A stretch of 64,000 nucleotides of DNA from Anaeromyxobacter oryzae (GTDB taxonomy: Bacteria; Myxococcota; Myxococcia; Myxococcales; Anaeromyxobacteraceae). This document shows, piece by piece, positions 1 to 64,000 of this stretch. Position 1 is the stretch's first letter, and every line of letters starts with the position of its first letter. The notes under the pieces were generated by a model. That model was not told where the DNA came from, ran no database searches, and saw only the letters and a list, made by a program, of their open reading frames with translations. The stretch spans positions 3,282,481 through 3,346,480 of the forward strand of contig NZ_AP025591.1 in the NCBI RefSeq assembly GCF_023169945.1. Reading direction: 5' to 3'. Made by a program: the position numbers and the translations under genes.

Positions 1-2900
1 AACTTCTGCTCCAGGGTCATGAGGACGGCCTTCAGGTGATCACCGGTGCGGCTGCGGCGCTCGAGCTCGATCGCCTTCGGATCGACCGGCACGAACTTCT
101 CGTCCGGCGTGATCTTGAAGAGCGGCTGGCCCTTCGAGACGACCGTCCCGTCGCCGCCGGTCATGATGATCTTGTCGACGGTGCCGGAGAACGGCGCCCG
201 GACCGTGTTGAACATCTTCATGACCTCGATGATGTAGAGCGGCTGGCCCTTGTCGAAGTGCTGGCCCTCCGTCACGAACGGCGGGCGGCCCGGGGCCTCC
301 TGCCGGTAGAACATGCCGCCGAAGGCGGCGACGATCTCGTCGGCCTTGGTCGACGGGGGCGGCACGAGGATCTTCTTCATCCGCGCCTGCAGGTCCGGAT
401 CGTTCAGGTACGCGGGGATGGTGACGTCGAGGTTGGTCTCGACGCGGAAGTCGAAGAACTTCACCGCCTCCGCGATCATGAAGAGCAGCCCGAGCAGCTC
501 GTTGCCGGCCTCGTAGCCGAGGTGCGCCGCGCGGATCTTGCCCCAGGTCTCGGCGTCGTAGCCGCCCTGCGGCGCCTCGCTCTTCAGGATCTCGTTGAGC
601 TTGTAGAACTCGTCCTTCTGGAGGCCGAACGTCTTGCGGAGCTCCTGGTAGAAGCGGATCGACTTCTTGAGCAGCTCGTCGTCGTGCTGCCAGATCACCT
701 CGGCGGCGGGCGCCTTGGGATCGTAGGCCATGTTCAGGTACTGGTACGTGTCGTTGAGGACGCCCAGCGGGTTGCGCAGCCAGAGCAGCTTGCCGTTCTC
801 GATCCGGTACTGGTTCCGGTTGAGCGAGAGCCACCCGGCGAACAGGTGCGGATCTTCGAGCAGCTTCTCCATCGGTCGGGTGAGGAGCGTCGCCTTCCGG
901 TCGAGCACCTCGGCCAGGGCCTTCGCCACCGACGGATCCTCGCCGGCGACCTGCTTCGCGTAGTGCTTCTTCATCTCCGCGAACGCGAACGCGACGTCGA
1001 GCTTGTTCGCCTCCTCCTTCAGCTGGCCCACCAGCGTGAGGTACGGGACGACGAAGCGCGTCGTCGGCTTCGCCATCACGTTCTGGCCGATGAACCAGTT
1101 CACGAGGCCGTAGTGGAACTGGAGGTTCGTGGCGAGCTGGATGCCGCGGAGGCTCGTCCTCCCGAGGACGCGCGAGAGCTGGTGGTAGCTGTCGAGCCGG
1201 TCGTCGCCCTTCGTGAGGAGCAGGGCGATGTTCGAGTCGTACGCGCCCGCGACCCGGTACCGCATGAACATGCCGGTGTCGGGGTTCACGAGGCAGATGC
1301 CCTGGTCGTCGCGGATCTCGCCGTCGATGGGCTTCGACCAGAACCGGATGAGGCCGCCGGCGTGGGGCGAGAGCGACGCGTCGGTGGCGTTGAGCCGGGC
1401 CTCCGCCGCGGCGCCGAACCGCGGGATGCGCGTGGGCTTGGGGAGCCGCTCCTTGTGCCGCGCGAGGAGCGCCATCGCCTCGACCAGCGACTCGACCACG
1501 AAGGAGTCCTTCGGGTCCTGCGGGTTCGTGAACTGGAGGCTGTAGCAGAGCTCCGTCACCCGGTGCTCGACCTGGATCCGGGTGTTGACCTCCATGAAGT
1601 AGTACCGGTCGCGGTCGACGATGCACTCGAACGTCGAGGCGGAGTCGAGGCCGACGGCCTGGCCGAACCGGGCGGCGTCGTCCTCCATCCGCTTCAGGAT
1701 CTCGAGGTCCGTCTGGAGCGACTTCGCCTCCTCCTTCCTGCCGGCCTTCTCCGCCCGGGCGATGGCGGCGGCGAGGCCCTCCTGCGTCACGGAGATCTCG
1801 AGCAGCTTCTGCTCGTGCATCTGCAGCGAGCAGTCGCGGCCGCCGAGCGACACGCACCACTTGCCGTTGCCGAGGAGCTGGATCTCGTTGTGGCGGGTCT
1901 GCTCGATGTTGAGCTCGATGAGGACGTTCTTGTTGTCGCCGACGCCGGTCGCCTTGACCTCGTTCAGCACCTCGCGCACGAGCGCGGGCGCCTCGGCCGC
2001 CGCCTCCTCGATGAGCTTCGGGTCGCTCGGGTCCTTCGCGGTGAGGAGCGCACCGCCGAGGATGCGCTGGCCCTTGCCGCCGCCGCCGCCGATGGCCTTG
2101 AGGCGCACGCGGCTCGCCGGGTACTTCTCGAACATCTGGGCGACCTCGAGCCGCACCTGCTCCCCGAGCTCCTCGATGGAGAACAGGTCCATCCCCTTGG
2201 CGTACGACGCCGCCAGGATGTGATCCGCGAGCTCCTCGAGCGGCAGCTTCTCGTTCTTCAGGATCTTCGGATCGATGTCGAACTCGCGGGCCTCGACGAC
2301 GAGCATGAGCTTCTTGCGCGTGTCGAACTTCCGGAGGAGCGTCCGCGCCGTCACGTTGTTGATGCCGGGCGTGACGCTGACCTTCACCTCGAGCGCGGTG
2401 CGCTTCGCCTCGTCCTTCTTGCCGGCGCGCGCCTGCGTGATCGAGTTCGGGCCGATGAACTTGAGGCCGGCGCGCTCGATCGTCGCCACGAACTCCTCGT
2501 CCTCGGCCATGAAGCCGTAGCCGGCGAACACGGAGTCGTACCCGTTGTCCTTGGCGATCTGGACGATCTGGTTCATCCGCTCGACGCGCTCCTCCTTCGA
2601 CGCGCCGGAGTAGTCGGGGACGCGGTGGACGCGGCTGTTGTCGGTGAGCTGGCGGAGCTCGGGCGCGAGCGCGTTCGGGTAGACGATCGAGTCCTTCTCG
2701 GAGAGCAGGATCCCGTAGTGCCGGATCCCCATCTCCTCGAAGACGTCCATCGCCTCCTTGCGGATCGGGCCGCGGCAGACGATGAGCGGCTTCAGGTCCT
2801 CGCAGGCGAAGGAGCGCACCCACGCCGACTCGGACTTGCCGAGGCGGCGGTCCCGGTGGACGAGCGGGTTCGACTTGTAGGTATCAACGGTCGGAGCCAT
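1..2900 (-). CDS. acyl-CoA carboxylase, fused biotin carboxylase + BCCP subunit (partial, 3' end outside window)
   Basis: At least 966 residues are visible and the frame is open to the window edge. The N-terminal half has biotin carboxylase/ATP-grasp features: the Gly-rich ATP loop IGGGGGKGQR and the EVNTRIQVEH motif. The C-terminal part carries a lipoyl/BCCP domain with biotinylation site EVMKM, modified Lys about residue 895 (bases 216-218). It would carboxylate its own biotin with bicarbonate and ATP and pass the carboxyl to the carboxyltransferase encoded immediately upstream (49-bp gap, same operon). The protein is much longer than a simple AccC or PccA (about 450-670 residues), because a long region separates the ATP-grasp and biotin domains. 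The start is the ATG at 2900, with MAPTVDTYKSN as N-terminus. The acyl-CoA substrate cannot be read from the sequence. Confidence 0.9.
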   Translation of the reverse strand, partial: MAPTVDTYKSNPLVHRDRRLGKSESAWVRSFACEDLKPLIVCRGPIRKEAMDVFEEMGIRHYGILLSEKDSIVYPNALAPELRQLTDNSRVHRVPDYSGASKEERVERMNQIVQIAKDNGYDSVFAGYGFMAEDEEFVATIERAGLKFIGPNSITQARAGKKDEAKRTALEVKVSVTPGINNVTARTLLRKFDTRKKLMLVVEAREFDIDPKILKNEKLPLEELADHILAASYAKGMDLFSIEELGEQVRLEVAQMFEKYPASRVRLKAIGGGGGKGQRILGGALLTAKDPSDPKLIEEAAAEAPALVREVLNEVKATGVGDNKNVLIELNIEQTRHNEIQLLGNGKWCVSLGGRDCSLQMHEQKLLEISVTQEGLAAAIARAEKAGRKEEAKSLQTDLEILKRMEDDAARFGQAVGLDSASTFECIVDRDRYYFMEVNTRIQVEHRVTELCYSLQFTNPQDPKDSFVVESLVEAMALLARHKERLPKPTRIPRFGAAAEARLNATDASLSPHAGGLIRFWSKPIDGEIRDDQGICLVNPDTGMFMRYRVAGAYDSNIALLLTKGDDRLDSYHQLSRVLGRTSLRGIQLATNLQFHYGLVNWFIGQNVMAKPTTRFVVPYLTLVGQLKEEANKLDVAFAFAEMKKHYAKQVAGEDPSVAKALAEVLDRKATLLTRPMEKLLEDPHLFAGWLSLNRNQYRIENGKLLWLRNPLGVLNDTYQYLNMAYDPKAPAAEVIWQHDDELLKKSIRFYQELRKTFGLQKDEFYKLNEILKSEAPQGGYDAETWGKIRAAHLGYEAGNELLGLLFMIAEAVKFFDFRVETNLDVTIPAYLNDPDLQARMKKILVPPPSTKADEIVAAFGGMFYRQEAPGRPPFVTEGQHFDKGQPLYIIEVMKMFNTVRAPFSGTVDKIIMTGGDGTVVSKGQPLFKITPDEKFVPVDPKAIELERRSRTGDHLKAVLMTLEQK

Positions 2901-2949
2901 CGGTCTCTATCTCCAGTCTTGGATCGAGTCGGGTCGTTCCGACGGACGC

Positions 2950-4674
2950 CTAGTGGAACTCGCGCTGCGGGCCGGACATGGGCGACGGCTTGTAGTGCCG
3001 GAGCAGGAACTTGATGTTCTCGCCGAGCACCTTGCGGAGATCGGTCGGCATCACGAGCGACGAGATCGAGCCGAGCGCGAGGCCCTCCTTCGGGTTCATG
3101 AGCTCCTTCTCGTAGCGGCGGTTCAGCGCGGCCTCCTGCTGCTTCAGCCACTCGCCCGCCTCCTTCTCGGCGTCCTTCTTGGCCTCGGCGCCGTCGAGGC
3201 CGGCGGCGGTGCGCGTCTGGATGCCCTTCTTCACCATCTCGGCCGCGGCGGCGCGCGTCTTCCGGAGCTCGTCCTTGTAGACGAACTCCTTGCCGGCGGG
3301 CCCCATCACCGCGAGGCGCGTCGTGGGCAGCGCGAGCACCAGGTCCGCGCCGGTCGGGTAGTTGTTGTACGACGCATAGGCGCCGCCGAAGGCGTTCCGC
3401 AGGATGAGGAGGATGCGCGGGGTGCGGACGTCGACGATCGCGTCGAGCATCGAGCGACCCGCCCCCACGATCCCGCGCGCCTCCTGCTCGCGACCGGGGA
3501 GGAAGCCGGTCGTGTCCTCCATGAAGATGATCGGGATGTTGTAGATGTTGCAGAAGCGGACGAACCTCGCGATCTTCAGCGCGGAGTCGCAGTCGATCTG
3601 ACCGGAGGCGACGGCGCTGTTGTTCGCGACGAACCCGACCACGTTGCCGCCGAGCCGGCCGAACGCGGTGACGACCTCCTTCGCGCGCTCCGGCTGGATC
3701 TCGAAGTAGTCGCCGTAGTCGCAGACCTGCTGGATGATGATCGACACGTCGAACGGCGTGTTGAAGCCCGTCGGCGAGTTGAACGCCTTCTTGAGCAGGG
3801 TGTTGATCTCCCAGGTCTTGCGGTCGAGCGGATCGCTCGTCTCCTGGTACGGCGCCGAGACGGAGTTGTTGTCCGGGATGTACGCGAGGAGCCGGACCGC
3901 CTGGCGGAGGGCGGCGAGCTCGTCGGCGACGGTGAGGTCGGCGACGCCCGAGGCGCCGTGGACCTTCGGGCCGCCGAGGTCCTCCGGCGAGATGTCCTCG
4001 CCGAGCACCGACTTCACGACGCCCGGGCCGGTGAGGCCGAAGAAGGTCTCCGCCGGCTGGATGAGGAAGCTGCCCTGCCGCGGCAGGTACGAGCCGCCGC
4101 CGGCGTTGAAGCCGAACATGCACATGATCGACGGGACGACGCCGCTGATCTTCCGGAGCGCGGTGAACGCCTCGGCGTAGCCGTCGAGGCCGCCGACGCC
4201 GGCCGGCACGTACGCGCCGGCGCTGTCGTTCATGCCGATGAGGGGGATGCCCTTCTCGCCGGCGAGGCGGAACAGCCGGGCGAGCTTGCTGCCGTTCGTC
4301 GCGTCCATCGAGCCGGCGCGCACGGTGAAGTCGTGCCCGTAGCAGGCGACGTCGCGGCCGTTGATGTTGAGGATGGCGGTGACGAGCGAGGCGCCGTCGA
4401 GGTTGCGGCCCCAGTTCTGGAAGAGGACGTTCGGCTCCTTGTCCGTGAGGACGCGGATCCGCTCCCACACCGTCATGCGCTTCTTCGAGTGCTGCTTCTC
4501 GATCTGGTCGATCGGCACCGAGCGGATGGGGCGCTGGATGAGATCCCAGCCCTCCTTCATCGCCTCCTCGTAGCCGCCGGTCGCGCGGGAGATCTCCCCG
4601 GGGATGTTGAACTCGACCTTCTCGGGCGGATCCAGCGGGTTCGTCAGGATCGGCTTGATCGCTTTCGTCGACAT
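2950..4674 (-). CDS. acyl-CoA carboxylase carboxyltransferase subunit (PccB/MccB type)
   Basis: 574 residues. It is the carboxyltransferase half of a biotin-dependent acyl-CoA carboxylase and transfers the carboxyl group from biotin to an acyl-CoA. Crotonase-fold carboxyltransferase signatures are visible in both halves: [20 protein letters not shown] and [12 protein letters not shown] in the N-domain, [11 protein letters not shown] and [20 protein letters not shown] in the C-domain. The start chosen is the ATG at 4674 ([13 protein letters not shown]), preceded by AAGGGA; the frame is open further upstream but without homology-like sequence. It is the first gene of a two-gene operon with the fused biotin carboxylase/BCCP. 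Substrate (acetyl-, propionyl- or other acyl-CoA) is unresolved. Confidence 0.92.
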
Positions 4675-4915
4675 TGGCGTCCCTTGTTGATGAGGTGATT
4701 CGTCCGAGCGTGAAGCGCGCTTCTCGCCCCGGCGGCCCGATGTGGGTGAACGAGCTTGCCCGAGGTCCCGAGTTGGGAAAAAGGAGCCGGATTCTGACAA
4801 GGTTGGTGGGGGCGGGGCAAGGGCTCACGGGTGGCGCCCGCCCGATCGTTCGTGGACTTTTCCCGTCCGCGACGCGCGTGACGCGCGGCGGCACGGAGGG
4901 CGGCAGGAGGAACGG

Positions 4916-5239
4916 ATGGCAGACCTGATCGTCGAGGATCTCACCACCGGCAGCGGCGCCGAGGCGCGGAGGGGCGACACCGTCGAGGTGCACTACCGCG
5001 GCACGCTGGAGAGCGGGCAGGTGTTCGACCAGTCGCACGGCCGCGGACCGTTCGCGTTCCGGCTCGGTGCGGGCGAGGTGATCAAGGGCTGGGACCAGGG
5101 CGTCGCCGGCATGCGCGTCGGCGGGCGACGCCAGCTCACCATCCCGCCGGAGCTCGCGTACGGCAGCCGCGGCTTCGCGGGCCTCATCCCGCCGATGGCG
5201 ACGCTCGTCTTCGAGGTGGAGCTGCTCCGGATCGTGTGA
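4916..5239 (+). CDS. FKBP-type peptidyl-prolyl cis-trans isomerase
   Basis: 107 residues, a single minimal FKBP domain. It catalyses cis-trans isomerisation of X-Pro bonds and may act as a folding helper. The conserved FKBP sequence is present: VEVHYRGTLESGQVFDQS, VIKGWDQGVAGM and IPPELAYGSRG. No signal peptide, so cytoplasmic. The ATG at 4916 follows a strong ribosome site (GGAGGAA). An in-frame extension from 4742 is open but lacks FKBP similarity. It is divergent from the carboxyltransferase gene across about 240 bp. Confidence 0.95.
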   Translation: MADLIVEDLTTGSGAEARRGDTVEVHYRGTLESGQVFDQSHGRGPFAFRLGAGEVIKGWDQGVAGMRVGGRRQLTIPPELAYGSRGFAGLIPPMATLVFEVELLRIV

Positions 5240-5269
5240 GCGGCCCGGACGCTCCGGCGCGCTCGTCGC

Positions 5270-5890
5270 CTAGTGCATCGCCGGCGCGCCGCCGGTGCCC
5301 GCCTCGGCGATGGGGCCGAGCGCGGCGCGGCTCACCCGCTCGCGCCCGGTCACCGCGCGCGCTCCGCGGGAGAGGAGCCACCCGAGCCCCTTCACCGCGT
5401 CGCGCCCGAGGCGCGCGACCCCCTGGCCCGAGAAGAGCGCGGGCGCCTCGGCCGCGGCGCCGCCGAGCGTCTTCACCCCGACGCCGTGCGCGTAGACGAG
5501 CTCGCCGCCGAGGTACGCCGTGTAGATCGCCGCGCCGGACGCCACGAGCCCGGTCAGCGCGCTCGTGTACGAGGCGCGGTTCCGCGCGCGCCAGGACGCG
5601 ACGCCGAACGCGGCGAGCACGAGCCCGAAGTTCCCGATCCCGTGCAGGAACATCATGTCGCGCGCGTGGTCGGAGCGCGTCTCCACCTCCTGCGACGCGG
5701 CCATGCCCGCGAGCCCGGCGAAGAGCGCGCTGCCCGCGGCCGCCCACCAGAGCGTGCGCCCCGTCCGATCGATCGAGCGGCCAAAGCGCGGCGCCGACGC
5801 GGCGGCGAGATCGACGATCGCCGCCGTCGGCAGGAGCGTCAGCGGCATGTGGATCACGGACGGGTGCAGCTCGTGCGTACGCATCGCCAT
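5270..5890 (-). CDS. DUF2231-type integral membrane protein
   Basis: 206 residues. After a short N-terminus starting MAMRTHELHPSVIHMPL there are about four hydrophobic segments: around residues 12-30, 45-60, 80-97 and 105-130. The LHPSVIHMPL stretch is typical of DUF2231 membrane proteins, whose function is unknown. The C-terminal 70 residues are soluble and less conserved. The ATG at 5890 has GGGGGG 8 bp upstream; a second Met lies 2 codons in. It is convergent with the FKBP gene, 30 bp apart. No biochemical role can be inferred. Confidence 0.75.
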   Translation of the reverse strand: MAMRTHELHPSVIHMPLTLLPTAAIVDLAAASAPRFGRSIDRTGRTLWWAAAGSALFAGLAGMAASQEVETRSDHARDMMFLHGIGNFGLVLAAFGVASWRARNRASYTSALTGLVASGAAIYTAYLGGELVYAHGVGVKTLGGAAAEAPALFSGQGVARLGRDAVKGLGWLLSRGARAVTGRERVSRAALGPIAEAGTGGAPAMH

Positions 5891-5994
5891 GGAACGTTCC
5901 CCCCGGAACCACGGTGCGGACCGGCGATCCGGCGCGCAACGGAGACCCGTCCGCCCTGCCGGACGGACGCCGTGCGTTCCGCGGATGTGCGAGC

Positions 5995-6201
5995 ATGCCG
6001 GCCATGGCTCGGCAAGCGAAGGGACCCCTGCCCGATCTGCGGGACACCGGGCGACGCTATCTCGACGGCACCCGGGGCGCGCGCCTCGCGAGCCCCGGCG
6101 TCGAGCGCTTCGTCCGTCCGCGGCGGCGCGGTCCGGCGCTCGCGGCCGCGGGCGTCGCGCTCGTGGCGGCCCTCGTCGCGGCGATGCTCCTGCTCCGCTG
6201 A
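5995..6201 (+). CDS. small single-pass membrane protein, hypothetical
   Basis: 68 residues: a charged, Arg-rich cytosolic N-terminal part and one hydrophobic C-terminal segment (about residues 48-67) ending at the stop, so it looks like a tail-anchored protein. Divergent from the DUF2231 gene, starts 105 bp apart. No clear ribosome-binding site precedes the ATG at 5995; an alternative ATG lies at 6004. I recognise no family. Codon use matches its neighbours (GC-rich third positions), which supports coding. Confidence 0.45.
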   Translation: MPAMARQAKGPLPDLRDTGRRYLDGTRGARLASPGVERFVRPRRRGPALAAAGVALVAALVAAMLLLR

Positions 6202-6222
6202 GGCGGAGCACCGGAGACACGA

Positions 6223-6254
6223 GAGCCCGGCCCCTCGTACGAGGAACCGGGCTC
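6223..6254 (-). terminator. intrinsic terminator of the cold-shock gene
   Basis: An 8-bp outer stem (GAGCCCGG / CCGGGCTC, 6223-6230 and 6247-6254) encloses an inner palindrome CCTCGTACGAGG. It lies about 27 bases beyond the cold-shock stop codon and could also stop transcription of the small membrane gene from the other side. Confidence 0.6.
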
Positions 6255-6280
6255 GAACGCGCGCTGCTGGGCGCGAGGTG

Positions 6281-6484
6281 CTAGGCCTTGCGGACGTTCG
6301 CGGCCTGGAGGCCCTTCGGCCCCTTCACCACGTCGAACTCCACCTTCTGCCCCTCGGCGAGGCTCTTGAACCCGTCGCCCTGGATCGCGCTGTAGTGGCA
6401 GAAGACGTCCTCACCACCGTTGTCCTGCGTGATGAAGCCGAACCCCTTCGCGTCGTTGAACCACTTCACGGTGCCGGTGGCCAT
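6281..6484 (-). CDS. csp: cold-shock domain protein (CspA family)
   Basis: 67 residues, the full usual length of a CspA-type protein. It binds single-stranded RNA/DNA as a nucleic-acid chaperone in the cytoplasm. RNP1 is KGFGFIT and RNP2 is DVFCHYSAI (usually DVFVHFSAI), so one cysteine replaces the usual valine. The gene stands alone, with a terminator after it and a strong hairpin in its likely 5' leader (6528-6552). Whether it responds to cold cannot be told from sequence. Confidence 0.97.
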
Positions 6485-6527
6485 TCACAAACTCTTTTCG
6501 TCGTGACGATCCGCCGAGATGACGTTC

Positions 6528-6552
6528 GGTCCAACCGAACAATCGGTGGACC
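6528..6552 (-). promoter_or_regulatory. stem-loop upstream of the cold-shock gene
   Basis: GGTCCA-A-CCGA / TCGG-TGGACC: ten base pairs with one bulged base and a 4-base loop, 44 bp before the ATG on the leader side. It could be an RNA structure in the 5' leader or a dyad operator. It reads well on both strands, so sequence alone does not decide between the two. Confidence 0.45.
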
Positions 6553-6628
6553 AAATTCGTGTATCCGAAAATAACGAAAGCGTCGAGGGCGGGTCCCTGA
6601 CCGGGGTCGGGCGTTCGGCCGCGGTGCG

Positions 6629-7810
6629 TTACGCCGCCGCCTCGCGCCCCGCGGCGGCGGCCGGCCCGCGCCGCGTGTCGGCCGGCTGGGCGTCGGCCTC
6701 GGCGGCGAGCCGGTTCTCGAGATCGCCCAGGATCTCCGCGGCGGAGGGCAGCTGCTCCACGTCGCGCTCGCCGATCCGGACGAGGCTCTGGCCGGTGTAG
6801 AAGAGGCCGTTCTCGGTGTCGCCGTTCACCGCCGCGGCGAGCAGCGCGTCGGCGATGCAGAAGCTCTCCTTGAAGTTCGACGCCCGGCACTTGCAGAGCC
6901 CCTCGCCGAGGCACTCGATGCAGGAGCTCTTGCGGCCCTGGAAGCCGTCCGGGCCGAAGTACCAGCGCTTCGACTTCGGGGGCACCACCTCACCGCGCGC
7001 GAGCTTCTCGGTGAACGCGTTGCGGACCGCGCGCGCCTTCATCCCCTTCACGCAGCTCGTGATGATGACGACGTCCTCGGCCGTCTTGCCGAGGTGCATG
7101 TCCTTGAACGCGGGGTGGACGTCGCCGTCGGAGCAGGCGAGGAACCGCGTCGCCATCTGGACGCCCGCGGCGCCCTGGGCGAGGAACCTCGAGACGTCGG
7201 ACGCGTCGACGCCGCCCGCGGCCACGACCGGGAGCGACGTCGCGGCGACGACCTCCTCGACGAGCGACGGCAGCGGGTGGCCGATGTCGCCGATGTGGCC
7301 GCCGGCCTCGGCGCCCTCGGCGACGAGCCAGTCCGCGCCCCACTTCTCGTACATCGCCGCGAGGCGGCCGGAGGAGACGATACCGACGAACGGCACGCCG
7401 CCCTCCTTGCACCAGCGGACGATCTCGCGAGAGATGCCGGCGCCCTGCACGATGAAGGAGACCTTCTCCTCGATCGCGATCCTCGCGTTCCGCTCGAAGT
7501 CGCCCTTGTTGATGGCGGCCATGAGGTTCAGGCCGAAGTAGCCGCCGGGCGCTTCGCGCTTCGCGCGCCGGATCTCGCCCCGGAGCTGCGCGTCGGTCTT
7601 CACGACGGCCGAGATCGTGCCGACGCCCACGAGGCGCGCGCCGCGGTGGGCGGCGACCTTGCCGGCGAGCCCGTCCGAGGCGTGGATCCCCATCCCGCCC
7701 TGGACGAGCAGGCGCCGGCCGGAGCCGACGATCCCCTCGATCGCCGCGCGGTCGAGCCGCGGCGCAGGCGGAAGGGTCTCCGTCGCGAGGACGGTGGGGT
7801 CGCCGATCAT
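6629..7810 (-). CDS. nitronate monooxygenase / 2-nitropropane dioxygenase-like FMN flavoprotein
   Basis: 393 residues. It belongs to the NPD/FabK TIM-barrel flavoproteins, which oxidise nitronates or act as NAD(P)H-dependent enoyl reductases. Visible family features: VQGGMGIHAS near residue 36, the AGAGISREI-like FIVQGAGISRE, EGAEAGGHIGDIG (catalytic-loop region) and PVVAAGGVDASDV followed by GAAGVQMATRFLA (FMN phosphate site). After the barrel there is a small cysteine cluster (CIECLGEGLCKC, about residues 300-311), which suggests a metal site absent from the shortest homologues. Isolated gene; substrate unknown. Start ATG 7810. Confidence 0.85.
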   Translation of the reverse strand: MIGDPTVLATETLPPAPRLDRAAIEGIVGSGRRLLVQGGMGIHASDGLAGKVAAHRGARLVGVGTISAVVKTDAQLRGEIRRAKREAPGGYFGLNLMAAINKGDFERNARIAIEEKVSFIVQGAGISREIVRWCKEGGVPFVGIVSSGRLAAMYEKWGADWLVAEGAEAGGHIGDIGHPLPSLVEEVVAATSLPVVAAGGVDASDVSRFLAQGAAGVQMATRFLACSDGDVHPAFKDMHLGKTAEDVVIITSCVKGMKARAVRNAFTEKLARGEVVPPKSKRWYFGPDGFQGRKSSCIECLGEGLCKCRASNFKESFCIADALLAAAVNGDTENGLFYTGQSLVRIGERDVEQLPSAAEILGDLENRLAAEADAQPADTRRGPAAAAGREAAA

Positions 7811-7931
7811 GGAGTCTCCAGGGCGCCGTGGGGATGGGAAAGCCGGCGCGACGGGCGAGACGGTACGGGAGCCGTGTCACCCTCATGTCACGGCACCTGC
7901 GACGCGGCGCGGCACGAAGGGGCACGGTGCG

Positions 7932-7947
7932 CCGATTCGTGAATCGG
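7932..7947. promoter_or_regulatory. short perfect inverted repeat in the divergent intergenic region
   Basis: CCGATTC-GT-GAATCGG lies between the divergent flavoprotein (start 7810) and glycosyltransferase-like gene (start 8034). The size and position fit an operator for a dimeric regulator, but nothing identifies the regulator. Confidence 0.25.
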
Positions 7948-8033
7948 ACACCGATGGAGGCGGATCGGCGGGTCGCGGCGGAAGGTGGGCCGCGGCGCGG
8001 GGGTGGGATACGCTCCGCGCCCGCGAAGACGCC

Positions 8034-9350
8034 ATGCCGGATCGGACGAAAGAGACCCCGCTCGTCGTCGCCGTGGAGATGGGCTACGGCCATCTCCGCG
8101 CCGCGACGCCCCTCGCCGACGCGCTCGGCACCGAGGTGCTGAAGGTCGACGAGCCGCCGCTCGTCGCGGCCGGCGAGGAGCGCCTGTGGGCGCGGGTTCG
8201 CCGCGGGTACGAGGCGATCTCGCGCCTTTCGCAGATCCCGGTGGTGGGGCGTCCGCTCGGGTGGGTCCTCGACTCCTTGACCGACATCCCGCGGCTGTAC
8301 CCGCTCCGCGACCTCTCCGCCCCCACCCACGGGGTCCGCGCGCTCGAGCGGCTCGCCCGGAAGCGGCTCGGGGAGGGGCTCGTCGCGCGCCTCCGCGAGA
8401 CGGGCGCGCCGCTCCTCACGACCTTCTACTCGCCGGCGATCGTCGCCGACCGCGCCGGCCTCGACCGCGTGTTCTGCGTCGTGACGGACTCGGACATCAA
8501 CCGGATCTGGGCGCCGCTCGAGCCGTCGCGCACGCGGATCCGGTACCTCGTCCCGACCCGCCGCGCGGCGCGGCGGCTCCAGGCGTACGGCGTCCCGCCG
8601 GAGCGGATCACCTTCACCGGCTTCCCGCTCCCCGACGCGCTCGTCGGCGGGCCCGGGCTTCCGACGCTGAAGCGGAACCTCGCCGCGCGCCTCGTCCGGC
8701 TCGATCCCTCCGGCGAGTTCCGCCGCTCCGTCCCCGAGGAGCTCGCGCACTTCCTCGGCGCGCTCCCGCGCGAGGAGGAGGGTCGGCCCGCCCTGCTCAC
8801 CTTCGCCGTGGGCGGCGCCGGCGCCCAGGCCGGCATGGCCGAGGCGTTCCTGCCGGGGTTCCGGGGCGCCGTCGAGGCGGGCCGGCTGCGCATCGCGCTC
8901 GTCGCCGGCGTCCGGCCCGAGGTGGAGGCCCGGTTCCGCGAGGCGCTCCACCGCGCCGGGATGGAGGCGCTCGTCGGGGCGGGGGTCGAGATCCTCGCCG
9001 CGCGCGGCTTCCCCGACTACTACGCCCGCTTCAACGCGCTCCTCGCCCGCACCGACGTCCTCTGGACGAAGCCGTCCGAGCTCACGTTCTACGGCGCGCT
9101 CGGGATCCCGCTCGTGCTCGCGCCGCCGGTCGGCGTTCACGAACGGTACAACCGGCGCTGGGCGCGCGAGGGCGGCGCGGGCCTGAAGCAGCGCGAGGCC
9201 CGCTTCGCCTCGGAGTGGCTCGCCGACTGGCTCGCGGACGGGCTCCTCGCCGGCGCGGCCTGGGCGGGCTACATGCACCTGCCGAAGTTCGGCCTCTACC
9301 GGATCCTGGAGGCGGTCGCGCAGGCGCCCGAGGCGCGCGTCGCGCCGTGA
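8034..9350 (+). CDS. glycosyltransferase-like protein (MurG/MGDG-synthase fold), hypothetical
   Basis: 438 residues from the ATG at 8034. The N-terminus (VEMGYGHLRAATPLADAL) resembles the GHxxAA nucleotide-sugar transferase start of MGDG-synthase/MurG-like GT-B enzymes. A later segment (DVLWTKPSELTFYGALGIPLVLAPPVG) matches the C-terminal GT-B acceptor/donor loop, where a Pro-Ser-Glu stretch contacts the sugar nucleotide. No membrane segment or signal peptide. Donor and acceptor are unknown. The stop codon lies in the first unit of a 32-bp tandem repeat, so the extreme C-terminus may have been altered by repeat expansion. Single gene. Confidence 0.65.
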   Translation: MPDRTKETPLVVAVEMGYGHLRAATPLADALGTEVLKVDEPPLVAAGEERLWARVRRGYEAISRLSQIPVVGRPLGWVLDSLTDIPRLYPLRDLSAPTHGVRALERLARKRLGEGLVARLRETGAPLLTTFYSPAIVADRAGLDRVFCVVTDSDINRIWAPLEPSRTRIRYLVPTRRAARRLQAYGVPPERITFTGFPLPDALVGGPGLPTLKRNLAARLVRLDPSGEFRRSVPEELAHFLGALPREEEGRPALLTFAVGGAGAQAGMAEAFLPGFRGAVEAGRLRIALVAGVRPEVEARFREALHRAGMEALVGAGVEILAARGFPDYYARFNALLARTDVLWTKPSELTFYGALGIPLVLAPPVGVHERYNRRWAREGGAGLKQREARFASEWLADWLADGLLAGAAWAGYMHLPKFGLYRILEAVAQAPEARVAP

Positions 9351-9476
9351 GGCGCCCGCCCGGCTGATCCCGTTCGCCCCGAGGCGCCCGCCCGGCTGAT
9401 CCCGTTCGCCCCGAGGCGCCCGCCCGGCTGATCCCGTTCGCCCCGAGGCGCCCGGTCTTCTCCCGTTCGCCCTGAG
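9349..9476. repeat. 32-bp tandem repeat, three exact units plus one diverged
   Basis: Units at 9349-9380, 9381-9412 and 9413-9444 are identical; 9445-9476 is a diverged fourth unit. Each contains CCCGTTCGCCC. The last unit runs into the palindromic repeat at 9470-9509, whose first bases (CCCTGAG) resemble the unit junction, so the array may have grown out of that element. Confidence 0.9.
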
Positions 9477-9509
9477 CGTAGCGGCGCGCAGCGCCGCGGA
9501 GTCGAAGGG
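9470..9509 (+). repeat. dispersed palindromic repeat, copy 1
   Basis: Begins CCCTGAGCGTAGC, contains a GC-rich inverted repeat and ends GGAGTCGAAGGG. The same ends occur at 33387-33428 and, inverted, at 40685-40726. It lies two bases beyond the stop codon of the Rrf2 gene. Confidence 0.85.
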
Positions 9510-9511
9510 CG

Positions 9512-9964
9512 TCAGGCCCGCCTGGCGCGCCGGGCCGGCTCCTTCTTCCGCCCCGCGCGGAGCGCCCGCCGCGACACGTCCTCGACCGTCCGCGCCGCGA
9601 GCGCGGCGAGGAGCCCGTTCTTCGCCTCGGCGGCGGTCGCCGCGAACGCCCTCCGCATGCCGGCGCCGACCGGGCAGCGCGCGTTCGGCTCGGCGGGCGA
9701 GGGCGCGAGCGGACCTTCGGGCTCGACGGCGGCGTACACGTCCGCCAGCGTGATCGCGCGCGCCGGCCGGGCGAGCCGGTAGCCGCCCGTCCGCCCCTCG
9801 CGCGCGGTGACGAGCCCGGCGCTCACGAGGTCCCGCAGGATCCGGCGGAGGAACACCGCGTGCGTGTTCACCGAGGACGCGACGAACGCCGACGGGAAGC
9901 CCTCGTCGGACTGCGCGAGCACCGCGAGCGCGTGCACCGCCATCGCGAAGCGGCCGGACGCCAT
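9512..9964 (-). CDS. Rrf2-family transcriptional regulator
   Basis: 150 residues from ATG 9964. The N-terminal winged helix is clear: FAMAVHALAVLAQ, the recognition-helix region HAVFLRRILRDLVSAGLV and the wing TGGYRLARPARAITLADVYAAVE. Rrf2 proteins often bind an Fe-S cluster through three cysteines; here only one Cys is seen (NARCPVG), so it is more likely a cluster-free or differently sensing member such as the YwnA type. Divergent from the acyltransferase gene, 99 bp apart, which it might regulate. Confidence 0.88.
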   Translation of the reverse strand: MASGRFAMAVHALAVLAQSDEGFPSAFVASSVNTHAVFLRRILRDLVSAGLVTAREGRTGGYRLARPARAITLADVYAAVEPEGPLAPSPAEPNARCPVGAGMRRAFAATAAEAKNGLLAALAARTVEDVSRRALRAGRKKEPARRARRA

Positions 9965-10063
9965 CGCACCATCTGTAACCGTCGGGTTTCCGTCGTCAAC
10001 CTCCGCCCGGCGCCGGGGCGCCGTCCCCTTGCGGGATGGGCGGCTCGGCGGGAGGATGCGCCC

Positions 10064-10822
10064 GTGCTCCGGGCGTTCTCCGTCGTCTACTGGGCCTTCT
10101 TCATCCTCACCCTGCCGCTCCTGTTCGCGGTCGCGCTCGTCGTGTGGCTCGTCACGGTCGCGTTCGACCGGCGCCGGATCGCGTCGCACCTCTGGTCCTG
10201 CGCGTGGGGGAGCTTCTACGTCGTCGCGAACCCGCTCTGGCGCGTGCGGGTCTCCGGGCGCGAGAAGCTGCCGTGGAACGGGCCGGCGGTGCTCGTCGCG
10301 AACCACCTCTCGCTGCTCGACATCCTCGTCCTCTACGCGCTCTTCCGGCCGTTCAAGTGGGTGGCGAAGGCGGAGCTGTTCCGGATCCCGTTCGTCGGCT
10401 GGAACATGTGGATCAACGACTACGTGCCGATCTGGCGCGGCGACCGGGAGTCGATCCGGAAGATGATGCAGCACTGCCGCGCGCACCTCGCCCGCGGCAC
10501 GCCGGTGCTCCTCTTCCCCGAGGGCACCCGCTCGAAGGACGGACGGCTCCAGGCGTTCAAGGACGGCGCGTTCCGCCTCGCGCTCGAGGCGAACGTCCCG
10601 GTGATCCCGGTCGTGGTCACCGGGACGTCCGAGGCGCTCCCGAAGCACGGGCTCGTGCTGCGGCAGCGCATGGACGCGCGAGTGACGGTGCTCGATCCCA
10701 TCGACCCCGCGGCGCACCCGTCGGTCGACGACCTCCGGGAGGCCGCCCGCGCCGCGATCACGGCCGCGCTGCCCGAGGAGCACCGGCCGGCACCCCGCGC
10801 GCCCGCGACCGCCCGCGCCTGA
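10064..10822 (+). CDS. plsC: 1-acyl-sn-glycerol-3-phosphate acyltransferase (PlsC family)
   Basis: 252 residues. It transfers an acyl group to lysophosphatidic acid in phospholipid synthesis at the inner membrane. Motif I NHLSLLD (His81, Asp86) and motif III FPEGTRS (from residue 151) are intact. A hydrophobic N-terminal segment (about residues 7-34) would anchor it. The GTG at 10064 is chosen as start because GGAGG lies 8 bp upstream and the nearby ATG (10056) is out of frame. Monocistronic, divergent from the Rrf2 regulator. Confidence 0.9.
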   Translation: MLRAFSVVYWAFFILTLPLLFAVALVVWLVTVAFDRRRIASHLWSCAWGSFYVVANPLWRVRVSGREKLPWNGPAVLVANHLSLLDILVLYALFRPFKWVAKAELFRIPFVGWNMWINDYVPIWRGDRESIRKMMQHCRAHLARGTPVLLFPEGTRSKDGRLQAFKDGAFRLALEANVPVIPVVVTGTSEALPKHGLVLRQRMDARVTVLDPIDPAAHPSVDDLREAARAAITAALPEEHRPAPRAPATARA

Positions 10823-10894
10823 CGCGGCGGCCGGAGGCGTCGAGGGGCCCGCGCGGTCCGTGCCGCGCGCCCGCCGGCGCCCCACCTTGCGGGC

Positions 10895-11386
10895 ATGCCC
10901 ATCACGCACACGTACGCCGTCGACGGTGCCGTCGGCAGCGCCCCCGGCGCGCTCGGCCCCGCCGAGCTCGATGCCCGCGCGGAGTGGGTTCCGGTCCGGC
11001 CGCACGCGAGCCTGGTCGACACGCTCGAGGCCCGGCTCGGCTCCGAGGTCGATCTCCAGAAGGTGCTGCTCGCGGTGCTCTGCCCGCTTCGCGGCGCCCT
11101 CGACGGACCCCCGCTCGAGGTCCTGCTCGCCCGCCTGCCCTTCCCGCTACCCACCGAGATCCGCGAGGGTGAGCTCAACCTGAACGCGCACGTCCGGGCT
11201 CCGGCCAGCGCCGCCGAGTACGTCCTCGAGGTCTCCAGGCTGCTGCAGCACCCGCCGCGGGCCGCAGCGCTGTACGTGCGCGCGGTCTTCGCCGCGGCGC
11301 GCGCGGTGCTCGCGCCCGAGGAGGCCGAGGCCGTCGCGGCGCGGCTCCCCGGGGACCTCGGCGAGCTCTTCCGCTCGGCGCGGTGA
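10895..11386 (+). CDS. DUF2267-like protein
   Basis: 163 residues, soluble, Ala- and Leu-rich and mostly helical. The segment LAVLCPLRGALDGPPLEVLLARLP and the closing repeat ARAVLAPEEAEAVAARLP-GDLGELF resemble DUF2267, a family of unknown function often near stress genes. The first about 40 residues have no evident counterpart. It sits between plsC and the convergent histidine kinase gene (22 bp from its stop). Confidence 0.7.
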   Translation: MPITHTYAVDGAVGSAPGALGPAELDARAEWVPVRPHASLVDTLEARLGSEVDLQKVLLAVLCPLRGALDGPPLEVLLARLPFPLPTEIREGELNLNAHVRAPASAAEYVLEVSRLLQHPPRAAALYVRAVFAAARAVLAPEEAEAVAARLPGDLGELFRSAR

Positions 11387-11408
11387 GCGAGGCGCGTCCC
11401 GCGCGCGA

Positions 11409-12662
11409 TCAGGCCGGTGTCGGCGCGGGCGACGGCGCCCGGCGCGGCAGGCGGACGGTGATCACGGTCTCCTCGCCGGACGCGACGCTGATCTCGCCGC
11501 CGTGCCCGCGGACGATCTCGCGGGAGATGTAGAGGCCGAGGCCGAGGCCGGAGCCCTTCCGGCTCTTCTCCTCGGGCGGCCGCGAGAAGGGCTCGAAGAG
11601 GTGCGACAGCACCTCGGGCGGGACCGGCGGACCGCGGTTCGCGACGCGGAGCAGGCACGCCTCGCCGTCGCCGGCGAGCTCGACCCGGACCGGCGTCTGG
11701 GCGTCGCCGTGGTCGATGGCGTTCGAGACCAGGTTCGAGACCACCTGCTCGAGGCGATCGGGATCCCACTCGCCCGAGAGGTCGCCCTGGACCTCGAGCG
11801 CGATGGCGCGGTCCGGGTTCCCGGCCTGGAGCTCGTCGACGGGCCGCTTCGCGATGTCGTCGAGGCGCGCGGGGCGGCGATCGATGGGGATCCCGTTCCC
11901 GAGCCGCGTGCGCGTGTACGAGAGCAGGTCCGCGATGATCCGGCCCATGCGCCCGGCGGACGAGCGCATCCGCTCGATGGCGCGCGCCTGCCAGCCCTCG
12001 AGCGCGCCACGCTTCTGCATGAGCGCCGCGGACATGTGGATCGCGCCGAGCGGGTTGCGGAGGTCGTGCCCGACGATCCCGAGGATGAAGTCCACCGCCT
12101 TCCGGCGCGAGTCCATCTCCTCCCGCGCACGGCTCGCCTCCTCCGCGGCAGCGGCGCGCTCGCGCTCGAGCCGGCTGCGCTCGAGGGAGAGCGCGGCTCG
12201 GTCCGCCGCGATCCGGAGCAGCGCGAGCGCCTCGGCCTCGAAGGCGGACGCGCTGCGGCTCCCGAGGAGGAGCGCCGCCGGTCCTTCCGCCGTCGCGATG
12301 CGCGCGCCGGCGCCGCAGCGGGTCCCGGGCGGGAAGGGCGCCCCCGGATCGGCCGAGATCACGACCGCCTCGCCCTCGGCGGCGCGACGTCCGAAGCCCT
12401 CCACGACCACCTCGGGCGTCGCTTCGTCCAGGCCGACGGAGGCGGCGATCTCGAGCCGCTCGCCGTGCCTGAGGAGCAGCAGCGCCGAGTCCGCCACCGG
12501 CACCGCGTCCGCGAGCGTCGACACGAGCCGCCGGAGGGCGCGCTCCTCGGGCTCGACGGACAGGAGGCGCTCGACCGCGTCCGCGATCCCGGCGCGCGGC
12601 GCGACCTCACCCTCGCCCTCGCTGCGCGCGGGCTCGTGACGGACCAGATCCTCCTCGGACAT
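11409..12662 (-). CDS. GAF-domain sensor histidine kinase
   Basis: 417 residues from ATG 12662. Order: N-terminal GAF-like sensor domain (about 30-160), a short coiled coil rich in Glu/Arg/Ala (160-190), HisKA with GHDLRNPLGAIH (phospho-acceptor His199), and HATPase_c with the N box NLVSNAIDHGD, then LFEPF and GSGLGLGLYIS. No membrane segment, so a cytoplasmic kinase. No response regulator is adjacent, making it an orphan kinase. Signal unknown. Confidence 0.93.
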   Translation of the reverse strand: MSEEDLVRHEPARSEGEGEVAPRAGIADAVERLLSVEPEERALRRLVSTLADAVPVADSALLLLRHGERLEIAASVGLDEATPEVVVEGFGRRAAEGEAVVISADPGAPFPPGTRCGAGARIATAEGPAALLLGSRSASAFEAEALALLRIAADRAALSLERSRLERERAAAAEEASRAREEMDSRRKAVDFILGIVGHDLRNPLGAIHMSAALMQKRGALEGWQARAIERMRSSAGRMGRIIADLLSYTRTRLGNGIPIDRRPARLDDIAKRPVDELQAGNPDRAIALEVQGDLSGEWDPDRLEQVVSNLVSNAIDHGDAQTPVRVELAGDGEACLLRVANRGPPVPPEVLSHLFEPFSRPPEEKSRKGSGLGLGLYISREIVRGHGGEISVASGEETVITVRLPRRAPSPAPTPA

Positions 12663-12913
12663 GCCCCGGGATCGTGGGGGCGAGGGAGCCCGCGTGGAAC
12701 CCCCCGGCCTGCCCGGGGGCGCCACGGCCGATTCGCCGGTCGATGCACCTGCGCGATGCCCGCGATCGGGCGCTCGCGACGCCGCGCGTCAGCGCTCTGC
12801 TCGACGCGTCCGACCCGTCGGCGACTGGTGGGGTCGATGTGGGAGATCCGCTTTACCGAGCCCAGGGCCGCGGGTATCGTGGCGGGCCCTCGGCGGTTCC
12901 AGCGCGATCCAGG

Positions 12914-14449
12914 ATGAGCTCCAAGAGGCCGATCAGGAAGGTGCTGGTGGCGAACCGCGGCGAGATCGCGGTCCGCGTCCTTCGCACGTGTCGCGAGATG
13001 GGGCTCTCCACCGTTGCGGTCTACTCCGAGGCGGATCGCGGCGCGCTCCACGTCCGGAAGGCGGACGAGGCGGTGCACATCGGGCCGTCGCCGGCGCGGG
13101 AGAGCTACCTCGTCGTGGACCGGATCGTCGCCGCGGCCCGGCGGACCGGCGCGGACGCCGTTCATCCCGGATACGGGTTCCTCTCCGAGAAGGCGGACCT
13201 CGCCCGCGCCCTCGAGCGGGCCGGCATCACGTTCATCGGCCCGCCCCCGGCGTCGATGGACGCCATGGGCGAGAAGACCACCGCCCGCCGGAACGTGGAG
13301 GCGGCCGGCGTGCCGATCGTGCCGGGATCGCCGGGGCCCATCGCCGACGAGGCCGAGGCGCGGGCGTTCTGCGATCGCATCGGCTACCCGGTGATGATCA
13401 AGGCGGCCGCCGGCGGCGGCGGCAAGGGCATGAAGCGGTGCGACCGCGCCGAGGACCTCGCCTCGCTCTGGCAGTCGGCGCGCCGCGAGGCGGCGGGCGC
13501 GTTCGGGGACGACCGCCTGTACGTCGAGAAGTTCCTGGAGCGCCCGCGGCACGTGGAGATCCAGGTCTTCTGCGACGACCACGGGAACGGCGTCTCGCTC
13601 GGCGAGCGCGAGTGCTCGGTCCAGCGGCGGCACCAGAAGGTCATCGAGGAGAGCCCGAGCTGCATCCTGGACGAGCGGATGCGGCAGGCGATGGGCGAGG
13701 TCGCGGTGAAGGCCGCGAAGGCGGTCGGGTACCGCGGCGCCGGCACCGTGGAGTTCCTCGTCGACGCGACCCGGAGCTTCTACTTCCTCGAGATGAACAC
13801 CCGGATCCAGGTGGAGCACCCGGTGACGGAGATGCTCACCGGGCTCGATCTCGTCCGGATGCAGATCGAGGTCGCGCAGGGCGAGCGGATCCTCCCGCAG
13901 GAGGAGGTCGTCCGCCGCGGCCACGCCATCGAGGCGCGCGTCTACGCCGAGGACCCGGCGCGCCGGTTCATGCCGAGCCCGGGCAAGATCACCTACCTGC
14001 GCGTGCCCGGCGGGCCCGGCGTCCGCGACGACTCCGGCGTCTACGGGGGCTGGGTGGTGCCCCCGTACTACGACCCGATGATCTCGAAGGTGATCGCGTG
14101 GGCGCCGACGCGCCCGCAGGCCATCGACCGGCTGCTCCGCGCGCTCGGCGAGTACACGGTCCACGGCATCACCACGAACATCCCGTACCTCATGGCCGCC
14201 CTCGAGCACCCCGCGTTCCGGTCCGGCGACTACGACACCGGTTTCTGCGCGACGTACGAGAAGGACCTCGTGTCTCCGCCCGACCCGCGCTTCGAGCAGG
14301 TCGCGCTCATCGCGGCCGCGGTGTCCGCCTACAAGCGGGACCACGACGAGGCCGAGGCGTCCGCCGCGCGCGGCGGCGAGGCGACGGCGGCGCGCTCGGC
14401 GTGGGCGCGCCTCGGGCGCTTCCGCAGCCTCCGCGGAGGGACGGGATGA
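12914..14449 (+). CDS. accC: biotin carboxylase subunit of an acyl-CoA (likely propionyl-CoA) carboxylase
   Basis: 511 residues. It uses ATP and bicarbonate to carboxylate biotin on the partner BCCP. The AccC signature is complete: VLVANRGEIAVRV at the N-terminus, AVHPGYGFLSE, the ATP-grasp loop AAAGGGGKGMK, and FLEMNTRIQVEHPVTE with the catalytic region. The last 50 residues are an Ala/Arg-rich tail. Start ATG 12914. Its stop overlaps the BCCP start (ATGA), so the two are translationally coupled. Methylmalonyl-CoA mutase 75 bp beyond the BCCP gene points to propionyl-CoA as substrate, by context only. The carboxyltransferase is not adjacent. Confidence 0.94.
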   Translation: MSSKRPIRKVLVANRGEIAVRVLRTCREMGLSTVAVYSEADRGALHVRKADEAVHIGPSPARESYLVVDRIVAAARRTGADAVHPGYGFLSEKADLARALERAGITFIGPPPASMDAMGEKTTARRNVEAAGVPIVPGSPGPIADEAEARAFCDRIGYPVMIKAAAGGGGKGMKRCDRAEDLASLWQSARREAAGAFGDDRLYVEKFLERPRHVEIQVFCDDHGNGVSLGERECSVQRRHQKVIEESPSCILDERMRQAMGEVAVKAAKAVGYRGAGTVEFLVDATRSFYFLEMNTRIQVEHPVTEMLTGLDLVRMQIEVAQGERILPQEEVVRRGHAIEARVYAEDPARRFMPSPGKITYLRVPGGPGVRDDSGVYGGWVVPPYYDPMISKVIAWAPTRPQAIDRLLRALGEYTVHGITTNIPYLMAALEHPAFRSGDYDTGFCATYEKDLVSPPDPRFEQVALIAAAVSAYKRDHDEAEASAARGGEATAARSAWARLGRFRSLRGGTG

Positions 14450-14958
14450 CCACGTACGTCGCGCTCCTCGACGGCGGGCGCCGCGAGGCGACCGTCCAGG
14501 TGACGCAGCAGGGCCCGGGCCTCTACGAGGTCCGGATCGGCGACCGGGTGCACGTCGTCGACGCGTTCAAGCACGACTACGGCACCCTCTCGCTCATCGT
14601 CGACACCCAGAGCTACACCGCGACGCTCGACGAGCGCGGGGCGAAGGTGCACGTCCGCGTGAACGACTCGGTGTTCCCGCTCGAGATCCTCGACGAGCGG
14701 AAGCTCAGGATGCGCCGCGCCTCCGCGCGGTTCACCATCGCGGGGAAGCAGACGGTCACCTCTCCGATGCCGGGACGCATCGTGAAGGTGCTGGTGAGGC
14801 CGGGCGACGACGTGAGGCAGGGGCAGGGGCTCGTGGTCGTCGAGGCCATGAAGATGGAGAACGAGATGAAGAGCCCGAAGGACGGCAAGGTGGTCGAGGT
14901 GCACGTCCAGGAGGGCCAGACCGTGGAGGGCAACGCGAAGCTCTGCGCGGTCGAGTAG
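14446..14958 (+). CDS. biotin carboxyl carrier protein
   Basis: 170 residues. The C-terminal lipoyl-type domain (about 100-170) carries the biotinylation site VEAMKMENE, Lys136 between two methionines. The N-terminal 95 residues resemble the extra domain found in acyl-CoA carboxylase alpha subunits (BT-like, contacts the carboxyltransferase), which suits a PCC-type complex better than the fatty-acid AccB. Starts within the stop of the biotin carboxylase gene. Same operon as the mutase that follows. Confidence 0.94.
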   Translation: MTTYVALLDGGRREATVQVTQQGPGLYEVRIGDRVHVVDAFKHDYGTLSLIVDTQSYTATLDERGAKVHVRVNDSVFPLEILDERKLRMRRASARFTIAGKQTVTSPMPGRIVKVLVRPGDDVRQGQGLVVVEAMKMENEMKSPKDGKVVEVHVQEGQTVEGNAKLCAVE

Positions 14959-15032
14959 CGACGAAGTTCTTTCGGGAGCGACCCCCGCGACGCGCGAGGC
15001 GGCGGCGCTCACCACGGTGACGGGAGAGGCAC

Positions 15033-16682
15033 ATGGCCGACGAGAAGAAGCAGCGCTGGCTCGAGGGGACCTACGGGAAGGCCGTGAAGAAGGCCCCCGA
15101 ACGGCGGGCGAAGTTCGAGACGACGAGCGGCATTCGCGAGGAGCCCGTCTACGACGCGCACGACGTGAAGCCCGGCCTCGAGGATCGCCTCGGCCTGCCG
15201 GGCGAGTACCCCTTCACGCGCGGCGTGCAGTCCACGATGTACCGCGGCCGCTTCTGGACGATGCGCCAGTACGCGGGCTTCGGCAGCGCGGAGGAGTCCA
15301 ACAAGCGCTACCGCTACCTGCTCCAGGCGGGCCAGACCGGCCTCTCCGTCGCGTTCGACCTGCCGACGCAGATGGGGCGCGACTCCGACCACCCGCGCGC
15401 CCGCGGCGAGGTCGGCAAGGTCGGCGTCGCGATCGATTCGATCCGCGACATGGAGGTCCTCTTCGATCGGATCCCGCTCGGCGAGGTCTCGACGTCGATG
15501 ACCATCAACTCGACCGCGGGCATCCTCCTCGCCCTCTACCAGGCGGTGGGGGAGAAGCAGGGCGCGGCGCCGGCCGACCTCCAGGGCACGATCCAGAACG
15601 ATCTCCTGAAGGAGTACGCGGCGCGCGGCACGTACATCTACCCGCCCGAGCCGTCGCTCCGGATCATCACCGACATCTTCGCGTACACGGCGAAGGTGAT
15701 GCCGAAGTGGAACCCGATCTCGATCTCCGGGTACCACATCCGCGAGGCGGGCTCGACGGCGGTGCAGGAGGTGGCGTTCACGCTCGCCGACGGCATCCAG
15801 TACGTCGACGCCGCGGTGAAGGCGGGCCTCGACGTCGACGCCTTCGCGGGCCGGCTCAGCTTCTTCTTCAACGCGCACAACAACCTCCTCGAGGAGGTCG
15901 CGAAGTTCCGCGCGGCGCGCCGGATCTGGGCGCGCATCATGAAGGAGCGCTTCAAGGCGAAGGACCCGCGCTCCATGATGCTGCGGTTCCACACGCAGAC
16001 CGCGGGCTCGATGCTGACCGCGCAGCAGCCGGACAACAACATCGTCCGCGTCACCATCCAGGCGCTCGCGGCGGTGCTCGGCGGCACGCAGTCCCTCCAC
16101 ACCAACTCCCGCGACGAGGCGCTCGGGCTCCCCACCGAGGACTCGGTGCGGATCGCGCTCCGGACGCAGCAGATCATCGCGAACGAGTCCGGCGTCGCCG
16201 ACGTCATCGACCCGCTCGGCGGCTCGTGGGCCATCGAGGCGATGACCGACGAGATCGAGGGCCGCGCGGAGGCGTACATCCGGAAGATCGACGAGATGGG
16301 CGGCATGGTCCACGCGATCTCGAAGGGCTACGTGCAGCGCGAGATCCAGGAGGCCGCGTACGCCTGGCAGCGCCAGGTGGAGGCGAAGGAGCAGGTGGTG
16401 GTGGGGGTCAACGCCTTCAAGTCCGACGACCCGCCGGTCCCGGTCATGAAGGTCGACCCGGCCCTCGAGACGCGCCAGGTGGAGCGGCTGCAGGCGTTCC
16501 GGAAGTCGCGGAACCAGGCGGGCGTGAAGTCCGCGCTCGACGCCGTGCGCGCCGGCGCGAAGGGGAGCGAGAACCTGATGCCCCTCTTCCTCGCCGCGGT
16601 GAAGGCCGAGGCGACGCTCGGCGAGATCTCCGACGCGCTGCGCGAGGTCTACGGCGAGTACCGGGAGACGGTGGTACTGTAG
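15033..16682 (+). CDS. mcm: methylmalonyl-CoA mutase, large (catalytic) subunit without B12 domain
   Basis: 549 residues, the TIM-barrel half only; no B12-binding C-terminal domain (no DxHxxG), so a separate small subunit must supply cobalamin binding. That subunit is not in this window. Residues that tell methylmalonyl-CoA mutase from isobutyryl-CoA mutase are of the methylmalonyl type: Tyr80 in RQYAGF (Tyr89 of the Propionibacterium enzyme; Phe in isobutyryl mutase) and Arg198 in [10 protein letters not shown] (Arg207; Gln in isobutyryl mutase). It interconverts succinyl-CoA and methylmalonyl-CoA. With the carboxylase genes just upstream this forms a propionate/methylmalonyl pathway operon. 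Confidence 0.93.
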
Positions 16683-16689
16683 CCGTCGC

Positions 16690-18567
16690 TTGAGCGACTC
16701 CGCCGGAAAGCCCCCCGCGCCGACGCCGCCCCGGCCCCGTCCGGCGGCGGCGCCGGCGGCGCCGCCGAAGCTCGACCGCGTCCCGGAGGGCTACAGGCCG
16801 CCGGCGCAGGTCCGGCCGCCGCCGGAGCCGCGGCCCCCGCCGCCGCCCGCCGCACCCGTCGCGTCGTACGGCATGGCCGCGCGCCAGGTCGGCGCGGACG
16901 CGGCGATCGCGGCCGGGCTCTCGCTGCAGGGACGCCTCGAGACCGACTCGGCGCTCCGGCTCTTCGGGCTCGCCGCCGCGACCGTCGCGAGCGGCCGCCT
17001 GACCGTTGCGCCGGAGGGGCGGTCGTACGCGCTCGTCTTCAAGAAGGGCGCCGTCGTGCACGTCGCGTCGTCCGATCCCGCGGAGGATCTGGGCCGCTTC
17101 CTCGTCCGGAAGGGCGTCCTCACGCCGGAGAAGCTCGTGCAGGCGGAGGGCGCGCGTCCCGCGGCGGGCGGCGATCTCGCCGGCGCCCTCATCGCCGCCG
17201 GCCTCGTGCCCCCCGGCGACGTCGCCGGGCTGCTCCACGAGCACCGGGCGGCGCTCGTCGCCCGCGCGCTCGCGGCGGAGGCGGGGGCGTTCTCCTGGGA
17301 GCCCGGGATCCCGCCGCCGCCCTCCGGGTTCTCGCTCGGCGCTCCGTTCGCGGCGCTCGGCGCCGCGGTGCGCAGCCTCGACGTTGGGGCGGTGAAGCGG
17401 CGCCTCGGCGAGCGCGAGGCGCGGGCGATCTCGAGGGTCGCAGGGCGCGTCCTGATCGAGGACCTCCGGCTCACGCCACAGGAGGCCCGCGCCGCCGCGC
17501 TGTTCGACGGCGCGCGGAGCCCCGCCGAGATCGCCACCGGCCATCCCGCCGAGGCCGCGACCATCCTGAGGGTGGCGCTCCTCCTCGCCGAGCTCGACCT
17601 CGCGGCGTTCGGCGCGGTCCGGAAGGGCGTCGCGCCGCCGCCGGCCGCCGCCATGCCGCCGCCCCCGACGGCTCCGAGCGGGCCCCCTCCGCCGGCCGCG
17701 CCCGCCGCAGCTCCCGCGAAGGCCGCCGCGCACGCAGCGGAGCCGGCACCGCCGCGGCCCGCGGTCGCTTCCGCGCCCACGTCTGCCGCCACGCCCGCTC
17801 CGAGGCCTGCCGTCACGCCCGCGCCGCCGAGGCCGGCCGTCACGCCCGCGCCGAGGCCGACCGTGACCCCCGCGCCGAGGCCGGCGACCCCGCCGTCGCT
17901 CGACCCCGCCGCGCTGCAGGCGATGATCGCGAAGCTCGCCGGCAAGGACCACTTCGAGGTGCTCGGGGTGAAGCGCGACACCCAGCCGGCGCAGGTGAAG
18001 ATCGCCTACTTCCAGCTCGCGAAGCTGTACCACCCCGACGCGGTGCCGGGCACCGCCTCGCCCGAGGTGAGGAACCTCTGCGCGGACGTGTTCGCGAGGG
18101 TGAGCGACGCGTGGAGCGTCCTCTCCGACGATGGACGACGCGCCGCTTACGTCCAGGAGCTCGCCTCCGGCGGCGCCGCCAACGTCGACGTGATGAACAT
18201 CCTCCACGCGGAGAACGTGTTCCAGACGGCCACGCTCCTCGTGAAGGGGCGCCGCTACGAGGAGGCGCGGGCGAAGCTCGAGGAGGCGCTGAAGCTGAAC
18301 CCCGACGAGGCCGAGTTCGGGATCTGGCTCGCGTGGTGCCACTTCCTGCTCGCGTCCGACAAGAAGCGGCAGCACGCCGAGAGCGCGGCCGCCATCGAGG
18401 CGGCCCTCCGGAAGAACATGATGTGCGTGCCGGGCTATCTGTTCCTCGCCCAGATGGCGAAGCTCGCCGGGGACGCGGCCGGCGCCGAGCGGCACCTCCG
18501 CCGCGGGCTCCACGTGGCCCCGGATCACGCCGAGCTGCTTCGCGAGCTCAAGTATCTGAAGAAGTGA
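16690..18567 (+). CDS. DUF4388 - DnaJ - TPR fusion protein
   Basis: 625 residues from a TTG at 16690, 7 bp after the mutase stop. Order: Pro-rich head (1-55); DUF4388-like domain (about 75-210, LQGRLETDSALRLFGLAA, SGRLTVAPE, VVHVASSDP); a second helical part to about 315; a Pro/Ala linker with repeated PAVTPAP units (about 315-400); a J-domain (about 415-490) with HFEVLGV, KLYHPD and DAWSVLSDD; a TPR region to the end. The J-domain loop is HPD, so it should stimulate Hsp70 ATPase. DUF4388 is frequent in myxobacteria and linked to signalling/motility proteins. Role: probably couples a chaperone to a signalling assembly; inference only. Confidence 0.8.
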   Translation: MSDSAGKPPAPTPPRPRPAAAPAAPPKLDRVPEGYRPPAQVRPPPEPRPPPPPAAPVASYGMAARQVGADAAIAAGLSLQGRLETDSALRLFGLAAATVASGRLTVAPEGRSYALVFKKGAVVHVASSDPAEDLGRFLVRKGVLTPEKLVQAEGARPAAGGDLAGALIAAGLVPPGDVAGLLHEHRAALVARALAAEAGAFSWEPGIPPPPSGFSLGAPFAALGAAVRSLDVGAVKRRLGEREARAISRVAGRVLIEDLRLTPQEARAAALFDGARSPAEIATGHPAEAATILRVALLLAELDLAAFGAVRKGVAPPPAAAMPPPPTAPSGPPPPAAPAAAPAKAAAHAAEPAPPRPAVASAPTSAATPAPRPAVTPAPPRPAVTPAPRPTVTPAPRPATPPSLDPAALQAMIAKLAGKDHFEVLGVKRDTQPAQVKIAYFQLAKLYHPDAVPGTASPEVRNLCADVFARVSDAWSVLSDDGRRAAYVQELASGGAANVDVMNILHAENVFQTATLLVKGRRYEEARAKLEEALKLNPDEAEFGIWLAWCHFLLASDKKRQHAESAAAIEAALRKNMMCVPGYLFLAQMAKLAGDAAGAERHLRRGLHVAPDHAELLRELKYLKK

Positions 18568-18584
18568 CCTCCCCGCAGGAGCCC

Positions 18585-19076
18585 ATGCCCGCACCGACGA
18601 ACCCGAAGAAGCGTGCCCTCATGCCGTCGTCCAAGCTCCGCAAGACGCTGCGGGCGGCGGGCCACCACCTCTCCGCGATCGTGCAGGTCGGCAAGGAAGG
18701 TCTCACCGAGCCCGTCCTCCGCCAGCTCGACGAGGCGCTGCTCGCGCACGAGCTCGTGAAGGTGAAGATCGGGACCGAGAGCCCGGAGGATCGGTTCGAG
18801 GTCGCCGATCGCCTCGGCGAGGAGTCCAGCGCGCAGGTGGCGCAGATCCTCGGCCGGACGGTCCTCGTCTACCGGAAGCACCCCGAGAAGCCGCGGTTCG
18901 AGCCGCGCGCGCCAGGCGCCGCGGCGGAGGTGGTCGAGCGCGAGAAGCCGCGGCGCGCGCCGAAGGGGCGGGGCGGCAGCACGCGGGCCCCCGCGAAGCG
19001 GGGGAGGGGCGCAGCAGCGACCGGCCGTCGTGCCTCGGCGGGCGCCAGGCGCGCGCCCCCGAAGCGCCGCCCTTAG
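18585..19076 (+). CDS. yhbY: YhbY/CRM-domain RNA-binding protein
   Basis: 163 residues. The CRM (KH-like) domain spans about 14-105: LRKTLRAAGHHLSAIVQVGKEGLTEPV, the RNA-binding loop, then LVKVKI and QILGRTVLVYRKH. Family members bind pre-50S ribosomal particles. It has an Arg/Ala/Pro/Lys-rich tail of about 60 residues not present in E. coli YhbY (97 aa), likely a nonspecific RNA-binding extension. ATG 18585 has AGGAG upstream. It is convergent with the next gene, sharing 4 bp (TTAG). Confidence 0.9.
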   Translation: MPAPTNPKKRALMPSSKLRKTLRAAGHHLSAIVQVGKEGLTEPVLRQLDEALLAHELVKVKIGTESPEDRFEVADRLGEESSAQVAQILGRTVLVYRKHPEKPRFEPRAPGAAAEVVEREKPRRAPKGRGGSTRAPAKRGRGAAATGRRASAGARRAPPKRRP

Positions 19077-19381
19077 TGCAGCTCGCCGTCCCGGCCGCCG
19101 GCGTCCGCCGTCGCCGTCGCGTCGGCGTCGCCGAACCGGCGCCGCACGGCCTCGATGTCCTCCTCGTCGGCGATGCCCTTCTCGAGGAGGAGGCTCTCCG
19201 CGATGTCACCCTGCGTGACGGCGTGCGCGACGTCCGCCTCGGCGGCGTCGACGCGCGTCTGCAGCTCGCGGACGCGCTCTCCGAGCGCCGCGACCTCCGC
19301 GGCGAGCGCTCGCTCGGTCTTCTGGCACCGGACGAAGTTGATGGTCAGGACCGCGACGGCGAGCGCGACGAGGATGGACAC
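19073..19381 (-). CDS. small membrane-anchored coiled-coil protein, hypothetical
   Basis: 102 residues: one N-terminal membrane segment (ILVALAVAVLTINFV), then a heptad-like coiled coil about residues 22-65 (ERALAAEVAALGERVRELQ) and an acidic tail. The layout recalls small divisome or Lsr-type anchored coiled coils, but no family is recognised. Its stop codon overlaps that of the convergent yhbY gene. Confidence 0.6.
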   Translation of the reverse strand: MSILVALAVAVLTINFVRCQKTERALAAEVAALGERVRELQTRVDAAEADVAHAVTQGDIAESLLLEKGIADEEDIEAVRRRFGDADATATADAGGRDGELH

Positions 19382-19482
19382 GGCCCGGCATGCTAGCGGC
19401 CCCCCGCGGGGCGTTCAAGCCGCCCCCAAGGTGCTAGCTCGACTCGGCAGGTACGTTCTTGTGGCAGTGGCGATCCCGGGCG

Positions 19483-20082
19483 ATGCTCGCCGCGATGGCC
19501 CAGCGCCTGAACGTCACGCTGGCGGTGAAGCGGCTCGTCCGCGACGTCGCGGCGCGCGTGCCGGAGCTCGAGCACGTCCGCGCGTCTCGCGTGCTCGTCG
19601 TCGCCGGGGAGGCGCGGCGGAGCTCGCGCGCGACGATCCGGCCGGCGCACGGGACGGGCCGCTCGCAGACCGGGCGACCGGTCATCCGCGTGAAGGGTCG
19701 CCGGATCCTCTACGTCGTCACGCTCCGTCCGCTCTGGTTCCTCGCGTCGACGCCGGAGGAGCGGATCGCGACCATCCTCCACGAGCTCTACCACGCGTCG
19801 AACCGCTTCGACGGCACGCTCCACCGCGGCCGCCGCCACGCGCGGCTGCCTCGCTCCCGGTACAACCGGAAGATCCGCGCACTCCTGCGGCGGTACCTGG
19901 CGGTCGCGCCCGCCGAGATCCTCGCGCCCTTCGGCCACGAGGGCGTCGTGCGCGCGCGGATGTGGCTCGAGCGGCCCGGCTCGTCGCGCGCCGCGAATGA
20001 GGGGGCGCGGAAGGTCTACACGGAGAAGCAGCTCTTCTACGGGCTCGCGCGCATGCGGACGCGGCGGGCGGCGCGACCCTGA
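19483..20082 (+). CDS. putative zinc metallopeptidase (phage-metallopeptidase-like)
   Basis: 199 residues if the ATG at 19483 is used; TTG 19459 and ATG 19495 are alternatives and the start is not settled. The zinc site HELYH follows the hydrophobic segment LWFLASTPEERIATIL, a layout seen in the 'putative phage metallopeptidase' family. The C-terminal half is Arg-rich and basic. No signal peptide. No phage genes are nearby. The second half of the zinc site (third ligand) cannot be assigned with confidence. Single gene. Confidence 0.6.
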   Translation: MLAAMAQRLNVTLAVKRLVRDVAARVPELEHVRASRVLVVAGEARRSSRATIRPAHGTGRSQTGRPVIRVKGRRILYVVTLRPLWFLASTPEERIATILHELYHASNRFDGTLHRGRRHARLPRSRYNRKIRALLRRYLAVAPAEILAPFGHEGVVRARMWLERPGSSRAANEGARKVYTEKQLFYGLARMRTRRAARP

Positions 20083-20086
20083 GACC

Positions 20087-20659
20087 CTACGCCGGCTCCG
20101 CCGGCGCCGCGGCCTCGCGCGGCGCATGGAGGTCGTCGCCGTGCGCGTCCATCGTGACGACGGCGGGGAGGTCCGCGACCTCGACGTGCCAGACCGCCTC
20201 GGTGATCCCGAGCTCGTCGAGGAGGTGCACGCCGAGGACGCGCGTCACGTGACGCGCGAGCGTCACCGCGAGGCCGCCGACGGCGTGGAGGTACACGGCG
20301 CCGTGCCTCTGCAGCGCGTCCCGCGTGCGCGGGCCCATGCCACCCTTGCCGAGCACGGCGCGGAGCCCGTAGCGCGCGAGGACGTCCGCCTCCCAGGGCT
20401 CCATGCGCAGCGAGGCGCTCGGCCCGGCCGCGACGAAGCGCCAGGCGCCGGTCGCGGGATCGCGCGCCACCACCGGCCCGCAGTGGTAGACGAGGCCACC
20501 GTCCGCCCAGGCGCGGACCATCGGCTCGTCGGTGCGGGCGAGCCACCGGTGCGCCGCCTCGCGGGCGGTGATGATCCGCCCGTGCACGCGGACCTCGTCC
20601 CCCACGCGGAGCTCGCGGATCGCCTCGGCGGTCACGGGCAGCTCGAGCGTCCTCGGCAT
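20087..20659 (-). CDS. class I fumarate hydratase / tartrate dehydratase beta-subunit-like protein, orphan
   Basis: 190 residues. It matches the C-terminal (beta) domain of iron-sulfur class I fumarases: LRVGDEVRVHGRIITAREAAH at the N-terminus, then GLVYHCGPVV, GAWRFVAAGPSASLRM and VLGKGGMG. Class I enzymes need the alpha part, which holds the 4Fe-4S cysteines; no alpha gene is adjacent. ATG 20659 has GAGGAG at good spacing. The gene faces the metallopeptidase gene (4 bp between stops). It may pair with an alpha subunit elsewhere. Confidence 0.85.
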   Translation of the reverse strand: MPRTLELPVTAEAIRELRVGDEVRVHGRIITAREAAHRWLARTDEPMVRAWADGGLVYHCGPVVARDPATGAWRFVAAGPSASLRMEPWEADVLARYGLRAVLGKGGMGPRTRDALQRHGAVYLHAVGGLAVTLARHVTRVLGVHLLDELGITEAVWHVEVADLPAVVTMDAHGDDLHAPREAAAPAEPA

Positions 20660-20883
20660 GGTGCTCCTCACGCGACGTGAAGCGCCGCAGATCCTTCCAG
20701 CTTCATGTAATCCGTGCGCTCCCAGTTGGCCCTTGCGGTCGGCCGATCGGGTCGTCTATCTCCAGTTGGGGCTCCGCGGAACGGCCGCACCACGGTCCAA
20801 GAGTGGCGACGGCGACGGTCACCGGGCACTGCCCGGGCCGCCGGGAGCGCCCGTGCCATGGGGCGCGGGAGAGAGGACGGAGC

Positions 20884-21816
20884 GTGAAACGCGAGATCCG
20901 GCTGCCGCTCACCGCGCAGGGGCGGCTCGACCGCGCCCTCGCCGACGCGCTCGGCCTCGGCCGCGCCGCGGTGAAGCGCGCCTTCGCCCTGGGAGAGGTG
21001 CGCGTCCGCGGCCGGCGCGCGCGGGCGAGCGATCCCGCCGCTCCCGGCGCGCTCGTGGAGCTCGACGTGGAGGAGCCCGCCGGCCCGCCCGCGCCCGAGC
21101 CGGACGCGCCGCTCGCGGTCGTCCTCGAGGCGCCCCGCTTCGTGGTCGTCGACAAGCCGGCCGGGATCGCGGTCCACCCGCTCGCGCCCGGGGAGGGCGG
21201 CACGCTCGCGAACGCGGTGGCGGCCCGGTACCCGGAGTGCGCCGCGGCCTCGCCGGATCCGCGGGAGGGGGGCGCCGTCCAGCGGCTCGATCTCGAGACG
21301 AGCGGGTGTGTCCTGTTCGCGCGCGATCCCGAGGCCTGGGAGGCGCTGCACGCGCAGCTCCGGGCGCGCACGGTCGAGAAGGTGTACCGCGCCCTCGTCG
21401 CCGGCCGGCTCGCCGCGGGGGGGGTCTCCTCCGCGCCGCTCGCGCAGCGCGGCGGCCGAGTCGTCGCGGCGCCGGACGCGGAGGCCGAGGACCGGCTGCT
21501 CGCGAAGGGGCTCAAGCCGCGGCCCGCGGAGACCTTCTACGAGCCCGAGCGCCGGTTCGCGGCGCACACGCTGCTGCGCGTCCGGATCACCACCGGGGTC
21601 ATGCACCAGATCCGCGCCCACCTCGCGCTGCTCGGGCACCCGGTGGCGGGCGACGTGCTCTACGGTGGCCCGGCGGCGGCGCTCCCTGGCCTCGAGCGCC
21701 ACTTCCTGCACGCGGCGCGGCTCGCGTTCGACGCGCCCGAGGGCGGGCGCGTCGCCGCGGAGAGCCCGCTCCCGCGCGAGCTCGAGGCCGTGCTCGCGCG
21801 GCTGCCGCCGGGGTAG
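20884..21816 (+). CDS. rluD: RluA/RluD-family rRNA pseudouridine synthase
   Basis: 310 residues. An S4 RNA-binding domain (about 10-60: GRLDRALADALGLGRAAVKRAFALGEVRV) precedes the synthase domain with the catalytic motif RLDLETSGCVLF (catalytic Asp in RLDxxTSG) and VVVDKPAGIAVHP. It converts uridine to pseudouridine in RNA, likely 23S rRNA; the exact site is not readable. GTG 20884 is preceded by GAGGACGGAGC; the longer frame from 20677 lacks homology. Note that LKPRPAETFYE replaces the usual KxAxTxY region, which is within family variation. Confidence 0.9.
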   Translation: MKREIRLPLTAQGRLDRALADALGLGRAAVKRAFALGEVRVRGRRARASDPAAPGALVELDVEEPAGPPAPEPDAPLAVVLEAPRFVVVDKPAGIAVHPLAPGEGGTLANAVAARYPECAAASPDPREGGAVQRLDLETSGCVLFARDPEAWEALHAQLRARTVEKVYRALVAGRLAAGGVSSAPLAQRGGRVVAAPDAEAEDRLLAKGLKPRPAETFYEPERRFAAHTLLRVRITTGVMHQIRAHLALLGHPVAGDVLYGGPAAALPGLERHFLHAARLAFDAPEGGRVAAESPLPRELEAVLARLPPG

Positions 21817-21825
21817 AAACACGAA

Positions 21826-21849
21826 GGGCCGGCTCTCGCGAGCCGGCCC
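21826..21849. terminator. bidirectional terminator between rluD and the exbD gene
   Basis: Perfect 10-bp stem GGGCCGGCTC / GAGCCGGCCC with a 4-base loop (TCGC), 9 bases after the rluD stop and 27 bases before the stop of the convergent exbD gene. It serves either strand. Confidence 0.75.
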
Positions 21850-21876
21850 CGGTGCCTCGCGCTCCTGGGCGCGCGG

Positions 21877-22329
21877 CTACTGCGGCTCTGCCGGCACGCC
21901 GGCCGCCGCCGTGATCGGCGCGTCCGTCATCATGCCGATGGTGTTCACGCCGGAGCCGTGCGCCGCGTCGAGCACGCGCACGGCCTGGTCGTACTTCACC
22001 GCGTCCTCGGCGTTGAAGAAGAGGACCTTCGAGGGCCGCCCATCGTACGCGACGTGGAGCCGCTGCATCGCGTCCTCGACCGTCATCTCCTGCTTGTTCA
22101 GGAGGACGTGGCCGTTCTTGAGGACGGTGAGGACGGTCTGATCCGGCGGGACCGCGTCCGGCGGCACCGGCTGCACGTCGGGCTGGAAGTCCGGGACGCG
22201 GAGGAACTTCTGCTTCTCCGCGAGCGGCGTCAGCACCATGAAGATGATGAGCAGCACGAGCACCACGTCGATGAGCGGCGTGACGTTGATGTCGGTGACG
22301 GGTCGCTTGGACCCGAGCCCCATCGCCAT
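21877..22329 (-). CDS. exbD: ExbD/TolR-family protein (second copy)
   Basis: 150 residues. One N-terminal membrane helix with the proton-path aspartate (TDINVTPLIDVVLVLLIIFMV) and a periplasmic C-terminal domain (about 45-150). With ExbB it uses the proton motive force to energise TonB. It is the last gene of the tonB-exbB-exbD-exbD set, 2 bp beyond the first exbD. Longer periplasmic part and distinct sequence from the first copy, so not a recent duplicate. Confidence 0.95.
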   Translation of the reverse strand: MAMGLGSKRPVTDINVTPLIDVVLVLLIIFMVLTPLAEKQKFLRVPDFQPDVQPVPPDAVPPDQTVLTVLKNGHVLLNKQEMTVEDAMQRLHVAYDGRPSKVLFFNAEDAVKYDQAVRVLDAAHGSGVNTIGMMTDAPITAAAGVPAEPQ

Positions 22330-22331
22330 GG

Positions 22332-22745
22332 CTACTTCTCCTTGATCTGCGTGGCGGCGAGGGAGACGCCGAGGAGGTGGGTCTTCGAGATCTCGAGGAC
22401 CATCTCGCGGATCGTCTTGTACTCGACGTCGCGGTCGCCCTTCACGAGCACCGGCGCGCCGGGGTGCACCTGCATCTGGATGCCGAGCATGTTCGCGAGG
22501 TCTTCCTTCGAGACCTCGTCCTTGTCGATCCAGATCTTCCCGTCGCGGGTCACCGACACGAGGATCGGGTCACCGCCCTGCTTCAGCGCCGAGACGTGCC
22601 GCGCGTCCGGGAGGACGACCGGCTTCCCGCGCTGGAGCATCGGCGTGATGACCATGAAGATGATGAGCAGGACCAGCACGACGTCGACGAGCGGCGTCAC
22701 GTTGATCTCGCTCTTCACCCCCTTGCCACCAACGTCCATGGACAT
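22332..22745 (-). CDS. exbD: ExbD/TolR-family protein (first copy)
   Basis: 137 residues with the same N-terminal helix (SEINVTPLVDVVLVLLIIFMV), essential Asp in the helix, and a periplasmic domain. Two ExbD proteins per operon are usual in myxobacteria and many other Gram-negative bacteria and may form hetero-dimers. 39 bp separate it from exbB. Confidence 0.95.
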   Translation of the reverse strand: MSMDVGGKGVKSEINVTPLVDVVLVLLIIFMVITPMLQRGKPVVLPDARHVSALKQGGDPILVSVTRDGKIWIDKDEVSKEDLANMLGIQMQVHPGAPVLVKGDRDVEYKTIREMVLEISKTHLLGVSLAATQIKEK

Positions 22746-22784
22746 CGCTCAGGTCTCCTCGCTCGGGCCGTACCGGCAGCGGCG

Positions 22785-23546
22785 CTACTTCGACCCTTCG
22801 CGGCCTTCCTTCATGAAGAAGTCGAGGAGCTCGGTGGCGGAGTCGGTGATGTCGACCTGCATGTCCTCGACCCGGTTCGTGAGGTAGTTGAACATCATCA
22901 CGGCGGGGATCGCGACGAGGAGGCCGAACGCCGTCGTCACGAGCGCCTCGGCGATACCGGCCGAGACGGAGCCGAGGCCGCCGGAGCCGGTGGCGGCCAT
23001 CGCCTGGAACGCGGTGATGATGCCGGCGACGGTGCCGAGGAGGCCGACGAACGGCGCCGTCGAGCCGACGGTGGCGAGCGCGCCCAGGCCGCGGCGGAGA
23101 TCGTTCACGGTGCGGAGCGAGCTGCGCTCCACGGCGCGGTTCACCGCGGCGATCACGTCGAAGTTGCCGACGTCGCGCGGGCCGGCGTGCTTCAGCGCCT
23201 CGACGCCGCGGCTGTACTCCTCGATCGCGAGGCCGAGCACCTTCGGCAGGTGGCCGCGCTTCAGCTTGCGGGAGAGCTCGACGGCGTCCGCGAACTTCGC
23301 GGAGGGGAGCAGGTCGCGGAGCGCCGCCGCGTACTGGCGGGACGCCTTCTGCGCGCGCGCGAACGTGACGAGCCGCTCCGCCATGACGCCGAGCGAGTAG
23401 ATGCTCATGACGGCGAGGACGCCCGCGATGAACTTCGCGAACGGGCCCATCGTCTTCCACATGTGCACGAGGTCGAACGACACGGCCTCGGGCGCGTTCT
23501 GCGTCAGCGCCAGCTGGTGGATCACGTCTACGAGGGGGAGCGACAT
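22785..23546 (-). CDS. exbB: ExbB/TolQ/MotA-family proton-channel protein
   Basis: 253 residues with three membrane segments: about 30-50, 150-172 and 185-207. The conserved MotA/TolQ stretch is visible: LATVGSTAPFVGLLGTVAGII and AEALVTTAFGLLVAIPAVMMFNY. It forms the channel with the two ExbD proteins and drives TonB. Position between tonB (55 bp) and exbD (39 bp) confirms the module. Confidence 0.96.
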   Translation of the reverse strand: MSLPLVDVIHQLALTQNAPEAVSFDLVHMWKTMGPFAKFIAGVLAVMSIYSLGVMAERLVTFARAQKASRQYAAALRDLLPSAKFADAVELSRKLKRGHLPKVLGLAIEEYSRGVEALKHAGPRDVGNFDVIAAVNRAVERSSLRTVNDLRRGLGALATVGSTAPFVGLLGTVAGIITAFQAMAATGSGGLGSVSAGIAEALVTTAFGLLVAIPAVMMFNYLTNRVEDMQVDITDSATELLDFFMKEGREGSK

Positions 23547-23601
23547 CGAGAATCTCCTTGGGGAAACGAAAGACGGGAGCTGCGGATCCTTTGCGCGGCG
23601 G

Positions 23602-24351
23602 CTAGCCGCCGGTGAAGCGGATGGGGAGGATCACCCAGATCGACGTGGGCCGGCCCTGGGCGTCGGCGCCGGGGACCCACTTGCACGACTGGACGGCCTT
23701 CCAGATCTCGTCGGCGATGCGCTTGTCCGGCACGGAGGTGAGCGTCTCGAACCGGCTCGGCTGGCCGTCCTTGCCGACCGCGAACTTCACCTGGACCGGT
23801 CCGGAGACGAACCCGGCGAGCTCGCGCGGCACGCGGACGGAGCTCTGGACGCAGCCCGGCTGCGCCATCTGCGGCTTCTTGTAGCCGGCGGTGGCGAACG
23901 CCGGCGCGTCCTCGATCTGGTTCTGCTGCGCCGGAGCGGCACCGACGACGCCGCCGACGACGCCTTCGCCCGACGCCGCGTCGCCGTAGTCGTACTCCGG
24001 CTCGGGCGGCTCGTTCGGATCCGGCGCCTTCATCTGCTCCTGGACCTCCTTCGGCTGCAGGAGGGCCTGCGGCGGCGGCGGCTTCGGGAGGTCCGTCTTC
24101 GGCTTGTCCGAGGGCGGGCGCTTCCGGGCGGCGGGAGGCGGCGCGGGCGGTGGCGGGGGAGGCGGGGGCACGGCCTGACGGACGATCGTCACCGGGACGA
24201 CCGGCTCGTCGATCACCTTCGCCTTGATGGCGGCTGAGGCGGCGATGATCCCGACGACCAGGGCGACCTGGAACACGGTCGAGCCGAGGACGTACCCGGC
24301 CCGCTTCGCAGCCTGCTTCCCGCCCTCTTGCTTCGTGACCTCGTCGAACAT
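23602..24351 (-). CDS. tonB: TonB protein
   Basis: 249 residues from ATG 24351 (MFDEVTKQEGG). One N-terminal membrane segment (about 22-44), a Pro-rich periplasmic spacer starting with eight consecutive prolines (about 60-105), and the C-terminal TonB domain (about 170-249: SVRVPRELAGFVSGPVQVKF, VGKDGQPS, WKAVQSCKW). It transmits ExbB-ExbD energy to outer membrane receptors. First gene of the module and divergent from the receptor gene, 473 bp apart. The N-terminus is longer than in E. coli TonB. Confidence 0.94.
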   Translation of the reverse strand: MFDEVTKQEGGKQAAKRAGYVLGSTVFQVALVVGIIAASAAIKAKVIDEPVVPVTIVRQAVPPPPPPPPAPPPAARKRPPSDKPKTDLPKPPPPQALLQPKEVQEQMKAPDPNEPPEPEYDYGDAASGEGVVGGVVGAAPAQQNQIEDAPAFATAGYKKPQMAQPGCVQSSVRVPRELAGFVSGPVQVKFAVGKDGQPSRFETLTSVPDKRIADEIWKAVQSCKWVPGADAQGRPTSIWVILPIRFTGG

Positions 24352-24404
24352 CGCGGCTCGCTCGGGAATTGACGGCAGAATCAGCAGGGAAAAAGAAGCC
24401 TCGC

Positions 24405-24434
24405 TTCCTAGTCGTTCCCCCATCCCCTTGTCAA
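24405..24434 (-). promoter_or_regulatory. candidate promoter of the tonB-exbB-exbD operon
   Basis: On the minus strand TTGACA (24429-24434) is followed after 18 bp by TAGGAA (24405-24410), 53 bp before the tonB ATG. The -35 is consensus, the -10 is moderate. Confidence 0.45.
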
Positions 24435-24692
24435 TACTTGACCATCGTTCTGGCGCGGCGCGCGCACGGAGCGTCCGTGATCGCCCGGCGCGCGGCGCCA
24501 GAACGGAAGATCTGGCGTCGCTCCATCGCCGAGTTCGCGTCCATGTCGCGGATTGACGCGCGCCGTCCAGCGCGCTGGCATCACTCTAAAGCGGCGTACT
24601 GTAGTCCCTTTTGGAAAACGGCAATGACTCCGAGTGTTTTCTACCCTTCTGGGGATATGAAGGCCGGCCTCCGATAACAGCTGACGATGGCT

Positions 24693-24722
24693 TGACATTC
24701 CTGACAGCAGGGGCCTAATACC
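24693..24722 (+). promoter_or_regulatory. candidate sigma-70-type promoter of the TonB-dependent receptor
   Basis: TTGACA (24693-24698), 18-bp spacer, TAATAC (24717-24722): close to consensus on both boxes, about 100 bp before the receptor ATG. The rest of the 473-bp divergent region holds the opposing tonB promoter and no other clear gene; it is richer in A and T than its surroundings. Confidence 0.6.
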
Positions 24723-24824
24723 GTCGACCAATTGACCCGTCGGTCGGTCGTCCGAGCGGAGTCCCCCCGCGAGGGCGTCTGCCCTTCTGGCTGCGGCTGA
24801 GTGCCTCTCTCCCTGGAGGAAGTC

Positions 24825-27800
24825 ATGAGGAAGAAGTTGCTGCGCCTCCTGCGGATCGCGCCGCTCGCGCTCCTGTTCGCGGGCGTCGCTTCTGCTCAAA
24901 CCACCGGTACGATCATCGGCGTCGTGACCGACGCCTCGACCGGCAAGCCGGTTGCCGGCGCCGTCGTCATCGCCACGAGCTCGAGCCTTCAGGGCCAGCA
25001 GACGGCGGTGACGGACAACGGCGGTAACTACCGCATCACGCTGCTCCCTCCCGGCGAGTACGCCCTCACGGTCCAGCTCGGCGGCTACAAGGACGCGTCG
25101 CGCTCCGACATCCGCCTGAGCCAGGACAAGACCATCCGCGCCAACATGGCGGTGGTCCCCGAGGCCGTGCAGATGGAGGAGCAGGTCGTGAAGACCGGCA
25201 CGGCACCGGTCGTGAACGTCGGCTCCGCCGAGGCGGGCGCCGTCGTCTCGAAGGAGTTCATCTCGTCGATCCCGGTGGCCCGCGGCTTCGAGCAGGTCGC
25301 CGTCGTCGCCCCGACCGCGCGCAACGACCTCTACGGCATCTCCTTCGCGGGCGCGCAGTCGCCTGAGAACCAGTACATCGTCGATGGCCTCAACACGACC
25401 GACCCGACCTTCGGCACGCGCACCACGCTGAACGGCCCGCCGGCGCTCCGCACCAACTTCCTCGAGGAGATCGACGTCAAGACCGGCTCGTTCTCGGCCG
25501 AGTACGGCCGCGCGACGGGCGGCATCCTGAACGCCGTCCTCAAGTCCGGCTCGAACGAGTTCCACGGATCGGTGTTCTCGGCGTTCACGCCGAGCATGCT
25601 CGTGGAGCCGAAGGGCAAGGCGGTCGGCGCGTCCGGCGAGGCGCTCGCGTACCGCACCAACCCGAGCGCCGGCACCTTCGGCCTCGACATGGGCTTCGAG
25701 CTCGGCGGCCCGGTCCTCAAGGACAAGCTGTGGTTCTACGCCGGCTTCGCGCCGGTCATCCAGCGCACCTACTACGAGCGGTTCGTCCGCCGGAACATCC
25801 TGCCCGACGCCTCCGGCAACTGCCCGGCGGGCTCGGCGGCGACCGGCAACAACGGCGAGTGCGTGAACACGTCGACGGGCGACTCGCTGCAGGAGCAGCT
25901 GCCCGGCCTGGCGAACAACAACTCCATCCAGCGCACGACCTACCAGTGGGTCGGCAAGCTGACGTACCTCCTCAACGAGACGAACTCGATCACGGTGTCC
26001 GGCTGGGGCGCGCCGTCCTCCCGCACCTCGCTCCGCCAGGGCTTCTTCGCGGGCGCGATGTACAACTCGCCGTCCGCGCGCTTCGCGTACGTGGACGACG
26101 GCCAGACCGGCGTCCTCGGCCGGTGGGCCGGCAAGTTCCTCGACAAGCGGCTCATCGGTGAGGTCCAGCTCGGCTGGTACGGTACGTACAACACGCCGCA
26201 GGCGAAGACGGTCGACGGCCTCCCGCTCCAGCAGACGCCGACGATCGAGTGGACCTCGGAGCGGCCGCTCACCCAGTTCGAGAGCGCGCCGGGCTGCGGC
26301 GCGGCGGACTGCCCGGTGTTCGGTTACCAGACCGGCGGCTCCGGCGGCATCTTCGACTGGACGACGAACCGCTACAACGGCAAGGCGACCGCCTCGTACC
26401 TCTTCGACGGCCTCGGCCAGCACAACGTGAAGGGCGGCATCGACCTCGAGCGGCTCGACTACGACATCTCGAAGCGGTACTCGGGCGGCGCGTACTACCG
26501 CGCCAGCGCTTCGGGCAACTTCGCGGCGTACCGCGGGTACGGCATCATCAACGCCCCGCCGGATCCGACGACGGGCGTGATCGGCACCGACGACGCGACG
26601 CTGGTGTCCCGCACGAACCCGACCAACAAGTCCGAGAGCGACAGCTTCGGCTACTTCCTGCAGGACAGCTGGCAGTTCAGCTTCCTGCCGAACGTCACGC
26701 TGAACTACGGTCTCCGCCTCGAGACCCAGTCGATGAAGAACCTGACCTTCACGAACTCGACGGGCTTCGACATCAAGGACAACTGGTCGCCGCGCGTCCA
26801 GGCGATCTGGGACTTCACGGGCAACGGCCGCGGCAAGGCCGCCGCCTCGTGGGGCCGCTTCTACTACGCGATGCCGCTCGACATGGGTGACCGCGCCTTC
26901 GGCTCCGAGATCAGCCTCCGCTACACCCTCAACGGCCAGAGCTGCGGCCTCCCTGCGGACCTCTCGAACGGCGCCGCTGGTGCCTTCGATCCGCGCGGCC
27001 TGAACTTCCCGGGCGGCCCGACGGCCTCGACCTGCCAGATCGTGCCCACCTCCGGCCCGAACAACGACTACCGGCTCACGGGCGCGCCGCTCACCCCCGC
27101 CGACCCCGGGCTGAAGGGTGCGTTCGTCGACCAGTTCGGCGCGCAGGCGGAGTACGAGATCCTCTCGGACCTCTCGCTCGGCGTCGAGTGGCAGGCCCGC
27201 CGGCAGGGCAACGTCATCGAGGACATGTCCTCGAACGACGGCGGCTCGTACTTCATCGGCAACCCCGGCCGCGACCGCACGATCCCCGATCCGAACGCTC
27301 CAGTGGATCCGGTCACCGGCCTTCGCACCTCCAACTCCAAGTTCGTGACCACGGTGGACCCCCAGACCGGCCGGTCGATCCAGATCACGTTCCCGACGCC
27401 CGAGCGGTCCTACGACGGCCTGACCTTCAAGGCGACCAAGTCGTTCTCGAAGAGCTGGCTCGCGCAGGCCAGCTACACGTACTCGGTGCTCCGCGGTAAC
27501 TACCCGGGTCCGTACCGCCCGGAGGACGGCCAGCTCGACCCGGGCATCACCTCCGAGTACGACCTCGCCGCGCTCATGGCGAACAAGAAGGGCTACCTGC
27601 CGGGTGACCAGACCCACCAGATCAAGCTCTACGGCGCGTACACCTTCACCCTCAACCCGCGGTTCAACGTGACGGCCTCCGGCGCGTACACCGGCCTGTC
27701 CGGTACGCCGGTGAACGCCCTCGGCGCCGGCGTGAACGACTACGGCCCCAGCCAGGCGTTCATCATCCCGCGCGGCCAGGCCGGCCGCACGCCGTGGACC

Positions 27801-28148
27801 AACACCATCGACCTCGGCGGCGCCGTGTCCTACGTCATCCGTCCGCCGGTCGCGCTCGCGTTCCGGGTCGACGTCTTCAACGTCTTCAACTCGCAGGAGA
27901 CGCTGACGTACGATCAGGACTACACGTTCGATACCGTCCACACGATCCCGGCGAACTGCAAGAACAGCGCGGCGGGCACGGCGAACCCCATCCAGTCGCT
28001 CAAGGGCGCCTGTCCGGACCTCGCCTACCTGAAGACGATCGACGGCCGCGCCGTCACCCTCAACCCGAACTGGGGCAAGACCGACCGCGCCACCACGGCG
28101 ATCCAGGCTCCGCTCTCTCTGCGCCTGTCCCTCGCCCTGTCCTTCTAG
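24825..28148 (+). CDS. TonB-dependent receptor with carboxypeptidase-regulatory-like N-domain (Oar-like)
   Basis: 1107 residues. Signal peptide to about residue 25 (LLRIAPLALLFAGVASAQ), a CarboxypepD_reg-like domain (about 26-110: GTIIGVVTDASTGKPVAGAVV, GNYRITLLPPGEYALTV), a plug domain (about 125-245) and a long C-terminal beta barrel ending LSLRLSLALSF, whose terminal Phe is typical for BAM insertion. The barrel is large, as in Oar of Myxococcus. It sits in the outer membrane and takes up or exports an unknown substrate with energy from TonB/ExbBD encoded divergently. ATG 24825 has GGAGGAAG upstream. The following exported protein gene is probably cotranscribed (23 bp). Confidence 0.93.
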   Translation: MRKKLLRLLRIAPLALLFAGVASAQTTGTIIGVVTDASTGKPVAGAVVIATSSSLQGQQTAVTDNGGNYRITLLPPGEYALTVQLGGYKDASRSDIRLSQDKTIRANMAVVPEAVQMEEQVVKTGTAPVVNVGSAEAGAVVSKEFISSIPVARGFEQVAVVAPTARNDLYGISFAGAQSPENQYIVDGLNTTDPTFGTRTTLNGPPALRTNFLEEIDVKTGSFSAEYGRATGGILNAVLKSGSNEFHGSVFSAFTPSMLVEPKGKAVGASGEALAYRTNPSAGTFGLDMGFELGGPVLKDKLWFYAGFAPVIQRTYYERFVRRNILPDASGNCPAGSAATGNNGECVNTSTGDSLQEQLPGLANNNSIQRTTYQWVGKLTYLLNETNSITVSGWGAPSSRTSLRQGFFAGAMYNSPSARFAYVDDGQTGVLGRWAGKFLDKRLIGEVQLGWYGTYNTPQAKTVDGLPLQQTPTIEWTSERPLTQFESAPGCGAADCPVFGYQTGGSGGIFDWTTNRYNGKATASYLFDGLGQHNVKGGIDLERLDYDISKRYSGGAYYRASASGNFAAYRGYGIINAPPDPTTGVIGTDDATLVSRTNPTNKSESDSFGYFLQDSWQFSFLPNVTLNYGLRLETQSMKNLTFTNSTGFDIKDNWSPRVQAIWDFTGNGRGKAAASWGRFYYAMPLDMGDRAFGSEISLRYTLNGQSCGLPADLSNGAAGAFDPRGLNFPGGPTASTCQIVPTSGPNNDYRLTGAPLTPADPGLKGAFVDQFGAQAEYEILSDLSLGVEWQARRQGNVIEDMSSNDGGSYFIGNPGRDRTIPDPNAPVDPVTGLRTSNSKFVTTVDPQTGRSIQITFPTPERSYDGLTFKATKSFSKSWLAQASYTYSVLRGNYPGPYRPEDGQLDPGITSEYDLAALMANKKGYLPGDQTHQIKLYGAYTFTLNPRFNVTASGAYTGLSGTPVNALGAGVNDYGPSQAFIIPRGQAGRTPWTNTIDLGGAVSYVIRPPVALAFRVDVFNVFNSQETLTYDQDYTFDTVHTIPANCKNSAAGTANPIQSLKGACPDLAYLKTIDGRAVTLNPNWGKTDRATTAIQAPLSLRLSLALSF

Positions 28149-28171
28149 GCGCGACCCCAGGAGGAACGACA

Positions 28172-28741
28172 ATGACCAAGCGCATTCTGGCAGTCCTGGC
28201 GATCGCGGCCGCGACGGGGCTCGCGTGTGACCCGTACGGCAGCGACCTGAACGGCGGCACGCCCGCGATCCAGCAGGTCGTCACCCCCGACCCGGCGAAC
28301 GCGGCCCTCGGTGCCCCACCGAACACGGCGACGGCGCCCGCCACGCCGGGCGGGCCGTGGACGTTGACCGGGGTGGACGCGAGCGCGAACTACCTCGTGT
28401 TCGTCATCCTGAACAAGCTGATGGACGGTGCGACCGTGCAGCAGTCCACGGCGAGCTGCGTCCCGGCCAACAACTGGCTCACGGTTGCGGAGTCGAAGCC
28501 CGCCGCGCCCTGCGCGAACGTGGGTGAGACGCCGACCTGGTACGCCTGCTACGACCCGGCCTCGCCGGACGGGACGAAGCAGGGCGCGTCGATCGTCATC
28601 TACCGTTCCTGCGTCCCGGACTCCACGGGCTGGGGCGACGCGGAGCCCCTCACGGCGGGCACGACGTACACGTTCAGCGGGTCCATCAAGGACAAGCAGG
28701 GCAACGCCCTCGAGATCCCGGTCAGCCTCACGACGAACTAG
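28172..28741 (+). CDS. small exported (lipo)protein linked to the receptor, hypothetical
   Basis: 189 residues. The N-terminus is a signal peptide (MTKRILAVLAIAAATGLAC); Cys19 could be a lipidation site although the lipobox TGLAC is not canonical. The mature part looks beta-rich, with a segment like a Big-type/fibronectin fold (WTLTGVDASANYLVFVILNK ... TTYTFSGSIKDKQGNAL). It contains several cysteines (in STASCVPANN, APCANVG, YACYDP, YRSCVPD). Gene order behind the Oar-like receptor suggests it is a surface partner of the receptor, as SusD is for SusC, but it is not SusD-like. Confidence 0.7.
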   Translation: MTKRILAVLAIAAATGLACDPYGSDLNGGTPAIQQVVTPDPANAALGAPPNTATAPATPGGPWTLTGVDASANYLVFVILNKLMDGATVQQSTASCVPANNWLTVAESKPAAPCANVGETPTWYACYDPASPDGTKQGASIVIYRSCVPDSTGWGDAEPLTAGTTYTFSGSIKDKQGNALEIPVSLTTN

Positions 28742-28766
28742 TCGGCTGAAGGGATCGTGAAGACAC

Positions 28767-28798
28767 GGAGGGGAGCCGGTTCCGACCGGCTCCCCTCC
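28767..28798 (+). terminator. strong intrinsic terminator after the receptor operon
   Basis: Perfect 14-bp stem GGAGGGGAGCCGGT / ACCGGCTCCCCTCC with a 4-base loop, followed by TGCTTTT, 25 bases after the stop. Confidence 0.9.
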
Positions 28799-28825
28799 TG
28801 CTTTTCAAGACCCGGACCGGGAGTT

Positions 28826-28857
28826 GGCGGGGTGGCTGCGCGGGCGCCTCGGGCACG
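28826..28857 (+). repeat. left flanking repeat of the RAYT module
   Basis: 32-base stretch sharing about 28 bases with 30249-30279 in the same orientation; it begins GGCGGGG and ends GGGCACG. The copies lie on the two sides of the transposase and its repeats, about 1.4 kb apart. Confidence 0.6.
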
Positions 28858-28930
28858 CGCCGCAGGTCGAGGCTCAGGAACCAGGCGACGCAGACCATCA
28901 CGCCATGGCCCCCCGGGACTCGGGAGGCCC

Positions 28931-29167
28931 GGACCGAGAGTTCCGAGGCCGGACCGAGAGTTCCCCGATATTCGTAAGTGGCGCAGCAGGTGGGTCCCGG
29001 CACCCGTCAGTCGTGCCCGTGAGCGAAGGCGCACCGATGCCCAGCACGGCGTGTCGTGGGAGGCCCGGACCGAGAGTTCCCCGATATTCGTAAGTGGCGC
29101 AGCAGGTGGGTCCCGGCACCCGTCAGTCGTGCCCGTGAGCGAAGGCGCACCGATGCCCAGCACGGCG
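28931..29167. repeat. 102-bp direct repeat pair with RAYT-linked GACCGAGAGTTC core
   Basis: 28950-29051 and 29066-29167 are identical over 102 bp, offset 116 bp. Each copy starts with CGGACCGAGAGTTCC; a further truncated copy of this start is at 28931-28944. The same 12-base core occurs inverted at 30223-30234, on the other side of the transposase gene. No coding assignment is made for 28742-29226. Confidence 0.85.
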
Positions 29168-29226
29168 GAGCCGGCGCGCGATCGTGTTTGTCGTGGGGGA
29201 GGTCCGGAAGCGATGCCGATGGCGCA

Positions 29227-30120
29227 CTAACCGTACGCTGCGCACGCCACGCCGTGCATAACGCGCAGCAGGTACGTGCCAGCGGGGAACACGACCTCTT
29301 CCTCCCCGGCGCGCCGCGCTGCCCACGCGTCGCGGTACGATTTCACGAACTCCACGAGCCGGCCGAGCGCCTCGATCCGCTTCCACTTGTCTCGCCCGGC
29401 GACCCGCGGGTTGAGGGTCCGGCGGGGCTCGCCCGGCGCAGGACGAGCCGTCGGCTTCTGCGCGAGCACGCGGGCGACGCCGAGGAACCCTCGACGTACG
29501 CAGTGAAGGGACCGCGCTTCCGCCTCCCGCTCCTCGAGTGCGTGCAGCAGCTCCGTCCTGAACTGCTCGGCGGAAGCGAACCCGGGCGGTGTCGTGAGCG
29601 GGAGCGTCACCTGGTCCGGCATCACGCCCTTCGGGTCGAAGAAGTGCTTCGGGCGCGTCGCCGCGAGCGGATCGCCGCCGATGCACTCTGGTGCGGACCA
29701 GAGGCCGGGCCACGCGCTGCCGGATCCGACCAGGCCCGCGGCCACGGGGTTCGCGAGCACGTACGCGATCTTGTCGACGATGTCGCTCGGCGAGACGAGC
29801 TTCACCGCGCTGTAGCTGTTCGGTGCCCAGAACGCCTCCCAACGGCTGAGCGCCGCGTTGACCGCGCGAGCGACGAGGGCATCGAGGAACTGGTGGAACG
29901 CCGGAAGCCGCGCGTCGAGGTCGGTCACGACGAGGTGGAAGTGGTTCGATAGCACGCAGAATGCGTGGACCTGGATCCCGAACCGGCGCGCCGCGACCAC
30001 AAGCAGATACAGGAAGAGCTGGTTGGTCGCCCTGGAGGGCCTCAGGAGGAACTGCCGCTGAGCACAGCGGCGGGTGACGAGGTACGTCGTCCCCGGGAGC
30101 ACCTGGCGTGGCGAAGTCAT
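29227..30120 (-). CDS. REP-associated tyrosine transposase (RAYT, IS200-like Y1 HUH family)
   Basis: 297 residues from ATG 30120 (MTSPRQVLPGTTYLVTRR). HUH pair is HFH (His60, His62) in SNHFHLVV; the candidate catalytic tyrosine is Tyr120 in KIAYVLANPVAAGLV. Such proteins cut and join single strands at REP sequences and are usually single-copy, domesticated genes. In keeping, the gene is flanked on both sides by copies of GACCGAGAGTTC in inverted orientation and by a 31-32-bp direct repeat. The gene seems intact. It is in a region with otherwise no genes on either side (485 and 244 bp). Confidence 0.88.
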   Translation of the reverse strand: MTSPRQVLPGTTYLVTRRCAQRQFLLRPSRATNQLFLYLLVVAARRFGIQVHAFCVLSNHFHLVVTDLDARLPAFHQFLDALVARAVNAALSRWEAFWAPNSYSAVKLVSPSDIVDKIAYVLANPVAAGLVGSGSAWPGLWSAPECIGGDPLAATRPKHFFDPKGVMPDQVTLPLTTPPGFASAEQFRTELLHALEEREAEARSLHCVRRGFLGVARVLAQKPTARPAPGEPRRTLNPRVAGRDKWKRIEALGRLVEFVKSYRDAWAARRAGEEEVVFPAGTYLLRVMHGVACAAYG

Positions 30121-30222
30121 GCGGCGTGCCGAGGCACCGAGCGTGCCCGGGCACAGCGCAGTTGAATCCGGCACTTGCCCGGCGGTGACCGGTCGCGAAA
30201 CGGTCGCCCGGTCCGAGTCGTA

Positions 30223-30279
30223 GAACTCTCGGTCTGAAACGACGTCGCGGCGGGGAGCCTGCGCGGGCGCCTGGGCACG
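30223..30279 (-). repeat. right-hand repeats of the RAYT module
   Basis: 30223-30234 is the inverted copy of the GACCGAGAGTTC core; 30249-30279 is the right copy of the 31-32-bp flanking repeat found also at 28826-28857. Together these mark the right boundary of the module. Confidence 0.65.
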
Positions 30280-30307
30280 TGGCGCGTGAAGCGACGCTGA
30301 AGACGAC

Positions 30308-30342
30308 GAAGCCCCGGCCCGCCGTGCGCGGACCGGGGCTTC
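30308..30342 (-). terminator. terminator of the rpsB-tsf operon
   Basis: Stem of 13 pairs with one mismatch (arms beginning GAAGCCCCGG and ending CCGGGGCTTC), about 23 bases beyond the tsf stop on the minus strand. Confidence 0.75.
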
Positions 30343-30364
30343 TGGCTGCTGGCGAAGCGAGGCG

Positions 30365-31027
30365 TTACTTCTGCGCCGCCGCGGCGGTCTTGGCGACCTC
30401 CTCGGCCAGGTTCTCCTGCTTCTTCTCGAGGCCCTCGCCGAGGACGAAGCGGGCGAAGCGGCGGACCTGGATGTTCTCGCCGATCTTCGCGACCGCCTCG
30501 GTCACGACGTCCTGGATCTTCTTCTTGTCGTCCTTCACGAAGAGCTGCTCGAGGAGGCAGACCTCCGAGTAGAACTTCTCGAGCTTGCCCTGCGCGATCT
30601 TCTCGAGGATCGCCTCGGGCTTCTTCTGCTCGCGCATCTGCGCCTTCGCGATCTCGAGCTCCTTCGAGACGAGCTCGGGCGGGACCTCCTCGCGGCGGAC
30701 GTAGAGCGGCGCGGCGGCGGCGATCTGCATCGCGATGTCCTTCACGAGCGCCTGGAAGCCCTCGGTGCGCGCGACGAAGTCGGTCTCGCAGTTCACCTCC
30801 ACGAGGACGCCGATCTTGCCGCCCATGTGGATGTAGCTCGCGACGGCGCCCTCGGTGGCGGCGCGGCCGGTCTTCTTCGCGGCGGCGGAGAGGCCCTTCT
30901 TCCGGAGCACCTCCTCGGCCTTCGCGGGATCGCCGCCCGCCTCCGTGAGCGCCTTCTTGCAGTCCATCATCCCGGCGCCGGTCTTCTCCCGGAGCTCCGA
31001 CACCATCTTCGCGCTGATCTCGGCCAC
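30365..31027 (-). CDS. tsf: translation elongation factor Ts
   Basis: 220 residues. Nucleotide exchange factor that releases GDP from EF-Tu. The N-terminal UBA domain with [21 protein letters not shown] (1-45) and the core domain with [15 protein letters not shown] are standard. It is a short-type EF-Ts without the second dimerisation domain of E. coli (283 aa). Downstream of rpsB in the same operon, with a stem-loop in the 91-bp spacer. Confidence 0.98.
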
Positions 31028-31063
31028 GTCCTCTGCTCCCTTCGTTCTCTTCCGTAAAATGAT

Positions 31064-31090
31064 GGGGGCGGGCCACGCGGGCCCGCCCCC
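31064..31090 (-). promoter_or_regulatory. stem-loop in the rpsB-tsf spacer
   Basis: Perfect 11-bp GC stem (GGGGGCGGGCC / GGCCCGCCCCC) with a 5-base loop and no T-tract afterwards on either strand. It could be a partial terminator that sets the rpsB:tsf ratio, or an mRNA stabiliser. Confidence 0.55.
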
Positions 31091-31118
31091 GGTTCCATCC
31101 TAGAAACCGTGAGCGGTC

Positions 31119-32150
31119 CTACTGCTTCGCCGCCTCGCCGCCCTCCGCGGGGGCGGCGGTCACCTCGCCCTTGCGGACCACCTCGACGTTGGCGCTGGCG
31201 GCGGCGCGGTCCTCGCGCGGCTCGCGGTCGCGGCGCGGGCCGCCACGGCGATCGCGGCGATCACGCCGATCCTTCTGGCCGCGCTCGCTGGCCGCGTCGC
31301 GGTCCTCCTCGCCCTCGCGCCGCTCGTCGCGGCCGCCGTGCTCGGCGACCCACGCGCCGTAGCGCGCCTTGCCCTCGATGCACGCCTCGGCGACCTTGCC
31401 AGTGAAGAGCCGGATCGACCGGATCGCGTCGTCGTTCCCGGGGATCACGTAGTCGATGCCCTCGGGATCGCAGTTCGTGTCGACGACCGCGACCACCGGG
31501 ATGCCGAGGCGGTTCGCCTCGTGCACCGCGATGTGCTCCTTCTTCGTGTCGATGACGAAGAGGGCGGAGGGGAGCCGGGAGAGCTCCTTCACGCCGCCGA
31601 GGTTCTTCTCGAGCTTCTCGCGCTCGCGCTCGAGCTGGGCGACCTCCTTCTTCGGGAGGCGCTCGTAGGTGCCGTCACCCGCCATCTTCTCGATGGTCTT
31701 CAGGCGGTCGATGCCCTGCTTCACGGTCTTGAAGTTCGTCAGCGTGCCGCCCAGCCAGCGGTTCGTGACGAAGAACTGGCCGGCGCGGGAGGCCTCCTCG
31801 CGGATGGCGTCCTGGGCCTGCTTCTTCGTGCCGATGAAGAGGACGGTGCCGCCCTTCGCGACCGCGTCCGACACGAAGCGGAGCGCGTTGCGGGCGAGGC
31901 CGACCGTCTTCTGCAGGTCGATGATGTAGATGCCGTTGCGGGCGCCGAAGATGTACGGCTTCATCTTCGGGTTCCAGCGCTTCGTCTGGTGGCCGAAGTG
32001 GACGCCCGCCTCGAGGAGCTGCTTCATCGTGATGGCGGTCCCGCCCTGGCTCAGGGCGCCGGCCATCGTGGTCGTCTCGGCGGCGACAGGGGCCGCCTCG
32101 GGGGCGGGCTGCTGCGGCTGAGTCGTCGGGTCCTGCTGCTGCGTCTCCAT
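31119..32150 (-). CDS. rpsB: 30S ribosomal protein S2, with N- and C-terminal extensions
   Basis: 343 residues against about 240 in E. coli. The S2 core begins at [20 protein letters not shown] (about residue 40) and continues through [28 protein letters not shown] and [25 protein letters not shown]. The N-terminus adds about 40 Gln/Pro/Ala/Thr-rich residues. The last about 60 residues are highly charged (Arg/Asp/Glu) with a closing [23 protein letters not shown] 32150 has GGAGAGA at good spacing. Internal Met starts (for example before GALSQGG) would give a more usual length, so the extension could be shorter than shown. Confidence 0.96.
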
Positions 32151-32327
32151 GGTTCTCTCCGGTTGTTGTCCGCCACTCCACGGGCGCGCTCGACACCCGG
32201 AGAACGCTTCGAAGAGCCGTTCCACCGGAGAGCACCGGAGCGCGCCGTTGCTCGGGAGTGTGTGTATTTGCTTCGTCCGCCGATGCTGCCGGCGGCCCGC
32301 GGCCACCCTGGCGCGCGGGAGGGCGGT

Positions 32328-32356
32328 CATCTAACACAGACGGGCGTCCGCAGCAA
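32328..32356 (-). promoter_or_regulatory. candidate promoter of rpsB-tsf
   Basis: On the minus strand TTGCTG (32351-32356), 17-bp spacer, TAGATG (32328-32333). The transcript would have a leader of about 170 bases before the rpsB ATG, long enough for S2 autoregulation. Confidence 0.5.
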
Positions 32357-32432
32357 GGCCGGAAGCGGGTCGGCGAGACCCGAAATTCTGCTCTCGCGAC
32401 GCCCGGTTAGCGCGCCGACGCGCCGGCACGCG

Positions 32433-33374
32433 TCACGGCCGTCGCCGGCGCCACCAGGACAGCTCGACGACCGTGCCATCGTACCCGCGCCAGGCGATGG
32501 GGCGGGCGGCCTTCCCCTCACAGGCATGCCGGGCGATCCGCGCTCCGTAGCCGATCGCGCGCCCTCCGCATTCGGGGCAGGTGAACCGGGCCTCGAGGCC
32601 GGCGCGGTCCCCGGGGGCGAGTGGCTGGTCGCCTGGGCTCGTGCCCGAGCTACTCTGGGTCGGGGCGGACGCGGCAGTCTGCCGCGGGGCCGGGCCGAAG
32701 AGGCCGCGCGCCCGGTAGGCCTCGAGCTCGGCGATCTCGGCCGCCTCGCCGCCGAGGTCCCGGTCGGCGTCGGCGCGGGCCTGGGCGGCGCACGTCGGGC
32801 AGGGCGGGAAGCCGAGGCTCCGGGCGACCACGATGGACACGCCCTCCGAGCCGTCCTGCTCCCACTCCTCCGTCGCGTCGACCTCGACGGCGGGCACGCC
32901 GGCGGCGGCCAGGGCGGCCTCCTTCTCCGGCTCGACGGCGTGCGTGACCAGCACCTCGAGCGCGAGCCGCGGGGCACCGCCGCGGGAGACGAGCACGTCG
33001 GCGCGGAGCAGGCCGACCGCGCCCTCCGGCTCCGCGCGGTCGCCCTCCTCCGCGAGGTCGCGCGGGGCGAGGCGCCGGCACGAGGGGCAGCGGGCGAGCA
33101 CGGTCACGCGCCGGACGCCGCCGAACGCGTCGGCGCAGAGCGCGAGGAGCCGCTCCTTCGCGTCGAGGTGGAGCGCGGTCTCGGGCGCGGTGAGCGGGCA
33201 GGTGGAGCCGGGCAGGTGCGCGAAGTGCCGGGCGCGGACCTCGCCGAGGTGCGGCACGAGGGGCTCGCCGCAGCCGAGGCACGTGAAGGGCCCGCGCGCG
33301 CGCCGGTCCTTCGGATCCACCCGGGCGACGTGGAGCTTGTTCCCGTCGCGATCGCGGGCCCAGGCGAGCTGCAC
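32433..33374 (-). CDS. CoiA-like / zinc-ribbon protein, hypothetical
   Basis: 313 residues from a GTG at 33374. The first half shows CoiA-like features: HVARVDPKDRRARGPFTCLGCGEPLVPHLGEVRARHFAH (C-x2-C then H-F-A-H) and a nuclease-like core ADVLVSRGGAPRLALEVLVTHAVEPEKEAAL with E-V-L-V. A further zinc ribbon CPEC is near the end. CoiA is a competence-related protein with a restriction-endonuclease-like fold. An in-frame ATG at 33512 would add 46 residues, but those are encoded across the dispersed repeat at 33387-33428, so the shorter start is preferred. Function unproven. Confidence 0.65.
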   Translation of the reverse strand: MQLAWARDRDGNKLHVARVDPKDRRARGPFTCLGCGEPLVPHLGEVRARHFAHLPGSTCPLTAPETALHLDAKERLLALCADAFGGVRRVTVLARCPSCRRLAPRDLAEEGDRAEPEGAVGLLRADVLVSRGGAPRLALEVLVTHAVEPEKEAALAAAGVPAVEVDATEEWEQDGSEGVSIVVARSLGFPPCPTCAAQARADADRDLGGEAAEIAELEAYRARGLFGPAPRQTAASAPTQSSSGTSPGDQPLAPGDRAGLEARFTCPECGGRAIGYGARIARHACEGKAARPIAWRGYDGTVVELSWWRRRRP

Positions 33375-33386
33375 CGAATCCGACCA

Positions 33387-33428
33387 CCCTGAGCGTAGCG
33401 CACGCGGAGCGTGCGCGGAGTCGAAGGG
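33387..33428 (+). repeat. dispersed palindromic repeat, copy 2
   Basis: Same ends as copies 1 and 3: CCCTGAGCGTAGC ... GGAGTCGAAGGG with a GC-rich inverted repeat between. It lies just upstream of the preferred start of the CoiA-like gene. Confidence 0.85.
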
Positions 33429-33609
33429 GAGCCCGGAGCGCACCGGCGCGCGGATCGGGCCGCCGGCGGCCGCGACGGCGGGATGCTTCACGGGGGTGCG
33501 CCGGCGCGGCATCGGCGGGAGTCTAGCCGATGAGCGCCGCCACGCTCCCCTCCCGGGCTCCTGCGGTCCCCGGCGCGGCGGGGTAGGTGATTCCGACGAG
33601 GAGGATTCG

Positions 33610-34065
33610 ATGGCACTCGAGGTCGGCAAGAAGGCGCCGGACTTCGCGCTCCCCGACGAGAACGGGGAGGTCGTGAAGCTCTCGCACTTCAAGGGCAAGC
33701 GCGTGGTGGTCTTCTTCTACCCGAAGGCGAACACCTCGGGTTGAACGCAGGAGGCCAGCGACTTCCGTGACGAAGTCGACGCGTTCGAGAAGCACGACGT
33801 GGCGGTGCTGGGCATCTCGAAGGACTCCCCCGACGCGCAGCGGAAGTGGAAGGAGAAGCTCGAGCTGCCGTTCCCGCTCCTCTCCGATCCCGACGCGAAG
33901 GTGCAGAAGGCGTGGGGCGCCTGGGGCGAGAAGAACATGTACGGGAAGACCGTCGAGGGGACGATCCGGACCACCGTCCTCGTCGGCCCCGACGGCAAGG
34001 TGGAGAAGGTCTTTCCGAAGGTGAAGGTGGACGGCCACGTGGCGGACGTGCTCGGGAGCCTGTAG
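33610..34065 (+). CDS. selenocysteine-containing peroxiredoxin (Bcp/PrxQ type), UGA at codon 45
   Basis: 151 residues with TGA (33742-33744) read as selenocysteine. The frame runs without another stop on both sides: VGKKAPDFALPDENGE and VVVFFYPKANTSG before, TQEASDFRDEV, VAVLGISKDSP and FPLLSDPDAKV after. The UGA falls exactly at the peroxidatic position of the family motif PxxxTxxC (P38, T42, Sec45); the conserved Arg is R120 (GTIRTTVLVG). The PrxQ resolving Cys five residues on is Ser50 and there is no Cys in the protein, so a one-Sec mechanism using an outside thiol is inferred. GAGGAG precedes the ATG. A SECIS-like hairpin follows the UGA. It would otherwise be called as a 44-residue fragment plus a start at 33799. 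It should reduce hydroperoxides. Confidence 0.85.
33759..33778 (+). promoter_or_regulatory. candidate bacterial SECIS hairpin
   Basis: CGACTTC-CGTGAC-GAAGTCG: a perfect 7-bp stem and 6-base loop carrying a G-U (CGUGAC). The stem begins 14 bases and the loop 21 bases after the UGA, matching the distance needed for SelB binding. The hairpin is inside the coding region, as bacterial SECIS elements are. Confidence 0.6.
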
Positions 34066-34077
34066 AACCGCGGCTCC

Positions 34078-35388
34078 ATGTCCAAGCCGCACCGCCTCCG
34101 CCCGCCCCGCAACGACCTCGTCGACGCCCTCGTCCTCGAGGTGCACGGCCTCGTCCACGACCAGGGCTGGCTCGCCGACCGCGCGCTCGAGCGCGTCCTG
34201 CGGCGCGAGCGCAAGCTCTGGGCGAACGAGCGTCGCACCGTGGCGGAGGCCGTCTACGGGATCCTCCGCTCCCAGGGGCAGCTCGACTGGCTCCTCGGCG
34301 GCAAGCCCGACCTCGCCACGCGCTACGCCGCGTGGCTCGTCCGCACCGGCGGCGCGACGGTCCCCGAGGCGGCGCGCCGCGTGGCGGTCCAGGCGAGCGC
34401 GCTCGCCGGGCTCGAGGGCGGCGACGCGCGGATCGCGGCCATCGCCGATCCCATGGAGAAGCTCGCGGTGGAGGCGTCGCTCCCGCGCTGGATCGTCGAG
34501 CGCCTCGTGGCGGAGCGGGGCGAGGAGGAGGCGCGGGCGCTCGCGAAGGTGGTGAACGCGCGGGCTCCGCTCACGGTCCGGGCGAACCTCCTCGTGAACG
34601 ATCGGGAGAAGCTCCGGGCGCGCCTCGCCGAGGAGGGCGTCGGCGCCGAGCCGACCCGCTTCTCGCCGTGGGGGCTCGTCCTCGACGGCCACCAGAACGC
34701 GTTCGCCCTGGCGTCCTTCCAGGACGGCGGCTTCGAGATCCAGGACGAGGGCAGCCAGCTCATCGCGCTCGCCTGCGGGGCGCGGCCGGGCAAGCTCGTC
34801 GTGGACGCCTGCTCCGGCGCGGGGGGCAAGGCGCTCGCGCTCGCCGCGGAGATGCACAACAAGGGCGATCTCTTCGCCCTCGACTCGGATCCGGGGCGGC
34901 TCGACGAGGGGAAGCGCCGCGCGCGCCGCGCCCACGTGCACAACCTCCGCACCCGGCCCGTGCCGGCCGGTCCGGAGGCGGCCGCCGCGATCGCCGACCT
35001 CGAGGGCCGGGCCGACGTCGTGCTCGTCGACGCGCCGTGCAGCGGCCTCGGCACCCTCCGCCGGAAGCCCGACGCGCGCTGGCGCCTCAAGCCGGACGAT
35101 CCCGAGCGCTTCGCGGTGCTGCAGAAGGAGCTGCTCGGCCGGTTCGCGGCGCTGGTCAAGCCGGGCGGCCGGCTCGTCTACGCGACCTGCGCCATGGGCC
35201 GGACCGAGAACGCGGACGTCGCGGAGCACGCGGAGAAGGTGCTCGGGCTCCTCCCGGCACCGCTCGCGCCGCTCCTCGGCGCGGAGCGGGCCGCCGCGCT
35301 CGGCGTGGAGGGGAACCGGCTCGAGCTCTTCCCGCACAAGCACGGGACGGACGGGTTCTTCATGGCGGCGTTCACGCGGCCGAAGTAG
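34078..35388 (+). CDS. rsmB: 16S rRNA (cytosine-5) methyltransferase, RsmB/NOL1/NOP2/Sun family
   Basis: 436 residues. An N-terminal NusB-like helical domain (about 10-150) precedes the SAM-dependent domain: FQDGGFEIQDEGSQLIA, VVDACSGAGGKALALAA (SAM loop), the Pro-Cys motif VDAPCSGLGTLRRKPDARW and the catalytic-Cys region VYATCAMGRTENADV. These match RsmB, which makes m5C967 in 16S rRNA, more closely than RsmF. It follows the peroxiredoxin by 12 bp and precedes mutM by 20 bp, all on the plus strand. Confidence 0.92.
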   Translation: MSKPHRLRPPRNDLVDALVLEVHGLVHDQGWLADRALERVLRRERKLWANERRTVAEAVYGILRSQGQLDWLLGGKPDLATRYAAWLVRTGGATVPEAARRVAVQASALAGLEGGDARIAAIADPMEKLAVEASLPRWIVERLVAERGEEEARALAKVVNARAPLTVRANLLVNDREKLRARLAEEGVGAEPTRFSPWGLVLDGHQNAFALASFQDGGFEIQDEGSQLIALACGARPGKLVVDACSGAGGKALALAAEMHNKGDLFALDSDPGRLDEGKRRARRAHVHNLRTRPVPAGPEAAAAIADLEGRADVVLVDAPCSGLGTLRRKPDARWRLKPDDPERFAVLQKELLGRFAALVKPGGRLVYATCAMGRTENADVAEHAEKVLGLLPAPLAPLLGAERAAALGVEGNRLELFPHKHGTDGFFMAAFTRPK

Positions 35389-35408
35389 CGGGGCGAGAGG
35401 AAGCGAGC

Positions 35409-36236
35409 GTGCCCGAGCTCCCCGAGGTCGAGATCGCCGCGCGGAACCTCCGCGGCTGGACGGAGGGGCGGACCCTCGTACGCGCCGATCCGGATGCGAA
35501 GGCGAAGCGGATCTTCCGGCCCGCGACACCGGCGTCCTTCGCCGCCGCGGTGGCGGGCGCGCGGTTCGGCGAGGTCCGCCGCATCGGGAAGCACCTCCTC
35601 GTCGCGCTCGAGAAGGACGCGGCGCCGGTGGGGCTCCTCGTCCACCTCGGGATGACCGGGAAGTGGCTCCGGCGCGAGGAGGGCGACCCGCCCACGCGCT
35701 TCTCCCGCGCGCGGCTGCACCTCGACGACGGCTCCGTGCTGCACTTCGACGACCTGCGCCTGTTCGGGCGCCTGCGCGTCGTCCCCGCGGCGCGCTTCCA
35801 CGAGGTCCCGGAGGTGGCCAAGCTCGGCCGCGATCCGCTCGAGCACGGGATCGACGTCGACGTCCTCGCCGAGGCGCTCGGGCGCTCGCGGCTGCCGGTG
35901 AAGGTCCGGATCATGGACCAGGCGATCCTCCCCGGCGTCGGCAACATCTACGCGAGCGAGGCGCTCTTCCGCGCGAAGATCGACCCGCGCCGCAAGGCGA
36001 ACGACCTCTCCCGTGCCGAGGCGAGGCGGCTCGCCGGAACCGTCATCGAGGCGATGCGCGAGGGCATCGCGCGGCAGGAGGGCCCGGAGATCACCTACGT
36101 CGAGGAGGGGGGCGAGAACCCGTTCCTCGTCTACGCGCGTGAGGGCGAGCCCTGCCCGCGGTGCAAGAAGGGGAGGATCGTCCGGGTGGTGCAGGCGCAG
36201 CGGTCGACGTTCTTCTGCCCGCGCTGCCAGAAGTAG
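35409..36236 (+). CDS. mutM: formamidopyrimidine-DNA glycosylase
   Basis: 275 residues. DNA repair glycosylase/AP lyase that removes 8-oxoguanine and Fapy lesions. GTG start gives PELPEVE after Met removal, with the catalytic Pro and Glu. The helix-two-turn-helix stretch [19 protein letters not shown] and a C4 zinc finger (CPRC ... CPRC, 19-residue spacing) are complete. The conserved Lys after KHLLV is present. It follows rsmB. Confidence 0.96.
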
Positions 36237-36244
36237 CGCGGCAC

Positions 36245-36275
36245 TTGCCTCCGCCCACGCTCCCGACGGTAGACT
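36245..36275 (+). promoter_or_regulatory. candidate promoter of rnhB, leaderless layout
   Basis: TTGCCT (36245-36250), 19-bp spacer, TAGACT (36270-36275). The ATG is 8 bases beyond the -10 and no ribosome-binding site precedes it, so the mRNA probably begins at or next to the start codon. Confidence 0.4.
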
Positions 36276-36283
36276 CGCGCGGG

Positions 36284-37147
36284 ATGCGTCCCGAGGACCT
36301 CGCCCGCCTGTCCGTGACCGAGCTCCGCGTCCGGCTCCTGGATCGCGGCGAGCCGCTCGGCGAGGCGTGCGAGGCGGCGCTCGCGGTCGATCCGCGGGCG
36401 GGCGCCCGCGAGATCCTCCGCCTCGTCCTGAAGCGCCGGCACGAGAACCGCGCGGAGGGGCAGCGGCTCCGGCACCTGCTCCGGTTCGAGACCGAGCTCT
36501 GGGAGCGGGGCGTCGTCCACGTGGCGGGCGTGGACGAGGCGGGCATGGCGCCGCTCGCCGGCCCGGTCGTGGCAGGCGCCTGCATCCTGCCGCACGACTA
36601 CCGTCCCCGGGGGATCGACGACTCGAAGCAGCTCGACCGCTGCGAGCGCGAGCGGCTCGCGGAGGACATCCGCCGGAACGCGATCTGCTGGGCGACGGCG
36701 CGCGCCGAGGTGGACGAGATCGATCGCCTGAACATCTACCGGGCCGGGCTCCTCGCGCTCACGCGCGCGGTGCGGGGGCTCGCGACCTGCCCCGAGCACG
36801 TCCTCGTCGACGCGCGAAAGCTCGCGGAGCTGCCGCTCCCGCAGACGCCGATCGTCCACGGCGACGCGCTGTCGCTCACGATCGCGGCCGCCTCGATCCT
36901 CGCGAAGACCACCCGCGACGCCCTCATGCGCGAGCTCGACGGAATTCACCCCGGGTACGGCTTCGCCCGTCACAAGGGCTACCCGACCGCCGAGCACTTC
37001 GACGCGCTGCGGAGGCTCGGGGCGTGCCCCATCCATCGCCGCTCCTTCGCCCCGGTGCGGCAGGCGCTCGGCCTCGAGCCGGTGCAGGGGGACCTCTTCG
37101 GAGCGCCCGCCGTCCCGGTCGAGATCGTCGAGGACGAGGTCGAATGA
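36284..37147 (+). CDS. rnhB: ribonuclease HII with altered GRG loop
   Basis: 287 residues. Cuts RNA of RNA-DNA hybrids and at embedded ribonucleotides. The D-E-D-D site is intact: D84 and E85 in GVDEAG, D176 in VDARKL, D212 in AKTTRD. The GRG loop that reads the RNA-DNA junction is GMA here (87-89; [15 protein letters not shown]). An extra N-terminal helical region of about 75 residues precedes the domain. Also present: [16 protein letters not shown] and [14 protein letters not shown]. Start ATG 36284. Confidence 0.93.
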
Positions 37148-37287
37148 CGCAGCCGGATCTCGGCACGGCATTTGACGCAGAGGCGCTCAGTCGCTAGAAC
37201 GACCGGAAGGACGAGCCCGACGGTGCAGGCGCGTTCCCTCCTCCGAGGATCTCCCCCGGCGAGGGCGCCCCCCGATCCGGCGACGAC

Positions 37288-39036
37288 ATGCACGAGCGAT
37301 CCCCTTCCGACCTCCGCGACCAGGCCTTCTCCGCAGCAGACCTCGACGAAGAGACCCGCGAGCGCCGCCCTCCACCGGGCCTGGCGCTGGATCCCCCCGA
37401 CGATCCCCCTCCCGAGCACCCGCCGGAGATCCCGGTGGACCGGCTCGACCAGGACGCGCTGAAGGTCATCGCGCGCCTCCGCCACATGCGCCACAAGGCG
37501 TACTTCGTGGGCGGCTGCGTACGCGACCTGCTCCTCGGCGCGAAGCCGAAGGACTTCGACGTCGCCACCGACGCGCATCCCGGCGAGGTCCGCGCGATCT
37601 TCCGGAATTGCCGCCTCATCGGCCGGCGCTTCCGGCTCGCCCACGTCTACTTCCGCGGCGGCAAGGTCATCGAGGTCGCGACCTTCCGGAAGAACCCGAC
37701 CGACCTCGCGGAGGACATCGCCGAGGGCGGCGACGCGGCGGGCGACCTGCTCATCACCCGGGACAACGTCTTCGGCACCGCCGAGGAGGACGCGGTCCGC
37801 CGCGACTTCACGGTGAACGGGCTCTTCTACGAGGTCGCCACCGGCGAGGTGATCGACTACGTGGGCGGGCGCGCCGATCTCGAGGCGCACCGCATCGCGA
37901 CCATCGGCGACCCCGAGATCCGCATCCGCGAGGATCCCGTCCGGTCGCTCCGTGCCATCCGCTTCGCGTCCCGGCTCGGCTTCACTATCGCGCCGGACAC
38001 GTTCGAGGCGATGCGGCGCCACGCCGGCGAGCTCGCTCGCTGCGCGCCGGCGCGCGTGCTCGAGGAGATCTTCAAGGTACTCCGCTGCGGCGGCTCCGCT
38101 CGCGCCTTCGAGCTCATGCGGGCGTGCGGCGCGCTCCAGGTGATCCTCCCCGCGGTCGGGATGGCGCTCGACTCCTGGAGCGAGCCCCGCCGGAAGGGCT
38201 TCTTCGCCCACCTCGCCGCGCTCGATCGGCTCGTGCGCTCCAGCGAGGACGTCTCGGAGGCGGTCCTCCTGGGCGCGCTCCTCATGCACCTCGCCCCCGC
38301 GCCGCGCGAGGACGCGCCGGCGGAGCCGGGCGCGCGCCCCGCGAACCCGCACGCGCCCCGCTTCGCGGAGGCGGAGGCGTTCCTCGCTTCGCTCGTGCAG
38401 ACGTCGCGGCTGCCGCGGAAGATCGCGGAGCGGACGCGGCTCGCGCTCAACGGGCAGCGCATGTTCCGGGAGCCGCCGAAGAAGAAGCGCCGCCGGGGCC
38501 GCGGCCTCGCGGGCCAGGTGTACTTCCAGGACGCGCTCCAGCTCCTCGAGATCAGCGTCGGCGCCACCGGAGAGGGGGCGGAGATCCTCGAGCGGTTCCG
38601 CGGGTCCGACGACGAGACGCCGCACGCCGGCGAGCCCGGCGAGCACCCGCGCCACGGCCAGGGCCGCGGCGCGCACCGCGGCGAGGCCGGTCGCGAGGGC
38701 CGTACCGGGACCCGCCCGCCGCGGGACGCCGTCGCGGTGGAGGCCGAGGCGCAGGCCGAGGTCGCCGAGCTGCTGGAGGGCGACGCGGCCGCCGGCGAGC
38801 ACGAGGCCGGCGACGAGGCCGAAGAGGGCGTCGTCGAGGTCGCGGCCGAGCTCGAGGCCGGGACCGGCGCCGCCGGACGGCCCGGGCCGGACGGCGCGGC
38901 CGGCGGCGAGGGCGCGCACCCGGGTGGCCGGCGCAGGCGTCGCCGCCGCGGCGGCCGTCGCCGTCGCCGTCGCGGCGTCACCGCGGAGAATCCTGAAGGG
39001 GGCGCTCCGCCTCCGGTGGCCGCCGGCGGGGAATGA
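37288..39036 (+). CDS. pcnB: poly(A) polymerase / tRNA nucleotidyltransferase-family enzyme with charged tail
   Basis: 582 residues. The nucleotidyltransferase head is complete: [27 protein letters not shown] (GG motif then D-x-D) about residues 70-95, then [13 protein letters not shown] and [21 protein letters not shown] (RNA/ATP contact). It belongs to the class II pol beta superfamily; the arrangement and PcnB-type C-terminal domain ([10 protein letters not shown]) favour poly(A) polymerase I over CCA enzyme. An acidic, low-complexity stretch and an Arg-rich tail (residues about 545-570) follow. No signal peptide. Confidence 0.85.
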
Positions 39037-39080
39037 CGGGCCGGCCGGGCGGTCGGGGAAAGCCCGGGAACAGCGGCGCC

Positions 39081-39109
39081 TTGACCGCCCCCACCGCGCC
39101 CGGTACAAC
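39081..39109 (+). promoter_or_regulatory. candidate promoter of pyrH-frr, leaderless layout
   Basis: TTGACC (39081-39086), 17-bp spacer, TACAAC (39104-39109). The pyrH ATG (39119) is 9 bases beyond the -10, with no Shine-Dalgarno sequence. Confidence 0.5.
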
Positions 39110-39118
39110 CCGCCGACC

Positions 39119-39874
39119 ATGGCGAGCGACAAAGTCCCGCATTCGAAGCCGCGCTACGAGCGAATCCTCCTCAAGCTCTCGGGCGAGGCGCTGATGGGGG
39201 ACGGGAAGTACGGGATCTCGCCGAAGACGCTCGCCAGCATCGCCCAGGACGTGAAGGACATCGTGGACCTGGGCGTCCAGGTCGCCCTCACGATCGGCGG
39301 CGGAAACATCTTCCGCGGCGTCTCCGGCGCCACGGAGGGGATGGACCGCTCCTCGGCCGACTACATGGGGATGCTCGCCACCGTCATCAACTCGATGGCG
39401 CTCCAGGACGCGATGGAGAAGATCGGGGTCCCGACCCGGGTCCAGTCCGCCATCGAGATGCACCAGGTCGCGGAGCCGTACATCCGCCGGCGCGCGATCC
39501 GCCACCTCGAGAAGGGCCGCGTCGTCATCTTCGCCGCCGGCACCGGCAACCCCTACTTCACCACCGACACCGCCGCCTCGCTCCGCGCCATGGAGATCCA
39601 CGCGGACGTGCTCCTCAAGGCGACGAAGGTCGACGGCGTCTACAGCGACGACCCGAAGAAGAACCCGACCGCGGTGAAGTTCAAGCAGCTCAGCTACATC
39701 GACGTGCTGAAGAAGAACCTCAAGGTGATGGACTCGACCGCCATCTCCCTCTGCATGGACAACGACCTCCCCATCATCGTGTTCGACCTCACCCAGCGCG
39801 GCAACGTTCGGAAGGTCGTGCTCGGCGAGGAGATCGGGACCACCGTGGGGCGCCCGAACGCGAAGAGCGCGTAG
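39119..39874 (+). CDS. pyrH: UMP kinase
   Basis: 251 residues. Phosphorylates UMP to UDP in pyrimidine synthesis. The amino-acid-kinase fold features are complete: [37 protein letters not shown] and [23 protein letters not shown] 39119 is chosen because homologues begin at about this residue; the frame is open upstream into pcnB. frr follows by 17 bp, the usual pair, but rpsB-tsf is separate on the other strand. Confidence 0.97.
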
Positions 39875-39891
39875 GCGCGAAGGAGCCGCTC

Positions 39892-40455
39892 ATGAGCGTC
39901 GCCGACGACATCCTGAAGGACCTGAACGACCGGATCGCGAAGACCCTCGATCAGCTCCGGCACGACCTCTCCGCCGTCCGCACCGGCCGCGCGTCGCTGC
40001 ACCTGCTCGACAACGTGAAGGTCGACTACTACGGCACGCCGACGCCGCTGAACCAGGTCGCGACGCTCTCCGTCCCCGAGGCCCGCCTCATCATGGTGAA
40101 GCCCTGGGAGAAGAACATGATCCCGGTGATCGAGAAGGCGATCCGGGACGCGAACCTCGGCGTGAACCCGATGAGCGACAAGGACCTCGTGCGGGTCCCG
40201 ATCCCGCCGCTCACCGAGGAGCGCCGCAAGGAGATCGTGAAGCAGGTGAAGCACAAGGGCGAGGAGCACAAGATCGCCATCCGGAACGAGCGCCGCGACG
40301 CGAAGGAGCTCATCGAGGCGTCGGAGAAGGACGGCGACATCGCCGCCGACGACGCGAAGAAGGCGCTCGAGAAGATGCAGAAGGCGACCGATGACGGCGT
40401 GAAGAAGATCGACGAGATCGTCGCCGCGAAGGAGAAGGACGTGATGCAGGTCTGA
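39892..40455 (+). CDS. frr: ribosome recycling factor
   Basis: 187 residues, full length. Splits the post-termination ribosome with EF-G. The family sequence is complete: LRHDLSAVRTGRASLHLLDNVKVDYYGTPTPLNQVATLSVPEARLI in the first half, NLGVNPMSDKDLVRVPIPPLTEERRKEI and RNERRDAKELI after. Preceded by AAGGAG. Same operon as pyrH. Confidence 0.98.
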   Translation: MSVADDILKDLNDRIAKTLDQLRHDLSAVRTGRASLHLLDNVKVDYYGTPTPLNQVATLSVPEARLIMVKPWEKNMIPVIEKAIRDANLGVNPMSDKDLVRVPIPPLTEERRKEIVKQVKHKGEEHKIAIRNERRDAKELIEASEKDGDIAADDAKKALEKMQKATDDGVKKIDEIVAAKEKDVMQV

Positions 40456-40465
40456 GGACCTGCCG

Positions 40466-40675
40466 GTGTTCTCCCTCCCGCCGCTCGGGAAGGCCCTCGC
40501 AATCTACGGGCCCGTCCTCCTCATCGCGTACGCCGCCGGCGCCATCCGCGTCGTGGCGCACCGCGCCGACCTGCCGGACCGCCGCCGCCGCACGCTCCAG
40601 GCGACCTGGGTCGCGCTGCTCCTCGTCGGCGTGCCGCTCTGGCTCGTGCTCGCGGCCGTGCTCCGCATCGGCTGA
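40466..40675 (+). CDS. small two-helix membrane protein, hypothetical
   Basis: 69 residues from a GTG at 40466, 10 bp after frr. Two hydrophobic segments (about 9-29 and 46-64) with a basic loop RADLPDRRRRTL between. No family recognised. Close spacing to frr argues that it is cotranscribed. Confidence 0.5.
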   Translation: MFSLPPLGKALAIYGPVLLIAYAAGAIRVVAHRADLPDRRRRTLQATWVALLLVGVPLWLVLAAVLRIG

Positions 40676-40684
40676 GCCGAGACG

Positions 40685-40726
40685 CCCTTCGACTCCGCGC
40701 CCGCTGCGCGGGCGCTACGCTCAGGG
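40685..40726 (-). repeat. dispersed palindromic repeat, copy 3 (inverted)
   Basis: CCCTTCGACTCC ... GCTACGCTCAGGG, the reverse of copies 1 and 2, ten bases after the stop of the small membrane protein. It contains GCGCCCGCTGCGCGGGCGC as inner inverted repeat. Confidence 0.85.
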
Positions 40727-40742
40727 CGACCGGTGAGGGCGA

Positions 40743-40820
40743 CGCGCGCTGGCGACCGGGGCGGGAGGCGCGCGCTGGCGACCGGGGCGGGAGGCGCGCG
40801 CCGGCGACCGGGGCGGGAGG
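40743..40820. repeat. 26-bp tandem repeat, three units
   Basis: Units 40743-40768 and 40769-40794 are identical; 40795-40820 has a single C for T change. Each ends with ACCGGGGCGGGAGG. It lies between the frr-linked gene and the convergent membrane-protein gene. Confidence 0.9.
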
Positions 40821-40836
40821 CGCGCCCCGACGCACG

Positions 40837-41283
40837 CTACCCGAAGATCATCCCGGCGAGCGCCACGAGCCAGAGCGTGTGCGCGATGCCGGCGAGCATG
40901 CCGAGGCGCCGCGCCGGCCCATCGGCCGCGACGAGGTCGCCGGTCCCCGCGACGGCGGCCTGCACCGCCGCCCACGCGGGGCGGATCGCGACGACGGTCA
41001 GGATCACGCGGGCGAGGGACGCCGCGAGCCCGAGCTCGATGCCCGTGCGGTGGCCGAAGCCCTCGACGCCCCAGACCGCGAGCCCCGTCACGATGGTGCC
41101 GACGCCGGCGCCGAGGTCGAGCCCGAGCGCGGGGGCGGCGCGCGCCGCGAGCGCGTCCACCCAGGGCCGGCCCCGCGCGAGCGTCCGGCGGACGTCGCCC
41201 GGCATCCAGAGGGCTGCGCCGAGCCACGCGGCGGCGAAGAGCACGTGCAGGAACAGGAGCGCCGACAGGAGCGGAGTTCTCAC
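40837..41283 (-). CDS. four-helix integral membrane protein, DUF2269/CopD-like
   Basis: 148 residues from GTG 41283, overlapping the ppk2 stop by 4 bp (GTGA). Four hydrophobic segments: 4-24, about 50-72, 78-100 and 128-147. The opening LLSALLFLHVLFAAAWLGAALWM with H and W resembles DUF2269/CopD-type membrane proteins. Translational coupling to ppk2 places it in the same transcript, but no functional tie is known. Confidence 0.65.
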   Translation of the reverse strand: MRTPLLSALLFLHVLFAAAWLGAALWMPGDVRRTLARGRPWVDALAARAAPALGLDLGAGVGTIVTGLAVWGVEGFGHRTGIELGLAASLARVILTVVAIRPAWAAVQAAVAGTGDLVAADGPARRLGMLAGIAHTLWLVALAGMIFG

Positions 41284-42056
41284 GGGAGCTTGCCCTCGAG
41301 GAGGTCGATGACGGTCTGCAGCACCTGCAGCCGGGACGCGTGCTTGTCGTTCGACGGCACGACGACCCACGGCGCGTCGGGGCGGTGCGTCCGGTCCAGC
41401 ATGTCGATGATGGCCTTCTCGTAGGCGGGCGCTTTCTTCCGGTTCCGCCAGTCCTCCGGCCCGAGCTTGTAGCGCTTCACGGGATCGGTCTCCCGCTCCT
41501 CGAACCGCTTCAGCTGGGTCTTCCGGTCGATGTGGAGGAAGAACTTCACCATCCGCACGCCGTCGGCCGTGAGCGTGCGCTCGAAGGCGTTGATCTCGTC
41601 GTACGCGCGCCTCCACGCCGCCTTCGCGGCGATCTTCTCGACGCGCTCGACGAGGACGCGGCCGTACCAGCTCCGATCGAAGACGGCGAGCTCGCCGGTG
41701 CCCGGGAGCCGCGTCCAGAAGCGCCACAGCCAGTGGTGCTCCCGCTCCGCCTCGTTCGGCGCGCCGATGGGCCAGACCTTGTAGCCGCGCGGGTCCATGA
41801 GCGTCGTGAGCCGCTTGATGGCCCCGCCCTTCCCGGCGGCGTCCCAGCCCTCGAACACGACGATCGCGCGCCCGCCGTCGAGGAAGTTCTTCACCTGCAG
41901 CGCGTAGGCGCGCTCCTGCAGCTTCACGACGCGCTTCTCGTACTCCTGCTCGTCGATCTTCTCGGACAGATCGACGTCCTCGAGCGAGATCGTGCCCGGT
42001 GGATGGAGTTCGAACGTGAGCGCGCCCGGGACGAGGGCGCCGCGATCGGCGGCCAT
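41280..42056 (-). CDS. ppk2: polyphosphate kinase 2 family protein
   Basis: 258 residues. Transfers phosphate between polyphosphate and nucleotides. Walker A is GWDAAGKGG (in FEGWDAAGKGGAIKRLTTLMDPRG), Walker B-like VFDRSWYGRVLVERVE, and a lid region RNRKKAPAYEKAI. The residue after FDRSWY is Gly, as in the polyphosphate:AMP phosphotransferase-like branch, so the nucleotide preference is not assigned. Start ATG 42056. First gene of a two-gene operon with the membrane protein. Confidence 0.9.
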   Translation of the reverse strand: MAADRGALVPGALTFELHPPGTISLEDVDLSEKIDEQEYEKRVVKLQERAYALQVKNFLDGGRAIVVFEGWDAAGKGGAIKRLTTLMDPRGYKVWPIGAPNEAEREHHWLWRFWTRLPGTGELAVFDRSWYGRVLVERVEKIAAKAAWRRAYDEINAFERTLTADGVRMVKFFLHIDRKTQLKRFEERETDPVKRYKLGPEDWRNRKKAPAYEKAIIDMLDRTHRPDAPWVVVPSNDKHASRLQVLQTVIDLLEGKLP

Positions 42057-42234
42057 GACGCGATGAGCCTAGCACCGCACCCGCGGCGAGGCCGCTCCCA
42101 GACGAGTATCCAGCCGGGTTCCTGGATTCACCCAGCGTGATCTCAGGTGGTCGCGATGCGGGCGCACCTCAGCACACCATGCGACATGTCCGGTCCCGGC
42201 CGTCCGGGGGACCGCCGGGTGGTACTATCACGGG

Positions 42235-43245
42235 ATGTCCGCCCGCTCGATCGTGCGCGCCCTCCTGGTGCTCGCGCCGTTCCTCGTCCACTGCGCCGCC
42301 GGCCACGCCGGCGGGGCTCCGCGCGCCGCGAGCTCTCCGGGAGTGGCCTTCCGCTCCGACGCCGGCGGGTACGAGGTCCGGTTCCCCGGCAAGCCGTCCG
42401 AGAGCCTCGACGCCGGCAAGAGCGGCGTTCGGCTGCACTTCGCCGCGGCACCGACGCCGGACAAGTCGGTCGGCGCGGTGGTGGGCTGGTGCGATCACTT
42501 CGCCGAGGCGAAGGTCGCGCCGGACCGGGTGTTCGACGACGAGCTGAGGGGCATGGGGAAGGCGGACGATCGGGGCCTGAAGCAGGAGCCGCTGCGCTTC
42601 GCCGGCCTGCCCGGGCGCGCGTTCCACATCGTCCGGCAGGACGGCCGCGTCGTGGAAGGCCGCATGTTCCTCCGCGACGCGCGCTTCTACATGCTGCTCG
42701 CCACGGGGCCCGCCGAGAAGGTGGAGCTCGAGGCGGAGCCGTTCTTCGAGAGCTTCGGGCTCGTCGGCCCCGGCATCCCGGATCCGCCGCGGGCGGCGGC
42801 CGCGCAGCGGGTGAGCTTTCCGGAGGCCCACGTCACGCTGGAGATGCACGGCGAGCCGGAGCGGTCGGAGATCGCGGGGGGCGAGGGCGCTCCGGCGGGA
42901 CGGCTCGTCGCGGCGCGCTCGCACGGTGGCCTCCGCGTCGAGATCGCCACGTTCCACTCGTTCCGCGCGACCACGTTGAAGGACCGCAAGGCGATGCTCG
43001 ACGCCGTCGTGACGGGGATCGAGCGGAAGGCGGGCGCGCTCTCCGATGGCCGTGACGTGCAGGTGGGCGGCCACCCCGCCCGCGAGTTCCGGACGCAGGT
43101 CGCCGGCCTCGACGCGTTCATGCGTGTCGTGATCCTCGACCAGGGGCCGCTGGTGCTCCAGCTGCTGGGGCCGCCCGGGACCGTCGCCCCCGAGGAGGCC
43201 GCAGCGTACTTCCGCGCGGTCCGGTTCCAGGGCGGGGGTCGCTAG
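42235..43245 (+). CDS. exported hypothetical protein with two similar halves
   Basis: 336 residues. Signal peptide to about residue 20 (IVRALLVLAPFLVHCAA; possible lipoprotein, Cys20). The mature part shows two related halves, each starting with a segment like YEVRFPGKPSES / VSFPEAHVTLEMHGEPE and containing a GLPGRAFHIV / GGHPAREFRT stretch (about 120 and 278), as in lipoproteins of myxobacterial genomes with a PsbP/DUF-type fold. Function unknown. Stop overlaps the convergent nadE stop (CTAG). The ATG lies 6 bases after TACTAT without a ribosome-binding site. Confidence 0.7.
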   Translation: MSARSIVRALLVLAPFLVHCAAGHAGGAPRAASSPGVAFRSDAGGYEVRFPGKPSESLDAGKSGVRLHFAAAPTPDKSVGAVVGWCDHFAEAKVAPDRVFDDELRGMGKADDRGLKQEPLRFAGLPGRAFHIVRQDGRVVEGRMFLRDARFYMLLATGPAEKVELEAEPFFESFGLVGPGIPDPPRAAAAQRVSFPEAHVTLEMHGEPERSEIAGGEGAPAGRLVAARSHGGLRVEIATFHSFRATTLKDRKAMLDAVVTGIERKAGALSDGRDVQVGGHPAREFRTQVAGLDAFMRVVILDQGPLVLQLLGPPGTVAPEEAAAYFRAVRFQGGGR

Positions 43246-44951
43246 TACCGGTACCCGTGGGCGATCGGGAACCGCCGCCCCTCGCCGAACGCCTTCTCCG
43301 AGACCTTCAGCACCGGCGCCGCCTGCCGGCGCTTGTACTCGCTCGCGACGACCATCCGGAGCACGCGCCGGACCGTCGCCTCGTCGTGGCCGCGCGCGAC
43401 GATGGCCGTGAGCGGGAGCCGCTCCTCGACGTACGCCTGCAGGATGTCGTCGAGGACCTCGTACGGCGGCAGCGAGTCCTGGTCCACCTGGCCGGGCTTC
43501 AGCTCCGCCGAGGGCGGCTTCGTGAACGTGCGCTCCGGGATGAGCGTCCGTCCGGCGCGGCCGTTCGCCGCGCGCGAGACGCGGTACACGAGCGTCTTCG
43601 GGACGTCGCCGATCACCGCGAGGCCGCCCGCCATGTCGCCGTAGAGGGTGCAGTACCCGACCGCGAGCTCGCTCTTGTTGCCCGTCGAGAGGACGAGCCC
43701 GCCGGTGTCGTTGGAGAGGGCCATCAGGATCTGCCCGCGGATGCGGGCCTGCACGTTCTGCTCCGCGAGGTCGCCGAGGGGGCGCCCCTCGGCGCGCTCG
43801 AGCTGGCCCATGAACGCCGCGTGCATCGGCTCGATGGAGATCTCCTGGAAGCGGATCCCGAGGTTCGCCGCGAGCGCCGCCGCGTCCTCGCGGGAGTGAT
43901 CCGAGCTGTAGCGCGAGGGCATGGCGACCCCGAGCACGTTCTCCGGCCCGACGGCGGCCGCCGCGATGCAGGCGGTGAGCGCGGAGTCGATGCCGCCGGA
44001 GAGCCCGACGACGGTCGTGCGGAAGCCGCACTTCCGCACGTAGTCGCGGACGCCGAGCACGAGCGCCTGGAAGACCTCGTCCGCCACGACGTCGGCCGGC
44101 GGCGGGCCGGCGGGCGGGAGCGGCGCGCCGTCGAGGCCGAGCACCTCGGAGGCGCCGGTGCGCAGGTCGACGACGACGAGCGCCTCGACGAACAGGGGCG
44201 CCCGGGCGACGACCGCGCCGTCCTTCCCCACCAGCATCGAGCCGCCGTCGAAGAGGAGCGCGTCGTTGCCGCCGACCTGGTTCACGTAGGCGATGGGGGC
44301 CGCGTGGCTCCGCGCCGACGCGCCGAGCATCCGCTCGCGCAGGGCGGGCTTGCCGATGCTGTAGGGGGACGCGGAGACGTTCACGACGAGCCCGGCGCCG
44401 GCCGTCACGAGCTCGGCGATGGGGTCCCGCGCGTACCGCGGCCGGACCCAGAACCGCTTGTCGTTCCAGACGTCCTCGCAGATCGAGAGCCCGAGCTTCA
44501 GCGCGAGCCCCTCGGGCGGCTCGGCGGCCGTGGTCGAGGTCGACGGCAGGAAGTAGCGGGTCTCGTCGAAGACGTCGTAGGTGGGGAGGAGCGACTTCCG
44601 CCCGATGGCGGCGACGCGGCCCCCGGAGATCAGCGCGGCCGCGTTGTACACCCCCGGCGGCGGCGCCCCCTCCGGCGCCTCCGGGAACCCGACGACCACC
44701 GCGACGCCGTGCGACCACGCGGCGGGCTCGGCGAGCTCCGCGAGCGTCCGGCGGGCGCGGTCCAGGAACTCGGGGAGATCGAGGAAGTCGCGCGGCGGAT
44801 ACCCCGACAGCGCCAGCTCCGGGAAGACGACGAGCGAGGCCCCGGCCGCCCGGGACCGCTCGGTGGCGGCGCGGATCTTCGCGGCGTTGCCGGCGAAGTC
44901 GCCCACCGTCGTGTTCACCTGCGCGAGCGCGATGCGGGCCGATGGAGCCAT
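43242..44951 (-). CDS. nadE: glutamine-hydrolysing NAD+ synthase
   Basis: 569 residues. Amidates nicotinic acid adenine dinucleotide to NAD+. N-terminal glutaminase domain of nitrilase type (E in VVFPELALSGYPPRDF, K in GRKSLLPTYDVFDE, C in LGLSICEDVW) and C-terminal ATP-PPase domain with SGGIDSALT and STGNKSELAVGYCTLYGDM. Two-domain form, able to use glutamine directly. Start ATG 44951; only 28 bp separate it from the divergent response-regulator-like gene. Confidence 0.96.
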   Translation of the reverse strand: MAPSARIALAQVNTTVGDFAGNAAKIRAATERSRAAGASLVVFPELALSGYPPRDFLDLPEFLDRARRTLAELAEPAAWSHGVAVVVGFPEAPEGAPPPGVYNAAALISGGRVAAIGRKSLLPTYDVFDETRYFLPSTSTTAAEPPEGLALKLGLSICEDVWNDKRFWVRPRYARDPIAELVTAGAGLVVNVSASPYSIGKPALRERMLGASARSHAAPIAYVNQVGGNDALLFDGGSMLVGKDGAVVARAPLFVEALVVVDLRTGASEVLGLDGAPLPPAGPPPADVVADEVFQALVLGVRDYVRKCGFRTTVVGLSGGIDSALTACIAAAAVGPENVLGVAMPSRYSSDHSREDAAALAANLGIRFQEISIEPMHAAFMGQLERAEGRPLGDLAEQNVQARIRGQILMALSNDTGGLVLSTGNKSELAVGYCTLYGDMAGGLAVIGDVPKTLVYRVSRAANGRAGRTLIPERTFTKPPSAELKPGQVDQDSLPPYEVLDDILQAYVEERLPLTAIVARGHDEATVRRVLRMVVASEYKRRQAAPVLKVSEKAFGEGRRFPIAHGYRY

Positions 44952-44961
44952 GCGGAGAGGA

Positions 44962-44971
44962 TGTTACATTA
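44962..44971. promoter_or_regulatory. symmetric -10 candidate between nadE and the divergent gene
   Basis: TGTTACATTA gives a -10-like TACATT on the plus strand and TAATGT/TAACAT on the minus strand. With only 28 bp between the two start codons, both mRNAs would begin within a few bases of their ATG. Confidence 0.35.
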
Positions 44972-44979
44972 GCGCCCGC

Positions 44980-45876
44980 ATGGCGCGCCGCATCCTCGTC
45001 GCGGAACAGTCGAAGCACGTGGTGACCGCGCTCCGCCGCGATCTCGAGGGGACCGGCTTCGTCGTCGATCCGGTGGCGCCCGCGGAGGCGGCGGCGCGGC
45101 TCGATGCCGACCGCCACTTCGCCGCGATCGTCCGCGGAAACGACGGCGCCCCCGCGGTGGTGGACGCGCTCCGCGCCGCCGATCCGCTCCTCCCCGTCAT
45201 CGCGCTCTTCTTCGACGAGGACGAGGCCCGCCGGCACCCCGGGGCGTTCGGCGCGGACGGCGTGCTCGTCGGGCCGCTCACGGCCGCGTCGGTCGCCGGC
45301 ACCTGCCGGCTCGCGGAGAAGCTCCGGACCGAGGCGCGCCGGGCGCAGGCCCTCGAGGCCACGGCCGCGGAGCGCGCGCGCGGCGGCGAGGCCGGCCTCG
45401 ACTTCCTGAAGAAGCTCCTCCTCCTCGAGGTGAAGCGCTCGAAGCGCTACGGCTACCCCGTCGCGCTCGCGCTCGTCGCGGTGGACCGGTGGCCCGACGT
45501 GCTCGCCAAGGTCGACAGGGCGGGGCGCGCCGCGCTCCTCGCCGACGTGCTCGGGCTGCTCACGGCGTCGGTGCGGGACATCGATCTCGTCGCGCCGTTC
45601 GCCGAGGAGCGCTTCGTCGTGCTCATGCCGCACACCAAGGCAGAGGGTGCGCTGCAGGTGTCGAGACGCCTCTGCGCGAAGATCCGCGACCGCAAGGCGG
45701 ACGTCGCGGTCACGGCGAGCGCCGGCGTCGCGGGGCACGAGGGCGGCGGGACGGTCTCCTTCGGCATGCTCGTGAAGCGCGCGGCCGAGGCCCTCACGCG
45801 GGCGCGGGCCGAGGGAGGCGACCGCGCCGTCCCCGCCGAGCCGCCGCCCCGCCGCGACCGGATCGTGCTCGGGTGA
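44980..45876 (+). CDS. receiver + degenerate GGDEF protein
   Basis: 298 residues. N-terminal part resembles a receiver domain (ILVAEQSKHVVTALRRDLEGTGF ... AAIVRGNDGAPAVVDALRA) but the usual phospho-Asp stretch is not clear. After a helical linker the C-terminal half follows the GGDEF fold (FLKKLLLLEVKRSKRYGYPVALALVAVDRW ... DLVAPFAEERFVVLMPHT) with AEERF in place of GGDEF, so it should not make c-di-GMP. It may act as a binding or scaffold protein. The gene begins 9 bases after a -10-like TACATT. Followed 2 bp later by the lipoprotein gene. Confidence 0.75.
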   Translation: MARRILVAEQSKHVVTALRRDLEGTGFVVDPVAPAEAAARLDADRHFAAIVRGNDGAPAVVDALRAADPLLPVIALFFDEDEARRHPGAFGADGVLVGPLTAASVAGTCRLAEKLRTEARRAQALEATAAERARGGEAGLDFLKKLLLLEVKRSKRYGYPVALALVAVDRWPDVLAKVDRAGRAALLADVLGLLTASVRDIDLVAPFAEERFVVLMPHTKAEGALQVSRRLCAKIRDRKADVAVTASAGVAGHEGGGTVSFGMLVKRAAEALTRARAEGGDRAVPAEPPPRRDRIVLG

Positions 45877-45878
45877 CG

Positions 45879-46856
45879 ATGGGCCGGCTCCAGACCGCCG
45901 CCCTCGCCTGCGCGCTCGCGGCGGGGTGCGCCCGCTCCGCGCCCGCGCTTCCGGAGGTGAAGGTCCACGTCGCCCCGGACCTCCCGGCCGACGTGCTCCG
46001 CGATGCCGCCGCGCGCTTCGGGATCGCCCGCGTGACGCTCGTCGCGCGCGCCGAGGACGCCGAGGTCGTGTGGGCGTCGGATCCTGCCGCGCTCCTCGCC
46101 CTCGAGTCGCGCCTCGTGCCGGGGAGCGCGCCCGACTCCGCCGGTGTGGACGCGCGGTTCGGGGATCCGGCGCGCCGGTTCGTCCCGGTCGGCGCCCGCG
46201 CCCGCGTGCTCCTCCTCGCGCGCGGCCCGCTGCCCGAGCAGCCCCGGAGCTACCGCGACCTCGCCGACCGCCGGCTCCGAGGCCGCATCGTGCTCGCGCA
46301 TCCCGGCCGCGGCGCCGGCCCGGTGACGGTCGCCGCCCTCGCGCTCACGTACGGCGAGCCGAGCGCGCGGAGGCTCCTGCGCCTCCTCGCCCGGAACGAG
46401 CCGCTCGTGGTCGGCTCCGATGCGGAGGTGCGCGTCGCGGTCGCGACCGGCCGCGCCGGCGTCGGGCTGGCCGGGTCGCAGGACGGCGCCGCCGGGGCGG
46501 CGAGCGCGGCGGCGCTCCAGGTGGTCTATCCGGACCAGGGCGGCCGGGGCGCGGTCGTGCTCCCGACCGCCGCGGCGGCGCTCGCGGGCGCCGGCCCCGG
46601 CGCGGCGGCGCTCCTCGCGTGGCTCGCGAGCGAGCGCGCCGAGGCGGTGCTCGTGGCGCGCGCGCCGGGGCTCCTGCCGCTGCGGGGCGGCGTGCCGGTC
46701 CCCGTGGGGGTCGAGCCCGCGACGAACCTCGTGGCGCTGCCCCTCGACTGGGAGGCGCTCGCGGACGAGGTGCAGCGGCTCCGGTCGTCCCTGGAGAGGT
46801 GGCCGGAGGGGTTCGAGGACGCTCCGGGCGTCGCCCCGCCCGCCGCGCGCCCCTAG
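45879..46856 (+). CDS. periplasmic substrate-binding-like lipoprotein
   Basis: 325 residues. Signal peptide with lipobox LAAGC (Cys17), so an inner- or outer-membrane lipoprotein. The body matches a two-lobed iron/phosphate-type substrate-binding protein: PADVLRDAAARFG, VVWASDPAALLALES, RSYRDLADRRLRGRIVLAHPGRGAG and LASERAEAVLVARAPGLLPLR. No ABC permease or ATPase gene is near, so a transporter role is not shown; it may be a sensor or orphan binder. ATG 45879; the two-base gap after the REC-GGDEF stop suggests coupling. Confidence 0.75.
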   Translation: MGRLQTAALACALAAGCARSAPALPEVKVHVAPDLPADVLRDAAARFGIARVTLVARAEDAEVVWASDPAALLALESRLVPGSAPDSAGVDARFGDPARRFVPVGARARVLLLARGPLPEQPRSYRDLADRRLRGRIVLAHPGRGAGPVTVAALALTYGEPSARRLLRLLARNEPLVVGSDAEVRVAVATGRAGVGLAGSQDGAAGAASAAALQVVYPDQGGRGAVVLPTAAAALAGAGPGAAALLAWLASERAEAVLVARAPGLLPLRGGVPVPVGVEPATNLVALPLDWEALADEVQRLRSSLERWPEGFEDAPGVAPPAARP

Positions 46857-46867
46857 CTTCACCGCCG

Positions 46868-48220
46868 ATGCAACCCGCCTCCGCAGCGCGTGCGCTGCTC
46901 GCGCTGCTCGTCCTCGCGCCCGACGTCCAGTCCGCCCGCGCCGGCGATCGGCCGCGCGCGGCGCTCTGCGCGGGGCGCTACGCCGACACGCTCGCGGTGA
47001 TGAGGGCGGACGCCCGGACGCGCGAGGCCCGCCCCGCCGCCGACTGGGTCTACTGCCTCCGCGCCACCGCGGTCTACGAGCAGCTGTCGTACGGGAAGGG
47101 CGGCCGCCTCCGCCGCCTCTACCACCGCAAGGTCCGCCACGGCACCGGCTTCGCGTACCGGAAGGACGGCGCGCGCTGGCTCGTCGCGACGAACGACCAC
47201 GTCACCGAGTTCCCCGAGGTGACCGGCGAGGGGGTCGACCTGGACGGCGTCCCGCCCGGCGCGCGGAAGGTCCGGGAGGAGGTCCGGATCGTGTCGTCGG
47301 AGGCGGAGCCGGACGGCCCGGACCAGCCGGTGCTCGCGCCCGTCGTCGCCGACGAGCGCCTCGACCTCGCCGTGCTCGCCTCCTCGCGGCCGCTCCACCT
47401 CATGCCGTACGCGTTCGGGCGTTCGGCGGAGCTGCGCGTCGGGAACGCCGTCCTCGCCCGCGGCTATCCGCTCGGCGCGTTCCCGGCGGCGAACTCGGGC
47501 AAGGTCATCGGGGTCGGGCAGCGAGACCTCGAGCGCGGCTGGGATCACGAGGACTTCGCGGTCGACGCGCTGCTCAACCTCGGCAGCTCCGGCAGCCCGG
47601 TCTTCGCGGTGTCGTGCGAGAACGGCGAGCCCGAGCTGGTCGGCGTGTACCACGCCGGCTACCGCGGCGCGCAGGGGCTGAACGTCGTGGTGGCGGTGGA
47701 TCAGCTCCGCCGCATGCTCGACGAGCTCCGCGTCGCGCCCGCGGCCCGCGCCGTCGCGCCGGAGCCGGCGGCAGATCCCGCCGCGCTGCGGGCCGCGCTC
47801 GCGGCCGGGCCCATCGCGTTCCCGTTCGGTGGGCGCGTCGTCCGGGTCGCGCGGACCGGCGACGGGCTCCGCTACGAGCTGCTCGATCCCGGCTTCCCTC
47901 TGTCCGGCCGGATCCACGCCACCGTGCTCGACGGCGAGCGCGGCGACGCCGCGACCGGCGCCGCGGCCGACCTCCGTGCCGCGCTCCGGACCCAGCTCGC
48001 GCTCGTGCTCGCGTACCGAGCGGCGGAGGCGCAGCTGCCCGCGGGCGGCGCGCGCGGGACGCTCGAGCGGCTCGCCGTGCGCATCCGGGAACGGCAGGAG
48101 GAACAGTCGGATCTCCTCGCCGCCCTCGATGCGGGCGCGCCGGGGCTCGCCGACGCTTCCGCGACAACCCACGCGGGAGGCTCTGGAAAGGGCGCCGAGG
48201 CGTCCGGCTCTACCCCGTAG
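46868..48220 (+). CDS. secreted trypsin-like serine protease
   Basis: 450 residues. Signal peptide to about residue 25. The trypsin-fold domain has catalytic His111 (ATNDHV), Asp166 (ERLDLAVL) and Ser243 (GSSGSPVF), with a substrate-site VGVYHAGYRG. No PDZ domain follows; instead there is a helical tail (about 300-430) rich in Ala/Arg/Glu. The N-terminal part has extra cysteines (Cys34, Cys63). Probably periplasmic or secreted. It follows the lipoprotein gene by 11 bp. TAGCTT lies 8 bases before the ATG (leaderless layout). Confidence 0.85.
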   Translation: MQPASAARALLALLVLAPDVQSARAGDRPRAALCAGRYADTLAVMRADARTREARPAADWVYCLRATAVYEQLSYGKGGRLRRLYHRKVRHGTGFAYRKDGARWLVATNDHVTEFPEVTGEGVDLDGVPPGARKVREEVRIVSSEAEPDGPDQPVLAPVVADERLDLAVLASSRPLHLMPYAFGRSAELRVGNAVLARGYPLGAFPAANSGKVIGVGQRDLERGWDHEDFAVDALLNLGSSGSPVFAVSCENGEPELVGVYHAGYRGAQGLNVVVAVDQLRRMLDELRVAPAARAVAPEPAADPAALRAALAAGPIAFPFGGRVVRVARTGDGLRYELLDPGFPLSGRIHATVLDGERGDAATGAAADLRAALRTQLALVLAYRAAEAQLPAGGARGTLERLAVRIRERQEEQSDLLAALDAGAPGLADASATTHAGGSGKGAEASGSTP

Positions 48221-48541
48221 AGGGCGTGGGAAGCGGTCGACCCAGCGGCGCCAGGGGCGGTCGCCCTCGCGGGTCGGACTGAATCCGAGTGGGACGCCCC
48301 ATCAGGGTCCTTCAGTCGTGTACCCACCTGGGATCACGGGGGGAATTCTCCTGTCATGGTCGTCGCTTCCCGAAAATTCGAGCGCGGGGGGTGGCAACCG
48401 GATGGGCCGTTATTATCGTCCCCATCGCCGGTGACGGCCGACCAAGCAGGGGTGCGACAAGGCAGCTTCAGCTTGGGCGTTCGCGTGAAAGAACCGGCGC
48501 CGAGCCCCCTTCAGCGGGGCCCTTCCGGGGAAGGAAAGACG
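48221..48541. other. intergenic region, 321 bp, upstream of the HTH gene
   Basis: No gene seen. It contains AT-richer stretches (CCGAAAATTCG, GCCGTTATTATCG at 48407-48419, which could be a -10 region) and, just before the ribosome site of the HTH gene, the short inverted repeat CCTTCCGGGGAAGG. No strong -35 box identified. Confidence 0.5.
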
Positions 48542-48880
48542 ATGGCCCAGATCGATATCGAGATCCTGACGCCGTTCGCTGCGAAGTTCATGGAGGGCAC
48601 GAGCCTCACGCCGGCCGAGCGCGCCGAGGTCCTCCGCATCGCCCAGGGGTTCGCGTGCAAGGACTCCGCGGCCGCCGCCGGCGTCTCGCCGGAGACCATC
48701 CGCGCCCGTCGCAAGCGGATCTACCGCAAGCTCGACGTCCCGGGCTCCGGCGAGCTCCTCGCGAGCCTCCTGTCGCTCTCGCTCAAGATGCTCGCGAAGG
48801 GCGAGCGCATCGAGCCGCGCCCGGTGACCCCGGCGCAGCCGCAGCCGGCGACGAGCGCCAGCGCGGTGGTCGCCCGGTAG
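48542..48880 (+). CDS. LuxR-type HTH DNA-binding protein
   Basis: 112 residues. The HTH (about 22-70) reads LTPAERAEVLRIAQGFACKDSAAAAGVSPETIRARRKRIYRKL, as in LuxR/NarL-type output domains. No receiver domain precedes it, so it is a standalone HTH protein. The C-terminal 25 residues are Pro/Ala-rich. ATG 48542 has GGGGAAGGA upstream. Target and signal are unknown; the protease and lipoprotein genes upstream are possible targets. Confidence 0.85.
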   Translation: MAQIDIEILTPFAAKFMEGTSLTPAERAEVLRIAQGFACKDSAAAAGVSPETIRARRKRIYRKLDVPGSGELLASLLSLSLKMLAKGERIEPRPVTPAQPQPATSASAVVAR

Positions 48881-48899
48881 TCGACGGACTTCCCTGGAT

Positions 48900-48935
48900 G
48901 CCGATCGACGGACCGTGAAAGGTCCGCCGATCGGC
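48900..48935 (+). terminator. terminator after the HTH gene
   Basis: 15-bp stem with one mismatch (GCCGATCGACGGACC / GGTCCGCCGATCGGC) and a 6-base loop (GTGAAA), 19 bases after the HTH gene stop. No T-tract. It may also end tkt transcripts coming from the other side. Confidence 0.65.
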
Positions 48936-49030
48936 TCGTGGGGTCGCCGCCCGGGGGGGCGCAGTCGACAGATCCGAGCAGCAGCGCCCAGCGTCGGTCC
49001 GCCGCGGCGCGCGCTCCCTCCCCCGAACCG

Positions 49031-51031
49031 CTAACGCACGCCGCCGAGCCAGCGCTCGACGCGGTCGGCGACCTTCACGGGCGTGAACCCGAACTCCTCC
49101 GCGAGCGCCTTGTCCGGCGCGCTCTCGCCGAAGCGATCGATTCCGATCACGAGGCCGTCCTTGCCGGCGAGCCGCCACCACTCGATGCCGCGCGCCGCCT
49201 CGAGCGCGACCACCTTCTGCGCCGGGGGCAGCACCTGGTCGCGCCACGCCTGCGGCTGCTCGAGGAAGCAGTCGAGGCACGGCACCGACACGAGCCGGCC
49301 GGGGACGCCCTTCTTCGCGAGCAGCTCGAGCGCGGCCTGGGCGAGCGGGACCTCGGAGCCGGTCGCCACGATCGTGAAGCCGGCGTTCGCGGGCGCCTCG
49401 ACGACGTAGCCGCCCCTCAGGATCGCCTCGCGGTCGACGCCGGCGGCGCGCCTCACCGGCGCGAGCTTCTGCCGCGTGAGGACGAGCGCGGTCGGTCCGG
49501 TGCGGCGCGTGAGCGCGTGCGCCCAGCCGAGCGCGGTCTCCTCGGGGTCCGCCGGGCGGACCACGTGCAGGTTCGGGATCGCGCGGAGCGCCGAGAGGTG
49601 CTCGATGGGCTGGTGCGTCGGGCCGTCCTCGCCGAGGAAGATCGAGTCGTGCGTCCAGAGGTAGATGACCTGGAGCTTCGAGAGCGCCGCGAGGCGCACC
49701 GCCGGCCGCATGTAGTCCGAGAACTGGAGGAACGTCGCCGCGTACGGGATGAAGAGGCCGTCGTAGGCCATCCCGTTCACGATGGCGCCCATCGCGTGCT
49801 CGCGGATGCCGAAGTGGATGTTGCGGCCGCCGTAGCTTCCGGGCGCGAAGGAGCCCGCGCCCTTCACCTCGGTGAGGTTCGACTCGGCGAGGTCGGCGGA
49901 CCCGCCGGCGAGCGCGGGGACGATGGGCGCCGCCTTCTGGAGGATCGCCTGCGAGAGCTTCCGGGTCGCGTCGGGCAGGGGGAGGTCGGCGGTGAGCCGG
50001 TCGACGATCCGCTCCGGCACCCACCGCTCGACGTGCGCGTCGAGGAGCGCCGCCTGCTGCGGGTTCGTGGCCTTCCACGCCTCGAAGCCCTTCGTCCAGG
50101 CCGCCTTCTGCGTCGCCTTCTCCGCCTGGACCTCGGCCCAGAGCGCGCGGACGTCGTCGGGCACGAGGAACTTCGGCTCGAGCGGCCATCCGAGCGCCTT
50201 CTTCGTGGCCTCGACCTCCTCGACCCCGAGCGGCGCGCCGTGGGCGGAGGACTTGCCGGCCTTGTTCGGCGAGCCCCAGCCGATGACCGTCTTCACGCGG
50301 ATCAGGCTCGGGCGCGAGAGCTCCGCCTTCGCGGCCGTGATGGCGCGGTCGATGCCGTCGCGGTCGTGCCCGTCGACCTGCTGGACCTGCCAGCCATAGG
50401 CCTCGAACCGCTTCGTCACGTCCTCGTCGAACGTGATGGAGGTCTTGCCGTCGATGGTGATGCCGTTGTCGTCGTAGAGGTAGACGAGGCGCCCGAGCTT
50501 GTGGTGGCCGGCGAAGCTGGCCGCCTCGGAGGAGACGCCCTCCATGAGGTCGCCGTCGGAGCAGATGGCGTAGACGAAGTGGTCGGCGACCGGGTTCCCC
50601 GGGCCGAGCTGTGCGGAGAGCATCGCCTGGCCGAGCGCGAAGCCGACGCCGTTCGCGAAGCCCTGGCCGAGCGGGCCGCTCGTCACCTCGACGCCGGGGA
50701 GCATCCCGAACTCCGGGTGGCCCGGGGTCCGCGAGTGGAGCTGGCGGAACTTCTTCAGGTCCTCGATCGTCGTGTCGAAGCCCGAGAGGTGGAGGAGCGA
50801 GTACAGCAGCATCGAGCCGTGGCCGGCGGACAGGATGAACCGGTCGCGCCCGAGCCAGCGCGGCTCCTTCGGATCGAAGCGGAGGTGCTTCGTCCAGAGC
50901 ACGTACGCCATGTCCGCGGCGCCCATCGGCATGCCGGGGTGGCCGCTGTTCGCCTGCTGGACCGCATCGGCGGCCAGCATGCGGATGGTGTTCACCGCCT
51001 TCTCGACGAGCTCGGGGCGCGCGTTCGGCAA
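49031..51031 (-). CDS. tkt: transketolase
   Basis: 666 residues, full length for the family. TPP-dependent two-carbon transfer in the pentose phosphate pathway. TPP motif GDGDLMEG-like [13 protein letters not shown], substrate contacts [18 protein letters not shown] at the N-terminus, and [24 protein letters not shown] then [16 protein letters not shown] in the Pyr domain. The TTG at 51031 is preferred: GAGGAG lies 6 bp upstream and the protein then begins [18 protein letters not shown] as expected. Single gene. Confidence 0.96.
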
Positions 51032-51182
51032 GGAATGCTCCTCAGGGCTGAAGAAATGCGGAACATCGCCCAGCCGACCTCGGATGACAAGGGGGCAAGG
51101 CGTCGTCCGCCAGGGCGTGGGGCGACCCGGACCGAGCGTCCGGTGGCGCGTCCGCGACCCCGTGGGGCGGTAGAATAACGGC

Positions 51183-51617
51183 GTGTCCCTCCAACGCGAC
51201 TGGATCCTCCGAATCGTCGAGCAGCTGGCGCAGGCCCTCGCCCGCGTGGCCGGTCTCCGCAAGCAGGCGCGCACCGAGGACGCCGTGAAGGAGCTCGCGG
51301 GCGCGGCGTCCGGGCTCGCGGGCATCGATCTCCACATGGCGGCGTCGGTCGACGCGGCGACCCTCGCCGGACTCGTGCGCGAGCCCGTCCGGATGGCGGT
51401 GCTCGCGCGCGTCATGCTCGAGCGCGCCGAGATCGCCCGTGACCTGGGGGACGCCGCAGGCGACCTCGCGTGGCGGCGGCGCGCCGTGGAGCTCTGGCTC
51501 GAGGCGGGCGCCGCGGGCGCGGCGCTCGACGACGACGCCCGGGCGGCGATCGCGGCGCACCCCGCCGACGCGCTCTCGGTGCGCGCGCGCGGGCTGCGGG
51601 ACCACGCGCGGGGCTGA
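51183..51617 (+). CDS. conserved-looking helical protein, hypothetical
   Basis: 144 residues from GTG 51183. Predominantly helical and Ala/Leu/Arg-rich ([38 protein letters not shown]). Weakly like DUF6483/TPR-like small proteins. TAGAAT lies 6 bases before the GTG (leaderless layout). Divergent from transketolase (151 bp). No function assigned. Confidence 0.6.
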
Positions 51618-51626
51618 CCGTCCGCC

Positions 51627-52763
51627 TCACGGCAACGGCGGGAGCCGCCACCCGCCGGCGAGCGCCTCGTACTCGGCGCGCGGGAGCTGCACGAGGACCG
51701 CGCCCGGGCCGAGCCACGGGACGATGACCTCGGCGTCTCCGGGACCGAACGTGGTGCTGCCCGAGGTGGGCTCGCCGGGGCGGCGCCAGACGTGGAGGAA
51801 GACGCAGGAGCCCCGGCCGGCGACGGCGGGCGCGTGGTTGTGCTCGACGACGACGCCGATCCGGTAGAGGCCGTCGTCGCGCAGCATCCGCTCCGCGCTC
51901 CGCGGCGGGTGCTCGCGGTCCTCGCGGCCGATGGTGTTGTACCGGGGCGAGGCGGGGTCGTCGACGCAGACCGACTCCGGCCGTGTGAGCAGGAACGGGC
52001 GGCCCTCCGGCTCGGGCACCGTGCCGTCGCCGAACGCGATGCCGATGGAGAAGGCGCCCGCCGGCGCGCGGCCGTCGCCCTCGTGCTTCACCGGGCCGGG
52101 CGGCGGCGGGTCGGGGTGGAGCCCGAGCCCCCACGCGAGGCCGCCCCGGCCGATCATCGCGCGGACGGGACGGCCGGCGAGCCGCCAGGGGCCGCCGGCG
52201 TCGCGCTCGAAGCGGTAGGCCCGGGCGTCCGCCGTCTCCCACGCGTCGGCGACGACGACGAGGAGCTGGCGCGCCGTGTCCGGCACCGCCACCGCCGCCG
52301 GCGACGGCGGAAGCGGCTCGGCGCGGAACGTGACCTCGCGGTCGACGAGGAGCCCGAGCGCCGCGGAGCGGAGGCGGAGCCGACCGCGCACCTCGCCGGC
52401 GGAGACGTCCTCGAGCGCGAGGGTGCCGTCGGCGTCCTCGGCGGCGCGGGCCCCGGCCGCGCCGGCGGTCCACGCGAGCATGCGCCGCGCGTCCGCGGGG
52501 AGCGCGAGCGTCGCGCCCGGGCGGAGGCGGGCGGGATCGAGCTCGACGTAGAGCCCCTGGCCGGTCGTGGCGTCCTCGAGGAGCGAGCCGCCCTCGCGCT
52601 GCATCCGGAGGACGACCGAGTCGCCCGGCGCGACCGCCGCCGGAGAGGCGGCGGTCGGCCGCCGCGACAGCGAGAGCGCGGCGCCGCGGTACAGCTCGGC
52701 GCGATCGTGCGAGAAGCACGCGGCGCCGGTGGCGGCGAGGAGGACGAGGAGGAGGCGGCGCAT
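51627..52763 (-). CDS. L,D-transpeptidase (YkuD)-like lipoprotein lacking the catalytic cysteine
   Basis: 378 residues from ATG 52763. Signal peptide with lipobox-like TGAAC (Cys16). The C-terminal half (about 160-378) resembles YkuD-type L,D-transpeptidases: [27 protein letters not shown] with the active-site His324, then PTSGSTT where the family has PTAGCT. Ser336 (codon AGC at 51756-51758) therefore replaces the catalytic cysteine. The N-terminal half is an all-beta region with no match seen. It lies at the end of a minus-strand run behind the zinc-ribbon gene (29 bp). It is probably inactive or uses another chemistry. Confidence 0.65.
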
Positions 52764-52792
52764 GGGAGCTCCGAAGCGGCGCGCGTCCGCCG

Positions 52793-53581
52793 CTACCACC
52801 ACCACCGCCGCCACCGCCGGCCCGGCGGCGTGAGCAGCACGACGGCGAGGAAGATGCCGAGGCCGACGAGCGGCCCGCGCCGGCCGTGGAGCGTGCCGGA
52901 GAGGCCGGAGATCACGAGGCCGCCCACGACCAGCACCGCGACCGCTGCGGCGGCGAGCTGCCATCCGGGACCGGGGAGCAGGCGCAGGAGCTTCAGGCCG
53001 AGCGGCGTCGGATCGTACTCGCCCGCCCAGCCGCCGCGGCCCCAGCCTCCGCCCCACCGACCGCCGCTCCAGCGCCCCTCCTCCGCGTCGAGGCGGCGGC
53101 GCTCGAGATCGCCGACCTCGCGCGCCATCGACTCCGCCATCGCGCGCCGGGTGCGCGCGTCCTCCTCCGCCTCCGCCGCCTGGAGCGCCTGGCGCTCGGC
53201 GCTCGCGGCCGCCTCCCGCGCGGCCTCGGCCTGCCGCGAGGCCCAGAGCCGCTCGTTGAAGCTGCGCTGCTCCTCGGTGTCGAGGCTCGCGCCGCAGCCG
53301 GGGCACGTCGTCGCGAAGACGTTCGAATCCATCCCGCAGCGGATGCAGCGCGTGAAGGGCCGCTGGCCCTCGGTGTCCACGAGCTCGATCACCGGGTCCG
53401 GCTCGGGGCCGAACCGATCGAGCCGCGCCCCGGTGCGGGGCGCCGCGACGGGCGCGCCGCCCGCGGGGCGCTCGACGCCCTCGAACCGCTCGGCGCTCGC
53501 GGTCGGGGCGGGCGTGGCCGGATCGTCGCGCTCCGTGCGCGGCCCCTCGAGGTGGCGGAACCGTCCCAGGCGATCGTTCAT
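52793..53581 (-). CDS. zinc-ribbon membrane protein, hypothetical
   Basis: 262 residues from ATG 53581, overlapping the AAA ATPase stop by 4 bp. Layout: disordered N-terminus, a zinc ribbon (CIRCGMDS...CPGCGASL, about 79-99), a coiled coil (about 108-165, rich in Ala/Glu/Arg), a Trp/Gly-rich stretch (RWSGGRWGGGWGRGGW), then two membrane segments near the C-terminus (about 205-222 and 235-250) and a basic end with Trp residues. Function unknown; overlap with the ATPase gene implies joint action. Confidence 0.7.
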   Translation of the reverse strand: MNDRLGRFRHLEGPRTERDDPATPAPTASAERFEGVERPAGGAPVAAPRTGARLDRFGPEPDPVIELVDTEGQRPFTRCIRCGMDSNVFATTCPGCGASLDTEEQRSFNERLWASRQAEAAREAAASAERQALQAAEAEEDARTRRAMAESMAREVGDLERRRLDAEEGRWSGGRWGGGWGRGGWAGEYDPTPLGLKLLRLLPGPGWQLAAAAVAVLVVGGLVISGLSGTLHGRRGPLVGLGIFLAVVLLTPPGRRWRRWWW

Positions 53582-55146
53582 GGCCGGGAGCTCCCGTCCG
53601 CCGGCGCCGGCGTCGACGCGGGCCGGGTGCGGGTCCGGGCCCAGTCGCGGAGCCGCTCGATGTCCTCGCGCATCGTCGTGGAGAGCGGCAGCGACTCCGC
53701 CACCGAGCGCTCCAGGTGCGCTTGCGAGAGCTCCGTCCGCTCGGCGAACGCGTCGTAGAGCGCGGCCACGACGGCCTGCTCGATCTCGGCGCCGCTGAAC
53801 CCGTGCGCCCGCTCGGCGAGCGCGCCGGTGTCGAAGCCCGCCGGCTCGCGCCGGCGCTTGGCGAGGTGGATGTCGAAGATCTCGCGCCGCTCCGGCGCCG
53901 CGGGGAGGTCGATGAAGAAGATCTCGTCGAAGCGTCCCTTCCGCAGCAGCTCGGGCGGGAGCCCCTCGATGCGGTTCGCGGTCGCGACGACGAACACCGG
54001 CGCGGTCTTCTCCTGCAGCCAGGTGAGCAGCGATCCGAAGACGCGGGCGGACACGCCACCGTCCACCGTGCCGGAGGACTGGGACCCGGAGAGCCCCTTC
54101 TCGATCTCGTCCACCCAGAGGACGACGGGGGCGACGCTCTCGGCGACCCGGATCGCCTTCCGGAGGTTCTCCTCCGACGAGCCGACGAGGCCGCTGAAGA
54201 TGCGGCCCATGTCGAGGCGGAGGAGCGGGAGGTTCCACTGCGCGGCGACGGCCTTCGCCGTGAGGCTCTTCCCGCAGCCCTGGACGCCGAGGAGGAGGAG
54301 GCCCTTCGGCTCGGGCAGGCCGAAGCGGCGCGCGGCCTCGGAGAAGGCGGCGCCGCGCCGCTCGAGCCAGGTCTTGAGCGCGGCGAGCCCGCCCACGTCG
54401 GCGAGCCGCGCGTCGGGGGCGAAGTACTCGAGGAGCCCGCTCTTGCGGATCACCTGCCGCTTCTCCTCGAGGACGAGCGGGACGTCGTCGCGGGAGAGCC
54501 GGCCGTCGGTGGCGATCGCCTTCGCGAAGGCGCTCTCCGCCTCCGAGAGCGTGAGCCCGAGCGCCGCCTGGATGAGCTGGTCCGCGTCGTCCTTCGTGAG
54601 CTCCACCTTGGCGCGGTTGCTCCGGCGCACGACGCCGACGATCTCCTTCAGGAGCTCCAGGAGGTCGCGGTAGGTCGGGAGCGGGACGTCGAGGACGGAG
54701 ACCTCCTTCTCGATCTCCGGCGGGATGACGAGCGTCGGCGAGAGCAGGATGACCGTGGTGTAGGTGGACTTGAGCGCGTGGGCGAGCTCGCGCAGCCCGC
54801 GGACGACCTGCGGATCCTGGAGGTAGGGGTGGAAGTCCTTCAGGACCACGAGGGACGGCTCGGGGAGCTTCTCGACCGCGGCGAGCGCGTCGAGGGGCGC
54901 CTGGGCCTCGGGCGCGGGCCCCTTCGCGCCGCCGAGGCGCCGGAAGCCCTTCGTCGCCGACCAGCCGAGGAGCGCCTTGCCGTGGCTCTGGGCGAGATCG
55001 GCGAGGATCGCCTCGACGCGCAGCTCCTCGGAGGTGACGAGGTAGACGAGGGGGTAGCGGGCGCGGACGAGCGTGTCCAGCTCGCGGACGAAGCGCGGCG
55101 GGGTGCGGGAGGGCTCGGCGGGTGCCGGGTCGCCGGGAGCGGCCAT
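53578..55146 (-). CDS. AAA+ ATPase, Ycf46-like
   Basis: 522 residues. N-terminal ATPase-like but degenerate domain (about 20-240: [33 protein letters not shown]) and a C-terminal AAA module with Walker A GVQGCGKS (287-294), Walker [11 protein letters not shown] (341-350), sensor 1 [11 protein letters not shown], and the Arg-finger-like [14 protein letters not shown]. This arrangement matches the Ycf46-type ATPases of plastids and bacteria, whose partner proteins are mostly unknown. Coupled to the zinc-ribbon membrane protein. Confidence 0.85.
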
Positions 55147-55204
55147 CCGGCGAGTGTATCAGCCCGGCGGCCGGCGCCCGAGCCATGGAGCGCGATTCCG
55201 TCGT

Positions 55205-55645
55205 TCAGGGCGCCTCGAGCCAGGCGAGCCGGACGTCGCCGCCGTCCACGTCCAGCGCGGCGACGGCGCCGGGCTTCACCTCGACGTCCTTGCCGGCGGC
55301 GGTCGCGACCGCCTGGGCGAGCTCGGGGTTGTGGCCGACGAGCGCGGTGCCGTCCGCCGCCTTCCGCGCGAGCGCGAGGACCTCGCGGCCGTCGGACGCC
55401 CCGGAGGCGAGCGCGTCGTCCGTCTCCACGGTCGCGCCCGTCCGCGCCGCGAGGAGCTCGGCGGTCTGCCGCGCGCGCGCGAACGGGCTCGTGACGATCC
55501 GCGCGACGCGGAGGCGCGGGGCGAGGGCCTTCACGTGGGCGTCGAAGCGGGCGCGCCCCTCCGGCGTGAGCCGCCGGGCCGCGTCGTCGCCGCCCTGCGG
55601 CTCGGCCTTCGCGTGACGCACCAGGTAGACGCGGGTCGCGGGCAT
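55205..55645 (-). CDS. sixA: phosphohistidine phosphatase SixA-like
   Basis: 146 residues. Histidine-phosphatase fold: catalytic VRHAKAEP (His11) at the N-terminus, VTSPFARARQTAELL, and the second histidine in VGHNPELA. SixA removes phosphate from phosphohistidines (for example HPt domains). ATG 55645, two bases from the treY stop, so the genes are in one transcript although no functional tie is obvious. Confidence 0.88.
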   Translation of the reverse strand: MPATRVYLVRHAKAEPQGGDDAARRLTPEGRARFDAHVKALAPRLRVARIVTSPFARARQTAELLAARTGATVETDDALASGASDGREVLALARKAADGTALVGHNPELAQAVATAAGKDVEVKPGAVAALDVDGGDVRLAWLEAP

Positions 55646-55647
55646 GT

Positions 55648-58600
55648 TCACTCCGAGGCGAGGAGGGCGACGGGGAAGTCGGCGAAGAGGGCGCCGAGCG
55701 AGGGGGCGTCGGCGTCGTGGACCGCGCCCGTCACGACGTCGCGCCACCGGCGCGGGAGCCCCTCGGGCAGCGGGAGCGCGCCCTCCCAGCGGATCTGCCC
55801 CTCGCCCTCCTCGAGGAGGCGGAGCACGAGGCGGGGAACGGCGCACACGACCGCGCGCCCACCGTGGCTCCGCGCGAACGCGAGGACGTGCGCCGCGTGC
55901 GGGCCGTTCGCGGCGAGCGGCCGGTGCTCGGCCTGGAGGAAGAACCCGAGCCGCTCGCGCCTGAAGGCGAGCGCGGCGTGCAGCAGGAGGAGCTTCGCCC
56001 GGCCCTCGACGAGCGCGTCGGGCGTCGAGAGGCGCCGCGCGAGCGCGCGGACCGCGTCGCCGCCCCGCGCGCGCTCCGCGCGGACCTCGGCCAGCACGCG
56101 CCGCCGCACCTCGTAGTCCACGGGCCGGCGGTTGTCGGGATCGACGAGCGAGAGGTCCCAGAGCTCCGTCCCCTGGTAGACGTCCGGCACGCCCGGCGCG
56201 AAGCACTTCACCGCCACCTGCGCGAGCGACGACACCCGGCCCGCCCTCGCCAGCCGCGCGGCGAGCGCGGCGAGCTCGGCGACGAAGGGCGGCGACGCGA
56301 GGACGCGCTGCACGAACCGGTGCACGCCTTGCTCGTACTCGGCGTCGGGGTTCGTCCAGCTCGTGTGGACCTTCGCCTCCCGGAGCGCCTTCTCGACGTA
56401 CGCGTGGATCCGCGCCTCGTAGGCCTCGAGGGCGGGAGAGCCGGGCGCGAGCCCGCCGTCGGGCCAGGTCCCGAGGAGCGTCTGGTAGACGAGCCACTCG
56501 TCGCGGCGGTCCGGCGCGGTCCGCCCCTCGATGCGGGTGAGGTGCGACCGGTTCATCCGCGTGAAGCGCGTCCACGCGGCGCGCGCGTCGCCCGGGATCT
56601 CCGAGAGCGCGTCGATGCGGACGCGGACGTCCTCGCTTCGCTTCGTGTCGTGCGTGGACGTCGCGGAGAGCGAGCCGGGGTAGCGGGCCTGCCGCTCGGC
56701 GAGGAGCGCGTGCAGGTCCTCCGGCGTCGTCCCGAACCGGCGCGGCTCGCCGCCGACCTCGTTCAGCGACGCGAGCCGCACGTAGGCGTAGAAGGCGGTG
56801 TCCTCCACGGCCTTCGCGGTGACGGGACCCGTCACCTGCTGCAGCTTCAGCGCGAGCTCGAGCCACTCGCGCCGGTCCGCGTCGGAGAGGCCGTCCGCGT
56901 ACCGCTGGAGGATGACGTCGCGGAGGAAGTCGTAGATCGACGGATCCACCACCGGGCTCCGCCGCCGGGCGCGCGCGATGGTCTCCTCGACGTAGCGCCG
57001 ATCGCGGTCGTGCACCTCGCCGCGCGGGCTCACGTACGTCCGGTAGACCGGGAAGAGCGACACGTACTCGACGAGCGTCCGGGTGAGCTCGCGCTGCGTG
57101 AAGTCGCGGGTGCGCCGGTCCATCTCGCTGATCCGCGCGAGGCGGTGAGCGAGCATGTTGATCTCGCTCGCCATCGACGACTCCATGACGAGCCGCTTCC
57201 GCGCGATCATCACCTCGCGGAAGTCCTCGCGCGCGCCGGCGATGCGCGAGTACAGCGTGTCGAAGGCGCGCTCGGCGGCGGGATCGACGAAGACGCCGTT
57301 CAGGGCGGCGAGGAACTCGTAGCCCGTCGTGCCGTCCACGTCCCACCCGTCCGGCATCTTCTCCGGCGCGACGAGGACCTTCTCGACGACCACGTACAGC
57401 GGCCGCCGCGGGAGTCGGCCCGCCTCGAGCTCGGCGGTGAGCCGCTCGAGGAGGAGCGCCTCCGTCGCGGCGTCGAGCGGCTCCCCGCGCTGCTGCGCCA
57501 GGAGCCGCCCCCGCTCGACGAGGTACGCCGCCTGGAGGCGCCGGAAGTACGCGGTGGGCGCGTGGAGGCCGTCCGGGTGGTCGATGCGGAGCCCGGACGC
57601 CTTCCCGTCGCGGACGAGGCCGAGCACGAGCCGGTGCGCCTCGGTGAAGACGCGCGGGTCCTCCATCCGGATGGCGGCGAGGCCGTTCACGTCGAAGAAG
57701 CGGCGGTAGTTGATCTCCTCGCCCGCGACGCGCCAGAAGGCGAGCCGGTACGCCTGGCCGTCCAGGAGCCGGTGCAGGAGGTCGAAGCTGCGCGCGTCGC
57801 CCGGCGTCCCGTTGAAGATCCGGACGTTCTCGTCCACGAAGGCGCGGACCCGCTCGCTCGAGTCGCAGAGCGCGCCGAGGCGCCGCTTCGCGACCTCCTT
57901 CTCGCGGGCGCGCTCCGCCACGGCCTCCGGCGACGTCTCGGTGCGCGGCGCGAGCTTCTCGAGCGCCGTGCAGATCGACTCGAGGTCCTGCACGCCGGGG
58001 TCGCTCGCGCCGAGCTCCTCCTTGAGGGCGTCGAGCCTGAACCGGAGCACCTGCGGGACGGAGCGCGGCGCCACCGGGAACACGTGCTCGAAGTAGCGGA
58101 TGAAGAAGCTCCCTCCCTCGCGGACGAGCGTGAGCTCGCCGCGCTCGAGCACGCGGCCGAACTGGTCGCCGAGGATGGGGACGAGCACCTTGTGCCCGAG
58201 CTCCGCCTTGAGCGGCGTCCAGTCGACGTCGAACGCGGGCGCGTGCACCGAAGACGGCCCGTTCTCCAGGACGTCCATCCACCACGCGTTCTCCTTCCCG
58301 ATCCCCATGTGGTTCGGGACGAAGTCGAGGAGGATGCCCATCCCGTTCGCGGCCGCCGCCGCGGCGAGCCGGGCGAAGCCCTCGTCCCCGCCGAGCTCGG
58401 GGTTGAGACGCGCGTGGTCCACGACGTCGTAGCCGTGCGTCGAGCCCGGGGCGGCGGCGAGGATCGGCGACAGGTAGAGGTCGGAGATGCCGAGCTCCGC
58501 GAGGTACGGCACGAGGTCCGCGGCGGCCTCGAAGCCGAACTTCGCGTGGAGCTGCAGCCGATACGTCGACGCCGGCCGGCGGGTGATCCCCTCGCCGCCC

Positions 58601-58665
58601 GCGAGCGCGGTGGCGAGCGCCTGGACCAGCGCCTCGACCAGCTCGACCTTCGCGGACGCCCCCAC
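55648..58665 (-). CDS. treY: maltooligosyl trehalose synthase (GH13)
   Basis: 1005 residues. Turns the reducing-end glucose of maltodextrin into a trehalose unit. GH13 features are complete: ASTYRLQLH, region I DFVPNHM, region [12 protein letters not shown] (nucleophile Asp), region III with [24 protein letters not shown] (acid/base Glu), and [13 protein letters not shown] (third Asp). The TreZ partner that releases trehalose is not in this window. In operon with malQ upstream (56 bp) and sixA downstream. Confidence 0.95.
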
Positions 58666-58721
58666 GCTCCCTCACAGCTCCCCGCGCGACGTTCGAGGGG
58701 CCGCGCGGCGCCCCGCGGCCG

Positions 58722-60281
58722 CTAGCCGGCGGCCCTCCCGGACGCGACGGCGAGGCCGCGGAGCCGCTCCCGTGCCGCCCGGTCCGCCGCGAGGGCGGCG
58801 AGGTCCATCGGGATCCGGTACGTCCAGTTCGCGTCGGTGACCGTGCCCGGCACGTTCACCCGCTCGCGCAACCCGAACACGTCCTGGAACGGGAGCAGCA
58901 GCAGGTCCGAGCCCGAGCCGTAGATCATCCCGAGCAGCGCGTCGCGCACGCGGTCGTCGAACCGCGCCGGCGGCTCGGCCCGGAGCGGCGCGAGGGCCGG
59001 GATCTCGAGGAGCTGCGCGCGCTCCTGCGGCGACATCGCCTCGTACCAGTCCGCGACCGACTCGGTGTCGTGCGTGCCGGTCGTCGCGACGGACAGCGCC
59101 GGCCAGCGCGCCGGGTCGCGGAACGGCTCCCCCGGCGCCTTCCACTCCTTCTCCCAGCGCTGCACCCGGTATCCCGGGATCTCGAGCCGCTGGAGCGACG
59201 CGCGGACGAAGTCCGGCACCACGCCGAGGTCCTCGGCGATCACGCGCGCGTCCTGGCCGAGCAGCCCGAGGACGGTCTCGCCGTTGTGCGTCTGCGCGGC
59301 CTCGACGTCCGGGACGAAGGCGGCCTTCCCGCCGTCGTTCGGGAAGAAGTAGGTGCGGTAGACGCCGACGACGTGGTCGACGCGGTACAGATCGTACAGG
59401 TCGGCCATGCGCCGGGCGCGCGCGCGGAGCCACACGTGACCCTCGCGCTCCATGACGTCCCAGCGGTACACCGGGAGGCCCCAGTCCTGGCCCGTGGCGC
59501 TGAACGCGTCCGGCGGGACGCCGACGCGGGCGTCGAGCCGGAAGTCGCCGCGGCGCGACCAGACGTCGGCGGAGTCGGTCGCGACCATGAACGGCAGGTC
59601 GCCGCCGAGCAGGACGCCGCCCGCGTTCGCGTCGTGGCGCGCGGCGTGCCACTGCTCCTCGCCCTGCCACTGCAGCCACGTGTGGAACAGGATCTCCCGG
59701 GAGAGGCGCGCCCGCGCGTCGGCGAGGGCGGCGGGGTCGCGGTTCGCGAGGGGGGCGGGCCAGTCCGTCCACCCGCGTCCGCCCATCTCCCGATCGTGGA
59801 GCGCGACGAAGAGCGTGTACTCGTCGAGCCAGTCCGCCTCCTCTCGCGCGAACGCCTCGAGGGCGCGCGCCCGCCCGGTGCGCCGGTTCCACTCGTCGCG
59901 CACGAAGCGCTCGAACGCGAGGTCGAACGCGACGCGCTTCAGGGCCCGCACCTCGTCCCAGCGCACGCTCGGCGCGGCGCGGACGGCGTCGAGCCGGCGG
60001 CGCGTCTCGTCGGGGAGCGCGCCCTCGCCGCCCGCCGCCTCGAAGTCCTCGAGGGTGGAGGGCGCGATGTACACCGGGTCGAGCGCGAAGGCGGAGAGCG
60101 CGCCGTAAGGGCTGTTCTGGCCGCGCGAGGCCTCGTTCACCGGGAGGATCTGGACGATCGAGAACCCGGCGTCGCGGGCCCAGCGCGTGAACGGGACGAG
60201 GTCCGGGATCTCGCCGACGCCCCAGTCCGAGGCGGAGCGCAGCGAGAAGAGCGGGAGGAGGACGCCTGCCTGGCGGGACAT
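58722..60281 (-). CDS. malQ: 4-alpha-glucanotransferase (amylomaltase)
   Basis: 519 residues from ATG 60281 (MSRQAGVLLPLFSLRS); 60293 is an alternative. It shuffles maltodextrin chains. GH77 features: RVDHVVGVYRTYF (catalytic Asp), IAEDLGVVPDFVRASL (acid/base Glu), TGTHDTESVADW (third Asp). N-terminus SDWGVGEIPDL is typical. Likely supplies substrate for TreY in glycogen/trehalose turnover. Confidence 0.95.
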   Translation of the reverse strand: MSRQAGVLLPLFSLRSASDWGVGEIPDLVPFTRWARDAGFSIVQILPVNEASRGQNSPYGALSAFALDPVYIAPSTLEDFEAAGGEGALPDETRRRLDAVRAAPSVRWDEVRALKRVAFDLAFERFVRDEWNRRTGRARALEAFAREEADWLDEYTLFVALHDREMGGRGWTDWPAPLANRDPAALADARARLSREILFHTWLQWQGEEQWHAARHDANAGGVLLGGDLPFMVATDSADVWSRRGDFRLDARVGVPPDAFSATGQDWGLPVYRWDVMEREGHVWLRARARRMADLYDLYRVDHVVGVYRTYFFPNDGGKAAFVPDVEAAQTHNGETVLGLLGQDARVIAEDLGVVPDFVRASLQRLEIPGYRVQRWEKEWKAPGEPFRDPARWPALSVATTGTHDTESVADWYEAMSPQERAQLLEIPALAPLRAEPPARFDDRVRDALLGMIYGSGSDLLLLPFQDVFGLRERVNVPGTVTDANWTYRIPMDLAALAADRAARERLRGLAVASGRAAG

Positions 60282-60331
60282 GGATGCGCGCACGGTGAGG
60301 TGGTTCCGCCGCAGCTACAAGTTTTCGGCTT

Positions 60332-61366
60332 GTGACGCGACGGGGCACCGGGATATCAGACGAGCGCCCATCCGGCATCGTCCCTCCGGGGCCTCCCTTG
60401 CTCATCCGCGGCCGCTTCGCGCCCTCACCGACCGGTCCGCTCCACCTCGGCAACGCGCGGACGGCGCTCCTCTCCTGGCTCGCCGCGCGGTCGGCCGGCG
60501 GTGCGTACCTCATGCGCGTCGAGGATCTCGACGGGCCCCGGGTGCGCCCGGGGCTCGAGGCGCGCATCCTCGACGAGCTGCGCTGGCTCGGTCTCGACTG
60601 GGACGAGGGGCCGGACGTCGGCGGCCCGGCCGGCCCCTACCGCCAGTCGGAGCGGCTCCCGCGCTACGCCGCCGCGCTCGAGGCGCTCCGCGCTGCAGGC
60701 GCCGTGTACCCCTGCTTCTGCTCGCGCGCGGAGATCGCGGCGGCGTCGCAGGCGCCGCACGGCCCCGGGGACGAGGGGCCGCGCTATCCGGGCACGTGCC
60801 GCGACCTTCCTGCCGCCGAGGTGGCGCGCCGGTCCGCCGAGCGCCGGCCCGCGTGGCGCTTCCGCGTCCCCGAGGGGACGGTCGCCTTCGACGACGCCGT
60901 GCACGGGCGGCGCGTCCACGAAGTCCTCGCCGAGACCGGCGACTTCGTCGTGGCCCGCGCCGACGGGATCCCCGCCTACCAGCTCGCGGTCGTGGTCGAC
61001 GACGCGGCGATGGGCGTGACCGAGGTCGTCCGCGGGGACGATCTCCTCCCGTCCACGGCCCGGCAGCTCCTGCTCTACGCCGCCCTCGGCCTCGCGCCGC
61101 CCCGGTTCGGACACGTGCCGCTCGTGGTCGGGGAGGACGGCGCGCGCCTCGCGAAGCGCCACGGCGCGCGATCACTCGGCGAGCTGCGCGACGCGGGCGC
61201 GGATCCGGCGGCGGTGACGGGGCTCCTCGCGGCGCTCTCGGGCCTCGCGCCGGCGGGCGCGCGCGTGACGCCGCGCGCGCTCGTGTCCGGGTTCTCGCTC
61301 GGGAAGATCGGAACCGCGCCCGCGGTGCTGCCGGCGGGCGCGGTGGAAGCGCTGGTGCGTCCCTAG
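60332..61366 (+). CDS. gluQ: glutamyl-queuosine tRNA(Asp) synthetase-like
   Basis: 322-344 residues. Attaches Glu to queuosine in tRNA-Asp. It is a GluRS catalytic-domain-only protein: FAPSPTGPLHLGNARTAL (HIGH-type HLGN), MRVEDLDGPR, zinc ligands in CFCSR and YPGTC, and a KMSKS-like LAKRHGARSL. It lacks the anticodon domain, as GluQ-RS does. Start unsettled: GTG 60332 or TTG 60398 (LLIRGRFAPSPTG); the latter gives the usual length. Convergent with the next gene, sharing CTAG at the stops. Confidence 0.9.
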   Translation: MTRRGTGISDERPSGIVPPGPPLLIRGRFAPSPTGPLHLGNARTALLSWLAARSAGGAYLMRVEDLDGPRVRPGLEARILDELRWLGLDWDEGPDVGGPAGPYRQSERLPRYAAALEALRAAGAVYPCFCSRAEIAAASQAPHGPGDEGPRYPGTCRDLPAAEVARRSAERRPAWRFRVPEGTVAFDDAVHGRRVHEVLAETGDFVVARADGIPAYQLAVVVDDAAMGVTEVVRGDDLLPSTARQLLLYAALGLAPPRFGHVPLVVGEDGARLAKRHGARSLGELRDAGADPAAVTGLLAALSGLAPAGARVTPRALVSGFSLGKIGTAPAVLPAGAVEALVRP

Positions 61367-61890
61367 AACTCGAACCCGATCCGGCCGAGCAACCCGAGCT
61401 CGGGGGACCTGGTCGCGCCGGGCAGCCCCCAGCGGGCGAGGCCCCACGCGCCGACGCGGAACGGCAGGACGGGGAGCTTCACCGAGAGGCCGGGGCGGAA
61501 CCCGTAGAACCGGTTCCAGCCGCCGCTCGCGGCCTGCCGGAGCTCCGAGGTGGAGCGGAGGTTCGCGGCGCCCACCTCGCCGAGCAGCTCGAGCCGGAGC
61601 ACCGGGAGCAGGTCGGTGGCGAGGCCGCCGAGCGCGCTCGCGTTGTACCGCCGCAGGGTCGACCCGGAGAAGTTCCCCTCCATCGCAGCGCCGAGCATGA
61701 GCGGCCCCGCGCGGAGGAGCACCGTCGCGCCGGCGTCCCCCATGGGCGACAGATCCCGAGTCGTGCCGGGAGCCCGGTTCACGCCGAGGTGCTGGCTGCC
61801 GATGGTGGCCTCGATGCCGAGCGAGAGCGGCGCCGCGTGCGCCGGGACCGCAGCGGCAAGACAGACGAGCGCGAGCAGGACACGGACCAT
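61363..61890 (-). CDS. outer-membrane-beta-barrel-like protein, hypothetical
   Basis: 175 residues from ATG 61890 with GGAGGGAA upstream. Signal peptide to about residue 19 (VLLALVCLAAAVPAHAA). The mature part alternates short amphipathic beta strands with Gly-rich turns and ends in RIGFEF with terminal Phe, both typical of small outer membrane barrels. No family recognised. Its stop overlaps that of the gluQ gene. Confidence 0.7.
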   Translation of the reverse strand: MVRVLLALVCLAAAVPAHAAPLSLGIEATIGSQHLGVNRAPGTTRDLSPMGDAGATVLLRAGPLMLGAAMEGNFSGSTLRRYNASALGGLATDLLPVLRLELLGEVGAANLRSTSELRQAASGGWNRFYGFRPGLSVKLPVLPFRVGAWGLARWGLPGATRSPELGLLGRIGFEF

Positions 61891-62013
61891 TCTGGTTCCC
61901 TCCCCACCGGCCCCGCGGGCCGGCCCTCGCAAAAGCTAGGTCTCGGCGCCGCGACGCGCGCCGCCGGGACGGGGCGACGGGCGGCCGGGCGGGCGGCGGA
62001 TTACGCAGACGGG

Positions 62014-62610
62014 GTGACGTCCCTGCTCCGTGCCCCGACCGACCCGCGCTGGGTGGGGACCGCGCTCGCGAGCCTCGACGCGACGCTCCAGGACCACGCG
62101 CACTGCGAGAAGAAGGCCGCCGCGAGCGCGCTGAAGCTCGTCGCCGATCATCCCGATCGCCCGGAGCTGGTGCGGGCCCTCGCGAAGCTCGCGCAGGAGG
62201 AGATGCAGCACTTCCTCGCGGTGCTCGCGGAGCTCGGGCGCCGCGGCGTGCCGCTGCCGCCCGATGGCGGCGATCCCTACGCGCAGGCCCTCGTCGCGCG
62301 GGTACGGAGTGGCGACGCGACGGCCCGGCTCGTGGATCGCCTGCTCGTGGCGGCGCTCATCGAGGCGCGGAGCTGCGAGCGGCTGTGGCTGCTCGCGGGG
62401 GCGCTGCCGGAGCCGAGGCTGCGCGAGCTGTACGCGAGGCTGGCGCAGAGCGAGGCGGGCCACGAGAGGCTCTTCGTGGAGCTGGCGCGGGGGGTGGTGG
62501 GCGGGGCGCGGCGTGGGGAGGCTGCCGAGGTGGACGCGCGGCTTGGGGTGCTGGCGGAGGAGGAGGCGAGGATCGTGGCGGGGTTGCCGATCGTGGCGCG
62601 GGTGCACTGA
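62014..62610 (+). CDS. miaE: tRNA-(ms2io6A)-hydroxylase (MiaE-like)
   Basis: 198 residues from GTG 62014. Nonhaem diiron hydroxylase that hydroxylates the 2-methylthio-isopentenyl side chain on A37 of tRNA. The ferritin-like diiron ligands are visible: E in CEKKAAASALKL, E/H in QEEMQHFLAVL, E in IEARSCERLWLL and SEAGHERLF. No other miaB/miaA genes are near. No ribosome site is evident. Confidence 0.88.
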   Translation: MTSLLRAPTDPRWVGTALASLDATLQDHAHCEKKAAASALKLVADHPDRPELVRALAKLAQEEMQHFLAVLAELGRRGVPLPPDGGDPYAQALVARVRSGDATARLVDRLLVAALIEARSCERLWLLAGALPEPRLRELYARLAQSEAGHERLFVELARGVVGGARRGEAAEVDARLGVLAEEEARIVAGLPIVARVH

Positions 62611-63136
62611 GCGGCCGCCCGCTGGCGATCACGAGCTTGGTCGGGCGCGCGGCCCAGGGACGGCGGGCCTGTGAACGCGAACGCTTCTGGCCTGGGCGGG
62701 GGCGTGGAGTGGGCGTGGGGCGTGGGCGTGGGGCGTGGTCTGTGCCTGCAGCCCGCAGCGCCGCGCCTGCTCGGCGCATTCGTCAGAGCCTCTCGGGCGG
62801 TTCAGAAACGCGCGGGCGTCGTCAGTACTGGACACCGGTGTGGATACGCAAACCGGTCACATGGGCAATGAAGGGGAGGGTTGGCGGGCGTCGGTGCGGG
62901 ATTGAGCGGTGTTGCACGGAGAATTGCCGTGGAAGCGAACGATTCCGTCCTGGTGGGGGGCGGGGGCTCGCGCCCGCCGTGATGAAGGCCTCCCGCGTGG
63001 CAGATGTGAGTGCCCGTGACATCCAGCGGTCCTCTCTATCTCCGCGAGGGCCGGGAGAAGGGCGGTCGCGTCCGGCGCTGCGCGTTCGTTCGCGTTCGCC
63101 TCCCCGTCGCGTTCGCGTATGCAGCCGCTAGCGCAA

Positions 63137-63190
63137 TCGCAGTTCCAGTCGCGGTCGCAGTTCCAATCGCGGTCACAGTTTCAGTCGCGG
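63137..63190. repeat. 18-bp tandem repeat, three units
   Basis: Units at 63137-63154, 63155-63172 and 63173-63190 share TC-CAGTT-CA-TCGCGG with one to three changes. It lies between the two copies of the 63001/63197 element. Confidence 0.8.
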
Positions 63191-63225
63191 TCGCGCAGAT
63201 GTGAGCGCCCGCCCATCCAGATTCT

Positions 63226-63256
63226 CCCTCTCCCTCCGCGAAGCGGGGGGAGAGGG
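63226..63256. repeat. dispersed-type hairpin (CCCTCTCCC...GGGAGAGGG)
   Basis: Arms 63226-63239 and 63243-63256 pair over 14 bases with one mismatch around a 3-base loop, followed by GCCGGGGTGAGGG. Sequences of this form are scattered in many proteobacterial genomes. No T-tract follows, so it is not called as a terminator. Confidence 0.6.
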
Positions 63257-63457
63257 CCGGGGTGAGGGGGGCGGTCGCTTTCACGGTCCCGGCCGGTCCA
63301 CAGTCGCCGCTGCCTGACGCGCGCAGATGTGGATCGTCAGGCGTGAGCGAGCGCGGCGCCCGTGCCGAGACGCGACGAACGACCGCACAATCAGAACCAA
63401 ATGACGCCGCTATCAGATTGCGCTCGATGTCAGAGGCGCGTGCTATCCATTTACCCG

Positions 63458-64000
63458 ATGGCCGACCTCTCCACGACCCTGGTCGCCGCGCCTTCCGCCC
63501 CGCCCGCGGCGCTCGCCGCCCAGGCCTGGCTCCTCGAGCCGCCGCCCTCGCACGAGCGACGGGGCCTCCTCCGCGAAGAATCAGCTCGCCTCGTGGACTC
63601 GCTCCTCGTCCGCGTCGCGCGGGGGCGTGGTGCGCTCGACGTCGCCATCGGCGATGGGCTCGGGACCCTGTCCGTCGGCGATCGCGCGCTCCGGCTCGGC
63701 TTCTCGGGAATCGGCGACTACGCCTGCGAGCGGCTCGGGATGGAGCCGGGGACCGCGAAGCGGACGGCGCGGCTCGCGCGGGCGCTGCGGGAGCGGCCCG
63801 CGCTCCGCGAGGCGGTTCGGCGCGGGGACGTGAGCGCGCGGAAGGCGACGGTGGTGCTGCCGGTCGCGTCCGGGGAGGCGGAGGCGGCATGGGTCGAGCG
63901 GGCGCGGACCTCCACGGTTCGGGCGCTCGAGGTCGCGGTCCGCGAGGAGCGGGCAGCGCGCGGCGGCGGTTCGGAGGGCACGGACCGCGACGAGCCCTGG
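63458..64000 (+). CDS. DUF222-like / HNH-type protein, N-terminal part (partial)
   Basis: 181 residues are visible and the frame is open to the window edge. The N-terminal domain matches the myxobacterial HNH endonuclease group: a helical region with RLVDSLLVRVARGRGALDV and LGFSGIGDYACERLGMEPGTAKRTARLARALRERPALREAVRRGDVSARKA, which looks like a DNA-binding helical domain. The HNH motif should follow beyond the window. Such genes are often multi-copy and mobile. Confidence 0.75.
   Translation, partial: MADLSTTLVAAPSAPPAALAAQAWLLEPPPSHERRGLLREESARLVDSLLVRVARGRGALDVAIGDGLGTLSVGDRALRLGFSGIGDYACERLGMEPGTAKRTARLARALRERPALREAVRRGDVSARKATVVLPVASGEAEAAWVERARTSTVRALEVAVREERAARGGGSEGTDRDEPW

Follow-up and report, generated by a model that had tools for sequence, protein, structure and literature searches.

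Selenocysteine (Sec) peroxiredoxins of the COG1225/Bcp type, with the motif TxxU, are a listed family of selenoproteins (PMC9312934, PMC1088965, PMC13188914). A table published in 2006 lists three Sec-peroxiredoxins for Anaeromyxobacter dehalogenans (PMC1794560), and the initial annotation of the locus described here was correct in treating peroxiredoxin-type selenoproteins of this kind as already known. The genus is also represented in an alignment of Sec peroxiredoxin-like families, according to a figure legend (PMC1914089). We infer that one of the three A. dehalogenans proteins is the orthologue of the protein described here. In glutathione peroxidases, the presence of Sec has been tied to the loss of the resolving cysteine (PMC8614756), and the Sec form of MsrA is of the one-Cys type (PMC4479559). 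A literature search by title and beginning of abstract, in which subscription journals were thinly covered, returned neither a Cys-free Sec PrxQ nor a Sec-linked loss of the resolving Cys in peroxiredoxins.

The peroxiredoxin gene of Anaeromyxobacter oryzae is located at positions 33610–34065 on the plus strand of the window, the 64,000-nucleotide stretch of DNA that was analysed. The frame begins with an ATG at 33610, ends with a TAG stop codon at 34063–34065, and encodes a complete Bcp/PrxQ peroxiredoxin that is interrupted only by the TGA of codon 45 (33742–33744, plus strand). A probable ribosome-binding site, AGGAGG, can be read from the sequence at 33599–33604 (plus strand), 5 nucleotides upstream of the ATG, and similar purine-rich stretches precede the start codons of many relatives. 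When the TGA is read as Sec, translation gives a product of 151 residues that contains one Sec and no Cys. In the motif P38-K-A-N-T42-S-G-U45-T-Q-E-A-S50, the TGA is located exactly at the Cys of PxxxTxxC, the peroxidatic position. Codon 50 (AGC, 33757–33759, plus strand) encodes a serine at the +5 site, which is occupied by the resolving Cys in Cys-x4-Cys PrxQ enzymes. The two sides of the TGA match the AhpC-TSA family separately, codons 1–44 with an E-value of 7.6e-12 and codons 46–151 with an E-value of 1.2e-22. The single interruption by TGA at the peroxidatic codon, the Bcp/PrxQ sequence on both sides, the Ser at the resolving position, and the absence of Cys had been claimed in the initial annotation and are borne out by the translation and the profile matches. 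The anticipated splitting of the gene is also plausible, because a GTG-started open reading frame of 88 amino acids (33799–34065, plus strand), which corresponds to the C-terminal part of the peroxiredoxin, could be picked by a gene caller.

With 158.7 bits, the full frame passes the cut-off of 140 for the Bcp model PRK09437, and it stays below the cut-off of the PrxQ equivalog NF053650 (164.9 bits, cut-off 260). It is a member of neither the PrxU equivalog NF040737 (66.9 bits, cut-off 270) nor Prx-SUH NF045827 (19 bits, cut-off 298). The protein combines the peroxiredoxin motif Pxxx(T/S)xx(C/U) with a distant conserved arginine, R120, which is invariant across 20 aligned members and is probably the catalytic Arg. 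The second Cys of the two-Cys PrxQ enzymes, whether at +5 or at another position of the protein, has no counterpart here. The AlphaFold2 model, calculated from 40 sequences (the protein from the window and 39 related ones), has a mean pLDDT of 94.7. A Foldseek search with this predicted model identified an integrative Bcp model as the top match (TM score of 0.96) and 5enu as the best crystal structure (TM score of 0.93), followed by PrxQ from Xanthomonas. Residues 45 and 50 share one predicted helix, which is formed by residues 43–54.

The downstream neighbour of the peroxiredoxin gene is a 16S rRNA methyltransferase gene of the RsmB/F type (34078–35388, plus strand). Of the 25 loci L017–L041, all but L037, L040, and L041 have it next to the peroxiredoxin gene (22 loci), and it therefore marks orthology. 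The divergent neighbour on the other side encodes a protein with a CoiA_N domain (32433–33521, minus strand) and was seen in 12 of the same 25 loci. Neither of these two adjacent genes encodes a redox partner. Within the 64,000 nucleotides of the window, no tRNA genes were found, and an Rfam scan at gathering thresholds gave no matches.

The genome, a single contig of 6.72 Mb, contains the complete system for the incorporation of Sec. SelA (525 bits, cut-off 268), SelB (312 bits, cut-off 242), and SelD (382 bits, cut-off 125) were all identified, together with a tRNA-Sec with the anticodon UCA (76.9 bits). The initial annotation had made its reading depend on the presence of these genes. The selD gene (G000:C1:4449674-4450603, plus strand, locus L048) has one in-frame TGA of its own, and SelD is probably itself a selenoprotein. 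A second peroxiredoxin gene of the same genome (G000:C1:5520432-5520743, minus strand, locus L241) also has a TGA in frame at the peroxidatic codon. Its segment FYPKAFTAGUTREISAYRD belongs to a protein matching AhpC-TSA with an E-value of 3.5e-37, and its +5 position is likewise without Cys.

From 60 related genomes, the 30 top-ranking matches, the gene itself among them, were read. Codon 45 is TGA in 22 of them, among which is the gene from the window, and TGC in the other eight. The sequence on either side of the TGA is intact, and residues 6–115 align without internal gaps. The 22 TGA genes come from several genera and contain no further stop codon and no frame shift; orthologues with the TGA are present in seven other genomes of the genus Anaeromyxobacter. 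The relatives read have either TGA or a Cys codon at this position, and the sequence after it is undegraded, contrary to the pseudogene pattern that the initial annotation had named as refuting its reading. At a threshold of E<=1e-35, 137 of the 195 genomes of the phylum were matched, and 23 of the 138 matches contain a TGA, in each case at this site. Among the 22 genomes with the TGA gene, SelB was found over its cut-off in 15 and tRNA-Sec in 19; the three that lack both (G008, G015, and G016) are drafts with completeness of 66, 80, and 92%. One genome of the same genus (G004) has SelB and tRNA-Sec, yet no orthologue at E<=1e-35, which reflects either the loss of the gene or a gap in the assembly.

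The rsmB neighbour is shared by 19 of the 22 TGA genes and by three TGC genes of genus g6 (from genomes G013, G018, and G021), so that a single locus occurs with either kind of codon. Four combinations of peroxidatic and resolving residues, Sec with Cys, Sec with Ser, Sec with Leu, and Cys with Cys, occur at this one syntenic locus within one bacterial family. In the g6 loci L029, L033, and L035, TGC replaces TGA in the rsmB neighbourhood, although the genomes have SelB and tRNA-Sec. These orthologues appear to have returned from Sec to Cys. The table in PMC1794560 gives no Sec-to-Cys event for the peroxiredoxin family, and the g6 genes look like such an event.

A SECIS-like hairpin with a stem of 7 base pairs and the loop CGUGAC is positioned at 33759–33778 (plus strand), where the initial annotation had noted it. 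Its sequence is CGACTTC-CGTGAC-GAAGTCG, and its first base is the 15th after the TGA. Taken alone, the hairpin is weak: a 7-bp Watson-Crick hairpin is found at an equal distance after 10 of the 488 plus-strand TGAs in the window and from 175 of 9132 sampled positions (1.9%). Its folding has a z-score of −1.33 and was equalled by 18 of 200 shuffled sequences. All seven stem pairs are standard in 22 of 22 TGA genes, and this conservation ranks above the presence of the lone hairpin. Covariation was absent from the 22 genes of the Anaeromyxobacter side, in which six of the seven pairs are invariant and one varies on one side, and we therefore relied on the bias in codon usage. Of the 22 TGA genes, 14 have CGT and 8 have CGG as the arginine codon of the loop, and none has CGC, whereas the other arginine codons within codons 1–112 of the same genes include CGT in 0 of 87 and CGC in 35 of 87 cases. 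The eight TGC relatives use CGC six times, CGG once, and CGT once at the same position. For invariant residues, codon identity is 0.83 within the hairpin (6 columns) and 0.65 outside it (29 columns), with a p-value of 0.069. The hairpin lies just 3′ of the UGA and has the G/U-bearing loop of a bacterial SECIS, with no Rfam match, and the choice of the loop codon is the best evidence that it may function as one. The Sec machinery, the TGA with intact flanks in 22 of the 30 matches read, the paired hairpin, and the loop-codon bias together indicate that the gene almost certainly encodes a selenoprotein.

Among the matches listed, genes with TGA extend to Acidobacteriota (L112 and L114) and to a planctomycete (L095), and SelB was over its cut-off in all four TGA hosts tested (those of L112, L114, L095, and L078). 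Of 533 confirmed stretches, the scan of contigs retained the best 80, and one of its two peptide patterns called for Cys or Ser as the resolving residue. In a pattern search of 396 genomes of Acidobacteriota, 13 proved to contain Bcp-like genes with a TGA, five with Cys and eight with another residue at the resolving position. Six of the 13 are far from the protein from the window (scores below 340) and may be other types of peroxiredoxin. The acidobacterial Sec-Bcp genes have a different possible hairpin at the same place, mostly around a GUU loop. In the 17 sequences from which the pairing was itself picked by eye, 84.6% of cells are paired, a value reached by none of 500 shuffles. The seven double-changed cells were equalled in 2 of 500 shuffles, the three pairs with a double change in 98 of 500, and the five further pair types in 353 of 500. 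The resolving codon is within the stem and faces the loop-side Arg codon, with which it forms a G-C pair in eight sequences and a C-G pair in three; it is unpaired in the other six of the 17, including four genes with Ser. Strict covariation of the two codons was thus only partly borne out. As judged from these alignments, the RNA structure and the residue at the acidobacterial resolving site may be coupled.

The resolving site of the 22 TGA genes is occupied by Ser in five (G000, G001, G002, G005, and G011), Leu in two (G010 and G015), and Cys in 15. For a wider comparison with Cys forms, the sequences added were the 30 matches from Acidobacteriota for which loci were available, 59 of the 60 that followed in rank (G400 was omitted), and G583, a lower-ranking match that had been flagged with a TGA and whose site proved to be TGC. 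In all, 218 loci were read, many of which represent the same gene twice, and 161 rows entered the tree. Twenty-five rows (six Sec and 19 Cys) with alignment scores below 340 were dropped, and the removal of three remaining duplicates left 158 genes, 35 with Sec and 123 with Cys. The resolving Cys is missing from 13 of the 35 Sec genes and from 6 of the 123 Cys genes, and no other Cys whatsoever is present in 11 of the 35 and 2 of the 123, respectively. Two of the six Cys-coded exceptions (L080 and L116) have a Cys at position 78, within a predicted helix of residues 74–84. They may use it as an alternative resolving Cys; position 81 of the same helix aligns with a Cys of the Xanthomonas PrxQ. 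Parsimony on the tree, which is built from few columns and has 64 of its 157 forks open, places seven to eight losses of the resolving Cys on Sec branches, which make up 22% of the tree length, and four on Cys branches (one-sided binomial p-value of 0.001–0.004). The last spare Cys was lost five to six times on Sec branches and twice on Cys branches (p-value of 0.002–0.008). The Sec-Ser rows in the family on the Anaeromyxobacter side may share one or two losses rather than three. Related Sec forms thus seem, from the reconstructed changes, to have lost the resolving Cys repeatedly.

There is a fair, though lesser, probability that this excess is an effect of sampling or a property of one clade, and not a consequence of Sec. 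Midpoint-rooted parsimony places most of the Sec rows in one part of the tree, with a single Sec gain at the base of a group of 63 rows from Myxococcota and Acidobacteriota, within which Cys was regained three times, and one separate gain of Sec. A test on sister pairs of Sec against loss of the resolving Cys had too few usable pairs (three, with a median p-value of 1) and was not significant, and part of the Sec rows were supplied by TGA-directed searching. However, within the same 63-row group, all 26 Cys-coded rows keep the resolving Cys, and the Sec rows changed to Ser and Leu separately. The dropped low-scoring rows agree with a link to Sec, as the resolving Cys is missing from five of the six Sec rows and present in 19 of the 19 Cys rows, so that dropping them worked against the claim.

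The computed properties of the locus, namely the gene, the Sec machinery, the conserved UGA with its hairpin, the predicted fold, the absence of Cys, and the excess of losses on Sec branches, point to a one-Sec PrxQ/Bcp peroxiredoxin that is recycled by an outside thiol, probably thioredoxin, and in which selenium makes a built-in resolving Cys dispensable. We assign this reading a probability of about 0.8. From these properties we infer the insertion of Sec, the peroxidase activity, the reductant, and the cause of the Cys loss. SelB, guided by the hairpin after UGA-45, would bring the Sec-tRNA with its UCA anticodon to the codon. Sec45 would then attack hydrogen peroxide or an organic peroxide and be converted to a selenenic acid. 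Since the protein has no Cys anywhere, an outside thiol, in the likeliest case that of thioredoxin, would have to reduce the oxidised selenium via a mixed selenenylsulfide. The chemistry of selenium would make the built-in resolving Cys dispensable, which could explain its replacement by Ser here and its independent losses in other Sec relatives. The interpretation given in the initial annotation, a one-Sec enzyme that needs an outside thiol, is supported.

The preference for thioredoxin over glutathione as the donor comes from the glutathione synthetase ATP-binding domain PF02955. Its best match in the A. oryzae genome is weak and partial (57.7 bits), which makes thioredoxin the likelier donor, and suggests that glutathione synthesis may be absent from this genome. 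PF02955 is over its curated cut-off of 23 bits in 25 of 25 genomes searched, and reaches 199–205 bits in G026 and G028. The BCP of Burkholderia cenocepacia accepts thioredoxin and performs better with glutathione (PMC6590489). There is a small chance that Sec is inserted and that two oxidised subunits resolve each other as a homodimer, through a Sec-Sec diselenide, with no direct part for an outside thiol. The native Sec-containing MsrA of Clostridium oremlandii, which is of the 1-Cys type, dimerises via its catalytic residue and is resolved by glutaredoxin (PMC4479559), but PrxQ proteins are reported to be monomeric or dimeric, with one of the dimers described as non-covalent (PMC6590489).

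Slightly less probable still is a role of the UGA mainly as a selenium switch, which would yield the Sec enzyme when selenium is available and a dead fragment of 44 residues when it is not. Such a switch follows from general knowledge of the decoding of UGA as Sec and has nothing specific to this gene, and the Cys orthologues of genus g6 manage without the UGA. That the gene is a pseudogene or contains a sequencing error, the TGA having arisen by nonsense mutation of what was once a Cys codon, is very improbable: TGA is one base away from TGC and TGT, and the dN/dS after it is not very low (approximately 0.3–0.8, versus 0.2–0.3 before it, in a simple count against seven relatives), but the reading is rejected by the conservation of the TGA at the exact codon in all 22 orthologues described above, its recurrence in Acidobacteriota and a planctomycete, the full Sec machinery, and the biased loop codon.

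We tentatively propose, at somewhat less than even odds, that the gain of Sec frees PrxQ from its resolving Cys, as was put forward for glutathione peroxidases. The result would be the recurrent formation of one-Sec enzymes without Cys that newly depend on outside reductants, and the loss of the resolving Cys would lock the lineage into the use of selenium. Such a lock would be expected because only forms that keep the resolving Cys were seen to return to Cys in the sample. The syntenic locus with its four Sec and Cys versions amounts to a natural experiment on the benefit of selenium to a peroxidase. It offers a way to test whether a resolving Cys is no longer needed once Sec is present, and whether the loss of this Cys makes the switch to selenium irreversible. 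Annotation that is unaware of Sec would cut the peroxiredoxin gene in two.

The closest described system, the TxxU family of Sec-peroxiredoxins (COG1225, Bcp), shares its family and the position of the UGA with the A. oryzae gene. The published accounts, as far as they were accessible, leave the resolving Cys undiscussed, whereas the protein described here is without any Cys. The Cys-x4-Cys Bcp/PrxQ enzymes, with the resolving Cys at +5, are alike in predicted fold, motif, length, and PRK09437 score, and differ in that Sec here replaces the peroxidatic Cys and Ser the resolving one. The Burkholderia Bcp 5enu is 42% identical in the Foldseek alignment and has Leu at +5, but it uses Cys. The BCP of Burkholderia cenocepacia is probably a one-Cys enzyme. 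PrxU and Prx-SUH belong to the same superfamily, and their models presumably describe Sec proteins, but the scores exclude the A. oryzae protein from both. Prx-SUH also appears in a table of PMC13188914. The Sec glutathione peroxidases of animals belong to another peroxidase family, whereas a bacterial peroxiredoxin with several apparent losses of the resolving Cys is described here. The family of the A. oryzae protein is already known, and the newer part is the Cys-free state and its recurrence.
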